Shown here piece after piece: positions 1-57,702 of a stretch of 57,702 nucleotides of DNA. Each line of letters begins with the position of its first letter. The stretch's first letter is position 1. Source of the stretch: Alloascoidea africana (lineage: Eukaryota > Ascomycota > Alloascoideomycetes > Alloascoideales > Alloascoideaceae); NCBI GenBank assembly GCA_030581615.1, contig JAKTTT010000091.1, positions 1 to 57,702 on the forward strand. Direction: 5' to 3'. The position numbers and the translations under genes are program-made. The notes below the pieces were generated by a model. That model ran no database searches. It was not told the DNA's origin and saw only the letters and a program-made list of their open reading frames with translations.

Positions 1-284
1 ACACAGTCCAGTCACTGAACCGTTTGTACTGACGATCTAGTTTCGCTGTCCTCCGTTCTTGGCGCTTGGCCAGCGTAGTAAGGCGAACAAAAGTCGCCAG
101 ATCCAAAGTGGGGTTAGGCTGATTGAACTGTGTTTCAGAGTCGGTTAGCGGTGCACACAAAACTTCAAAGATATCTGCAGCCCATCTCCTGGTCCGCAGA
201 ACATCTCTACGAGGCGTTGTACGATGCGGCGGTAGACGATGCCACACGCAATTTCTGCACCGATTCTTGTTCGTTTTCCGACAT
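1..284 (-). CDS. possible 5' part of an unrecognised gene, cut by the left edge
   Basis: One minus-strand frame is free of stops from the window edge for about 130 codons. Its distal part (about positions 1-175) reads like real protein, with LCAPLTDSETQFNQPNPTLD followed by a basic helix containing RLTTLAKRQERR. This frame has no ATG. A short upstream frame opens with ATG at 284 (MSENEQESVQKLRV) after a pyrimidine-rich leader, and a CTAAC-type branch with a CACAG acceptor ends near 128. The two may therefore be spliced exons, but I found no convincing donor. No family is recognised. The call rests on the open frame and composition only. Confidence 0.3.
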
Positions 285-473
285 GAAAGGATTGAAAAGA
301 AGGGAAGAAGAAGAGAGGTAAAGTGTAGCAGAGCGGTATAGTTATTTGAAATACCCGAGGAACGACCTCCATGTAAGGGTTCGGGGAGCTATACGTTCAC
401 AAATCACACACTTGTCTTGATGATGTCTATTTCTATATAGGAACTAGGCTGTTTATATAGAGAAATGGCTCGG

Positions 474-1478
474 CTAAAACCGGGATGCCGTGAGGCAAGG
501 ACATCCGGAACCTAACACCAAGTAGTGCATATTACTGCATTTGTTCAAGATGAGCGCCAAGTCTTTCGTAGACTGCGGTCCTCGCAGGCTGCTAATTTCC
601 TTGTATTGCAAATCCTGCTTTTTTGTTACTAGGAACCTGGATTGTTGATGGGTGCATAGGAAGCGTTTTAAATCCAGAAGGTTTTCGATTTTTGTTTTTA
701 ACATGTGATCGAGCATGTAGTTGTCGTCTTCGACATTTGCGGCAAAGGCTGAATAAAATTGCTCGAATCGAAAAGGACCTGCACGTCGTGCTGTTGAGAT
801 GGTGGCTTTCAATAGTTCGTCTCTGTTGCGCCAGGTCATTTCCTTAAACGCGTAATTGCGCTTAATTGTGTGGACTGTTCCTTCTTGCTCGCCTTTCTGA
901 AGTGTAGACTGAAAGACTGTGAAAAGTTTGTGCCAGTGTGGCCACTCTTCCTTCTGAACGTGGGTATTGTTCAGGTTGACTTGTAAATTGACTTTTTTTT
1001 TTCCACTGCTGTTCCCCCTCCTACTCTTGTAAAAGAGGTAGACGATGGTTGGTCCAGTGAGGATGGGGCTGGATAATATTGCGATTCCAATTTTCCAGGT
1101 CATACGGAGGAAAGCGTATGCCCATGCTTTGGCAGATACCCATTCGTTCACGGTGGCGGCCACTGTCGCAGTTGTTGCATGATCGTGCAGAAGATCCAGT
1201 TTCGCAGAGACATATGCAGTGGCTGACTTGGAGTTGTTGGCGAGGGAGCTCAACATAGGGATACCGGCGGTAAGTGCGGCGGTTCCCAAGAAACGAATTG
1301 AGGAAGTGCCATCTTGCGGGAGGAGCTGATTGAAGAGGTCCTTAAAAAGTGCAAGTGTCGTTGTCAAAGCTTGCATTTCGACTTCGGTGCCAGGCACGGG
1401 GTCGATGCAGGCTGCTGGATGGAATAGGGAGAACAGGAGGAAGGCATAAATGACCTTAAGCTTAAGCTCGGCCCCCAT
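474..1478 (-). CDS. orphan secreted/type I membrane protein
   Basis: An ATG at 1478 gives a protein of 334 aa that opens with a basic, hydrophobic leader (KLKVIYAFLLFSLF, then AAC), typical of a signal peptide. An in-frame ATG at 1511 adds 11 residues and buries the leader, so I prefer the inner start. A second hydrophobic stretch (GIAILSSPILTGPTIVYLFY), followed by a basic run (KSRRGNSSGKKK), looks like a single transmembrane helix with a cytosolic tail of about 175 residues. Potential N-glycosylation sites occur on both sides. I recognise no domain. The tail is rich in charged helices. The gene stands alone beside a 2-kb spacer. Confidence 0.6.
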   Translation of the reverse strand: MGAELKLKVIYAFLLFSLFHPAACIDPVPGTEVEMQALTTTLALFKDLFNQLLPQDGTSSIRFLGTAALTAGIPMLSSLANNSKSATAYVSAKLDLLHDHATTATVAATVNEWVSAKAWAYAFLRMTWKIGIAILSSPILTGPTIVYLFYKSRRGNSSGKKKVNLQVNLNNTHVQKEEWPHWHKLFTVFQSTLQKGEQEGTVHTIKRNYAFKEMTWRNRDELLKATISTARRAGPFRFEQFYSAFAANVEDDNYMLDHMLKTKIENLLDLKRFLCTHQQSRFLVTKKQDLQYKEISSLRGPQSTKDLALILNKCSNMHYLVLGSGCPCLTASRF

Positions 1479-1638
1479 GTAGCGTGTGGCTAGAGTATTG
1501 ATAGTGAACATCAGTCAATTGGAAAGGTTTTTCAAGGAGAAAAATGTAGATATGATTTCTTGTTCTTTCTTTCTATCTAAGGAATGAATGCACTATTTAA
1601 GTAATTCTACTTGTGCTAACAATAGATTATTCATGATG

Positions 1639-1671
1639 ATCATTCAAGAAGCCCCTATCTTCTTGAATGAT
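1639..1671. promoter_or_regulatory. 13-bp perfect hairpin with two TTCnnGAA units
   Basis: Arms 1639-1651 (ATCATTCAAGAAG) and 1659-1671 are exact reverse complements around a 7-nt loop. Each arm carries TTCnnGAA, the core of a heat-shock element. The site lies about 160 bases upstream of the orphan membrane-protein start. Hsf1 binding is inference. Confidence 0.4.
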
Positions 1672-1738
1672 GCTCTATGAGGTTTAAGAGCATAATAATA
1701 GGAAATAGGTTACTTTTAGGTGAATAAAAGTAAATAGG

Positions 1739-1759
1739 ATGTGACCATGTCTGTCACAT
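1739..1759. repeat. short inverted repeat ATGTGAC / GTCACAT
   Basis: Seven-base arms at 1739-1745 and 1753-1759 flank a 7-nt loop. The dyad resembles a binding site for a dimeric regulator. No factor is assigned. Confidence 0.35.
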
Positions 1760-3519
1760 ATTACAAGCCTGATCACCTGTCACTACTATGTGAGACCTGC
1801 CATTCAGTTTCCTATAATCCCTTGAAGCTAACAGCATCCTCTGAGAGCGTTTTGACATTTAAACTTGCTTGGCACTGAAACGAACTGGAGGAGTATTCTT
1901 CTTCATTGATTGATGATACTTTTGCTTCTTTATCAAATGGCATCTGGGCCTTGGATCACTCCATAACGTCACGTTCAAACAACGCATTTACCAGATCCAC
2001 CTAGCTATTCCAGCTATTTTGAGACTACCTAGATTTGACAGGCTCAGGATCATCCCAAAAGAAGGATCTGGTTAGTTATGCGGCTTAAAAGTAATGATTC
2101 TCGGCGTTTAGCCTGAAGAGCTGACTTGAGCATTAATTTGCTTGTTGGCTCTAAATCTTATCCAAATTTTTACTTTATTCAACACCTCCTTAAACTACCT
2201 CTCCTTCCTTGTTTGTGGGTGCCATCTGTTTAACCGAAATTGTGTGTTCCTCAACTTTACTTACCCAAAATGAACTGAGTAGTATAGTCAAATGCTGAGC
2301 ACAATGATCTTGAAAAGCGACAGATATGATGTGGTTTTCAGTTGTAAATATATGTAATGTGTTGTGATATGGTGACTGAGTTATAAATTGTGCAACTTCA
2401 AACAAGTGCCGCCACCGATTGTAGGCGTTCTTACTGTAAAACTTTTCTTTTTGCCAAATGTAATAATTCAGTTAACTCTTAGGTACTGGAACTAGAGCAT
2501 ACTGTTATAACAACTGGAAGTTGGCATAAACTTGTTGGCAACTAGAATGGCGAGGCGGCACCATGTGCTTAAGTAGACTCTTAAAGACCATCAGGCACAG
2601 ACCAGAGTAATTCTAGGCAAAATTGAAATATTAAATCACACACAAAAATAATATGGTTTCTGAAATGTACAGGCCTAGCAAGAGGATGTAGCAATTCGTA
2701 AGAACACTAAGGTATAGCATTGAATTTCCAATCTAATCTCTATTCCAGAATCTATTCTTAACAATTCATTTAGATTTTATGTCTTTTTAAATAGAAATGA
2801 TTCAATAACATGACAACCCACTATCAGTCCTGTGCTATCACGGACGAGCATGTTATATTATAGGACTATAATATAAAAGACGATACACAATGATTCAATA
2901 GATCAAAAAACATGATCAAAGATTACACTAATAGAAGATTCCAAAACCAGTTACAATTCTGGCAAAAGTGGAAGCGATGATGCCTGAGTCCACTAAAAAA
3001 ATCTAGAAGTAAAATTAATAACATGCTACTGAGTGTGCGAGAAGGGCATGCCAGTTTTCATGATAAGACAGAATTTAGGAGATTCCAGCGAACTATCTGT
3101 AGACCATTCAAATTCGTTGCCTCATCGCAACCATGAAAGGGGAAGTAAAATTCCCATTCAGCTTTGAGAAAATTCAAAACCCTCATCTAACTTGGCCCTA
3201 CTGTTTAATACTAGATACGTGAATACGTGTATTCTTTTATTGCCAAATGATTTGTGCCGTGTAGATCAGTGTCAGTCTGGTCTTTCTCTTGCCACTGAAA
3301 TTTTTTTTTTTGATTATTATGAACAAAGGCTATAATTTCCAGAACCATTAGTTAGGTCTCTATATCAGCCCTAGCGGGAAGAAGAAAAGGGTGGACTTTG
3401 GGGATCATAGTCAACGCTTTGTACCACATCTAGGTGCTGGGGTGCGCACACTGATTCGCCTTCGATTCACAAAGTGCTAGGGTACAAACTTCCAACAACC
3501 TCCATAATCGCCATCTAGC

Positions 3520-4494
3520 ATGAACCCAGCAGACCAAGAGCCAACACCACAACAGCTATGGCAAGATTCGCTTGTGCCGTTTTTTGTTGTGGTTAGAGAT
3601 ACTTCCGTAGTATCGTCTGCCGTATTAGACAGAAAGCCGCTGTCCACAAACAACTCTAATATGCTTCTATCCAATAGGTCAGGGTCGGGATCGGGATCGG
3701 TATCAGATACTGGCTCTGGCTCTGGTTTAGGGCTGTCGGACTCTTATTCTTCATCTAACTCAATGTTTAATGTCCCTGTTGATGCATACCCAGAAGTGCG
3801 ATACGTCTTTTCAGATGACGAAATCTCAACTACCCTGCTTGAAGAAGAGAACCAGATGCATAACTACCACATGGACAAATCAAAGGAGAAGGAGAAAGCT
3901 AATAATAGTAGTAATAGTAATGCTGTAATTGCGGTGATTGATTTTGCGGAAGATGGAGAAACTATAGTCAATGCTAAATGCCTAAGTGAAGAGTGGCAGT
4001 TGACCAATGTTTCCAAGGCTCAATTTTCATTTCCCTCTTCAAATGTCAAGGCCGCCCCAACAGTTGACGATCTACAACAACCCCAACAAGAGCATTACAA
4101 ATTCCCCGTTGGTGAGGGAAATAGTCCTCCCAAGAATAAACAAGGTGGCGAATCGAGATCAAGGTCCGCGTCCCCAGGCAATCTACAGAATCGAAAAAAC
4201 AGAGGAGCAGTCACACTAATACTAGATGGAACGTCAGCAGAACTACGAAAGGCTAAACGCGAAAAAGGAAAGAAAAATCATCTGCACCAAGTGCAAGAGA
4301 GAGCCTCAGACGCGGGAATGGGATCGAGATCAAGGCCGAGACCAGCACCGGCGTCAGCAGAGTCCGCAGGAGGATCGATGGCCAAGCTTCCCCGTAATAC
4401 CACAGTGGACCAGGTCGAACGGCTGGTGGATCTTTTCCAGAAAAGAAACCAGCAGCTGGTTAGCATCTCTTCATTATCGTTTAGTGGCAAGTGA
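3520..4494 (+). CDS. ATG31: candidate Atg31-like autophagy scaffold subunit
   Basis: A 324-aa protein, mostly low complexity (Ser, Asn, Gly-Ser repeats), with three ordered islands. An N-terminal strand is FFVVVRD. Around residues 90-99 comes YPEVRYVFSDD. Residues 135-163 run from AVIAVIDF to CLSEEWQLTN. The C-terminal helix holds LVDLFQKRNQQL (302-313). In order and spacing these resemble S. cerevisiae Atg31 as I remember it: an N-terminal strand, FPTNIKYIFED, NVIIVQLDESG...LISDQYELL, then a C-terminal LIKLYV..NEQL helix. Atg31 binds Atg17 and Atg29 to start autophagosome formation. The yeast protein is about 196 aa, so this one carries disordered insertions. The match is by eye, not by search. 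The gene is followed after about 300 bases by a zinc-cluster factor on the same strand. Confidence 0.55.
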   Translation: MNPADQEPTPQQLWQDSLVPFFVVVRDTSVVSSAVLDRKPLSTNNSNMLLSNRSGSGSGSVSDTGSGSGLGLSDSYSSSNSMFNVPVDAYPEVRYVFSDDEISTTLLEEENQMHNYHMDKSKEKEKANNSSNSNAVIAVIDFAEDGETIVNAKCLSEEWQLTNVSKAQFSFPSSNVKAAPTVDDLQQPQQEHYKFPVGEGNSPPKNKQGGESRSRSASPGNLQNRKNRGAVTLILDGTSAELRKAKREKGKKNHLHQVQERASDAGMGSRSRPRPAPASAESAGGSMAKLPRNTTVDQVERLVDLFQKRNQQLVSISSLSFSGK

Positions 4495-4806
4495 GCCCAA
4501 AGCAGGCGGCGTGTGGGTGTACATCCAAAAAGGGAAACTCCGAAAGCTTCCTTCTCCTGTTTAGTTGACATCTTGTCCTTGGTACAAATCCTAGCTCGGA
4601 GTAAACCAGCAGCGAGCGAGCGTACCAAGAGCTTTTCTGTATTTCATATTCTCTGGGGTGAAGCGTGTATAGCATATAGCATAGTACACTTTTTGAGAAT
4701 ACGGTCAGTTCGTTTGTGTCTCAAACTTTAGTCAAGCACACAGCCAAAAGAATACATCATCGCTCCAATTTCGACCTCCCTCAAACCTTTCTCATCATAC
4801 AACTCT

Positions 4807-7800
4807 ATGGCATCCTCCGAGATGACTTCTTCGAACAACAATGACCAAGGTGATCTGAACTCGAATATCTCAGAAAGTTTGATGTCTACCGACCAGATAC
4901 GGCCTTTTCGGAACAAAGAAGCACCTTCAAGCACACAAGCTAAACGCCATCATAGGAAGTCGTATGCCTGCGGCCCATGCCGGAGACACAAGATCAAATG
5001 TGATAACTCCGTTCCCTGTTCCTCTTGTATCAGATACGGACGAGAAAAGGAATGCATGGAAAGTCCAGGCAAAATACCCCCATCAAAATCAAAAGGCATG
5101 TCTGTTTTTAGCCGCCGACTAAATCCTCAACCACTTCAGAAACGGGTTCAAACCCCAGAAATTTGCCAGGATGTTACGGCTCAACGGACCGGAGGGGCGG
5201 TGAAGCCAAATATGAGGCCGCAGCCTCTCGTCCCCAAGGTTCCTGTAATAAGCCAGACAGTTTCTAGTGCCGAGCAGCCGGCTAAGACGAATGTAAAAAC
5301 GTTACCATTCGAGAGTAGACAACAACTTCAGCAACTGGAATCGCAAATCAAAACGTTGGAAGGAGTAATTTCGATGTTGCGTGGCCAGATGGCTAGCATT
5401 GAAGGGACAAGCACAGCCTCTTCAGACACACCATTGACTAATCTGATCGAAAACTCAGGCTCGCCTATAGAGGCAGATTCGAAAGATAAATTGGCGAAAT
5501 ATCGACACATTTTGCTTCAGCTAGCAAAAATTATAGGAACTGCGCATACTCCAATTCAAGATCAGCAATTTCGAAAGCTGTTCCCTTTTTTCTATATGCC
5601 TGTCCACGATGCCTATAACCAAACTTCATCGAGCTTAAACTGGAAGCTGGTTACCACTTCAATAATACCGCCAAGAAAGCAGACAGAGCAACTGGTGGAA
5701 GCTTATATGGATAACGTGGACTGGTCAATGCATCCCTTTCACGTTCCAACTTTCCGCGAGGAGTTATCGTTGTTCTGGGAGATTGAAAGGGTAGAGGATG
5801 TCGATTTGACGTGGATTTCTATTTTGCTTTTGGTTTTATCACTTGGCTTAATGCACTTCCCTAAAGACCAATTAGGATCGCTGGGGATTTCTAGCATAGC
5901 AGTCAAAACTTCGAAATCAACTTCATCTAGCTATCAGAAAACGAGGGAAGCTGGGGTTAGTGGGAACGAAAACTCAATTGATGAATCAGCATTACGAAAC
6001 CTTTGTAATTCTTGGTTTATGTGTTCAAGAAGTGCAATTCATGCTGATGGATTTATCGACAAACCTAAACTCGGTCAAATGGTAACATTCTCTCTGTGCG
6101 ACATCTACTGCCATTTGAATAACAAGATCTCTATTCTTGATTCTTTCCTGGCTGAAATGATTATTCATGCATACTCATTGGGACTCCATAAGGACGATTA
6201 TGGCACTGATTACGAGTCAATGAATGGCGTTAATTATCTAGAACTCCAGCTAAGGAGGAAATCATGGTGGACTATAAACACTTGCGACACATTCTTTGCC
6301 CTGAGCTTTAACCGTCCTCCATTGATAAAAAAGAAAAACAACGTTCCCTTCCCTGCAAATGTAGATGATGAAGATATCGGGTTTGACTTTATAAGGGAAA
6401 AACCAATCGATGAACCAACCTCTGAAAGTTTCTTCATTTATTGGGCCAAGCTTCACAATGTAATGGCACAGCTTGGAGCAGAAGAGTTTAACTCACAAAC
6501 ATCCCATCTTTCTGATTCAGACACGCACACAAAGAACTTTTTAACAATAGTTCAAGTCGATAAGCAGTTATGTGAGTTTACCGAGTCAAGGCCATGGTAC
6601 TTTAAACTAGACAGCCAAGGTCACTTGCAACATAAGCATCCAGATCCAAGTTCCCCTTTCAATACATTAATGCCTCCGGATCGCCGACGTAGGATAATGA
6701 GACAAATACATTTTCAGCACCACCTATTGCATATTATTATATGTTTACATCGGTTCCGAATGCATCGAAATTATCTTATTATTAATAATGTTCTTTCCTG
6801 GGGAACTTGTTTTGCCGTTGCAAAGTTAATCAATTCTGTATACAAGGAGTTACGAGATTCATATCCTGTTGACGATCCATATTTTATGATTCAGATTTGT
6901 CCCACGTTCACCACTTGTTTGGTACAGGCAATGGTTCTGTTAGCTGCGGAGCAGCTTTTTGATTTGACTTATGAAAGCGCTAAAATACCTCCATCTCACT
7001 ATATGGACAATGGTACACAGAAGGAAGATGGAGAGAGTGTTGTCAGTGATCATATGATAAGCTTTGCCAAGTTTTTTCTGACAGATATACAAAGAATACT
7101 GGAGGATATTCACTTCATTTCAAACTTTTATGCCATTCGGTTGCCGACGCTGAGGAATGCGATTTCGTTAATTGAAAAGATTGGTACGACACCAAGGTCG
7201 GTTGAGTCAGGCATTAAGGAAAGTGACGAGGAAAAGATGAAAGCAAAATCAGACGAAAGCAGCAGCGAAAAAGAATACAAAGACTTGAAAGCTAACCATC
7301 ATGACTCGTATCTGCATAATTTCATAATGAGAATTTATGATGTGGCATTCAAACATTCTAAATCCGATGACACCGAGAACGAGAGTAAAGGCAATTTTGC
7401 CAAGAGCGATTCTCAAGGCTGTGTGGTAGGAAACGGAAATCACGCATCTATAAACAAAATTGAGGCCATGAACCCTGCATCCCGCGTTGATGATGAAAAG
7501 CTTGGGTCGCGGAAAACTCGTTTGACGGACTTTCGAGACGTCCGTCATATTGGCAGATGCGCAATACGATACTTGGTAAATGAGCTGGATGACGGAAACC
7601 ATAGTGATAGTTCAAACACAATGGGCCAGTTAGAAGATGCTTCAAAACCCTCCTCTTCATTTTCACCAGGTTCTACTTCTCTTAGTCGAACCGGGTCAAT
7701 TCTAAGATGCTCGTCAGCTTCCTCTATATCAGGCTCTCTAACTTCGTCGCCAGTACAGGCTTGTGTAGGGGATTTGAAAGACTTGCCAATGGATTGTTAT

Positions 7801-9285
7801 AATAGAAAAGACAAAAGATTAATGTTTCTTTCTGCTAATTGTGATGGAAACAATTCTCCGTCTGTGGGCCGAGACCCTAGTTGCTATTCCGAGGATATCA
7901 AAACCGCTTATTTGGAAGATAAAAAGAAAGGCGGCGCGGACATTTATGATTTTTGGTTGGACAGGAATATCTTCAGTTCAGGCTTTAGCAACATTGGATA
8001 CACACCTAACGAGGAAATGGTTAAAAAATCAATTAGATCTATAAAGCTACATTACGAAAGAAGGGCCGCATACTGGAGGAACGTTAATAACGACTCTCAA
8101 CAAATTAGGACAGCAAATCACCCGAAGAAGGAAGACGAGGAGCTAACCAGAGCTGGAAGTGTTTGTCTTAAACGTCCAGGGATGACGGCAAGCGATGGTA
8201 CTAAGAAACAGAAGTTCGGTGTATCTGATGTTAACAGAAAGAAAAATTCAAATGGTGGAACCAGGGTAGATATTTTTGGTCAAACTTATCAAGAATCAGT
8301 TCCAATGTGTGATGCTAAAAGTTCGAGAAATGGAATCAAAAACTCTAAAATCAGATTGCAAAACGCTATGGTCAACAACAACCAGAGAGCCAAGCCAAGC
8401 GATACATATTGTTATCCTCGTGCTCCGAATCAAATGTCAGAAAAGATATCTGTCCCACCTGTGAACTTTTTGCTTCCATCTCAAATCAATTATAACGCTG
8501 ATGACTTTTCTTCAGCTCCTACTAAGCATCCTTTTTCGAAACCAACCTCTCTTTTCTTGGCTCAGAACAACGGCGAGCAATATCCTGCTAACCACCTCAC
8601 TGCTCCTTACGATATGGGGTTTGCTGGTAATAATAGATACAATAATAACGGAGCGGCCGAAAAAAGTGGACAGGTTCCGAACAGCATATCTTCTGCCTCC
8701 AATTTTCGCACAGTATCCCCGAAATTGCATCCAAATCTACATCATCATGCAAAGTCGCTGGACACAAGAATTGACGAGCCTGGCATTTGTGGATATGCAC
8801 CAGATCGGTTTCCTTCTGCCAAAGATAATCAGGACCCTGAGCTACACAAACAGATGCAAGCAGCAATATCCAGTGACCAAGCGCGGTTAGAGGAGCAACA
8901 AAGTCATCATTTTAGAAGTTTTGATAACCTGTTCTCGGAAAATGGAAGGTCAGTTCACCATCAGTATGAGAACAGCAATGGCGGCAATATTTCAGCTTGG
9001 CCTATAACTGCAACTACGAAAGAAGGAGCAACTCAAAGCATTATAGGAAGAGCCCAACCACCTCAACCGTCCAACTTCATGGCTGACTCCTCTCACTTGC
9101 AGTCTCAATATGGCGAGTTACACAGGCATCCCCAAATGGAAGCTTCAAGTATGGGGAACGGGATGGAAAGTGATCTTGCTCTATTGGATTGGGACCAAAT
9201 TTTTACATTACTTCCGGAATCACTTTCTGGTCTGAACAATGATGGCCTGAACAATTGGATATCGGCCTATGGCAATGGTATTTGA
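4807..9285 (+). CDS. large Zn2Cys6 (zinc-cluster) transcription factor
   Basis: 1492 aa. Residues 55-83 form the zinc cluster CX2CX6CX5CX2CX8C (C55, C58, C65, C71, C74, C83) with a basic RRHKIKC recognition helix. A linker and a coiled coil follow near residues 176-195 (QLQQLESQIKTLEGVI), as in dimeric Gal4-family factors. The region of about 270-560 resembles the fungal-specific transcription factor domain, including a PxxxVPFPANVDDEDIGFD-like segment. The C-terminal half is disordered and rich in Asn, Ser and His. The last 40 residues are acidic-hydrophobic (LLDWDQIFTLLPESL), like an activation domain. Its target genes cannot be told from sequence. No intron is needed, and the ATG at 4807 is the first in frame. 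Confidence 0.88.
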   Translation: MASSEMTSSNNNDQGDLNSNISESLMSTDQIRPFRNKEAPSSTQAKRHHRKSYACGPCRRHKIKCDNSVPCSSCIRYGREKECMESPGKIPPSKSKGMSVFSRRLNPQPLQKRVQTPEICQDVTAQRTGGAVKPNMRPQPLVPKVPVISQTVSSAEQPAKTNVKTLPFESRQQLQQLESQIKTLEGVISMLRGQMASIEGTSTASSDTPLTNLIENSGSPIEADSKDKLAKYRHILLQLAKIIGTAHTPIQDQQFRKLFPFFYMPVHDAYNQTSSSLNWKLVTTSIIPPRKQTEQLVEAYMDNVDWSMHPFHVPTFREELSLFWEIERVEDVDLTWISILLLVLSLGLMHFPKDQLGSLGISSIAVKTSKSTSSSYQKTREAGVSGNENSIDESALRNLCNSWFMCSRSAIHADGFIDKPKLGQMVTFSLCDIYCHLNNKISILDSFLAEMIIHAYSLGLHKDDYGTDYESMNGVNYLELQLRRKSWWTINTCDTFFALSFNRPPLIKKKNNVPFPANVDDEDIGFDFIREKPIDEPTSESFFIYWAKLHNVMAQLGAEEFNSQTSHLSDSDTHTKNFLTIVQVDKQLCEFTESRPWYFKLDSQGHLQHKHPDPSSPFNTLMPPDRRRRIMRQIHFQHHLLHIIICLHRFRMHRNYLIINNVLSWGTCFAVAKLINSVYKELRDSYPVDDPYFMIQICPTFTTCLVQAMVLLAAEQLFDLTYESAKIPPSHYMDNGTQKEDGESVVSDHMISFAKFFLTDIQRILEDIHFISNFYAIRLPTLRNAISLIEKIGTTPRSVESGIKESDEEKMKAKSDESSSEKEYKDLKANHHDSYLHNFIMRIYDVAFKHSKSDDTENESKGNFAKSDSQGCVVGNGNHASINKIEAMNPASRVDDEKLGSRKTRLTDFRDVRHIGRCAIRYLVNELDDGNHSDSSNTMGQLEDASKPSSSFSPGSTSLSRTGSILRCSSASSISGSLTSSPVQACVGDLKDLPMDCYNRKDKRLMFLSANCDGNNSPSVGRDPSCYSEDIKTAYLEDKKKGGADIYDFWLDRNIFSSGFSNIGYTPNEEMVKKSIRSIKLHYERRAAYWRNVNNDSQQIRTANHPKKEDEELTRAGSVCLKRPGMTASDGTKKQKFGVSDVNRKKNSNGGTRVDIFGQTYQESVPMCDAKSSRNGIKNSKIRLQNAMVNNNQRAKPSDTYCYPRAPNQMSEKISVPPVNFLLPSQINYNADDFSSAPTKHPFSKPTSLFLAQNNGEQYPANHLTAPYDMGFAGNNRYNNNGAAEKSGQVPNSISSASNFRTVSPKLHPNLHHHAKSLDTRIDEPGICGYAPDRFPSAKDNQDPELHKQMQAAISSDQARLEEQQSHHFRSFDNLFSENGRSVHHQYENSNGGNISAWPITATTKEGATQSIIGRAQPPQPSNFMADSSHLQSQYGELHRHPQMEASSMGNGMESDLALLDWDQIFTLLPESLSGLNNDGLNNWISAYGNGI

Positions 9286-9509
9286 GTTTATTTTGATTTT
9301 TTTTAAAATTTTATAATCATTAAGGATAAAATTGGAACTCTGTATATATAAAAATGTATGGGACACGCCTAAATCCAACTTGATGAGCCCAAAACAATGC
9401 CAAGGGTAGGCTTAGGGCGATACCTCCACGCTCCCACTTTGTTATGTCTCTGTTGGCTTTTCGAAACCTCAACAGTATTGTTCTTATGGATGGATAGCTC
9501 GGGATCGGG

Positions 9510-11519
9510 ATGTCAATCGAGACTGTAGTTCACACAGATAGAGCTAATGGCCCATCAAACAGCTTAGTAAATGGCATACTTTTGCAAGACCAAAAGGCGA
9601 GTTCTGGGGAAACAATGGGGAACAAGTGGAGCGATAAGGAGAGGAACAAACTTTTCGATGATGACTACTCAGTTGATATAACAAACGTTGGATTCTCTTC
9701 TGATCACAATTCACACGCCATTTCACCTAGTATTCATAAATATACACACGATGGAGGGGCTTTCTATGGCGGAGGTGCGTCCCTGTATCCAGCAAATACC
9801 AAAGATAATGTTCCGCGCCCACCAGATCTTACATTTACTACTCCTTCAGGAACAGGTGGTAATTCACGATTTGTGAGATTTTCAAATGGAAGTGCTGCTA
9901 ATTCTAGTAGCGCGAAACAGACAAAGAAAGGAAGAGACAAGCCGAAGGGATACATGTTCCATCTCAAGAAATCTCGAGTCAAAGTTTACATCACTTATCC
10001 TGACACTTCAGGCGTGGGGCTTAACAGTTATGATGACCGTCCTTTTGCTCTTCGAGATATTAAAGGGTTTGAATATTTTTCATCACCTTCTTTTTCGGCA
10101 ATTGGAAACGGAAACAATATGAGGTCCAGTCCACGTAAAACACTCAATTGTGAAGAGAGGATAACGACACGGCCAAACTCCATGGCCCTGCTTCTTACCA
10201 ACTCATTGGGCTTGGAAAGTGAGCCAAACCTCCTTCTTGCCGACCGTTATGCTACGAGTTTGAAATGCGTTGTCGCAGTGCCCGATCTTTTTGAAGGTGA
10301 TCCGATAAGGTTGAATAACTCTTTGGACGGTGATGACGAAGATGACAATGACGAGGATGATGAGCCTGGAAAACAAAACACATTGAACAATAATGACAAA
10401 GCAAAGCTTGCAACAAACAGCAACCCACAAGCTACAGACGCCACAGAGCAGCCTATTTCAGAAGTTTGGCTTAAAAAGATCCAGAATCTAGCTTCTTCGG
10501 TTGTGGAATCGGTGCACGAAGACATGTGGCTTAAAAAGCATACGCCATTAGATTATGACAATATGGAGCGATTCTGCAAGATTTTACAGGAGTTGATTTT
10601 AGATTTCAAAATCTCCAGGATGGCTATTATTAGCTATTCGATTGGGGCAGCCTATGCTCTGCGAGCGCTAAGTCTTGAGGACGATGCTATTTACGAAGCC
10701 GTTGGAGACTGGAACAGACATCATCAGCATCAACACTCTAGATCAAAATCAAACTCTTTATCAAGTTCAGCGTGGTCCTTTTTTTTTGGTAATGAAAGCG
10801 GAGGTGATGAGGATGACGAAAGCGATAGTGAACACGAATCTGTTGGGAAAAATGGACCAGAACCTGGAATAAAGAGCAGATTCTTGGACGCTATCAAGGG
10901 AGTAGTATTGATACATCCAACAGGATCCATGCCTGATCTATATTCACAAGTTCGTACCGCATCCTCCCATCCTCCCTTCTCTCCCATTTCTCCAAGCTCT
11001 CAGGGGAACAGCAATACAGGGGACGACTTGGAATTGGAACTTTCAAAGTCCAATTTTTCCGATAATGCTTCTATCTTTTATATTACAGCGAGTGAGACAG
11101 CACTTATGAACGCTGAGGAGATTGAGAAGTCCATTCTTTACCTGAGCAAAAGATTTCAACCTACAACAACAGATCAAGGCTCACAACTTTTCAATAGTGA
11201 TAAAAATGATCAAGGATATGACGACGCCAACGATGTGTTTTCTTCAATCCCAGATAACCCACTGATAATCTCAGATGATGAAGACGAAGAAGAAGACGAT
11301 GAGAGTTTGATAATTGTAAAACCAGAGTCGCCACAATCGCACAAGACAACTGTTCCAGGCAGCCAATTTCAGTATGTGTCCTTCAGCAATAAGGAGCGGA
11401 AACTGCCACATAGTTTTGGTGTTCCAGGCGATTACCCAAAGTCCGTGGTTGGTGAATTACCTGAGGTTTGTGTCCGGCTTGCATCGCTGTGGATCACAGA
11501 AAGATTTGATATCACCTAA
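9510..11519 (+). CDS. dienelactone-hydrolase-like protein with acidic insertions
   Basis: 669 aa with an alpha/beta-hydrolase (DLH) skeleton spread among disordered acidic inserts. The segment ADRYATSLKCVVAVPDLFEGDP matches the family's strand before VPDLFxGDP. ISYSIGAAYALRAL (from residue 374) matches the nucleophile elbow. GVVLIHPTG is a following strand. HSFGVPGDYP supplies the catalytic histidine (H634). In the usual elbow GxCxGG the nucleophile is cysteine, and here the aligned residue is serine (S377). The acid appears to be Glu (ASETAL) rather than Asp. S. cerevisiae relatives (Aim2-like) are about 250 aa, so roughly 400 residues are inserted, with poly-Asp/Glu near 270-290 and 580-600. 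Substrate unknown, and it may be a regulatory or degenerate hydrolase. Confidence 0.65.
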   Translation: MSIETVVHTDRANGPSNSLVNGILLQDQKASSGETMGNKWSDKERNKLFDDDYSVDITNVGFSSDHNSHAISPSIHKYTHDGGAFYGGGASLYPANTKDNVPRPPDLTFTTPSGTGGNSRFVRFSNGSAANSSSAKQTKKGRDKPKGYMFHLKKSRVKVYITYPDTSGVGLNSYDDRPFALRDIKGFEYFSSPSFSAIGNGNNMRSSPRKTLNCEERITTRPNSMALLLTNSLGLESEPNLLLADRYATSLKCVVAVPDLFEGDPIRLNNSLDGDDEDDNDEDDEPGKQNTLNNNDKAKLATNSNPQATDATEQPISEVWLKKIQNLASSVVESVHEDMWLKKHTPLDYDNMERFCKILQELILDFKISRMAIISYSIGAAYALRALSLEDDAIYEAVGDWNRHHQHQHSRSKSNSLSSSAWSFFFGNESGGDEDDESDSEHESVGKNGPEPGIKSRFLDAIKGVVLIHPTGSMPDLYSQVRTASSHPPFSPISPSSQGNSNTGDDLELELSKSNFSDNASIFYITASETALMNAEEIEKSILYLSKRFQPTTTDQGSQLFNSDKNDQGYDDANDVFSSIPDNPLIISDDEDEEEDDESLIIVKPESPQSHKTTVPGSQFQYVSFSNKERKLPHSFGVPGDYPKSVVGELPEVCVRLASLWITERFDIT

Positions 11520-11626
11520 AATTACAAACATAGCATAGAATGATTTACGGGATAATATTCACATGTGAGGGGGTAATGTTATTGCAATGTAGTGAACGTA
11601 AATAGAAAGAGCATTATGCACAACCA

Positions 11627-11664
11627 AGCCCTAAAGCCCTAAAGCCCTAAATCCATAAACCCTA
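11627..11664 (+). promoter_or_regulatory. Tbf1-type (RCCCTA) site array upstream of RPL4
   Basis: AGCCCTA occurs at 11627-11633, 11635-11641 and 11643-11649, an exact 8-bp period, and AACCCTA at 11658-11664. The array lies about 140-170 bases before the RPL4 ATG. RCCCTA is the known Tbf1 core, and Tbf1 drives ribosomal-protein genes in Candida-type yeasts. Confidence 0.65.
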
Positions 11665-11800
11665 CCACCCAAACGAGATGAGACACCACCTTCCCAATTA
11701 GGAACAATCAGTTAAAAAAACAACGACTAGTCAAGATCCATATTTTTCTTGCATACTTTGCTCGTAGCACCACCACCAACAACAACAACAATTAGCAGAA

Positions 11801-12823
11801 ATGTCTGTCGCCAGACCTCAGGTTAGTGTTTTCAGCATCAATGGAGATGTCACTCCAAACAGCGTCGTTCTTCCAGCTGTTTTCAAGGCCCCTATCAGAC
11901 CCGATATTGTTCACTCAGTCTTCACAGGTGTGAACAAGAACAAGAGACAAGCCTATGCCGTTTCTCGCCATGCTGGTGAGCAAACCTCTGCCGAGTCATG
12001 GGGTACTGGTAGAGCTGTTTCTCGTATCCCCCGTGTAAATGGTTCCGGTACCCACAGAGCTGGCCAGGCTGCTTTTGGTAACATGTGTCGTGGAGGACGA
12101 ATGTTCGCTCCTACAAAGACCTGGAGAAAGTGGCACGTCAAGATCAACCAGAACGAAAAGAGGTATGCGATTGCTTCTGCCATCGCCGCTTCTGGTGTTG
12201 CATCTTTGGTCCTTGCCAGAGGTCACCGTGTCGAGACCATCCCAGAGGTCCCACTTGTTGTTTCCAACGAATTGGAGTCTATCAAGAAGACCAAGGAGGC
12301 CGTTGCTGCTCTCAAGGCCATCGGAGCACACAGAGATGTTCTCAAAGTGTTGAAGTCCAAGAAACTCAGAGCTGGTAAGGGTAAGCTCAGAGGCCGAAGA
12401 CACACTCAGAGACGTGGACCTCTTGTTGTTTACGGAAATGATGACGGTCTTGTTAAGGCTTTCAGAAACATCCCAGGTGTTGAGACATCTAATGTTCGAT
12501 CTCTTGGATTGCTCCAGCTCGCCCCTGGTGCCCACCTTGGCCGTTTTGTCATCTGGACCCAGTCCGCTTTCGAGCTTTTGGACAGCATCTGGGGATCCGA
12601 AGCCACTGCCTCTGCCAAGTCTGGTTACACTTTGCCTTCTCAGCTCATTTCTAATGCTGATGTTGGTAGACTTTTGAACAGCTCTGAAATCCAAGCCGTT
12701 CTCAGAGCCAAGCGCGACAATACCAAGACGAGAGACCGTGTTCAGAAGAAGAACCCATTGAAGAACAAGCAAATTCTGTTCCGTTTGAACCCTTATGCAA
12801 AGGCCTTCTCTCAGAAGAAATAG
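11801..12823 (+). CDS. RPL4: large-subunit ribosomal protein uL4 (L4)
   Basis: 340 aa and strongly conserved. The N-terminus [16 protein letters not shown], the tentacle loop with [20 protein letters not shown], and the C-terminal eukaryotic extension (basic, ending KAFSQKK) are all recognisable. S. cerevisiae Rpl4 is 362 aa, so the C-terminal extension is slightly shorter here. uL4 lines the peptide exit tunnel of the 60S subunit. The gene has no intron. Codon use is strongly biased, as expected for high expression. The ATG at 11801 follows an A-rich leader, and a Tbf1-type array stands upstream. A 258-aa antisense frame inside it is a by-product of this codon bias. Confidence 0.98.
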
Positions 12824-13385
12824 GTAATGAGCTTTGAAATAATCTAAGCTCTCCTTTTCCTCTTAATGTGCAAAGCTATGGGAATTGGAAGGTTGTGAAA
12901 AGGAACAACATGGTTGAAAATTCTATTGTTTTGTAGAGAGGAACGCTATATGAGAAGTTTATAGAATAACTGAATTTTCGCTTGTGATGTTTCTGTCTCA
13001 GTTTACTCAGTAGTGTGTGTATTCAGATGAGATATTCTGTCTGAGTATTGTTGAGGCGTATCAATCATCTCACACAGTAGTAAACTTTTTTTCACTCCAT
13101 TTTTAGGAAAGCAGCTTTTCTGAGCCCTTTGCTTAAGCGCGCTCGAAAATTTTGAAAATGCCTATCAGCCCTTCCCCTTCAGAGACCCAGGCCTCTGCTC
13201 AAAGCTTTTCCCTGCCCATTTAACGCTCCAACATGAGGCTCAATCTGCTTCATCGGGGATACTATATCAGTATGTGGCTTACTCTGCGGTCCCACAGATA
13301 CGCGCGGTTTCTTTCTTGAAAAACGTCGTACTGGAAACCAATGTGTACTCCCATCAAGAAAACACGGCATTAAAGTGTTGTAAAC
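12824..13385. other. intergenic region between RPL4 and the FHA-RING gene
   Basis: Contains the RPL4 3' end and the promoter of the next gene. I see no RNA gene or repeat. Confidence 0.5.
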
Positions 13386-15368
13386 ATGGTGCCTCTTTCA
13401 CCAGCCACGACTGTCACTGGAATTTCTGCCGAAGAAGAGTTGGGGGCAGGGATGGGCCTCCCTAGACAGAACCAGCAGGCATCCACGCCAGGGGACTATG
13501 CCATCCGGCTAACGCCATTTGTTGACCACTCCTCTGTGTCACCGCCTTTCTATTTTGCTCCCATCAAGCGAAAGGGAAAAGCTGGCCAGCGGATGAATGT
13601 CGGGCGAGACACTGACAAAAAGCCCATCGAGTCGTTTGCAATCACCTTCCGCTCAAAGGTCGTGAGCAGGTCTCATGCGGAAATTAGGGTCGGGACTAAT
13701 GGAGAATGGTACATCCGCGATGTCAAGTCCAGCAGTGGGACTTTTTTGAACCACTCGAGACTGTCGCCATCTGGGGTCGCGAGCGAGGATGTAAGGCTCA
13801 AAGATGGAGACTTTCTCCAACTAGGACTCGATTTCCACGGTGGAACCGAGCCGATCTACAAGTGTGTGAAAATGAGAGTTGAACTTAACTATAGCTGGAA
13901 ACGCAGGTTGACAAAGTTTAACGTTAGTGCGCTACACAAGCTACAAGCGATGGCTAGCCAGATCCGCGCAGAGGTCGGAGCTGACGGTGATGACAATGGC
14001 AATGGCGATGGAGAACTGCAAGTGTGTTCCATCTGTCTAAGTAAGGTCAGCCCATTTAAGCCACTATTTTTCGCACCCTGTTCACACTGTTGGCACTATA
14101 AATGCATCCGGCCCTTGGTGGTCAAAGCCTATCCGCATTTTGAGTGTCCTAACTGCAGGGCTGCTTTTGACCTCGAGGCTGATGACGACGATGATGAAGA
14201 CGAAGAGGCTGAGGAGAATGAGGATGAGGAGATGGTCGATAAGGAGGCCGACGAAGAAGCTGAACAGGGGTACTCGAGTGCCTCGTCAGGCATAGGGATC
14301 TATCCTCCTTCCCGATCTGAGTCTGTAGCTCCGGTCGCGGGCAGAGATGGGAGCAGAAGCAGAGATAGTAGCACCGGCCGGAGCATTAGCAGAAATGCTT
14401 CAGCATCACTGGCCCCCGACCCCTTGCCCTTTCGTACCGGGGGAAGACCTTCTCCCGTTTCCAATGCACTCAGTGCAAGGAGTAGGGCTTCCCCGGCCGC
14501 TTCTGGCTCCTCGTTTACAGGAAACATACACATCGCACAACTACTCGCCCATCTCGGGCAGTTTGGGTCCCGATCCGCCACTAACAAGCCAGGCAGATCT
14601 GGCTCTGATTCAATCGGTATCAGAGCTGATACGCGCGGGAGTTCCCCTGAACACGGCGGTGCGCCTGGTGGAGCAACCATCTGCTACCGCCCATTTTCCC
14701 AGCCACAGGAACAGGAACTGCTCGCCGCCCAGGCAGCGAAGGAGAAAGTCAAGCACGGAGTCGATCCCAACCTCCCAGCTCCTCCAGCAACAGCAGTCGC
14801 AGGTGGAGAAAGAGAGGGAGGGCCTTCTCCGGCGGTCGAGGTCGAAGAGCCTCTCCAGAACACCAATAACTACGGGATCAGGAGGAGCACGAATGCGAAT
14901 GAGGTCGAGGGCCCTAACGAGGTCAGCGTCCAGGTCCAGGTCCCGGTCCAGATCCAATTCCAGGTCGACCCCCAGCATGCACATGAGAATGAGAGTCGTC
15001 AGCGACCCGGTCTCGGTAGGCTGGCTGTCGTATCCTCCTCCTCTTCCTCCTGCTTCTCATCCTCTCCCAACTTTGATGACTCCGCAGACGAACCCGAGTA
15101 CCAGGATGCACGAGAGCAGCTCTCAGCCTCTGGATTTGAACCTGGCCCCTGGAACAGAAGCGTTGGATCCGACCGTGAACGAGGCGAGCATGAGCGATCT
15201 CAAGAGCGATCTCAAGACAATGAGGGTTATGTCTCAAGCTTTGCTGATGCAGGAGTCCGATCCAGAACGAGAGCCAGAGCACCTTTCTTTCCCAGGTCTG
15301 AATCAGGATCAAGAAGCGGCCCTAGCGCCGAAAGTCCAGCAAACGCTTTTCCAAACAGGGGAAACTGA
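13386..15368 (+). CDS. FHA-RING E3 ubiquitin ligase, Dma1/Dma2 family
   Basis: 660 aa as an uninterrupted frame. An FHA domain occupies about residues 50-165, with the phosphothreonine-binding signatures MNVGRDT, VVSRSHAEI and SSSGTFLNH. A RING finger follows from C214 (CSIC ... PCSHCWHYKC ... CPNC), then a long Asp/Glu tract and a Ser/Pro/Arg-rich tail. This order is diagnostic of Dma1/Dma2 (S. pombe Dma1, Chfr/RNF8 relatives), which act in the spindle-position checkpoint, septin and cytokinesis control. Family members usually end soon after the RING. The tail here overlaps by about 1 kb another open frame that runs on to a membrane anchor, so the true 3' exon may lie in that frame. The FHA and RING part is certain, the tail is not. 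Confidence 0.88.
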   Translation: MVPLSPATTVTGISAEEELGAGMGLPRQNQQASTPGDYAIRLTPFVDHSSVSPPFYFAPIKRKGKAGQRMNVGRDTDKKPIESFAITFRSKVVSRSHAEIRVGTNGEWYIRDVKSSSGTFLNHSRLSPSGVASEDVRLKDGDFLQLGLDFHGGTEPIYKCVKMRVELNYSWKRRLTKFNVSALHKLQAMASQIRAEVGADGDDNGNGDGELQVCSICLSKVSPFKPLFFAPCSHCWHYKCIRPLVVKAYPHFECPNCRAAFDLEADDDDDEDEEAEENEDEEMVDKEADEEAEQGYSSASSGIGIYPPSRSESVAPVAGRDGSRSRDSSTGRSISRNASASLAPDPLPFRTGGRPSPVSNALSARSRASPAASGSSFTGNIHIAQLLAHLGQFGSRSATNKPGRSGSDSIGIRADTRGSSPEHGGAPGGATICYRPFSQPQEQELLAAQAAKEKVKHGVDPNLPAPPATAVAGGEREGGPSPAVEVEEPLQNTNNYGIRRSTNANEVEGPNEVSVQVQVPVQIQFQVDPQHAHENESRQRPGLGRLAVVSSSSSSCFSSSPNFDDSADEPEYQDAREQLSASGFEPGPWNRSVGSDRERGEHERSQERSQDNEGYVSSFADAGVRSRTRARAPFFPRSESGSRSGPSAESPANAFPNRGN

Positions 15369-16902
15369 TTATGAGCAACAGGTCGAAGCAGACTTTAATA
15401 GGGTTCTTATCATTAATACTGTGCGTACAAATCAGGAGCAGGAGCAGGAGCTCATTAACAAATTTCGACAGCGCTCAAGTACCTCTGTCCATAACCGTAC
15501 TCGTGCTCCTACTCCTATCCCACAGTCCAGTACAAAAGAGCCATCTTCAACTTCAGCGTATAATGCTAACATAAGTCTGAGTAGAGACAAGCCACAATTA
15601 TACTCGCTAAAATCCCCTACATTTACGCACCATTTCACAAGCTCTGAAAATGCAAAAGCCTCGTCCTCTGCAATTCCAGTGATGAGGTCTGAAAATCCCA
15701 AGCCCAGGCCTCATTCTATGTCTGCCTTTTTTGTCAATAGCACTCCAGATTTACACATTCAAACATCATTCCCCCAATCGCTGGCATCTCCATATGTACA
15801 ATCGCAATCTAAGTCGCCTTCAACCTCATCGTCTCAATCGTACAAACCATCCCAGAGCACTCAATCTCAGCCGTTTACAAGAGTTTTCCCCTATTCTTCC
15901 TCTGCGCTAAATCTTCATTCATCATCTGCACCCAAATCGAGCTTCAAGCATGATGAACTATCACATTCATCAATGTCCCGGATACCGTCAACTGCAAACA
16001 CCCCAGCCACAAGCTCTACCAGCAGTAGATTGCATGATTCACCTCATTATCATTTTTCGGTAGCCTCTACTCCACCATCTTCGGTTTCCTTTTCCCCATC
16101 CAATCGAGCATTCGTGAGTGGATCAAAAGATGAACTTTCTAGCCCGCACCTGGGGCTGCAGAATGACGACAATAGCGACAGAAGAAGTCTTAAAGAAAAG
16201 AGAAAAGGAAAAGCCAGAGCAGTAAATTCTGGCATATCGGTACCAATGAGCTCGGGTAAGCCCAGGTCTCTGAGCATGTCTTTTCCATCTGCATCTCCGT
16301 CTTTTCCAATACTACCCCGACCAGTACCTGAATCCGCCTCTGTTCCTGTGTCGGCCTCGGTGATCGGAGCTGCGGCCCCGATATCCCGATCCCGATCCCG
16401 AACTGTTTCTAGAAAACACAGGTCACAATCTTCCCATAGAGAACAATCGTCCCAGTTTTGTCATCGGGTTGAGAATGATCAATCACGACATCAAGAGCAG
16501 GCTGTTGAAAGGCGAAGCACGAGATCAATACATCGATCCGCCACTTCCCCTGAAGTAATGAGGCCATCGGCACAAACAAAGTTCAGAAATGGAATACCAG
16601 AGACACGATCCAAGCATACCAAAGAACAGCAGCTCGAATCTGCTTTTGCTTTCTCATTTCCGCTTCCTTCTATCCTTCCCTCGGCCATCCAGATAAATAC
16701 AACTAGACTAGGGGTTATCACAAAATCTTTCCTCTTGTCCTTAATCACGACCATTGCAATCTGGCTATGCATTCAACTCGTTGACTTTTTTCCACTGGTT
16801 AAAAATTTCCTGTATGTTGTAATATGGATCATCTTGAATATTTTAAAGTTTTTTATTTGGATCTTATGGCTTTTTATTCGGTTGGTGTGTGTCCAGTTAT
16901 GA
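14347..16902 (+). CDS. second long frame with a C-terminal hydrophobic anchor (separate gene or 3' exon of the FHA-RING gene)
   Basis: An 851-codon frame, +1 relative to the FHA-RING frame and overlapping it from 14347 to 15368. From about 14593 it looks coding: a helix (DLALIQSVSELIRAG), an RS-rich stretch (SRSRSRSRSNSRS), then Ser/Pro-rich disorder. The last 60 residues hold two adjacent hydrophobic segments (SFLLSLITTIAIWLCIQLV and FLYVVIWIILNILKFFIWIL), a tail-anchor or hairpin membrane insertion. The ATG at 14347 sits inside the neighbour's coding region, which is odd for an independent gene. Splicing from the FHA-RING frame is an alternative: ACTAAC at 14580-14585 is a good branch motif followed by CAG at 14590-14592 and AG at 14596. 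The nearest frame-keeping GT (14482) is a weak donor. Confidence 0.55.
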   Translation: MGAEAEIVAPAGALAEMLQHHWPPTPCPFVPGEDLLPFPMHSVQGVGLPRPLLAPRLQETYTSHNYSPISGSLGPDPPLTSQADLALIQSVSELIRAGVPLNTAVRLVEQPSATAHFPSHRNRNCSPPRQRRRKSSTESIPTSQLLQQQQSQVEKEREGLLRRSRSKSLSRTPITTGSGGARMRMRSRALTRSASRSRSRSRSNSRSTPSMHMRMRVVSDPVSVGWLSYPPPLPPASHPLPTLMTPQTNPSTRMHESSSQPLDLNLAPGTEALDPTVNEASMSDLKSDLKTMRVMSQALLMQESDPEREPEHLSFPGLNQDQEAALAPKVQQTLFQTGETDYEQQVEADFNRVLIINTVRTNQEQEQELINKFRQRSSTSVHNRTRAPTPIPQSSTKEPSSTSAYNANISLSRDKPQLYSLKSPTFTHHFTSSENAKASSSAIPVMRSENPKPRPHSMSAFFVNSTPDLHIQTSFPQSLASPYVQSQSKSPSTSSSQSYKPSQSTQSQPFTRVFPYSSSALNLHSSSAPKSSFKHDELSHSSMSRIPSTANTPATSSTSSRLHDSPHYHFSVASTPPSSVSFSPSNRAFVSGSKDELSSPHLGLQNDDNSDRRSLKEKRKGKARAVNSGISVPMSSGKPRSLSMSFPSASPSFPILPRPVPESASVPVSASVIGAAAPISRSRSRTVSRKHRSQSSHREQSSQFCHRVENDQSRHQEQAVERRSTRSIHRSATSPEVMRPSAQTKFRNGIPETRSKHTKEQQLESAFAFSFPLPSILPSAIQINTTRLGVITKSFLLSLITTIAIWLCIQLVDFFPLVKNFLYVVIWIILNILKFFIWILWLFIRLVCVQL

Positions 16903-17351
16903 GAGTACCCTTGTCAAGTGGGTTTCTGGACAATTGTATCAGCAATCATTATTTTTGTCTTTGAACATTTGCATTTGAATTTTTTCTAAAATTGATTGCT
17001 TTTTCTTCAGTTTTGTGGTTCTTGTTATGGTAACAAGCGGACGTGGAAGTGGACTTTCAAAATAAGGTGAAAAAGTTGTTTAAAATCTTTCATTTTTGAT
17101 TTCATTGGCTTCAAGTAACACATCTTGTTTCTTTTTTGATCAAGGCTTGGTGTCTTTTGAGCTTTTCCTGTTATTCATTAACATTCATACTTTGCCAAAT
17201 ATGCATTATGGCATCGTCGACCAACATGGAATTATCTATAGATAATACGCTTTATAATTTTGCCATTTGCTTATGAATTTGTAACTAAATGATAATTTCA
17301 AGGAATATAATAAAAAATGCCCAAAATGCCCAAAATGCCCATCATATGAAG
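16903..17351. other. convergent intergenic region
   Basis: AT-rich 3' flanks of two converging genes. It holds three tandem copies of a 9-bp unit (TGCCCAAAA) near 17318-17342, just beyond the stop of the minus-strand gene. Nothing else is seen. Confidence 0.5.
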
Positions 17352-19070
17352 TTATCTTGCTTGACTCTTGAAAAAAACTGTGTTTAACCACGTATGGGAT
17401 TGGCAGCTCGGCGCTTGATTCAAAAGAAACAAAACCGTAGCTGTTGATGAAGTTTTTCCCCAAAATGGAAGAGTAAGTAGAGAAATAACAACAAGGACAA
17501 TGATTGCTGCAAAAACACTGTTTTTGAGATTGTACGAAATATAAAAGTTTTTACTACGATCACCAGTCCTTACAACATATCTCAAATTGCCAGAGACATT
17601 ATTTCTTGAAAAGTAGAGCTCTCTACTTTTCACGTTTGGCGTGTAAGGGATGCCAGTGGCCTCGACCTCAACAGGTCGCATCTCGTGGATCCACGTAAAG
17701 CGATATCCTATTGCTATAGGAGGATCGCTAGCAGCACTATAATTCGAACAGGATGGTACACCAAACGTTATGTAGGTACCGCAAATATTGGGAGAGGAAG
17801 GACTGGAGAATGGGGTAGGGGTATTTGCATAGAAAACTTGAAACACCTCAAAGTTGGACTTTTCAACGAGATTCAGCCACGAGGAGATATTTAGCCTTGT
17901 AGAATCTGTCACGTTTGGGACGAGATACATCAAGTCAACAACAGCTTTACCTTTGGAAAACTTGGTCGAGTTCAGAATTGATACTCCATACGGTGTGATA
18001 TTGGAGTTGTTTCCACTCAGTGTCATGTCCAGCGTTAAGGAACCGGGAACAGTCTGTATCGTCTCGCCTGTTATTTCGCTACTTAGGGGTACTACAGAGA
18101 CAAGCCTGTCTCGGATGAGACAGTTTCTGCTCTCTCCTTGCTCGTCCACCATTTCCGCCAAGTAGGACGAATAAGTGCCCACGGGCATGTGGTATATAGG
18201 GATATGAGCAAAGTCGTAGGTTCCGCCTGTTCCTAGAAGTTTGGCTTTGGCACCGAGAGACAAAAGTCCGCCCTCCTCGGTGTAGTAAGAGCTGAGAGCA
18301 GAACTCTCAAATTGATTGGCGGTTACATTTGTGTAGACAGGATTCATGCTCGCTCTAGTGGAAATGTTCAGAGCCAACTGCTTCCCTGAAATGCCCAAAG
18401 CAATGTCGTTAAAGTCAAAAGTCTTATTAATTCTCTCTGGGGGCTGTCCCAAAATCCCTTCCTCATTTGCCATGTCTGCAAATTGGGCCCAGGCATAAAG
18501 CCCTGTCGTCAATTTGGCATTTACCAGCGAGTTACCGCTTACTTTCTGATACAGGTTGTCGACTGTCGACAAGGGGTTTGGGACAATTACAACCTCCTCT
18601 GACGAATTTAGAAACGCCAAGGCAACCATATGGCTACCCAACGACATAAGGCCAAAGATGACAGTGGCCAGGATAAATATTGGTGGTGCCCGTTCCTTTT
18701 CCACAGTCCATTTTGTGTCCGCTGCGCTCTTCCAAATCCTCCTCCAGGGTCTTTGGGATAATAGTGTAGCTGGAGCCTCTGACTCGGAAGGGGCATCTGG
18801 AATAGAGGATGTTTGATGGTAGCACCTTTTGCTTAAATCTTCATAGTTGAAGGTGGCGAATTCAACATTTGTTTGACTTCTCTTCAAATCAGTCTCTGTT
18901 TTGGACCATGTCTCAGTGACAGATCGAAGAGGCGAGGTGCGGAAAAAAAACCAGAGGTTTGCCGTCTTCATCAAATTCGCAAGATAGTCAAAAAGAACAT
19001 AAACCAGATATGAGATGGCATAGCCTGCTATAGTCGACAGGGCAAGCAAAGAGGCATAGTTAATGAGCAT
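17352..19070 (-). CDS. fungal membrane glycoprotein, paralogue A of a divergent pair
   Basis: 572 aa from the ATG at 19070. An ATG at 19160 would add 30 residues, including a low-complexity Ile run. The inner start is chosen because it aligns with the start of the neighbouring paralogue (MLINYASLLAL... against MIVSYHQLPIL...). The protein has an N-terminal membrane segment, a second hydrophobic stretch after a Ser-rich loop (PIFILATVIFGLMSLGS), a long lumenal or extracellular domain with many NxS/T sites, and a C-terminal membrane helix (AAIIVLVVISLLTLPF). It shares with its neighbour the segments VLFDYLANLMKTANL/LVDRLSNALRCANL, EEVVIVPNPL/EKILLVSNPI, ISGKQLAL/LYGKELAE and a common PxGTYSSxL motif. 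I recognise no named family. Probably a plasma-membrane or vacuolar surface protein. Confidence 0.8.
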   Translation of the reverse strand: MLINYASLLALSTIAGYAISYLVYVLFDYLANLMKTANLWFFFRTSPLRSVTETWSKTETDLKRSQTNVEFATFNYEDLSKRCYHQTSSIPDAPSESEAPATLLSQRPWRRIWKSAADTKWTVEKERAPPIFILATVIFGLMSLGSHMVALAFLNSSEEVVIVPNPLSTVDNLYQKVSGNSLVNAKLTTGLYAWAQFADMANEEGILGQPPERINKTFDFNDIALGISGKQLALNISTRASMNPVYTNVTANQFESSALSSYYTEEGGLLSLGAKAKLLGTGGTYDFAHIPIYHMPVGTYSSYLAEMVDEQGESRNCLIRDRLVSVVPLSSEITGETIQTVPGSLTLDMTLSGNNSNITPYGVSILNSTKFSKGKAVVDLMYLVPNVTDSTRLNISSWLNLVEKSNFEVFQVFYANTPTPFSSPSSPNICGTYITFGVPSCSNYSAASDPPIAIGYRFTWIHEMRPVEVEATGIPYTPNVKSRELYFSRNNVSGNLRYVVRTGDRSKNFYISYNLKNSVFAAIIVLVVISLLTLPFWGKTSSTATVLFLLNQAPSCQSHTWLNTVFFKSQAR

Positions 19071-19229
19071 TTTGCTAAAGTCTCGAGCAATTGCCAGACA
19101 AAAAAAAAAGGCAATGGAATATATAATAATAATAATAATAGCCGAACAAGGGTGTTTCATGATCCTAATGATGAATTCTCAAAGATTCCTATTCATGATC
19201 CATTGCGGTTATCTTTTGTCCCAAACTCC

Positions 19230-20957
19230 ATGATTGTATCTTATCACCAACTTCCCATACTGGCATTCGTGGTGGGCTTTGCCGCTTCAGAGATATTCCT
19301 AACGCTAGTGGACCGCCTGAGCAATGCTCTCCGGTGCGCGAATCTGTTTCTGGCGCTTTCTACTTCCTATTTGAAGCTGATCTCAGAGTCTTTAAAATGG
19401 TTGTTCCAGGGACGAAAAGAAAATGGGCCAATTCCGCTCCCTTCTTCAGAAGAGGAAGATGAAGATGACCGCCGTCGAGGATATAGCACGCCAGGGTCCG
19501 AAACAGACCAAGAAGGCAGAACCGAGAACCCTAGGTGGAGCAGTTGGAAAGCGCTGACATCTTTGAAGCCGAATACGTGGGAAACAATTCCTGTTCGTGC
19601 TCCAGTGGTCATCCTGCTGGTGGTCGTCTGGCTTTTCCTGCTCACGATACCAGCGAGGTTTCTCAGCATTCCTATCCAGTACGCTTCGGAGAAGATTCTG
19701 CTCGTCTCGAATCCAATACTCTCAAAAGATAGCATTTACGAGACATATAGCCAGAGCAGCTTGCTCGATGTGGAGATCACGAACGCGCTCTATTCATGGC
19801 TCCGCTTCTACGATGTCTTCCCGCCAGAGGTACCAACATCTGTTGACAACTCCAAGGGATATAATGACCTCGCTATAGCGCTTTATGGCAAAGAACTCGC
19901 AGAGACCGTATCCGCTGACGATGACATCTTCAAAGCACTCCACGGAACCGGTAATTCCATCGACCAAACCAACATGTGGGATTCGACATTTTACTCTCTG
20001 GACACAAACTACTATTCACAAAACCACGAGCTGCTGACGATCGGACCGAGCGCTTTGAAAGTCGACTTTTCTGCGGTTTACCACTTTCCATTCCTGAGTG
20101 TTCCAGAGGGGACCTATTCGAGCCGGATATCGAGACTGAATGTGTCTAATGAGTCGGTAGTGGTTGCAATCAGAGATAGACTCTTGAGCACAGAGGTAAT
20201 TGCGGGACAGACCAACAATACCCAAGATGGAAAGGTCATTGAACCAAACTCGACTTCCTACGCTCTGAGTTACAGAGCACTCGATAGTAGAAATAATTCC
20301 TACACCGCAACTGCTAATGTTTATGCCATGAGTGCAAACAGTGAAGAAAACAGGTTGGTGCAAACCATGTTTTACAGTGGGGCAAACCTAAACGGATCGA
20401 TAGACTACGGGTGGTTTGATACACTTCAAAAAGTGAATCGTTTCTATCTCTGCTCCGACGTGTCTCACTCTGCAATGGGCTTTTATACTATTGAATGCGA
20501 GAACAGAGTTCCAACCTATAGTTCGACAATGAAGAATTCCTCAGAATACTATGCAAGACCAAATTTCTCCACCGTGCAAACCACCTGGCAAAGAGAGTAC
20601 AAAAGAGTAAATCTGAACACTAATACAGGCGACTCCAATAGCGGAGTTGTACTGAAAGATTATCATTCAGCATCGCTTTCATTCGACAAGATCGACGTTT
20701 CTGGAGAGCATTCATACAGAATAAAAGATCTCAATAAGCCTGTCTCAGGCATCGAGAACCAGAATGGAAACTTGACACTGGTGACACTAATATCGACTCC
20801 ATTGAAAATTGGGATGATCTTAATTGTCTGCATTTGGTTCATTTTACTTTTGATACCCCGTCTAACACAGACTGCATTGTTATTGTTCATTGAGGATCAG
20901 GAATCTTGGCTTGGACATTCCAACAGAGCCATCTTTGCCAGTTCCAGGGCAAAATAA
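19230..20957 (+). CDS. fungal membrane glycoprotein, paralogue B of a divergent pair
   Basis: 575 aa from the first ATG at 19230. The frame is open upstream to 19152, but only through a GTG. Organisation is the same as in the neighbour on the minus strand: N-terminal membrane segment, Glu/Asp-rich cytosolic loop, second helix (APVVILLVVVWLFLLTIP), large N-glycosylated domain, and a C-terminal helix (IGMILIVCIWFILLLIP) with a short tail ending ASSRAK (neighbour: KSQAR). The two starts are 159 bp apart and head to head, so they share a promoter. The pair arose by inverted duplication and has diverged far, with lengths of 575 and 572 aa kept. Function unknown. Confidence 0.8.
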   Translation: MIVSYHQLPILAFVVGFAASEIFLTLVDRLSNALRCANLFLALSTSYLKLISESLKWLFQGRKENGPIPLPSSEEEDEDDRRRGYSTPGSETDQEGRTENPRWSSWKALTSLKPNTWETIPVRAPVVILLVVVWLFLLTIPARFLSIPIQYASEKILLVSNPILSKDSIYETYSQSSLLDVEITNALYSWLRFYDVFPPEVPTSVDNSKGYNDLAIALYGKELAETVSADDDIFKALHGTGNSIDQTNMWDSTFYSLDTNYYSQNHELLTIGPSALKVDFSAVYHFPFLSVPEGTYSSRISRLNVSNESVVVAIRDRLLSTEVIAGQTNNTQDGKVIEPNSTSYALSYRALDSRNNSYTATANVYAMSANSEENRLVQTMFYSGANLNGSIDYGWFDTLQKVNRFYLCSDVSHSAMGFYTIECENRVPTYSSTMKNSSEYYARPNFSTVQTTWQREYKRVNLNTNTGDSNSGVVLKDYHSASLSFDKIDVSGEHSYRIKDLNKPVSGIENQNGNLTLVTLISTPLKIGMILIVCIWFILLLIPRLTQTALLLFIEDQESWLGHSNRAIFASSRAK

Positions 20958-21344
20958 TTACTGATAGATATGCCATCGATACAAATATTCCAGTTTATAA
21001 TTAATCTGCAGTAGACAATGATGCAGAGAAAGGTCTTGTCTATATAGTGCCTTGCGTTAAAAAGAGTGAAGAGTAGAAAGGGAGAGGACAAAAGTTATGA
21101 GTTTTCCATTTATTTGGTGTAAAATTATTCGCTTCAACCAAAATCTTAATCATATACTAGCATTTCGGTATTAAAGGTAAAGCTGTTTGATTTGCGATTC
21201 AATCCATTTATCCACAACGTATTAGCGCGAGTAAAACAAGAAGAAGTAGTTATTAGGTGTTAAGCATCAAAAGATCAAGAAAAACCTACCAATGCTTGTA
21301 CAAATATTAAAAAAAAAAAAGCTCGTTATCATGTACCACTCTAC
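20958..21344. other. convergent intergenic region
   Basis: 3' flanks of paralogue B and LCB2. Short poly-A tracts near 21308 but no gene or RNA seen. Confidence 0.5.
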
Positions 21345-22973
21345 TCATTCAAACGGTTTCTTTGCATCCTCTACACCGTGTCTCAGAACATCCTCAAGCT
21401 TCCACCTTGGTTTAGAACCATTGACGCCTCCACCAGCGGCTCCAGAGCTGATTTTCAAAACCATCTTGTTGCCAAGTTCGGATACAGCAGTCAAAAAGTA
21501 GTCTAGATCTTCCTTGGTGAGAGCCGAACTCATGCAGAGTCGCACTCTGTTGGAAGTCAACGGAGCAGCAGGATAGCCCACGACGACAACAGCAATTTTG
21601 TGCTTCAGCATCTCGCGTGAAAACATTGGCATCTTTGGGGGAAGGTAAAGTAAAAGCGGGATCACAGGGCTATCGTCGATTCCGTAGATGATAAAGCCCA
21701 ACCTCTTCAAGCCGAGACGGAGGTAACGGGAGTTAAACGCAAGTCGCTGCAGTCGCTCTTTTCCCTCTCCTGGATTTATCTCGCCTGTGATGGTTTTCAG
21801 GGACGAAATGATCTGGGCCAGCACCGGAGGAGACATGGACTCGCCGTAGGCCTCTGTTGTGATGTCGATTCTGAGTCTGTCAATAACCGCTTTGCTCGAC
21901 GCTATATAGCCTCCAGTTGCACCAAAACTCTTTGTCAGCGTTCCCATCAAAATGTCCACTTGGGAAGGATCAACGTGAAAGTAGTCGCACACACCCTTTC
22001 CATTTGGACCCATTGCACCAATAGAGTGGGCCTCATCCACAAACAGATAAAATTTGTATTTGTTGCGGAGCTCCACGAGGCGTGGAAGATTACACATAGT
22101 GCCCTCCATACTGTAGAGGCCCTCGACAACAACAAAGATCTTTTTCCACGGCCTGTGGGTTCGAGGCTGGCCTTGACTAATCTGTTCCCTGATAAGCTTC
22201 TCCAGATCTTTCATGTTGTTATGCTCAAAAATCTTGATCACGGCGCCGGAAAGTCTGATTCCGAAACGGATAGAGGCATGGTTCAACTCGTCTGAGATGA
22301 CTAAACAGTGGGAATCAACAAGAGACGTAAACAGGTTGGCATTCGTACCGTACCCCATGGAGAAAATCAACGCGTCCTCCTTTCCCACAAAATCAGCAAT
22401 AATCCTTTCTGTTTCCAGGTGCAAGTCAGTTGTTCCAACCTGGTTTCTTGGAGCACACGATGTGGTACCATATCTTCTGATCGCAGCCTCCGTGGCATCT
22501 GTGCACTGACCTTTAGACTGTGCAAAGCCCAAATAGTTGTAGGACGACAGGTTAAGACAGTCGGTGGTTGTTCCAGTCAGTTCAAAAGTCGTATTAAAAT
22601 CGTGGGTCACTCGGTCCAAGAGTCTGATGTACCTCCCGGGGACACCTGTGGTGGGTCTTGAGAAGCAGTCATCCAAACGGTGTTTCATCCGCCGAACGTA
22701 GAAAGATTCAAAGTTCGAATACAGAGGAGCATATCCATCGTGCTCTGTCATATCCTTGAACGCTTCGGGGTAAAAGATCTTTCCAAAGAAATCACGAAGA
22801 TGGCCCAATATGATCAACAGGAGATAGTTGAAGTACGTTGCAAGTAAGAAAAAATAAGGCGGCTCGTCAATGATGGGCTCCTCAAGCGGTTTCCCGGAAA
22901 CGTTTTCAGAAACATAGAGGTACTCCTTGGATGTCAGAGGCCCAAATTCCGTGTCCTTGACCTTAGAAGACAT
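21345..22973 (-). CDS. LCB2: serine palmitoyltransferase subunit 2
   Basis: 542 aa, PLP-dependent alpha-oxoamine synthase of the SPT2 type. It condenses serine and palmitoyl-CoA, the first step of sphingolipid synthesis, as a heterodimer with Lcb1 in the ER membrane. Visible marks are a membrane segment near residue 45-60 (FLLATYFNYLLLIILGH), the family segment CLNLSSYNYLGFA, DEAHSIGAMGPNG, and the pyridoxal lysine K348 in GTLTKSFGATGG, which is present in Lcb2 and absent in Lcb1. Length is close to S. cerevisiae Lcb2 (561 aa). The codon before TKSFG is CTG at a hydrophobic position, which supports CTG as leucine. No intron. Confidence 0.97.
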   Translation of the reverse strand: MSSKVKDTEFGPLTSKEYLYVSENVSGKPLEEPIIDEPPYFFLLATYFNYLLLIILGHLRDFFGKIFYPEAFKDMTEHDGYAPLYSNFESFYVRRMKHRLDDCFSRPTTGVPGRYIRLLDRVTHDFNTTFELTGTTTDCLNLSSYNYLGFAQSKGQCTDATEAAIRRYGTTSCAPRNQVGTTDLHLETERIIADFVGKEDALIFSMGYGTNANLFTSLVDSHCLVISDELNHASIRFGIRLSGAVIKIFEHNNMKDLEKLIREQISQGQPRTHRPWKKIFVVVEGLYSMEGTMCNLPRLVELRNKYKFYLFVDEAHSIGAMGPNGKGVCDYFHVDPSQVDILMGTLTKSFGATGGYIASSKAVIDRLRIDITTEAYGESMSPPVLAQIISSLKTITGEINPGEGKERLQRLAFNSRYLRLGLKRLGFIIYGIDDSPVIPLLLYLPPKMPMFSREMLKHKIAVVVVGYPAAPLTSNRVRLCMSSALTKEDLDYFLTAVSELGNKMVLKISSGAAGGGVNGSKPRWKLEDVLRHGVEDAKKPFE

Positions 22974-24522
22974 GCTTGGTTCTGCTGTAGAAGGAGATGG
23001 CAGTGGGTGGTACGGTTCGAAGAATTATTTGTACAGTGTGTTGAGGACAACCAAAACAAGAAAAAAAAATTATCAAGTCAAAGAACTGCAACCAGCGTAA
23101 GAATAGGAAGAGCGGTCTAAACAGGAGTATATGTATAAGAGTTTAAAAGAAAAAAGAACGTCTGTGAAGCAGGAAAAGGTGGTGATGGATTGGATTCGCT
23201 TTTCAATCCTTGCCCAGAGAATCTGAAAATCGGACCGCGCTTGCCAGTGCACACACCCGTACACCCTCTAACGCAGGCGCTGCACGGGGAATGTGCGGTT
23301 ACCCGGTCCGGGCCGTTTTTGCGCGGTGTCATTGGCTCAAGCAGCCTCCGGCTAAATGTTGGCTGCCCAGAGATCGTGGAGGCCATAAATGTTGGCTGTT
23401 AAAGCGTGGTTTGGCTTCGGGCGAGAGAGAGGCTGGGCCACTAGTCTTATCCAAGCATGCTGGCCTCCAGAAAAATCACTGGGCTGCGAGCATTGTATCT
23501 AATTGGCTGTGTGTTTTGCCTTGGCCTTATCTTTAATCAAAATGGGTTGGTGTTCTCCTGTCCATTCTAGGTTTGTGGTACTCGTACCAACAGACCAGAA
23601 GCAGCTGACTTCACTGAAAAGCCTGCAAAATCATCAAGTGTCGAGGGACGCCGGAATACACTGCGCATCAAACCTGCGCCGTTGCCAAAGATAGGTCTGA
23701 TAGCTAGGCAGGAGCAAATCCATATATAAAGAACGACAAAAACTAATTATTCCCCTCTGGATCTCTCCCTCAATTTAGCCATTTAAAGACCAGCATGCTT
23801 AGCTGAGGAATTAGTATGCACTGAGGTGAGAAGCTTGTTTCTGATGTCGCATACTCTCGTATTGTCTAAAGGGGTTACAGAAAGCCATACGCACAAACAT
23901 CGATGTATCGAAGGCTTGATCTAAACATCAGGTTTTAAACACGCTCGCCCACCGGAGAGACACAATGGTATTTCCGGAGTAACGGACAAACGTAAGCTAT
24001 AATAGAGTGCTAAAAGGCGTTTTGGAGATGTCCCAAACGGGGAATACGATGTATGCAGAGGTATGCATGCTGGTGTTAATGTGCGCTTTTTGTTCCTGAT
24101 CGAAGACAAAATCTCAACTCTGGACTTTACGACTTCAGCCAATGTTGAATCCGTTAAAGATATTTTGAAACAGAAAGCGAATAGTTCGCGTTAGGGCCAT
24201 GTTGAAAGATGATGTTGATGTAGAAAAAATGAAACTGGAAATCATTCAACGTAACCAATCCTCCCTTTGTGTTATTTTTATCTTTAGCCTTCGAAAGCTT
24301 AATGTGGCTATGCTATGTCAAGAGGATTGGGCAGAACCACAACTTCAGAATCTAAAAAGTATACATTCAGCTTCAACTCCATTTCTTTTCTATATTTCTA
24401 CCTTTTCTCTTTTCTATCCCCTCCCATATTTTTCCTTTCAATCAGCTTCCCTTTGAACACCAGTCACTTCCAACCATTGTCATTCATTCGAAATCAAAAG
24501 AGAGAATAAAAGGAAAAAGAAA
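22974..24522. other. divergent intergenic region between LCB2 and the GAS gene
   Basis: About 1.5 kb holding promoters for both flanking genes. It is GC-richer near 23220-23400. A TTACCCGG motif (Reb1-type), a TATATAAA at 23723-23730 and a CCCCT (stress-element-like) at about 23752 are visible. The short frames here show no family signal. Confidence 0.5.
23299..23306 (+). promoter_or_regulatory. Reb1-type site TTACCCGG
   Basis: Matches the Reb1 core TTACCCG and lies in the shared LCB2/GAS promoter, about 330 bases upstream of LCB2. One short motif, so chance occurrence is possible. Confidence 0.35.
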
Positions 24523-26172
24523 ATGCTCAACAATTTTTTCTGCATCTTCTCTGCAGTTTACTTCTTGGCGGCTCTTGTTAGAGCAGATGATATCTCACCT
24601 ATTGAGGTAAAAGGAAACAAGTTCTTTTACAAGAATAATGGTTCGCAGTTTTACATGAGAGGTGTCGCTTACCAGAGTGACACGGCACTAGATCCATCCA
24701 AGGACTATATCGACCCTCTATCAAATGAAGACCTTTGCAAGCGTGATCTTCCGTATCTTGTACAGCTCGGGACTAATACTTTACGAGTGTATGCCGTGGA
24801 TCCCACTGAAAACCATGACGCATGTATGAAGTTATTTGCAGATAGCGGCATCTACATCCTCGCAGACCTGTCTGAGCCCAAGACTTCTATCAATAGAGAT
24901 TCTCCCAGCTGGGACCTAAATTTGTACAAGAGATACACCGATGTTGTTGATTCTTTGCAAAAATATGATAACGTTTTGGGGTTCTTTGCAGGAAATGAGG
25001 TCACCAACAACCGCTCCAACACTCCTGCCTCTGCTTTTGTCAAGGCCGCTATCAGAGATACAAAGGCCTACATCAAAGAGAAGGAGTATAGACAAATTCC
25101 TGTTGGCTACTCGACAAATGACGACGCTGACACACGTATCTACATGGCTGATTATTTTAACTGTGGTGCCGCTGAGGACGCTGCAGATTTTTATGGCATC
25201 AACATGTACGAATGGTGTGGAGACTCGACTTTTGAAAAATCTGGTTACAAAGACAGAACAGAAGAATTTAGTAATTTGACCGTTCCCGTTTTCTTTTCCG
25301 AATACGGTTGTAATCAAGTGCAGCCGAGAAAGTTTACCGAGGTCGCCGCTCTTTACTCTAGCGACATGACCGATGTCTGGTCTGGCGGCATAGTCTACAT
25401 GTACTTTGAAGAAGCCAATAATTATGGTCTGGTTACTGTCAAGGACAACAAGGTCTCAACTCTAGCCAACTTCAATAACTTGGCTTCCCAAATCGCCAGT
25501 ATCAACCCAACTATTGTGAACTCAAAGACATACACTCCAAAGGCCACAACCACCTTTTCATGCCCACCCAGCGATGTCGAAGACTGGAAAGCAAGTCCTA
25601 CTCTCCCTCCAACACCCAACGATGAGGCTTGTGCCTGCATGAATCAAACATTGGCTTGCACTGTTGCCGATAGCGTTGAGGAGAAGGATTACGGCGAGCT
25701 TTTTGGTTACGTCTGCGGAGAACTAAAAGCTGACTGTTCAAACATTATTGCTGATGGCACTACCGGCGAATACGGGTTCTATTCCTTCTGTTCGGCAAAG
25801 GATAAACTTTCCTACGTCTTGAATCAGTATTATCTTTCCCAGGATTCTAACTCCGATGCCTGTGATTTTAAGGGAAGCGCTACATTGAACAAGAATGTCA
25901 AGTCTGAAGACAACTGTAAGAGTATCTTGTCTGCCGCAGGATCTGCTAAAAAGACCCATAGTGCTTCTGGAAGCTCTACTAAATCGGCATCTGAATCCGG
26001 CTCAAAAAACTCATCAGACAAATCTTCCACAAGCAGCGCATCTCCCTCCAGCTCCAGCTCAAGCGCAGCTATGATCAATGATGTGCCCTCTGTTGTAAGC
26101 CTTGGCTCAATTGCAATGATGTCTATCATGGCAATTTCGACCCTTTTTGGCATGGGCATTGTCATGCTCTAG
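24523..26172 (+). CDS. GPI-anchored beta-1,3-glucanosyltransferase (GAS family, GH72 + X8)
   Basis: 549 aa. It has a signal peptide (FFCIFSAVYFLAALVRA), then a GH72 catalytic domain from about residue 28 to 335. The catalytic glutamates are E159 (FFAGNEV) and E260 (VFFSEYGC), at almost the same numbers as S. cerevisiae Gas1 (E161, E262). A Cys-rich X8/CBM43 domain follows (about 370-460: DEACACMNQTLACTV ... YGFYSFCS). A Ser-rich linker and a C-terminal hydrophobic GPI signal (IAMMSIMAISTLFGMGIVML) close it. The enzyme elongates and branches cell-wall beta-1,3-glucan at the plasma membrane. Which GAS paralogue (GAS1 against GAS2/4/5) it matches cannot be settled by eye, though the X8 domain puts it in the Gas1/Gas2 group. 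Confidence 0.95.
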   Translation: MLNNFFCIFSAVYFLAALVRADDISPIEVKGNKFFYKNNGSQFYMRGVAYQSDTALDPSKDYIDPLSNEDLCKRDLPYLVQLGTNTLRVYAVDPTENHDACMKLFADSGIYILADLSEPKTSINRDSPSWDLNLYKRYTDVVDSLQKYDNVLGFFAGNEVTNNRSNTPASAFVKAAIRDTKAYIKEKEYRQIPVGYSTNDDADTRIYMADYFNCGAAEDAADFYGINMYEWCGDSTFEKSGYKDRTEEFSNLTVPVFFSEYGCNQVQPRKFTEVAALYSSDMTDVWSGGIVYMYFEEANNYGLVTVKDNKVSTLANFNNLASQIASINPTIVNSKTYTPKATTTFSCPPSDVEDWKASPTLPPTPNDEACACMNQTLACTVADSVEEKDYGELFGYVCGELKADCSNIIADGTTGEYGFYSFCSAKDKLSYVLNQYYLSQDSNSDACDFKGSATLNKNVKSEDNCKSILSAAGSAKKTHSASGSSTKSASESGSKNSSDKSSTSSASPSSSSSSAAMINDVPSVVSLGSIAMMSIMAISTLFGMGIVML

Positions 26173-26422
26173 AGAGCTTGTCCTTTGTTAGCATCACTAC
26201 CTTTTTACCCTTGGGATTGAAAATTTCTGTTCAGAATAGACTAGAATGTTCTCTGTCTTAGTTAATATACAATACCTAATTGATACATATTTTTATAAAA
26301 AATTCTTATTAACAAAGTCCCAAAAAATGTACAAAAATGCAGAATTTGTTCCCGTTTTTCATTAAATAAGATATGTTGTAAAGCTTTAGAAAGATAGGAT
26401 TAAAAATGGCTATCCTGTAGTT

Positions 26423-29220
26423 TTAAAAGTTATGATCATTCGGGAAAAAAGCCATGGATTGTGTACTGTATTTGGCGCTGGGGTAAATGCTGTCAGTAAA
26501 AGCCGAAGAATGATTGAAAAGGTCACAGACTCTAACCATAGATAGTTCGCTCTGTCCATTGCCTTCCTGGAGAGGACGATGCTTAGATTCAAACTGGCAA
26601 GTTTGTTCTTGTTGTTTCTGGTAGAGTTCAAACCAAAATGATGAGTCTGTTGGGCTGCTTGTCTGCTGTGGCACATAACCCATGGAGGTGCCATCCTCCA
26701 TGGTTGGCTCTGATGGGGCTAAATATACCCTTGCCAAATATTCTGTCGACATTTTTTCTGACAAAAGTGAATCCCGATCTTTGCTGAAAACCTCTTGTTG
26801 TTGGCTCCAGGCACTTGGGCCTGGAATGCCTGGTTCATAAACACCACGAGAAACCTCATTAATCACCATGTTTAGCTCATTTTTCCCGAAACTATTTTCA
26901 ACAATGTTGATTAGAATAAAAACTACATGAATCAACTTCCATGAATGCTGAAATCTTTGTGAGAATTCTAAGGAAAGCTGATAAAACTCCTTCACGTAGA
27001 ACATTAGCGGGTTAGAAGATGACATTGCCAACTCCGTATAGCTTGATGGCAATCCAAACTGAGATAGAAACTCTGTATTGTAATAGTACATAAAATCGGG
27101 GGAAGGTAATGTTCTTTTGTGTTCATCACTTTGTGCCCTAATAAGAATTGAAACCGCTAACTGGAGTGCCCGTTGTGCTGACTTGGTCAATACAGGGACT
27201 ATAATTGAGAGTGACTCAAAACCGAAGAACTGCTGGCATGATCGGATGATGTTAATAGTTAAACTAAAGATGGCAATTGCACTGTTGACAGAATACGCAA
27301 GATAGCGGTGTCCCAGGCTTAGCTCTTCGGGACTTTTAGTCTGGGGATTGGTAGTGCAATTCAAATAAAGAATGTAATAGCAGATATAGATTTGTACGGT
27401 TACCAGACACCTCAACTGTAACAGATGAATCCGTTTCATAACCAGATCCAGGTTTTGGGGATTCGTGTAGATCAACAAGTCGTTCGGTAGGGGGATGTCG
27501 TATTTTAAATACGAGAATAATTTTTGTGCATAGTCTTCAATGTTTGCTCTTCTTGAAGCATCGTTCAGATTGAATAACAGTTTTGCTCCTTCTCTGAGAA
27601 CACCAGTAACCCTTACGTACACCGTGTAGAAGTACTCATCGGAAATATCAATCGAATTTCCGTCATCATTCTCGTCGTCTTCCTCATCCTGATCCACTCC
27701 TTCTTTTATCCCCTCAATTCTCTTTCTTCTCACATGGTACAGTTTTTTGAAGGAAAGTCGAGGACCCTTTGTGTCATAAAAAAAATCGTTAACAATTAGT
27801 GGACGTCCCAAGTTTGTAGCTTGAATCGCATCAACGGTAATGATATACATCCAGGTAACTCTCCAGTAATTTTGAAAATTTTCATGTTCTTTCTGCTCCT
27901 CTGGTGGTAATTCACTTTCGCTTGGAACTGAGCAATAATCAGGGTCTCTATGCAAACCAAGCGTTATTGCCATTTGTGAAATCGCCCCTAGTAAAATTGT
28001 ACTCCCTTCAAAATCTATTCCATCTTCTTCCTCAGGGGAAAATAGCGGGTATGTTCGTACTAATAGTAAATACTGTAATGCCAATTCTGAAGTTGATTTC
28101 ACAAGGCATGCCTGTTGCAAGGCCTCTTTAGATACATGAAAAAACTCAGGTCCAATTTCAATGTTTTCAGAAACTAGATCTTTAAACTTGTTATATCTTG
28201 GTATCGATACTATGGATTCTGGATTGGAAAGTCCAATATAAGGTAAAGTCATGTATCCAAATCTCAGAATCAAGAGGAAAATCGATAGCTTTATGAGGTC
28301 AGTATGATTGTTCACAGTGACAGTATATCGCTGTTTTTTTTTGGTTTCATTTGCATTTGTAACTTTCAGAATTGAGTTGATCTCTGTAACTGATGCTGGG
28401 TTTAACATTAAACATATCTTGTTCGTGAATGTCCAAAAATGGTCAGTTAGTATATCGCATATGTGTTTGGAAGGAACCATCAGCTCTATCTTTTTCACAA
28501 TTTGTCTTTTATTTTCTGGAGACCAGTATTCCCAGAATAGTAAAGCTTTGCCTAGGCAAGTTGCTCCATGAATAGTAGCCGTTCGACCTCCGTCAAACTT
28601 GACCCCTTGCAATCTCTCAATATCTTGCTTGGCCGTTATCACAGCTTGGAATAAATTAAAAAGAACAGGGTCGTTCAGCATCATTGATATCCGGCTAGTT
28701 GGACCAAAATGTGTTGTTGAATCTGGATCTACTCTTAGAGTCTGAAACTTTGTAATCAAGTCGACCACCGAGTTTCCCCCATGTGTGTCTTCTCCAGAAT
28801 CTTGGTGAGGTGATCTTTTAAGATCGTAATTCTGAAACTGTTGTAAGTAGCTTCGCTTTTGAAGTATTTCATATTCAAGTTTTTTAATCCTATCTCGCAG
28901 TTTACCGTTTTCAGCCCTCAGCTGTTCAAGTTGTATAGGAGATAGATATTCAGTAGAGCTTCTAGTGGTTACGCCAATACTGTTGCCAGAAGATGTAGCC
29001 CATGCTGGTTTGTCATAACGACAAAAGTGAGGATCACTATCCAATCTTAGGCAATTTCCACAGACGGGTCTTGCTCTGTCACACTAGAGTTTCGACACAT
29101 ATGATGTTAGTCTGATATAAAACCAAAGCCTCGTAATCACAAAGACTTTACCTTTATTTTGCGCTGACGGCAGGTAGAGCATGCGATTGGTGTTCGTCTC
29201 CTAGCTGCTCTATTGGCCAT
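26423..29220 (-). CDS. Zn2Cys6 transcription factor, HAP1-like, two exons
   Basis: Exon 1 is 29220-29152 and exon 2 is 29083-26423. The 68-nt intron has donor GTAAAG, branch GACTAAC and acceptor CTCTAG, and splits the zinc cluster after K23. Joined, the protein is 909 aa with C14, C17, C24, C31, C34 and C44 (CX2CX6CX6CX2CX9C). The pattern RxTPIACSTCRQRKIKCDRARP...NC...HFCRYxxPxW followed at once by a coiled coil (QLEQLRAENGKLRDRIKKLE) resembles S. cerevisiae Hap1. A fungal-specific transcription factor domain follows, with FQNYWRVTWMYIITVDAIQ and LGRPLIVND. I see no heme-regulatory CP repeats like those in Hap1, so control by heme cannot be assumed. The start at 29220 is preferred over an ATG at 29334 because zinc-cluster factors usually open shortly before the cluster. 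Confidence 0.85.
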
Positions 29221-29989
29221 TTTGTCTCTTTTGGTTTGCCACTTTTCTAATACTTGTTTGTGCCCCAAAGTAGAAGCGAATAATATGTGACAAAAGAGTT
29301 GATGAGGCTGGATATTAGCCACGGACAAAGTCAAGACGATTAATGCTCTGGTATGATAAGACCGGTTGTTCCAGTGATAAAACTATTGTGTACCCCGAAT
29401 ATCCTTATTACCAAAAGTATTCCGAGAGTTGTCTTTGCAAACTCTTCTCTGCAAGTAAGGGTAATTATTGGAACCGGAGAAAATTGAGAGTGGTTTTGGC
29501 TTCGATTATTGCTGACCGTTAACTGGGGTCTTCTATCATCACTTTTAGACTTAATCTGTCCCATGAAAATGGACCCTTGTAATGCGGCAACTCCTCATTG
29601 GTTTTGAAGTCAAAGCTCAAGTGCATGTCCTATAGGTTTTTTGGTATGAGAACTTTCCAGCGCAGAAATATATAGGTCATGTCCTGCTAAAATCCTCTTG
29701 TCTTGCCCGTATCCATTTAAAACAAAGGAACCATCAAAAATTGGACGACACCAGACTCATATCTGGCTTTAAGAAAGAGTACCAAACCAATAAACTTTGA
29801 ATCTTAACTTTGAAAAGGCGGAGTCCCACTTCAACGGAAACAAGTGCTCAGTATTGTTAGCATTGCCTCCTTATCTCAAACGCACCCTTTAGTTTCTTCA
29901 ACTGTACTTTGATTTATCTTGTCGGAAATGTTTCCTGTGATTCAAAAGAATCCATCTTTCAAAAAAAGTTTAAAATAGTTCAAAAAAGA
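29221..29989. other. intergenic region, promoter of the HAP1-like gene
   Basis: AT-rich. Possible short upstream frames lie on the minus strand (an ATG at 29334 in frame with the gene). Nothing else is seen. Confidence 0.45.
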
Positions 29990-30103
29990 TGGTTGCTAAG
30001 AGATTCGAACTCTTGCCTCTTTCGAGATCCGAACACCGTATGAACAGCGAAGAAACTGTAGTCTCTTGAGTCGGACGCCTTAGACCAACTCGGCCAAACA
30101 ACC
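29990..30103 (-). tRNA. tRNA-Leu(CAA) with intron
   Basis: Minus-strand 114-nt gene. Acceptor arms GGTTGTT / AGCAACC pair. The D-arm region TTGGCCGAGTTGGTCTAAGG is typical of leucine tRNAs. The anticodon stem TCCGA / TCGGA encloses CTCAAG, anticodon CAA, and an intron follows G37. The long variable arm (TCTCGAAAGAG) and the T-arm AAGAGTTCGAATCTCTT are intact. A run of six T follows as Pol III terminator. It resembles S. cerevisiae tRNA-Leu(CAA), which also has an intron. Confidence 0.95.
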
Positions 30104-31141
30104 CGTTTTTTGTTAAAAGTATTTAGTAGTTTATTTGGTTACTTAAAGTTGAAATAGAGCTTCTCTTTTTTGAGGATCAGTAAGAGCATTTGAATAATCT
30201 TTTATAGGCTCTAAGGATGTAGATAAAACAAGCAACGACCATATAGAAACAAAATACTTATTTAACCAATCTCATGATGGATAGAGGAGATCAGTATAAG
30301 GTTCAGTAATACGAGGATAATGGAAATTGCTTGTTAATTTTAGAATTGTTAATCCCCTGTATTATTGACCTAGATTGTCCCAATCCGTGTTGGGATAAAA
30401 GGAAAAAAATAAAAACCGTTTGCATTGACTTTTTAGAAGCAATATGTAACAAACGAATGACAAATTCGCATTCATTTCACTTTTATTCATTTCAATCTAT
30501 CTTATAAATTTTTTACTATTAACCTTTCCAGAGCACAATTCATCAAGCCTTTATCTTTTTGAACGATAATCATGAATGATCGTTCTTTAACACACTTAGC
30601 GTTACTTAAATAGTGTGTTCATTTCTTAGCTAACCAGAATAATCAGAACTCACAATTCTTAACCAAATTAAACCATTTTATCTCTTCAATGCTTTTTTCA
30701 ACCAGCTCGCTTCTCTAGCAACACATTACACAATCTTTAAGGTCACGAGATAATCATCTAAAGCATACGTCAAATAGCTTCAAGAGACCACGTAGCCACT
30801 ATCTCTGATGATCACTTCGGGATAATCATATTCAAACCAAAAGCCAAATATAAAGCGGATCCAAAAATTCAGGCATTTACAGGAACAATTTAAACAAATT
30901 TGAGCTTTCCAAGTTGTATTAGAGAAGAATGGCCCTTTGTCTCTTGCCAATCAAACCGACATTCACTACACAGAATATACGTATAAAGAGAAAAACGGAA
31001 AGACAATTTCAGGACCGCAATTAACACATTTTTCTTTCCTTCTAGACAAATAAAAGTAAGTATAAAAACAACGCTAAAATTAAAAGACACTTAGGATCGG
31101 GTTCACTTTCAGACCTGACGGGTAAATAGTAGCAAAGACAA
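30104..31141. other. intergenic region
   Basis: About 1 kb, AT-rich, upstream of the tRNA-Leu and downstream of the GH17 gene. A small dyad GAACGAT / ATCGTTC lies at 30561-30585. No coding or RNA gene is seen. Confidence 0.5.
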
Positions 31142-32323
31142 TTAGTTATCTGAAAAGATACCCCAGAATTGTTCTGCTTGGAATGGACCGGGATTCTTCC
31201 ACATGTCGTTAAAAGCAGTAAACAAGAATGTTGATCCACCAACAGCATTTTTAATTGAATCGATTGCCTTTTGCTGGTTATCAAAGGAAGGAACAGCAAG
31301 ACCGTTAGAATCACCACTAGATGGCCAGCCAGATTCAGTAATCAAAACTTGCTTTCCACCACAAAGAGCGGAAAGGATATCAATCTGCTTCTTAACCCAT
31401 GTGCCAGCGAGATCCGGCAAAATGGTACCATCGAAGAATGAGTGTGCATTCACTGCAACATAGTCAGACTTGCTGCAGAGACCAGGGTTCGCAATAACGG
31501 CAATGAAAGTGTCAACAGAGACAACTGGTCCATTGTATCCAGCGCTTCTTAAAGCAGATTTGGCAGTGTCAACATATTGACCAATTTGGCTAACAGAAGC
31601 TTGTCCGTTATTGACAAGCTCATTTCCAACGGAAACAGTGTGGATGTCATCCCAAGATCCGCCATTGCTAACGGCGCTAGAAATAGTGCTTACAGCATTT
31701 TCGATGTTGTTCACATCAAAAATTCCGAGGAACAATTTTTGGCCACCATGTTTTGCAGCAAGAACATTGGAAACTTGGTCACAATCAACGCCGTAAATTC
31801 GGATTACCTCAAACCCCGAGAGCTTGGAAATATCGGAAGAAACTTCAGAAGCTGACTTGCAAGATCCGGAGCTGTGATAAGGTGAATATGTTACTCCCAA
31901 AGCACCACCAGATCCAATAGCTCCAGGATCTCTGGATGAAGAAGATGAAGCTGAAGAGGAAGAAGAAGCTGAAGAGACTGATGAAGATTGAGGAGGAGCC
32001 GCAACACTGGAAGAAGAGGGTTCTGGCGTCCAACTTGAAGAGGAAGGCGCATAAGTCTCGACCGGAGCAACAGAAGAAAAGGAGGAAGAAGAAGAAGAGG
32101 AGTAAACAACCTCTGCCTGAACTGGTTCTGGCGACGGAGATGGAGATGGAATTGGGGTTGGTTCTTCGCCGGCCACCACGTCATGGTAAACAGTACTTGT
32201 GAATATAACGGTGTGAACATCACGCTTATGCAATTTGGCATGGTTATGAACAAGCACAGGCTGAGCAACAATTGTTGAAGTGAGAAGGGCCAAATAGGCC
32301 AAAACAGTAGTTTGAAAATACAT
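31142..32323 (-). CDS. cell-wall GH17 glucanase-like protein (SCW4/SCW10/MP65 type)
   Basis: 393 aa from the ATG at 32323, which opens directly on a signal peptide (TTVLAYLALLTSTIVAQP). An ATG at 32650 would put 109 unlikely residues before it. HKRD shortly after the signal is a Kex2-type site. A Ser/Pro-rich linker (about 40-130) leads to the GH17 barrel starting GALGVTYSPYHSSGSCKSA. The acid/base glutamate lies in SVGNELV and the nucleophile in LITESGWPS. The C-terminus ends FWGIFSDN without a GPI signal, so it is soluble or covalently bound in the wall. Family members remodel beta-glucan. A TATATA box stands 185 bases upstream. Confidence 0.93.
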   Translation of the reverse strand: MYFQTTVLAYLALLTSTIVAQPVLVHNHAKLHKRDVHTVIFTSTVYHDVVAGEEPTPIPSPSPSPEPVQAEVVYSSSSSSSFSSVAPVETYAPSSSSWTPEPSSSSVAAPPQSSSVSSASSSSSASSSSSRDPGAIGSGGALGVTYSPYHSSGSCKSASEVSSDISKLSGFEVIRIYGVDCDQVSNVLAAKHGGQKLFLGIFDVNNIENAVSTISSAVSNGGSWDDIHTVSVGNELVNNGQASVSQIGQYVDTAKSALRSAGYNGPVVSVDTFIAVIANPGLCSKSDYVAVNAHSFFDGTILPDLAGTWVKKQIDILSALCGGKQVLITESGWPSSGDSNGLAVPSFDNQQKAIDSIKNAVGGSTFLFTAFNDMWKNPGPFQAEQFWGIFSDN

Positions 32324-33715
32324 GCTCGTTGAAGTTCTTGATTGTGATTTACTCCAAAGCGAACTGAATTTGTGGTATTGAAATGGCGGAAAAGAACGGA
32401 TCAATCGGTCGAGGAATAAAGAAGATAAAGGAGTGACTATTGGAAGTGGTTTTCTCTTCAATCGTTCGAGCGAATGGAAGTAAGTAGTCAGAGGGAGGGT
32501 ATGAGGTATATATTGGAAGGGAGAAGAAGGCGAGGTGAAAATGGAAATGAATGAAGAAGCAAGGAGAATCTTGCTGTTGAGCTTAACCTTGAATTCATAG
32601 TGCTTAGAGTAATTAAACAAGAAGCGGTTAACTGGTAACCTGTGTGGCATGTGTTGGCACCTTAAAGTGTCCTCATCCTCAGTATGTTCCCGCCAGCGAT
32701 AGACAATATGAAATACGGATTTATTTCGAAAGAAAACATGAAGGTGCCCCTATGTTAACTCTAGGAATGGTGTCTTCTGTGGTGTTAACCTCTTTTATCC
32801 GGGATGATGAATTGGAAGGCGCCTCTTCCTCGGCCAAGTAAAACACTTGGCTGCATTCCGTATCTCTCACTCCCTGCATTCCCAAGCATGCCCATTATAC
32901 GAGACCTCTCTCAAATTTTCATTCCAAGCATTTTGAAAAGTGATTTCGAGTATATAACAGAATCAGAAACAACAAGATGGAAAAATGCAGCACTACTTTG
33001 ATATTTCTTCTCTTTTCCTTTCAAGGGCATCTCTTTTTCTTATACTGTAGATTTCAGTTTGGTAGTAAGGTTTAAAGAAGCCGTCCAATCTATTGGCAGA
33101 GAATGTTTGAGTAATACATTCGCTTCTCTCTTTTCACGGAAGCACCCAAAGGATGAGAATAGTGTTTGAGCTCTACCTACACTAACTCACGTTGAGGTAG
33201 GACCATCTTTAATGGTTAAAGATAGCACGCCGAGCTGCTCCCCACGGCATTATGAGAGGAAAAAGAATATCAAACTAGAAGCCTTATGTGAACGTCCCCT
33301 AACCCAAAGCTGGCGAGAGACAATAGAGCAACAAAGAAATTCAAAAGCTTGGCTACGCATCGTATAATCTGGTGGGTCTCGTAGGTATCAAGATCCGATC
33401 TTCCTAATTTTTCAAAGTTACAGGTGCAATAGAAAGAAAGGTTAGATTTCATTTCATATTTGACAATAGGATCCCAGCAAAGCTTAGTTCATCAGTTGCC
33501 AGAATAATGCCCATTTGGAGAACATCTTGAGATAATACTATCTAGATTGATCTCCAACGAAATAAAGAGGTATCATCAAGAGGAGATGCCTAGCTGTTAA
33601 TAGAAATTGATGCACAATATTCTATTTTCATCCGTATGGATGCTATTGAAGATCATATGGAAAGCATCACCGTTCACAGACTTTTGTTAATCATAATTTT
33701 TATGATGAGTGTTCA
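32324..33715. other. intergenic region between GH17 gene and PLP2
   Basis: Holds the GH17 promoter (TATATA at 32507-32512, minus orientation) and the PLP2 3' flank. A dyad CTACCT ... AGGTAG lies near 33175-33205. No gene recognised. Confidence 0.45.
32507..32512 (-). promoter_or_regulatory. TATA box of the GH17 gene
   Basis: TATATA on the minus strand about 185 bases before the chosen ATG at 32323. It supports that start and a transcript beginning below 32500. Confidence 0.45.
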
Positions 33716-34504
33716 CTAATCAAAATCGCTATCATCGTTGTTATTAAATCGATTAGATTGTTTTAGAGTTTTGCTCTTGAACTGTAATCTCCTTTCTTCA
33801 TTGTCATAATTCATTCTCTCATCGTCATCTTCATCATCATCGTCGTGGCGTTGGTTCTTCGTAAGCCGTCGATCTGTACGCTTCACAGCATCAACACTAA
33901 CAAGCAATGCCTCCTCCAGATCAGTAATACGGGTTGAAGAACCACCCAGCAATACAAGCGTTACATATTGCTTGACGACATCTCCACCGTGGTATATCAA
34001 GATCGTTGGACAATTTCTGTCAGGATAGTTCTCGATTGCCCGTGATCCCAAAATTTCCACAAACTTGACCTCTTTAAATCTGGTTGCCAACTGGGAGAAC
34101 AAACCACTTAATAGCCGAGATTCTCTATTGCCAGTAGCAGATAGATGTACAATAACAAAGCATTCCTTAGAGGCTTCGGTAATCTCTTTTTGGTACTCAG
34201 GCTTTGAAACTGGTAGCACGCTTCCATACTTTTCTTTGCCTAACTGTGACTGCATCTCGCTTATCCTCTTTTGTCTGTAGAACTCTAAAAATTCCTCGTC
34301 TTCTTCATCCTCTAGAGCGTCAAGCTCGTCCAGATCTTTATTCTCTAGCCTCTCGTCGTACTGTTTCTGAAGCGCTTCCTGAAGAGCTGTCTCGATTTGA
34401 TCTGTTGGAGATGGCGGCCGCTCTGGAATTACTCCTTGAGCACGAAGAATATCGTTCCACTCAGTATCCTCATTTGGATCAACTTGAACATTCATTCCAT
34501 TCAT
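33716..34504 (-). CDS. PLP2: phosducin-like protein 2
   Basis: 262 aa. The N-terminus NVQVDPNEDTEWNDILRAQG and VIPERPPSPT match the phosducin-like group II signature (S. cerevisiae Plp2: EDSEWNDILRAKGVIPERAPSPT, as I recall it). An acidic helix follows, then a thioredoxin-like domain (about residues 95-215) with CFVIVHLSA, AIENYPDRNCPTILIYHGG. An acidic, Lys/Asn-rich tail ends FDNNDDSDFD-like. Plp2 assists the chaperonin CCT in folding actin and tubulin and is essential in yeast. No intron. Its 5' end faces the spacer before the acyl-CoA synthetase gene. Confidence 0.95.
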   Translation of the reverse strand: MNGMNVQVDPNEDTEWNDILRAQGVIPERPPSPTDQIETALQEALQKQYDERLENKDLDELDALEDEEDEEFLEFYRQKRISEMQSQLGKEKYGSVLPVSKPEYQKEITEASKECFVIVHLSATGNRESRLLSGLFSQLATRFKEVKFVEILGSRAIENYPDRNCPTILIYHGGDVVKQYVTLVLLGGSSTRITDLEEALLVSVDAVKRTDRRLTKNQRHDDDDEDDDERMNYDNEERRLQFKSKTLKQSNRFNNNDDSDFD

Positions 34505-35040
34505 CTTTCGAATAAGGTCCTGACCAGAGACCGGGATTTTTCAACGTGGCTACCTTTTTCTTGGGGGCGATACTTATCAGGGTAACCTGAGATTTGCCAT
34601 CTTGATGTCAGTCTTATTTCCCTTTTAAGCTAGCGATCCAAATACACATTTCACTGTTTATTTTTGCAGAGAAGCCTCAGACAAGGTAAATGACATTTAC
34701 TATTGAGCCGTTGCATATCTGGGATACGAACTAAAGGTACTTTTCGAAACGCTGTGAGTTCGTGTGGTTCAGGTAAGGCAATATGGAGCGGGTCTCAAGC
34801 AAACGGGCTCGGTAATTTTGGAGCGTTTAGTTGATCTATTTATACCCGAACAAGTTTTAGGGACCCGTTTTCTTTTTATTTGCCACAAAAGCACTTCTTG
34901 GTCATGTATTAGTCATCAAAAGTTTGACCTAGAATTCTCGAGCCGCGACTTTATAAATACAATCTCGAGAGGCACTCTATATTTGAAAAATTTGTCCAAC
35001 TATCAAGGAGGATTGATATATACACAGGCGAGCTAATAGA
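34505..35040. other. intergenic region upstream of PLP2
   Basis: About 540 bases with no frame or RNA that I recognise. It must contain the PLP2 promoter and the 3' flank of the acyl-CoA synthetase gene. Confidence 0.5.
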
Positions 35041-36945
35041 TTAAATGTAATCTGGAAATAGTTCTCTAACCAAGCTCTTCTTGTTCACCTTGCCCATTTG
35101 ATTTCTTGGAATCGAATCAACAACAAGCACAACCTTGGGCGTTTTGTATCCCGAAATAACACCTTTAAGCTTGCCTTTCAACCATTCTCTATTGATACCA
35201 TGAGCCAAAGTTAGATGTGAATGGGGTTTTATAACTGCAGCTACAATTTGCCCGTAGTCTTTATCCGGTAACCCAACTACTGCACATTCATCAATCACGC
35301 TATGGCCACTTTGTGTTTCTTTAATAGAAAGTATCTCCTTTTCAATCTCAAGAGCGGAAATCTTCTCACCTCCTGATTTGATTATATCCATTGACGATCT
35401 GCCTAAGATTCTAATTGACTTCATATCGTTCAGGTCAATTGAGGCGATGTCTCCTGTTTTAAACCACCTTTGATTCTCTGATCCTTCATCAAAAACAAAG
35501 GATTCTGAGTTTGCATCTTCACGATTCCAATAGTGATCAAATACAGTAGGTCCGGCGATGTGCAGCTCTCCGACAATACCCTCCTTATCCAACGTACTTT
35601 CTTCTACCATCATCTTGTAGGTTGTGATTCCTGTATCGACAGCAGTTGACGAGCGATACAATTCCTTTTCTCCGAAAATCCGGGCAATAACACCAGGTAC
35701 TGGCACTCCAACTGTCCCGGCTTTTCTATCGCCAGCATTTAATGGTTGTGATAAGGTAATTCCAGTTTCTGTCATACCGTATCTTTCGAGCAAGGGAACT
35801 CCACCTCCCGAGAGACTATCCCATGAGTCTCGGAGTGGCATAGGCAAAGCCGCTGACCCACACATTGCCAGCTTGAGATTCTTAGAAATGCCGTCCGTTA
35901 TTGACGATTGATCACTCTCAGATAGAGTCTTGTAATAGTTTATCAGCCTATTGTAAATTGTAGGGACAGCAGTATAAGTGTTTATTGGAGACCAGCCTTT
36001 TGACAAAAGTCCAGTTTTACCCGTATTGCTCAGTGATTGCAAAACACTTTCCGGTTTAAAGGGAAATTGGAACAGCACACTACCGCCCATAATCAAGGGA
36101 ACTGTTAGGGCATTCAGAATGCCATGAATATGATGCAGAGGTAGAGTGTGCAAAAATGTTGTGTCTGGATTTATATTCCACGCTTTTGCAAGACCTCTTG
36201 CCTGTGATAGAAATATGGATAAAGAAGTAAGAACTCCTTTTGGCTGTCCACTAGTTCCTGAAGTGTAAAGCATCATTCCGCTGTTTATGTTTGATTTGCT
36301 TGTCAATTGAATATCTGATGGATCAGTTTCAATTGAAGCTGCTTCATCTGAACGCAGAGTGTCTTCGTAGACCAATACTTTAACCGGATTCTTCATCGAG
36401 GAAGACAATGAACTCGCAATTTTCTTGAGTCTATCTGCAAACCTTTGAGTTGTAATTATGTACCGGGTATTGGAGTTTGTAAGGACGAAAGAAATCTCCA
36501 AGTCCGTATGTTTGGTGCAAAGTGGAACCGCAACAGTCTGGGGCAAGCATAAGCACGTAAAAAAACTGGTAGTAAACTCATATGAGTTCTCTCCCATTAT
36601 TGCGACTCTAATCCCATCTTCTAGAGGTGTTGAGATAGAGTTGGCACTTTTTTGGACAATACCTTGCCACTCGGGAAGTTGCAAAAGGTAGGACCTCCAC
36701 CAAGCAACATCGGAGAGCAATTGACCATAAGTATACGATTTTAAGGAGCCAAAGTGTGCTATCGCTGGCTTTGATGCTGGGTGTGTTTGTAACTTGGACA
36801 AGATAGGGTGATTAGGAGGCAGAGATCTCCTTGAGGCATAGGAGTGCGTCATCTTGACCGACAACCAACTTGATAGTATTCTCCGACGATAAAGGTATTG
36901 CTGATGTTTTGAGCAGCTGCGAATTGGCATATAAAGGAGAGACAT
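35041..36945 (-). CDS. ACSF3-type mitochondrial acyl-CoA (malonyl-CoA?) synthetase
   Basis: 634 aa, an AMP-forming adenylating enzyme. The phosphate loop is YTSGTSGQPKG, the adenine motif is ERYGMTETG, the hinge region has GRSSMDIIKSGGEKISALEIE, and the catalytic lysine lies in PRNQMGKVNKKSL. The hinge motif closely follows mammalian ACSF3 (GR.S.DIIK.GGYK.SALE.E), a malonyl/methylmalonyl-CoA synthetase that feeds mitochondrial fatty-acid synthesis. The N-terminus is basic and Ser-rich (RRRILSSWLSV), fitting a mitochondrial presequence. Two early ATGs (36945, 36930) differ little. Substrate is inferred from family only. Peroxisomal Pcs60-type synthetases are the main alternative, but no C-terminal SKL is present (ends FPDYI). 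Confidence 0.82.
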   Translation of the reverse strand: MSLLYMPIRSCSKHQQYLYRRRILSSWLSVKMTHSYASRRSLPPNHPILSKLQTHPASKPAIAHFGSLKSYTYGQLLSDVAWWRSYLLQLPEWQGIVQKSANSISTPLEDGIRVAIMGENSYEFTTSFFTCLCLPQTVAVPLCTKHTDLEISFVLTNSNTRYIITTQRFADRLKKIASSLSSSMKNPVKVLVYEDTLRSDEAASIETDPSDIQLTSKSNINSGMMLYTSGTSGQPKGVLTSLSIFLSQARGLAKAWNINPDTTFLHTLPLHHIHGILNALTVPLIMGGSVLFQFPFKPESVLQSLSNTGKTGLLSKGWSPINTYTAVPTIYNRLINYYKTLSESDQSSITDGISKNLKLAMCGSAALPMPLRDSWDSLSGGGVPLLERYGMTETGITLSQPLNAGDRKAGTVGVPVPGVIARIFGEKELYRSSTAVDTGITTYKMMVEESTLDKEGIVGELHIAGPTVFDHYWNREDANSESFVFDEGSENQRWFKTGDIASIDLNDMKSIRILGRSSMDIIKSGGEKISALEIEKEILSIKETQSGHSVIDECAVVGLPDKDYGQIVAAVIKPHSHLTLAHGINREWLKGKLKGVISGYKTPKVVLVVDSIPRNQMGKVNKKSLVRELFPDYI

Positions 36946-37928
36946 ATTTGGGCAAGAAAGAGGTGATACTCCGAGCGAATTCAGGATAGGTGTGTGGTCA
37001 AGTGTGAAAATTCCGGGTGAGTTCTTTTACTTGTCGGAACGAAAAACCGGCGGTTTATCTAGCCTTCAAGCTCGATTTCCAGCCATATTGGTCAATCCCA
37101 TACCGTTATGTTTCTGTGATTAGTATATAATTGGAATATGTAATGCCCAAATTTCTAGTTGGATAGGATGAGCGCTAATCGACATAAACCAGAACTTGTA
37201 TGAATGTCTGGGATATGGTACAGATAGTATTTAAAAATGAAGCTAACGATAAACTTGGAAAAAAGGAGGATAGTACAAGCCAACTTCGAACCTCAATTAT
37301 CTTCGTTAAAGCAATATTAAACTAAGAAACCCTTGGTGCCTCAAGCGATTTAACACTCATCTGAACCTGCATACTTTAATTTATTCGGTTTTTCGGAGGG
37401 AAAAGCGGGAAGTTTTTGTTGTCTCTTTAGCTATTGACTTGTCAAACACATGAGGCGTGAATTATATCAAACTGATAAGACTAATTTAGAAAAGAGCGTT
37501 CTAATTATGTTTCCTCTTCTCGGATATCTCAAATGTTGATCAACGCTTAGCACCCAATAGTAGTTTAGAATCTCAAATTCTCTTTTTTGGTAGATATCAA
37601 TAAAGATGAGCAGTAACGATTAAGACAGCATTCATTATTACAACACAGAAATACTGAAACTGCTCTCTATTAAGGGCTTTCTAAGCCTTGACGGTAGTCA
37701 CTTAGAGTCTGGTACAACTGAATGCTGAGAACATTCACCAGGCCCATCACTATATCAGCAAGTTTAGTAATATACATCGATGCACCTAATAGCCTTAACA
37801 TTCAAAACGAATATTATTATTGGGAAATCGCTTCTGTCAAGATTCAGATCATTATATGAAACGTGATTGAATGGAAATTAAGACACTCGAACGTCCAAGC
37901 TCGCTTCCAATGCTCTCGCTTTGTCTTC
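36946..37928. other. intergenic region
   Basis: About 1 kb between the acyl-CoA synthetase 5' end and the MED6 3' end. AT-rich. Only the promoter of the former is expected, and no frame or RNA is recognised. Confidence 0.5.
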
Positions 37929-39024
37929 CTATATCGGATGTCTTTTACCACGACGCTGCTTGGTGTTTGCGATATCATTAGCTCTTTCTCTGGCTGTTAA
38001 AACCGAAGCGATGTTACCACTAGAACCTCCAGCGCTGGTGGTGCCATAAGGAGTATCTGCCCGTTCATTCATCATAGACCCATTCAGCGTGGTTGGAAGA
38101 TCATCCAGTATTACACCAGTATTTTTCAAGGATATGCTAAGCAATTGATCAAAAACCGCCGCGGATACTCCCTCGTTTTCAGCCTGTTGTTGCTGTTGTT
38201 GAGACTGCTGGGTTTGGGATAGGGAAGGGGTGTCGCCAGTTGACGATACAGCCGGAGTATTTGATGCCGTTCGATTAGAAGCTGTTCCACTGTTACCGGC
38301 TCCCCCAGTACCGGTATTGACACTCCCAGCTGAGGTTGAGGAATAGTTCAAGACATTTCCTGGAGTTGGATTTGAACTGTATGTGTGGACATAGCCCTGA
38401 GACGAGGAAAACTTTACCAGAGATTTTGCCTCCTCCAGCGCATCACGCAAAGACAAGACAGTGCTCAGCTTTCCAAATGGAGTTAGCATTTGTATAAACC
38501 GCTAGTCAAGAATAAAGAGATGCTGTTTTTCATATTGGACTTACCAATCGTGATGAGACGACAGAATGCACAGTAGGAGCCATGTATATGTTTGGGCCGG
38601 TTATGTAGTAAACTGAGAGCGGTTGAACTAGAGGCAATATTATCATTAATATAAATAACAGCAAAGAGAAATGGGTTTACTGACCTTCTTCAGGGTTCAA
38701 TCTGTTCTGTTTCCGTATTATCCAGAAATCGGGATCTCTGCTATAAGCAATGACAAACTCAATGCCCTTCATCTTGCTCAGCTGCTGGTAGAAAAAATCA
38801 GGGCCCATCCCTACAGGCCCTCCAGCTGCTCCACCGGCCCCATGCAAGTGATCGCTATACTGAGTCTGCATTTTGAGAACTTGGTTATTCGAAGTCCGAT
38901 CGAAAAATGGCGACTGGGAAAAGTAGTCCAGAACATTGTCTGTCCGTAGTCCAAAGGCTTGTATCCATTCTGGAGAGGACCACCTTAGCTCATCAAGAGC
39001 ACCGATATTTGGGTTTTCTGCCAT
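37929..39024 (-). CDS. MED6: Mediator complex subunit 6, three exons
   Basis: Exons 39024-38685, 38627-38545 and 38468-37929 join in frame to 320 aa. Intron 1 is 57 nt (donor GTCAGT, acceptor CTCTAG). Intron 2 is 76 nt (donor GTAAGT, branch CTAAC, acceptor AAAG). Exon 1 holds the Med6 core: DELRWSSPEWIQAFGLRTDN, VLDYFSQSPFFDRTSNNQ, GIEFVIAYSRDPDFWIIRKQ. Exon 2 gives VQPLSVYYITGPNIYMAPTV. Exon 3 opens LSTVLSLRDALEEAKSLVKF. The acceptor at 38469 rather than an earlier AG is chosen because it yields a gap-free match to human MED6 (SRVLTAVHGIQSAFDEA). A Thr/Gly/Gln-rich tail follows, ending KQRRGKRHPI. Med6 is a head-module subunit of Mediator. Confidence 0.95.
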
Positions 39025-39456
39025 TTATATTGGATGACAGATTATTTTGGCTTTTGGTTATTGTGAATTTCAGAGGAGTTGGTATACGTTACCCGGTTCA
39101 CGAGGCAGGTTAGGGATATAAAACGGATCAAATGAACACCTATAAACTTGACCAACAATTTATTTTAGACCAGCTGAAGAGTGACTGTTTAACTATACCC
39201 TTTTACAAATAAACAATGGGCAGCTAGTGGGGGCTTGAATGTGATAGTCGGGTGGTTGACACTTGAGTTAGGGAAAGTGATATTTTTTGTAAACAAATCA
39301 AGCATACTGAAGCATGGAAACTTCTTTGTTTAGTTCTTAAAGCAAGATAGTGGAAAGGTCATTTTGCTATGATGTAGACTGATAGATTTCTAATTTAAGT
39401 CACTAAAACTATTCCGTATTCTAGAAAAGATAGCAAATTACGAGATATCTAAATTC
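39025..39456. other. intergenic region between MED6 and polyubiquitin
   Basis: Upstream of MED6 and downstream of the polyubiquitin stop. No further feature is seen. Confidence 0.5.
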
Positions 39457-40305
<849 letters not shown>

Positions 40306-40306
40306 T

Positions 40307-40312
40307 CACGTG
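40307..40312. promoter_or_regulatory. CACGTG E-box in the UBI4 promoter
   Basis: A palindromic bHLH site (Cbf1/Pho4-type, flanked as TCACGTGG) 161 bases upstream of the UBI4 ATG. Confidence 0.4.
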
Positions 40313-40473
40313 GCCCAAACTTATCCCTCCAATTCCATCCAGCCGGCGATCTGCCAAGCTGCCCAAGGGCTTCTGCCCAAGAACATATACGCGTTCTAAT
40401 CCAACCAGGTAGCGGACAGTAACTAAAGTACAGATCGTTTGGATTCGTATCCCAATGGCACTATGAAGATGGC

Positions 40474-40486
40474 TTCCAGAAGGTTC
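40474..40486. promoter_or_regulatory. heat-shock element upstream of UBI4
   Basis: TTCCAGAAGGTTC fits the three-unit consensus TTCnnGAAnnTTC exactly, about 330 bases before the UBI4 start. UBI4 is a known Hsf1 target in yeast. Confidence 0.65.
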
Positions 40487-40705
40487 TGGGCGGCCTCACA
40501 TCTCTAGTCATAACCTAAAGAGATGAGTAATAGATGCATGGGGGTTTACAGCCCGGAAAAGCCCTTTTGAAAACAAAAATATGATCTAGAATTTCACGGA
40601 CAGAATGGTCCACTGAAAAAGCTTTTAAACATTAAAATAGTTCTTTTTTTCGCTACTGTATTATGATTATAAATTAAAAGAGAGGGAGGACGATGTGGAG
40701 CTTGA

Positions 40706-41921
40706 TCAGACTGGAGTAGACGGGCTTTTGAATGGATTCTTATTTGGCACTGTCAACAGAGGACTTACCGGAGGAGGAGATGATTCAGTCCGAAGTACTT
40801 CACGATTGCTTTGTAAAGTAGAATTAACGTGTAGTGTAACGGACCGCTGAGGGGTTGCCGGTCGGAATCTAGTCGAGCTTCTTCTTGTGGTTGGATATCG
40901 ATGAACAGGATCGTGATGAAGTGAGGGAAGGGCAGGAATGGCTTCGTCTTGAGCAGTTGTCTGAGGAGAGTTGGGGGCAGAGTTGGGTCTGTCTCCAAGT
41001 CGGTGTCCCATAACCTTTCTGTAATCAGAAAAGTCAATGTCTATGGAAGGGGTGTCTTCCTCAACCACGCTTTCTAAATTGGTCTTTGCAATAGCCTTTG
41101 GTCGAGCATTTTCAAAACTTCGAGCGCGACGCTCATAGCTTGCGAATTTATCATTGAGTACTTGAGTCGATGATTCTTCTTCAACAACATCATCGGCTTC
41201 GTGGGAATACCTACTTGTTTTCTCGTCGACCCGGCCAGGTTTTGAGAGTTGATTTCTCAGTTTATGAAAATTTATTCTTTCTTTTTCCAGAGTTGGAGGG
41301 TCTTGTACCAGGCGAGTAATTTTCTTGGCACGTTCTCGAACTGTAGTAGTTGGCAATTATATGCTCAGTTAGAACAGAATAGGTACTTCAAACTCGAGGG
41401 GAGGAAATACGTACTTTGAGCACCTTGGTCAATTCCATTACGATCAATAAAAGAAAACTCTTGTAAAGTGGAGACAAGGTAATCATCATGGGAAATCCAA
41501 CGGATGAAATCGCTTGAAGCTGCAAACAGACAGTATTGTATGACAGTTAGAGCTTTAACAATGTGTCTCCAATTTCGACCTTTATCATTCAGCCGTTGGT
41601 GGAGAATAGAGATGATGTGTTTCATTTGTTTTCTGGAATTGGGAAGAATGGTTAGAGATCTAGAGAGGTGGCGAGGAGAATAAAGGTGGTCTTACGGTTT
41701 AAAAGTCAGTAGGGCTATTTCTTGCATTTGCGCTGTTGACGGGCCCCAAGAGTCATTAGAAGTAGCTTAAGCAAAGGCCGGGAAGCAGCGACATGTGAGT
41801 GAGTGAGAAAAAACAACGACAAAGTAATATATATGTTGATCTTACCATTTCGGACTTTGATCTCTGTTCCGGAGTAGCCATTTGTGATGTTTTTTATAGA
41901 TCTCACAAAGCTTTTCGACAT
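40706..41921 (-). CDS. ENTH-domain epsin-like protein (Ent4-like), four exons
   Basis: Exons 41921-41846, 41765-41696, 41632-41415 and 41340-40706 join in frame to 332 aa. Donors are GTAAGA, GTAAGA and GTACGT. Acceptors are CTTAAG, TTCCAG and CTACAG. The last intron has branch TTCTAAC. The ENTH domain covers residues 1-140: KNITNGYSGTEIKVRNATSN, DSWGPSTAQMQEIALLTFKP, RLNDKGRNWRHIVKALTVIQ, DQGAQIRERAKKITRLVQD. This domain binds phosphoinositides and bends membrane during clathrin coat formation. The tail is disordered with one NPF motif (KNPFKSP) for EH-domain partners. I find no ubiquitin-interacting motif, unlike Ent1/Ent2, so an Ent4-type assignment is more likely. Confidence 0.9.
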
Positions 41922-43908
41922 GGCCTAATAAGATCAAACATGGAACTGGGCAAAAAGTATACACACAAAAAGTATGGGTATGAACAACGATGAACGCAGA
42001 TTAAGAAAAGCACAAAAAATTAAAGGAGAAAAAACAAGAAACCAAAAAAAAAGAAAGATAATAGGCAGATGGGTGGGTAGAAATATTGGATTTTTGTTAG
42101 GGGGACGGTAGTACAGACAGATGTGAGGTGCAGCGTGAGCGTGGAAAGGGCGGGATGTAGTAGTGTAGATGTATAATAAGCGAAGAGCAATAAGGATGAA
42201 GGATTAGATGTGTGGGCCGAGTTTGTCGCCTTATATGGCGAGCCGAGGAGCAGTCGAGGGTGATTCGAGGAGAAAGAAAGAGATTGGAGGTTGGAGACGA
42301 GGAGGTGAAGGTGAAGAAGGTGAAGGCAATTTTCCCAATGTGTTGGAGCCCGAGAACCGGGGCCCGCTTGTAGTATGTTCACGTAGTGGGTGATATGGGA
42401 GACCCGGGTGTCTTGCCGGGTTCTTTTTGGATCGACCAGGAGCACAATTCCGAGAAGAAAAACGGCCCGTGTCATGTGCTAGTCATGTGATACGGGCATG
42501 TCTAGATAACAACAGAAAATGCTTGATCAGAACAGTGGAGGAGAACGAAGACTGTAGCTGTTTTCCAGTTAACAAGCCAATGTGTTGTTCCTTCCAGAAT
42601 GTTGACGGCTGAATTCGGCGGTGTTGGCTTGTCAAGCAAGGTATTCGATTCAACGAATTCCCAGTTTTAGAATTGCCAGAAATTTACCGCGATGAGCATT
42701 TTGTGGCATCTTCCTTGCCTCTTCTCCCCTTTACGCTTCTCGCAGCCCAACAAGAACAATTGAAAGTTGAGCTCAAAGTTGATGCTAAAATCAAGGCTAG
42801 GTGCAGCTATGGAATGGAGTGTTATGGGCACCGGGGACCACAAAAGCCTCGTCAAACAAAACTTCTAGACGGCGAGAGCGTTGAAATAATAATGCATTGT
42901 GTTGAGGACAGGTTCTTTCCCTGTATTGTATTCTTGAATTATGAAACCTTGTCATTCTCTACCATGTCGTCATCAAGCCATCAGCCACCAGCATTTTGAG
43001 ATCTCATTCCCGTCGACGATCCTTCAAGGTCTCTTGCCCACAGAAGGAACTCGATCCAAACCCCAGAAACGTCACGCGTCCCCGTATTCCAATGATGTAC
43101 GCCGTTCTACCGCCGCTGCTCTCTTGTGGGAGAGACGAGGAAAATGGCATAAGCATCACAAGACTAGCCAAAAATATGAAAATAGCTGCCAATAACTCCA
43201 AATCTAGAAATTTACTTTATTCGTTTATCGTGCTTCAATGCTGTTCTCACACAGATGCCTCTTCGATCGCTTGCACTTTGTTTGGCCAACTCCCGTAGCC
43301 TGTCTTTCCACGACCGGCCACGATCTGAGCTCCAGGTGAGAATGCAATCCAGCTCCAGGGGCCAAAAGCGACCCCGAGGGCTCCGATTCCGGCAGTATAT
43401 CCTCGATTTGCTGTGCCATGGACGTCCATCTGCAGCGAAGAGTGCTGGCAGAGAATACCGCTCGACCTGCAGCAGATGCGTGTGTATAAATATCCACAGC
43501 GTCTTCTTCCTCCTCCTCTTCTTTCCCTCCTCCTCCTTCACGTCCTCTTTATTTCGAGACCCTCCATCCTCCTTCTTCACGCTATCACCGCTAAGCCCCA
43601 GCCAGCCCTCCCCAATCAGCTTAGATTCCCCATAGTTGAACACCTCAGATTAAAGTTAGCAGCCCACAACTGAAAAGTCTCCCTCTCCAAGTCGAAGCGC
43701 CGCTCAGGAACTCTAAGTTATTACCATCTTCGTTCATTACAACCTGAAGTTGTAGGCAAGTCTTCCAACAACACCCTCTTTAACACATTCTATACCTTCC
43801 TATCTCTATTCAAACCTGCTTAATACTGACCTCCCCTGGCAGATTTGCTTCTCTCAGCTCAAGCGCCATTGTCAAACTAGTGGAAATACCCATTACATCG
43901 CCGCTGAA
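41922..43908. other. 2-kb divergent intergenic region
   Basis: Promoters of the ENTH gene and the RIM4-like gene. A 151-codon minus-strand frame (42020-42475) is low in complexity and shows no family, so I treat it as chance. Pyrimidine-rich DNA at 43500-43580 follows a TATAAATA box. No RNA gene is seen. Confidence 0.55.
43485..43492 (+). promoter_or_regulatory. TATA box upstream of the RIM4-like gene
   Basis: TATAAATA followed by a CT-rich tract, a typical yeast core promoter. It implies a leader of about 350 bases before the ATG at 43909. Confidence 0.45.
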
Positions 43909-46493
43909 ATGCCCATCAGACAAGATCTATCTCCTATCTTGGAGCATCCAGACGCCACCGTTAACGTCCCTATCCCTCCCGCTTCTTCTCCTGAAGAGTC
44001 TGACTTGAGCATTTCAGATCACAATGCTCAATTCGACCACGCGCTTCGCCAATTGGATCTTCCTTCTTCTTCTTCCTGCGACTTGGCCCGTCAAAAATCT
44101 CAAACCTCAGACGCAGAGTCTATAGAAAAGTGTTACGAGGAAACATCCTCTGTCATAGATAGCGAAAGCATCTCTGGCCCCCCAATCCCTGGTACTAATC
44201 AAGTTAATGAATTGGAAGATTCTCAGCCTCTTGAATACACTACCGCTCGTCGCACAGACTCTACCTTGGATCAATGCCATGATTCGGCTAGAATTGAACC
44301 TTCTAGTAACTCTTCCTCTGGCCAGGAAGCATTGTTGATGGATAGCGCGAAGGAAAATAATTCTGCCTCTGCGCTTCCTAGAGGACGCCCATCATCTTGT
44401 CTCTTCGTCGCAAGGTATGCTGGATTTCGATAGAATATTGGTTTGCCCCAACATCTAACCAATTGAATAGTCTTTCTTCTGCTAAAACCGATGAGCATTT
44501 GTGTATGGTTGTAACAAATCATTTTGAAAAGGTATGCCCTATGTTTTTTTTTCCCCTCTTCTGTTGTTTACCGCTAACTGTGCATATAGTGGGGGGAACT
44601 GATCATGGTCAAAGTACTGAGAGACCAGAATAATCGTCCCTATGCATTCGTTCAATACACGGATGATGAAACCGCCAAAATAGCAATGAAAGAAGCGCAG
44701 CATTCTGTTCTTGATGGGAGATCCATAAGAGTTGAACCGGCCAGAGTGAATAGAACTTTGTATATTACTCGATCTGACAGAATACCAATTCTTGAAGAGG
44801 TGAGCCGTCTTATACATTAGTCATTCCGTGTCTTCTGTTCTAACTCTTTCCAACTATAGTCTATCCGGGAACTGTTATCCCCCTTTGGTGAAATTGAAGA
44901 TGTTGTTCCAGGAAATGCATCTTCAATGACGGTTGGCATTAGAAATAGCAGCTGGTTTGTCAAGTTTGCATATCGCGATGACGCAATTAGAGCATATGCG
45001 GTAAGTTCAAGATCACAAACGAGCGCACAACAAACGCGAATAGAACTAATTGTTATTTTTTGTCCTTCTCATCAATAGAACACGAGGCTAGATAAAGTAA
45101 GTTGAGAATCAAGACTTTGGGAACCAGAAAGGAATCAATACTAACGCAATACTTAGGAATGGAGTGTCGAGTGGGCACAGAACATAGATAACAGCAAATC
45201 AACAAGATCTGTTCATTCAGAAATGAACATTGACAAGTTTTCCATATTTGTTGGCCAGCTCAATGCTTCTGTTACCAAAGAAACACTTCAGGAAAGGTTT
45301 GAGAGACATGGGAAAATCTCTGAAATATCTCTAATAATCAGGAGTCAAACATCTGAAGGTAATAATTTAAAAATTCTCCTAATCACTTTTATTGTTTTGC
45401 TAACTGTTTTTCTTCTATAGGGAAACGTGTTTTCAACTTTGCATTTATCAAATATGAATCTGAGGAAGCTGCGGCTGCCGCCGTTGAGAAAGAGGTAAGA
45501 AATGCTCATCTGCATACTCTTTTGCATTCAAACCTAATTCTCTTTTCAGAACCATGCCATGTTAATGGGAAAGACCATGCACGTCCAATATCGAGAGCTT
45601 CACCATCGTTTACGTATGCCACCAAAAAAGCTGGTCAAGGAGCCTCAGCTCAGTCTTGCACCACCTCCTGTCAACTTATTTATTCGTCAGCCAAAGCCGC
45701 CCAGTTCCGCCAAGCACCGCAATGCAAGCAAACCGTTTGAGAAGGCTGGAAAGCGTAAAGGCAGATTGGGCAACCATGAGGCTTCAACGGAGTTGTTAGC
45801 GCCACAGATGCCATCCTATTACGGATACTACCCTCAATATACTACAACAGGGGGATATTATCCTACAGTAAGTGTGATGTTTACCTAGCTGAAGCTGAAG
45901 GCAATCCTAACTTGTATGTGTTTTAGTATCCTGGAAATCTAAGCGCTTACAAAGGCGTGGAATTACCTGCTAGTAATCCGTCATATTTTGCTCCTGGGAG
46001 ACCCTACTTTCCTTACCCAATGGTGTATGATAGAGTTTATGTCTTTTAGCTGGGGGGATTTTTTCTTCTAATAAAGGGTAACTATAGGTATGGGGGTAAC
46101 GATGGGCGAGTTCAAAAGTATAAGCCTGTTGAAGATCCTGGGAAGTTCAAGGCTACTCCTTATAAAGATACGACAGGTGGTCAAAGAGGATCTACACCTT
46201 CTCCCGAATCTAATACTGGTAGTTCTCGCTCTGCAAGTCATTACTCCACTTCATCCATCTTGTCCAAGCCCACCACATCATCCTCTAGCACTAACGAGTT
46301 TAGCCAGCCGTATTATTCCGAGGGTTATGGATATGTGACAGGATGGGCGGCACCTCCTTTTGCACCGGCTCATATTGGAGCATCACAAAAGTTTCGTATT
46401 CCCAGATATGGGATGGTAGACCCCTCATCAGTACCACGAAGTAAGGAAAGAGGAGGGATGAAGAAGCCAAGTACAGTTTCCAATGGAACATAA
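43909..46493 (+). CDS. RRM RNA-binding protein, RIM4-like, ten exons
   Basis: Exons 43909-44414, 44471-44531, 44590-44799, 44860-45000, 45079-45096, 45157-45358, 45421-45494, 45550-45867, 45927-46024 and 46088-46493 keep frame throughout and give 677 aa. Donors are GTATGC/GTAAGT/GTGAGC-like, acceptors end TAG or CAG, and branches are CTAAC-like. A disordered acidic N-terminus precedes RRM1 (SCLFVASLSSAKTDEHLCMV, MVKVLRDQNNRPYAFVQYTD, LDGRSIRVEPARVNRTLYIT). A second RRM-like segment follows (IRELLSPFGEIEDVV). A later RRM starts FSIFVGQLNASVTKETLQER and has RVFNFAFIKYESEEAAAAAV. The tail is rich in Tyr, Pro and Ser. RRM1 resembles the Rim4 group of meiotic translation regulators. That is my best guess. 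Exon 5 is only 18 nt. Confidence 0.88.
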
Positions 46494-46694
46494 GGGGAGG
46501 GATTTTAGGATTAACGGATTTGAATGGGATCCTTACATCTCTTTTATGATTATGGTTATCTAGTTTTTTTTTTTATTTACTTATTTATTTATTTATTTTT
46601 TTCGATTTTTTTACCATTAGATTTGGATAGGTTATGATATTTAATTGGCTTTATAATTTTGCAGTTCAGATGAAAAGGAAGAAGAGGGTTGGGT
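46494..46694. other. short convergent spacer with ATTT repeats
   Basis: T-rich tract with repeated ATTT units near 46563-46605, probably part of the 3' end formation signals of the converging genes. Confidence 0.4.
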
Positions 46695-48246
46695 TTAAAG
46701 GGAAGATGGGATGCGCCATATTTTTAGGGAGCAGTCAATGGAAATGGTTGATTCGGGGTCAGGGTTAGGGTTAGAATCGGAGTCGGAGTCAGAGTCAGAG
46801 TCAGAATCGGAGTCCAAGGGTCTTGTTCCAGATGAGGAAGCGATTATGGGGGTTGAATGAGAAAAGGCAGGATGGACGGAGACGGAGGATATAGGGGAGA
46901 GAGAGTTGTTTGCGAGCCAAGAGTACGATGGGAAGGAATCGCGGCCCAATTCTGCGTCGGACCAGATGTGGATTGAGCCTGAGGGATCACCCATGACGAT
47001 GCCAGCAGCGTTAGGGAGGGAGTCAGCCCAGATGCGCTGGTTAGTACTAGTAGTAGTACTAGTAGCGCTATTGGTGGTTGGAGAGAGGGTTGCGCATTGG
47101 GCGAGGTTTTTACGCAAGTCTAGGACCTGGATATGGGAAGATTTTCTGGAGATTATGTATAGATACCAGCCGTTTGTGGAAGAGAGGGATTGGGAGATGC
47201 CGTTGGGGGAATTGGAGCGTCTGTTTGCGAGCATGATGGGGCGATCAGGGCTAGGGCTGTTGATGTCATAGATGGCGATCTTTGAGGAGAAGGTTGAGAG
47301 GGCGAGCAGATCATTGTTTGGGAGGAAGTGGAGATGGGAGATGATGCCCTTTTGGGGTTTTGAATTTGTGGAGATGACGGAGACGGGGGAGGAAGGTCTG
47401 GAGAGGTTGAAGATGGAGAATTGGGAGTCGGAGGCTGCTACGAAGCTGGGGGAGTTTGGGAAGAAGCGCAGGGAGTAAGCCGGAAGGAAGATTTCGTTGT
47501 TTGAGGCCTTGAGGAAGGGATAGGACGCGAGGGCGGAGGGAGCGGAGGGCTGGGACTTGTCCTGGGACTTGTCCTGGGACGGGGAGAGCAGGTTGAAGAG
47601 CCTGATGGGGAGGTTTCTGGAGGAGACGAGGCAGAAGCAGGACGAGTAGTCGTGGAGGCAGAAGGACGGGGACACGGCGTGGCTGGTGATGGCGTCCGCG
47701 AAGGGCAGCCGCTGGTACGTGGCCAGCGGCAGCGGGCGGGCGCGGGCCGGGGCGAGCAGGCCGGGCGGGCTAAGAGACACGGGTTAGCAGTGAGCAGTGA
47801 GCAGTGTGCAGTGGGCACTGGGGAGCTCCTGGGGAGCTCCTGGTGGTGAAGAGCCTGGGAGCTGGGAGCTGGGAGCTGGACACGTACACGATGGTCAGCC
47901 TCAGCGCGTGGTCGTCGGCCGCGGACACCAGGCTCGAGCCGTCCGCCGTCCACTCGGCTGCGCGCAGCACCGTGGGCGCTCTGCCCGGGTCCGGGTGGCG
48001 CCCCGCGGGCAGCGCCGGCAGGCGCGGCGGGCGGTGGAGGTCTTCCCAGGCCCAGCAGGCCGCGACGGGCCGTGCGAAGAGGGATCCGGACGACGCGAGC
48101 AGCATCGGTCTGGCGGTGGTGGTGGTGGGAGCAGCTACAGTGCCAGTAGCACTGGGAGTATGGCGCTGGGTGCTGGGCGCTGGGCGCTGGGTGTAGCCTC
48201 GGCTCGCGGGGACCGACAGCCCCAGGTTCTCGTTCTCGTTCTCCAC
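46695..48246 (-). CDS. WD-repeat protein of the TCAB1/WRAP53-SWT21 family, two exons
   Basis: Exon 1 is 48246-47888 and exon 2 is 47769-46695. The 118-nt intron has donor GTACGT, branch TGCTAACC and acceptor CTTAG, and the joined protein is 477 aa. Exon 1 ends with a first WD blade (AEWTADGSSLVSAADDHALR). Exon 2 continues with FLPAYSLRFFPNSPSFVAAS followed by SRPSSPV, GIISHLHFLPNNDLLALSTF and SSHIQVLDLRKN, the order found in TCAB1/WRAP53. The last blade holds SLKIWRIP after a (DS)n tract. Human TCAB1 brings telomerase and scaRNAs to Cajal bodies, while yeast Swt21 is linked to splicing. The first exon is GC-rich and low in complexity, so its start (48246) is the least certain part. Confidence 0.8.
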
Positions 48247-49000
48247 ACCGCACGGTATAAATCCTCAGGGCTCGCACCCCGGCTCTCCTCTGCTCTGTCT
48301 ACTCACCGTCCTGCTCCTTGCTCCCTGCTCCCTGCTCCCTGCTCCCAGCCCAAGTCTCTGCTCCAAGTCTCTGCTCCGTCCCGCAATGCTCGCCTCCAGT
48401 TTCAAATCCGCACTGTCCCGCTCCGCCGTACTGGCCCGTTCGGGAGCCTCCCTGGGCTCGGCCGCACGCCGGCTGCGTGTGCCTCGCACCGCACCCGCCG
48501 CAACGGTCTCCGCCACCACCACCACCACCACCGCCCACTACTCCACCCACCTGCCCATCACCCAGTTCAGCGATGAAGAGATCCTGTTCAGAGACACCGT
48601 GTCCGCCTTCGCCAACGAGGTCATCGCCCCCAAGGTCAGAGACATGGACGAGGCAGAGAGCATGGACCCCGCCATCATCTCCCAGCTCTTCGAAATGGGC
48701 CTCATGGGTATCGAGACCCCCGAGGAATTCGGAGGTGCCGGCGCCTCCTTCACCTCCGCCATCCTCGCCGTTGAGGAGCTTGCCAAAGTCGACCCCAGTG
48801 TCGCTGTGCTCAACGACGTCCAAAACACCCTCGTAAACACCTGTATCCGCAAATGGGGCTCCGATTCCCTCAAATCCCGCTTCTTGCCCCAGCTGGCCGC
48901 CACAAAAGTCGGCAGCTTTGGTCTCTCCGAACCTTCCTCCGGAAGCGATGCCTTTGCCATGAAGAGCAAAGCCGTCAAGAAAGGTGACGGTTTCGTCCTA
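47500..49000. other. GC-rich island with short tandem repeats
   Basis: About 1.5 kb with composition far above the rest of the window. It covers the 5' half of the TCAB1-like gene, the shared promoter and the first 600 bases of the acyl-CoA dehydrogenase. Small tandem units occur: GGGACTTGTCCT near 47550-47580, GAGCTG-type near 47820-47880, GGGCGCT near 48165-48195 and CTCCCTG/AGTCTCTGCTCC near 48310-48385. Confidence 0.6.
48256..48262 (+). promoter_or_regulatory. TATA box between TCAB1-like and acyl-CoA dehydrogenase genes
   Basis: TATAAAT 130 bases before the acyl-CoA dehydrogenase ATG and only 10 bases from the divergent start, so it most likely serves the plus-strand gene. Confidence 0.45.
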
Positions 49001-49702
49001 TCCGGCTCCAAAATGTGGATCACAAACTCCCACGAGGCAGAAATCTTCATCATCTTTGCAAATGTCGACCCTTCCAAGGGTTATAAAGGAATCACCGCTT
49101 TTGTCGTCGATAAAGAGGCCGGTATCACAATTGCCAAAAAGGAAAAAAAATTGGGAATCAGAGCCTCTTCCACCTGTGTCATTGACTTTGATGAGGTCTT
49201 TGTACCAAAGGAAAACATTCTTGGTGAGGAGGGAAAGGGCTACAAAATTGCCATTGAATGTCTAAACGAGGGTAGAATCGGAATTGCTGCTCAAATGTTG
49301 GGTCTGGCCCAAGGAGCTTTCAACCGCGCAACAAGTTACATTTACAACGACCGTAAGCAATTTGGTCAATACGTTGGTGAATTCCAAGGAATGCAATTCC
49401 AAGTTGCAGAAGCTGCTGTGAAAATCGAGGCTGCCCGTAACCTCATTTATAACGCTGCAAGAATGCAAGAACAGGGTCTACCATTTGTGAAAGAGGCCGC
49501 CATGGCAAAACTATACGCAAGTGAGATTGCAGGTGAAGTGGCCTCAAAAGCTGTTGAATGGATGGGAGGTGTCGGTTTTACAAGAGATGAACTTTTGGAA
49601 AAATTCTACAGAGATGCAAAAATTGGTCCTATCTATGAGGGAACCTCAAATATCCAAAGATTGACCATTGCTAAGTTGGTCCAAAAAGACGTCACGAATT
49701 AA
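48386..49702 (+). CDS. mitochondrial short/branched-chain acyl-CoA dehydrogenase
   Basis: 438 aa. A Ser/Arg/Ala-rich presequence (about 1-50) is followed by the three-domain acyl-CoA dehydrogenase fold. Marks are the FAD/substrate segment FGLSEPSSGSDAFAMKSKAV, KMWITNSHEAEIFIIFANVD, ERKQFGQ-like NDRKQFGQYVGEFQGMQFQ, MGGVGFTRD and the catalytic base E418 in PIYEGTSNIQ, at the C-terminal position used by short-chain and ACADSB-type enzymes. These oxidise 2-methylbutyryl- or butyryl-CoA and pass electrons to ETF. S. cerevisiae has no such enzyme because its beta-oxidation is purely peroxisomal. The first third is GC-rich with C-ending codons, and the rest is AT-richer. No intron. Confidence 0.95.
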   Translation: MLASSFKSALSRSAVLARSGASLGSAARRLRVPRTAPAATVSATTTTTTAHYSTHLPITQFSDEEILFRDTVSAFANEVIAPKVRDMDEAESMDPAIISQLFEMGLMGIETPEEFGGAGASFTSAILAVEELAKVDPSVAVLNDVQNTLVNTCIRKWGSDSLKSRFLPQLAATKVGSFGLSEPSSGSDAFAMKSKAVKKGDGFVLSGSKMWITNSHEAEIFIIFANVDPSKGYKGITAFVVDKEAGITIAKKEKKLGIRASSTCVIDFDEVFVPKENILGEEGKGYKIAIECLNEGRIGIAAQMLGLAQGAFNRATSYIYNDRKQFGQYVGEFQGMQFQVAEAAVKIEAARNLIYNAARMQEQGLPFVKEAAMAKLYASEIAGEVASKAVEWMGGVGFTRDELLEKFYRDAKIGPIYEGTSNIQRLTIAKLVQKDVTN

Positions 49703-50200
49703 TCAATCAATCAAATTGAAAAAAATGAAAGATAAACTATATTTATGTAAAAAAATATTAAAAAAAATACGATATATATATATCCTCATCTTTAAAGTCT
49801 AGAGTTTACCTTTACCTTTACCTTTTCGTTTGACGTGAAACCTAAATCATCTCTAGCTATCCCTCTAACTTCTAAACGTTTTCTCTCGTCTTTTCATTAA
49901 CCATTGATTTTGAGTAAAATGGGAAATAAATCACATTTTTGAAAGTTTTCTTTACCCCACATTTCAAGTTCATACGATGATTCTTTGAAAAACTTGCCTC
50001 CGATGTATTCCGGTACTAGGGCTTGTGCCCTGGACCGAACCACGTGAGTAACTTTCCCCTCCCAAATTCAAAAATACCAGTCACACTCTGTGTGTTCTTT
50101 CATGTGAACCAGGAAACATCCATACAACACCACGCACTTCAAAAATTCAATCTAGAGATTCACACCAGATCCTTAGCATCTCTCGAGAGCACAAAAAAAA
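49703..50200. other. intergenic region with RPL8 promoter
   Basis: AT-rich 3' flank of the dehydrogenase gene, then the RPL8 promoter with TAGGGCT and CACGTG (listed). A short repeat TTTACC occurs three times near 49806-49825. Confidence 0.5.
50017..50046 (+). promoter_or_regulatory. Tbf1-type plus Cbf1-type sites upstream of RPL8
   Basis: TAGGGCT at 50017-50023 (reverse of AGCCCTA) and CACGTGA at 50041-50047 lie about 160-185 bases before the ATG. This pair is the known Tbf1-Cbf1 arrangement of ribosomal-protein promoters in Candida-type yeasts. Confidence 0.65.
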
Positions 50201-51043
50201 ATGGTAAGTGATACCAAAAAACAAACAAAAAAAATAATGTTCTAACGCCATCTATATATCTAGCCAGCCAAAGGAAGAAAAGTAGCCCCTGCTCCGTTCC
50301 CAGTTTCAAAAGCCGGCAAAAAGGCTTCCAAAAACCCTCTTATTGAATCCAAGCCTCGTAACTTTGGCATTGGACAAAATATCCAGCCCAATAGAAACCT
50401 CTCGAGATTTGTCAAGTGGCCCGAATATGTCCGTCTTCAAAGACAAAAGAAGATCTTGAAACTCCGTCTCAAGGTTCCTCCTGCAATCACCCAATTCCAG
50501 TACACTTTGGACAAGAACACTGCCACTCAGGCTTTCAAGCTCTTGAACAAGTACCGTCCTGAAACAGTTGCTGAGAAGAAGGCCCGATTACAAAAAGAGG
50601 CTGCTGCCATTGCTGAGGGTAAAAAGAAGGAAGACGTTAGTTCGAAACCTGTTGTTATCAAGTACGGTTTGAACCATGTTGTATCTCTTATTGAAAACAA
50701 AAAGCCCCAATTGGTTCTTATTGCGAATGACGTTGACCCCATTGAGCTTGTCATTTTCGTCCCTGCTCTTTGCAAAAAACTCGGAATCCCTTATGCTATT
50801 GTCAAGGGTAAAGCCCGTTTGGGAACTCTTGTACATAAGAAAAACGCCGCTATTGTTGCAATTACAGAGGTTAGACCAGAGGATAAATCCGCCCTTGCAA
50901 CTCTTGTATCAACAATAAACAGCAACTATATTGAAAAATATGAAGAAAACAAAAAGCATTGGGGTGGTGGTATCATGGGTGCTAAAGCCCAAGCAAAGAT
51001 TGAAAAGAGAAGAAAAGCCGCTGAAGCTGCTATTAAAATCTAA
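50201..51043 (+). CDS. RPL8: large-subunit ribosomal protein eL8 (L8/L7a), two exons
   Basis: Exon 1 is only the ATG (50201-50203). A 60-nt intron follows (donor GTAAGT, branch TTCTAAC, acceptor CTAG). Exon 2 is 50264-51043. The product has 260 aa (S. cerevisiae Rpl8 256). Conserved parts are the N-terminal [40 protein letters not shown], and the L7Ae-type RNA-binding fold with [20 protein letters not shown] and [12 protein letters not shown]. It belongs to the 60S subunit near the 5.8S/25S junction. An intron right after the start codon is common in fungal ribosomal-protein genes. Confidence 0.98.
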
Positions 51044-51429
51044 TTTGTATACATTCCACTACATAATCAATAAATTAAAAAAAAAAAGTGATTATAGCTC
51101 CAAAAAGTAATTTCTTTTTTGAACTTTTCTACAAAAGTTGGTGAAATGTTTGGATCTAAATACATCCATACATTTTTTTAGGGGCAGGGTAAGCATGGAC
51201 ATTTTCCTTTGGGTGGGTTTTCCTACACAGCCAATCAAATCGGTTGTTATAATAAAAACCGCTTTTTCTTGCCCACACACCTTCTCTTTGAAAACTCTCC
51301 TTGATATCGCAACAGGTGTATCTCTATCGATCAATCACAAACCACGAAAAAAGGATTCTTTTCTTCCGAGTAGCAGTAGCAACAGCAACAGCAACAGCAA
51401 TAGCAACAGCAACATATTATTGATCAATC
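51044..51429. other. intergenic region with QCR6 promoter and leader
   Basis: The RPL8 3' flank is followed by CCAAT and TATA motifs. The leader then holds an AGC/AAC trinucleotide tract at about 51369-51413, just before the QCR6 ATG. Confidence 0.55.
51231..51255 (+). promoter_or_regulatory. CCAAT box and TATA element of QCR6
   Basis: CCAATCA at 51231-51237 fits the Hap2/3/4/5 site that controls respiratory genes. TATAATAA follows at 51248-51255, about 180 bases before the ATG. Confidence 0.5.
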
Positions 51430-52216
51430 ATGGACTCACTCACTACTCTGTTAAGTGATCTCGCCGAGGCTTTCTTGCCCACTGTTGCGTATGCCGAATC
51501 TGAAGAAGTAAGTGTACAATACTGATTTTTCTAAGCTGTTGATCAAGACAGTGTGGTTGGTACTATCTGGATCCATCATCTCTTGGGTTTGGGTTTAATT
51601 GTTTTAAAGAGCTTGGGGACTAATACCTTCTGTTTTTGGCGGATTTAGGAAGAAGAAGAAGAAGAGGCTGCTGAAGAGGCAGGAGATGATGATGATGAAG
51701 ATGACGACGACGATGATGATGATGATGAGGATGAAGTTTCGGATCCTCTTGATGAGCTACGTGAGAGTAAGTGACCATCAATAATACATTGAAGAATCTC
51801 AAATGTTGAAAGTTCAGAATAACCAACCCTACTAATTTTTTTTTTTTTCGTTTGAACTAGAATGCTCGGACATCCCCGTTTGCAAGCCTTTTAAACACCA
51901 TTTTGAAGAATGTGTTGAACGTGTCACTGCTGAAATGCAAGAGGAGGATTACCAGCACAAGGAATATAAAGAAGGTGAGTTTTAGATATTTGGTATTATA
52001 TGGGAAAAAAAGAAAAAGACTAACTCAGAAATGGCATATTCTAGACTGTATTGAGGAATTGTAAGTCATGGAATTTATTATTCTGTTCTTTATGGAGAAA
52101 GAATCTGAGTAATTCTTAAAGTATTGGGGTTATGAAACTAATAACGATCTAGCTTTCATCTTCATCATTGCGTAAACGACTGTGTTGCCCCACAACTTTT
52201 CTACAAGTTGAGATAG
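51430..52216 (+). CDS. QCR6: cytochrome bc1 complex hinge subunit, five exons
   Basis: Exons 51430-51507, 51649-51766, 51861-51974, 52045-52060 and 52153-52216 join in frame to 129 aa. All donors are GTAAGT or GTGAGT and acceptors end TAG. The sequence has a short N-terminal leader, an acidic tract of Glu and Asp (about 26-58), then SDPLDELREKCSD, VCKPFKHHFEECVERVT with the paired Cys of the hinge fold, and DCIEEFFHLHHCVNDCVAPQ ending LFYKLR. S. cerevisiae Qcr6 ends DCVEEFFHLQHYLDTATAPRLFDKLK as I recall it, an excellent match that confirms the 16-nt fourth exon. Qcr6 helps cytochrome c bind cytochrome c1 in complex III of the inner mitochondrial membrane. Confidence 0.96.
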
Positions 52217-53094
52217 ACCAGAACCAAAAAAATAAAATCAATAAAAGCACAAAATTGAAATTATTGGTTTGTTTCTCCTCTCTCTCCCTCTCTCTTTTGG
52301 TTTGATGAAAACGAATGCGAAAAACCAATAACATCAAACATGAACCAACCAAAAAGAACAAAATGATAAGAAACAACGGAATGGAAAAGTAGACAAGGGC
52401 GTACTTTCTAGTTGCATGAGTATATAGTAATAGAAATCTCAAGAGAAAAAGAAATAATATCTGTAATCAAAAAACAAGGTCAAAAATCCAGGGATTTTGA
52501 AATCCCCTTGTGAGTGTTTTATCTTTTCGTGGGTTTGTGTTTTGGTAGTAATGACAATGATAAATGGAATCAAAAAAGATCATACAGTTCATGGATCTCT
52601 TGTGATTTCATTCTAGCTTAGATGGTCCATTATTGAATAAGGTGTTCAAGCGCTCAACATGTTGTGGTTTCATACGAGAGTGAGTATAGAGATTTGGACC
52701 TAGGATTGTTCAAGTGGGGCATATGTACGGGGAAAGGAAATGAAGGTTGGGAAAGGTCATGTTAATTGATCGAGGAGGATTCAAACTTGTAAAGTTAATC
52801 TGCTCTATTTAAGTGAAGTTATGTTTCGAGGGTGATACGAGGTCGCATATACGAGATTGAGTAAACGACTAGGAAGGAAAGAATGTAACCATTTGTTCTG
52901 GCGGTTCTGCGTAGTTTAGAATTGAAATGTTATCAGTCACTTCAAGCATCTATATCAATTTGATAACTCATAAAAAAATTAGAGTTGAAGATATCCACAG
53001 GTTGCTTCTATTCAAGATAGGAACCTTTTTAATGTTAAAAAAAAAAAGAAAATGAGATCTGAAAGATTCTGATCCGATTTGGAAAAAGAAGATC
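52217..53094. other. intergenic region downstream of QCR6
   Basis: About 880 AT-rich bases. The small frames on the minus strand are not supported. I see no RNA gene before tRNA-Trp. Confidence 0.5.
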
Positions 53095-53180
53095 TGACAC
53101 GGACAGGAATTGAACCTGCAACCCTTCGATGTCAGCTTTGACAACTGGAGTCGAAAGCTCTACCATTGAGCCACCGCATC
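53095..53180 (-). tRNA. tRNA-Trp(CCA) with a short intron
   Basis: Minus-strand 86-nt gene. Acceptor arms GATGCGG / CCGTGTC pair with discriminator A. D-arm TGGCTCAATGGTAGAGC and T-arm GCAGGTTCAATTCCTGT are intact. Anticodon stem TTCGA / TCGAA encloses CTCCAG, anticodon CCA, and an intron of about 14 nt follows. The S. cerevisiae counterpart has a 34-nt intron. A T-run terminator lies just downstream. An LTR begins 13 bases beyond its 5' end. Confidence 0.93.
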
Positions 53181-53192
53181 TTTTCTTATATT

Positions 53193-53690
53193 TGTTAAAG
53201 ATCGTCTTCTGGCGCGAGGTGAATACTGAGAGTTGTAACTCTAAGATAGAGAACGGCTTTTCAAGCGAGAAAGAGAGAGATAATCCGGTAAACGGTTTCT
53301 TATTAAAACTTCTTGATAACTATTAATAACTTCTGATACTTGTACTCCATCTTAGGGAGACACAAGCTTCTTATATAGTTCCTAACTAACTTCTAAATCA
53401 ATAATGACAATTCTTTGATTGCTTCCTGAACTCCCTTTTCCTTTGTGAGTTCAGTTATCCTTTGATGTACTTTCATGCAATTGTCATTGTTCAATGTACT
53501 TCACTTCTAGGTGCAAACCGAAGTGTTAATATAACTCATGTAACAACAAAGGTAACCAGCCTTTGTGTTCTTTGTGTTCTTTGTGTTCTTTGTGTTCTTT
53601 GTGTTCTTTGTGTTCTTTGTGTTTTTGTAAACCATCCTTTGTGTCCTTCTTTTCTTCTCATTTCTTACATTCTCTTCAGCATCTCTTACA
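53193..53690 (-). repeat. LTR of a Ty3/gypsy-type element, minus orientation
   Basis: A 498-bp LTR running TGTAAGAGAT ... TTTAACA on the minus strand (TG...CA ends). It matches the right-hand LTR at 56758-57212 in reverse orientation at roughly 90% by eye, apart from a 9-bp tandem tract. It lies 12 bases from the 5' end of tRNA-Trp. I see no matching target-site duplication around it. Fossil. Confidence 0.8.
53570..53630 (+). repeat. 9-bp tandem repeat (CTTTGTGTT)n inside the LTR
   Basis: About seven copies of TTTGTGTTC in a row. The other LTR has only scattered single units, so this is a local expansion and accounts for most of the length difference. The translated Leu-Cys-Val repeat is not a protein. 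Confidence 0.8.
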
Positions 53691-53904
53691 TGGTTTGTAA
53701 GAATTGTGATTCTTATGAAGAAAAGGCTCAGTATAATCAAGAATGGTGTAATAATGAGACTGAAGCCAATTAGTATAAACAGAACTTTGTTAGTACTTTT
53801 AGCTTTCTTCTTCTTAAGCTACTTAATGTCAATCTTTTGAGCCATAACCTTGAGAGTTCAGAACAGAGGTTCTGTCACAACAATTTCAAGAGAAATCAGA
53901 AAAA

Positions 53905-53976
53905 TGGTTGAGACAGGAAACGAAACCGTGTCGCCCAAGTTGCAACTGAGTGTGCTAACCGCTGCACCACTCAACC
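53905..53976 (-). tRNA. tRNA-like sequence, possible tRNA-Cys(GCA), perhaps decayed
   Basis: 72 nt on the minus strand. Acceptor GGTTGAG / CTCAACC pairs fully. The D-stem GTGC / GCAC encloses AGCGGTTA. The anticodon stem CTCAG / TTGGG (with G-T pairs) encloses TTGCAAC, giving GCA. The T-arm is weak, with an unpaired base beside the loop, and the B box carries one extra base. Five T follow as a terminator. It differs from the usual fungal tRNA-Cys acceptor, so it may be an odd, foreign or decayed copy. Confidence 0.5.
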
Positions 53977-54095
53977 TAAATCTGGTTTTACCGATAATTC
54001 CAGTCTCATAGAGGAGACCTGGCAAAACCGGGTTCCAACAGGAGGTCGTTCCTAGTAAGAGTGCCCGAATTCTTACAACAATTGTAAGAGATGCT

Positions 54096-54457
54096 GAAAG
54101 AGCATTTACTGCCTTTAGCCAAAAGGTTGTTGTCCTTAATTCTTTGTAGCACTGTGCGTAGGTGTTTTCGAAAATACAATAATGTCATCTAGATAAACGC
54201 ATACACTTATTCCTATTAATCCTTCTAAAATATTATTCATGAGTCGTTGAAACGTGCTTGGAGCGTTGCATAATCCAAACGGCATAACTCTCCAAGCACG
54301 TTTCAACGACTCATGAATAATATTTTAGAAGGATTAATAGGAATAAGTGTATGCGTTTATCTAGATGACATTATTGTATTTTCGAAAACACCTACGCACA
54401 GTGCTACAAAGAATTAAGGACAACAACCTTTTGGCTAAAGGCAGTAAATGCTCTTTC
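54096..54457. repeat. perfect 168-bp inverted repeat with a 26-bp spacer
   Basis: Arms 54096-54263 and 54290-54457 are exact reverse complements as far as I can read. The spacer is 54264-54289. Both arms come from the RT region of the retroelement. It is a fold-back duplication, or else an assembly or library artefact. Confidence 0.9.
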
Positions 54458-56757
54458 TTTTGCGAAAGAGTCAATTTCTTAGGTTTCGTGATTGGTCCAA
54501 AAGGGATTGCACCGGACAGTAAGAAGTTAGAAGTAATTAAGGAATGGCCAGTACCAACTACAAGTAAACAAATGATGAGTTTTTTAGGATTATGCAATTT
54601 TTACAGACGCTTTGTACCCAGATACAGCGCCATAGCTGGTCCATTAATTGAGTTCGCTAATGAAAAGTCAACATGGACATCAAGTCAAGATGAAGCATTC
54701 GAAAAGTTAAAAGAAAAACTTATGTCTTACCCAATTCTTATTTCGCCAAATTTTGAAAACACATTTGTTTTATCGACAGATGCTTGTGGATCTGCTTTAG
54801 GAGCTGTGCTGGAACAACAAGATAAGGATGGAAAGATAACAGGAGTAATTGGTTATTTTTCGAAGAAGTTAAAGCCTAACGAACTAAAGTACCCTGTACG
54901 ACAAAAAGAATTTTTAGCAGTCATAGCAGCAATCAGAAATTGGAATCATTTATTAAAAGCAGTCCATTTTATCATTCAGTCGGATCATCACAGTCTCGTG
55001 TATCTACAATCCCAAAATCAAATACAAGAAGGAAGATTAGCTCGTTGGCTAGACTTTATGGCAGAATTTGATTTCGTTATTCGTTACGTTCCTGGAAAAC
55101 AAAACTCAGCAGCAGATGCCTTGAGCAGAATGGAAGTTAATTTAATCACACTTGAATTACAACCTGATGAAGAAGAAAACGGACAGTTAATTAGTGGATA
55201 CGAAAATGATAATGAATTTGGACGAATATACACTGTGCTCAAAGAAAATTTGGAGATACCGACAGAAATAAATCACTTTATCAAACACTTTAATATACAA
55301 AATGATGTTTTTTTTTTTTGCGCTACAATTGGAGATGATGAATGGAGAATATGTGTTCCTGACATTGAACTAAGAAAGGTAATTGTTTCACAAGCCCACA
55401 ATCCGCCAACTGCTGGACATTTCGGACCATACAAAACTTATATGAGGATAATGCCATTATTTTACTGGAAGAAGATGTTCAATAATATTAAAAGATTTGT
55501 TAACAAATGTCATACCTGTAAAACAAGCAAGACTACAACTAGAGCAGTACAAGGTCTTATTATGCCACTTCCAATACCTAGAGGACCATGGAAACAAGTT
55601 AGTTTAGATTTTGTGTCGGGTTTACCAAAACAAAAAGAGGAAATGACAATATGTTTGTAATTGTTGATCGATTTTCAAAACGAGCACATTTTATCGCGTG
55701 TACCAAAAGAATTACTGGAGAAAAAGCTGCACAGCTTTACATCGAGAAAGTTCTTAGCCAACATGGAACACCAAAGGTAATAGTTAGTGATCGTGACGTG
55801 AGGTTTAGATTTTGGAAAACGATTCACCACAGACTTCAAACTAAGTTGAATATGTCGACAGCAAGACATCCGCAGACAGATGGGCAGACGGAAAGAACCA
55901 ATAAAACCCTTAATCAGCTATTACGTGCTTACGAAAAGGATGATATCAGTAGATTGGATGAATTTTTGCCGATGCTAGAATTTGCGTTCAATAGTGCGTA
56001 TCAAGAAAGCATTAAATGTTCACCTTTCGAAGTGGATTTAGGAAGAATGCCGATGCAACCAGGATTTGTTACAGGATGGAATTTGGAAACAGTTTCGTTA
56101 AAAGCAGATGAAATTTCTGATAGGTTTAAAGCGATACAAGCAAGAACAAGAGATATTTTGGTAGACGCTCAAAGACAACAAGAGAAACAAGTTAATCGAC
56201 ATCGAAAAAAAGTGGATGTGAAAGTTGGAGATGATTTATTAGTGCATAAGGAAGCTTATGGAGGAAATGTTCTTTTCAGTAAAATACTGCCGGTTTATTT
56301 TGGTCCTTTCAGAGTGGTGAAAAGAATAAATGACAACGCATTTGAAATTGATTTACCTAGCACATCAAGGAAACATCGAACAATTAACGTGGAACATTTG
56401 AAGAAATACCAAAAATCAGATTCATATCATAAGGAACCACCAAGACCTGCTGCAGAAGTGTTGGAAAGAATTAATGAAATGAACGCGATGACTGGATTTG
56501 ACGATGAACAACAGACAGTTTGTGTGACTTGGAAAGATGTGGATCCATTTTTATCGACAAGAATATCTTTGAAGTTATTTCAAAAGGCAGATAAACAATT
56601 ATTGGATACGCTATTAGATCAATGGATGATTTTGAACGATCAAGAAATCCAAGATCCAGAACAATATGATGAAGAAGAGGATAACAATTAAAGACATACT
56701 TTCAACATTTTACACCTCAATTTTTTCGGTATAAAATGACGTTTGAAGGGGGAAGAA

Positions 56758-57212
56758 TGTAAGAGATGCTGAAGAGAATGTGAGAAATGAGAAGAAAAGA
56801 AGAACACAAAGAATGATTCACAAAGAACAAAGGATGGTTTACAAAGAACACAAAGGCTGGTTACCTTTGTTGTTACATGAGTTATATTGACACTTCGGTT
56901 TGCACCTAGAAGTGAAGTACAGTGAACAATGACAATTGCATGAAAGTACATCAAAGCACAATTGAACTCACAAAGGAAAAGGGAGTTCAGGAAGCAATCA
57001 AAGAATTGTCATTATTGATTTAGAAGTTAGTTAGGAACTATATAAGAAGCTGGTGTTTCCTTGAGATGGAGTACAAGCATCAGGAGTTAGCAATAGTTAT
57101 CAAGTCTTAACAAGAAACCGTTTACCGGATTATCTCTTTCTTGAAAAGCCGTTCTCTATCTTAGAGTTCCAACTCTTAGTATCCACCTTTCGTCAGAAGA
57201 CGATTTAAAACA
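56758..57212 (+). repeat. right LTR of the Ty3/gypsy-type element, plus orientation
   Basis: A 455-bp LTR from TGTAAGAGAT to AAAACA, directly after the polypurine tract. It is similar in reverse to 53193-53690. A promoter-like TATATAA lies inside. Fossil. Confidence 0.82.
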
Positions 57213-57702
57213 ACAATGTGACGATTATTGCTCTGGCGTCTTTATACTTTACCTTCTTTTACAAACTATTTCCTTTATTCTCTTCTTAATGTTATGCTTT
57301 ATCTTTTGTTCTTCTTAACGTTATACTTCTTCTTTTCTTTTTATTTACTTTATTTCAATCTTGCTACGATTACTCTTTATTGTTATTGATTATCTTTTCT
57401 TTCTTAATTGCTATCAAGCTATATTCTTTTCTTGCTAGCAATAATCTGTTATTGACACGTTTACTTTTATTCTTGATCGTATATAATCTTTATTTATCGT
57501 TGAGGTCTATATAAGGGCGTCTTTTCGCCACTTTTAATATAAGAATTAACAAGTTTTCTCTTGAAAATCACCACTGTGATAAACAATTGTAAGGGTTCTA
57601 TCTCGAACCCTCAGTGCTTACGGAACTTACCTTACAAGTGTTACTAAGCATAATCAGGTGATCACCATTACTAATCTGACACCACCGTTCTTACTGAGCA
57701 GG
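57213..57702. other. AT-rich right end, possibly part of another LTR
   Basis: T-rich DNA with a TCTATATAAGGGCG core-promoter-like motif near 57507-57520 and a hairpin GGGTTC / GAACCC near 57594-57611. The layout resembles an LTR U3/R region, but no ends are seen before the window stops. No coding frame. Confidence 0.3.

Follow-up and report, generated by a model that had tools for sequence, protein, structure and literature searches.

The window, the whole stretch of DNA that was analysed, comprises positions 1–57702 of contig C91 (57,702 nucleotides) in a genome of 23.18 Mb in 138 contigs. A single-exon ORF lies near its start, in which the sequence-only reading had noticed three islands resembling segments of Atg31, a small component of the scaffold that starts autophagy. 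The intact 324-aa frame and its three islands were confirmed as described. The ordered-looking islands lie between low-complexity stretches, and the locus contains the following features:

3520–4494, forward strand: candidate ATG31, single-exon ORF of 324 aa plus stop (codon usage; Pfam ATG31 on pieces)
3580–3624, forward strand: possible first strand FFVVVRDTSVVSSAV, residues 21–35 (weak; match to the Atg31 N-terminus by eye only)
3649–3759, forward strand: Ser/Gly-rich low-complexity stretch, residues 44–80
3787–3819, forward strand: island 1, YPEVRYVFSDD, residues 90–100, which matches Atg31 FPTNIKYIFEDD
3919–4002, forward strand: island 2, NAVIAVID...LSEEWQL, residues 134–161, a predicted hairpin that matches Atg31 NVIIVQLDESGSLEDITLISDQYEL
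4033–4377, forward strand: Ser/basic-rich low-complexity linker, residues 172–286
4390–4470, forward strand: island 3, residues 291–317, a predicted C-terminal helix that matches the Atg17-binding helix of Atg31; residues 299–317 read VERLVDLFQKRNQQLVSIS

With a codon-usage model trained on other long frames, the candidate frame scored +0.089 over the whole ORF and the other five frames −0.02 or less. All five segments of the ORF were positive in frame; at residues 287–324, one other frame was nearly equal to the candidate frame (0.051 vs 0.047). When the DNA of a 200-kb sample was shuffled, no open run exceeded 136 codons, compared with the 324 codons of the candidate ORF. A possible intron was noted by eye within the Ser/Gly stretch (GTATCA at 3700, CTAAC near 3756 and AG at 3793); its removal shifts the frame, and the uncut ORF was therefore kept. 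Scans for bacterial promoters and terminators and for tandem repeats gave nothing informative.

Several other features were observed in the window. The gene of a large zinc-cluster transcription factor (4807–9285) adjoins that of a 669-aa protein (9510–11519, forward strand), for which no Pfam match was listed up to E 10. An FHA-RING ORF of 660 aa (13386–15368, forward strand) overlaps, by about 1 kb and in another frame, an 851-aa ORF (14347–16902, forward strand) that has no Pfam match and carries hydrophobic segments at its end; the two are perhaps one spliced gene, or one is a spurious frame. A divergent pair at 17352–19160 (reverse strand) and 19230–20957 (forward strand) encodes two membrane-like proteins that are related to each other, with 25% identity across 359 aa, and that matched no Pfam family at E 0.01. 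Near the contig end, reverse transcriptase RNase H and integrase domains occupy two slightly overlapping frames (54365–56691, forward strand), which by our reading form part of a Ty3/gypsy-like retrotransposon.

The candidate was compared with a sequence that we take to be S. cerevisiae Atg31 (ScAtg31), which the Pfam ATG31 model (PF09795) matches at 174.5 bits, and with L. thermotolerans Atg31 (LtAtg31) as spelled out in PDB alignments (4hpq, 4p1w, 5jhf). The islands of the candidate follow the Atg31 order in both comparisons, as the sequence-only reading had proposed. Taken singly, they differ in strength. The score of island 1 was reached by 11 of 2,000 shuffles with ScAtg31 and by none of 2,000 with LtAtg31; the corresponding counts for the C-terminal island were 95 and 4. 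The middle island is unremarkable with ScAtg31 (224 of 2,000 shuffles), and its best position with LtAtg31 lies elsewhere in the candidate (489 of 2,000). Similarly, the best pairwise position of the N-terminal block A is not at residues 21–35.

Four blocks, A to D, were defined from the Sc and Lt Atg31 sequences only, and the candidate was scored for blocks in the correct order. Blocks B, C and D together gave a score of 57.0, which was reached by none of 5,000 whole and none of 5,000 local shuffles. By this score, the candidate ranks first of 206 frames, each 130 aa or longer, from 284,707 bases of the same genome; when the other frames were cut into 378 pieces no longer than 324 aa, none of them reached it. 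Blocks C and A alone are unremarkable, being matched by 773 and 1,729 of 5,000 shuffles, respectively. For the pair of islands 1 and 2 (B and C), the candidate was only fourth of the 206 frames, with 3 of the 378 pieces reaching its score; for islands 2 and 3 (C and D), it was only third, with 1 such piece. Inclusion of block A leaves a thin lead, at 66.0 compared with 65.5 for a 1,745-aa frame.

The Pfam library of 24,736 models was then consulted, in which PF09795 has a curated cut-off of 25 bits. The full-length candidate (1–324) had no ATG31 match, and neither did residues 15–171 or 86–165. ATG31 was nevertheless the best family for five of eight uncut pieces that contain islands 1 and 2, a count in which the full length is included and the pieces overlap and are not independent: residues 81–171 (E 0.0046), 85–171 (0.0053), 76–176 (0.0029), 61–181 (0.0015) and 81–324 (0.0021). 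The last of these corresponds to the profile search that had been proposed as a check on the assignment; it places ATG31 at the top of all families at 18.5 bits, below the cut-off. When the linkers were removed, with the island positions already known, and the islands were joined, two similar constructs matched ATG31 at E 4.4e-5 (24.0 bits) and 8.3e-5, and islands 1 and 2 joined alone matched it at E 2.2e-4, so that ATG31 was the top family in all three true-order constructs. No piece reached 25 bits, the best scores being 19.0 uncut and 24.0 with the linkers removed. Short pieces with island 2 alone or island 3 alone did not match ATG31.

ATG31 appeared in none of eight scrambled controls (two reversed, five shuffled and one with islands 1 and 2 swapped), which were derived from a reversed tile, four shuffled tiles, the island swap and a joined construct reversed and shuffled, nor in five tiles of other window proteins. 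One shuffled control matched an unrelated family at E 0.013, and hence E-values of 0.002–0.005 are by themselves only suggestive. Two considerations act in opposite directions: ATG31 had been named before any profile was run, which makes the match stronger than the all-families E-value suggests, and it had been chosen from many genes and families, which makes the match weaker than a single-model P-value suggests. Every ATG31 match spans islands 1 and 2 only, with no visible contribution from the C-terminal island in the pieces that contain it; the profile is thus silent on the C-terminal helix. The match to PF09795 is sub-threshold but specific.

Ordinary similarity searches were unsuccessful. 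Phmmer with LtAtg31 was not significant (E 0.83 among the 206 frames, in third row, and 1.7 among 431 shorter frames of the window), nor was a two-sequence HMM (E 0.23 among the 206 frames, in first row, and 0.48 among the 431). With ScAtg31, the candidate ORF was not among the phmmer matches listed. Hhalign aligned the correct stretches in the correct register at P 0.041 for the C-terminal helix and 0.025 for island 1, weak values that compare with P 0.17 for an unrelated control ORF. In a search of the candidate against the PDB, none of the 12 chains listed was Atg31; its matches, in three alignments, fall at residues 33–118 around the Ser/Gly stretch. A search of the genome with the candidate revealed no second copy; the other two matches listed (E 0.005 and 0.76) both begin within the low-complexity stretch, at residue 40. 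PF09795 and LtAtg31 found no ATG31 in the genome, and both also missed the candidate ORF itself, so that these searches do not prove the absence of an ATG31 elsewhere.

AlphaFold models from the single sequence without relatives were poor, with a pLDDT of 40.4 for the whole protein and 60.2 for residues 83–172. The low-confidence model contains strands at residues 21–25, 135–142 and 148–155 and a helix at 296–316, which are compatible with Atg31; the models also place a helix at residues 99–120, where none would be expected. According to a review (PMC4506457), Atg31 adopts a sandwich of eight strands in the solved complex, one of them contributed by Atg29, and the fold is lost without Atg29. 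A model of the candidate alone is therefore a weak test.

The partners of Atg31 were located by profile searches of the same genome. ATG17 is clear (contig C113, 151.4 bits). For ATG29, whose profile has a cut-off of 25.7 bits, two adjoining exon matches in profile order on C36 fall slightly short, at 22.1 and 25.1 bits; three stretches spliced together by eye reach 63.5 bits (E 1.6e-17). Residues 7–92 of the joined Atg29 match L. thermotolerans Atg29 in the PDB (5jhf, E 1.2e-7), including the N-terminal strand region. ATG13 (C28, 216.5 bits) and ATG101 (C30, 69.7 bits, with another exon matching at 22.3 bits) are also clear. A weaker second ATG13 match (C56, 40 bits) likewise lies above its cut-off, and there are two ATG11 genes (C31 and C38; 36% identical over the aligned part). 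Two RPB2 genes, on C71 and C11, were also observed (82.8% identical over 969 aa). The duplicated RPB2, ATG11 (36%) and ATG13-like matches hint at an old genome duplication, a hybrid origin or a mixed assembly. The top-scoring PDB chains for an RPB2 copy and for the 75-kDa complex I subunit are presumably from Komagataella. The proposed position of the organism at the base of the subphylum was not borne out by a tree of five 75-kDa complex I subunit sequences, in which the supports are only 66 and 68.

Collectively, the sequence comparisons and the partner genes make it probable that the ORF encodes a divergent Atg31, which would bridge Atg29 to Atg17, although the PF09795 cut-off was not reached. 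We infer the fold, binding and function of the candidate from the solved Atg31 family, and the bridging mechanism is taken from two papers (PMC4506457; PMC9643702). By analogy, residues from about 20 to 165 would form a β-sandwich completed by an N-terminal strand of Atg29, and the last 30 or so residues would form a helix docking on the concave face of Atg17. The candidate would thereby link Atg29 to Atg17 and stabilize the curved Atg17 dimer that serves in autophagosome initiation. The disordered inserts (residues 44–80, about 107–131 and 172–286) would mask the match in ordinary searches.

The candidate could instead be a mostly disordered fungal protein unrelated to Atg31, with short islands that are similar by coincidence, and the true ATG31 would then lie elsewhere or be missing. 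All full-length matches fall below curated or conventional thresholds, low-complexity content favours chance matches, and the genome searches for a better ATG31 were too weak to find even the candidate. The sequence-only reading had stated that the lack of a profile hit together with a predicted structure lacking the Atg31 fold, or a clear ATG31 elsewhere in the genome, would speak against its proposal; what was found is a specific hit below the threshold and no clear ATG31 elsewhere, by searches blind to the candidate too. A chance resemblance is nonetheless unlikely, given that the three islands in order were matched by none of 10,000 shuffles and rank first of 206 frames, and that ATG31 led 24,736 families in five of eight uncut pieces and in none of eight scrambled controls. 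Moreover, a genome that encodes Atg17 and a strand-bearing Atg29 would be expected to need an Atg31 bridge.

Less probable still is that the candidate descends from Atg31 but has been repurposed, so that with Atg101 present it no longer bridges Atg29 and Atg17, or serves another process. Atg101 is indeed present at 69.7 bits, and PMC4506457 and PMC9643702 suggest that, where it occurs, it takes a role like that of Atg29–Atg31 or replaces Atg31. Conversely, the parts of the candidate that appear conserved are the binding elements, both Atg17 and Atg29 are retained, and S. pombe Atg101 fails to replace Atg29 and Atg31 in S. cerevisiae (PMC8997447). A phosphosite may also be considered: S174, which is required in S. 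cerevisiae (PMC4383750), corresponds to Gln298 in the candidate, a point in favour of a repurposed protein. LtAtg31, with Pro at this position, is likewise without the serine; the S174 site is thus not family-defining and cannot decide membership.

If the candidate is a bridging Atg31, Atg29, Atg31 and Atg101 occur in one genome, contrary to the 2015 review, in which Atg101 on the one hand and Atg29 and Atg31 on the other are described as likely mutually exclusive among species, a matter it calls a riddle (PMC4506457). The combination of a clear Atg101, Atg29 and a probable Atg31 argues against simple replacement. Atg29 and Atg101 are already known to occur together in Magnaporthe oryzae (PMC9643702), and the present candidate suggests a hidden Atg31 in other Atg29-bearing fungi. 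We regard it as somewhat more plausible than its opposite that a complete Atg17–Atg29–Atg31 scaffold stands beside Atg101, the two not being alternatives, and that Atg31 is older than thought and has probably gone unrecognised in fungi with Atg29 but no annotated Atg31, such as Magnaporthe. The replacement idea would become directly testable within one organism, and the divergent candidate sequence could seed profiles for hidden Atg31 in other fungi. Neither Atg31 together with Atg101 in one species nor Atg31 in a basal yeast was reported among the literature matches listed, which consisted of titles and the starts of abstracts and included few subscription papers.

Compared with known systems, the genome shares with M. 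oryzae the presence of both Atg29 and Atg101, and differs in having an Atg31 candidate. The M. oryzae Atg1 complex is described as Atg1, Atg13, Atg17, Atg29 and Atg101, with no Atg31 found, and the replacement of Atg31 by Atg101 is a hypothesis of that study (PMC9643702). Compared with S. cerevisiae Atg31 (Cis1), the candidate exhibits certain discrepancies. It is longer (324 aa vs 196 aa), contains long Ser/Gly and Ser/basic inserts and remains under the Pfam cut-off, and its linker at residues 172–286 exceeds the matching acidic loop of ScAtg31. The two proteins share the island order, the Y-[IV]-F-x-D-D motif, the hairpin (predicted in the candidate) followed by [IL]-S-[DE]-[QE]-[YW], and a C-terminal helix near the protein end, which in the candidate is likewise predicted. 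The candidate is approximately twice the length of the LtAtg31 PDB chains (4hpq, 4p1w and 5jhf; 151 and 159 aa), and the middle island alone does not align with LtAtg31, whereas island 1 does. The predicted C-terminal helix aligns with that of LtAtg31 without a gap over 26 residues (PRQLGNLPLEKLVQLYKLQNDQLHSL vs PRNTTVDQVERLVDLFQKRNQQLVSI).
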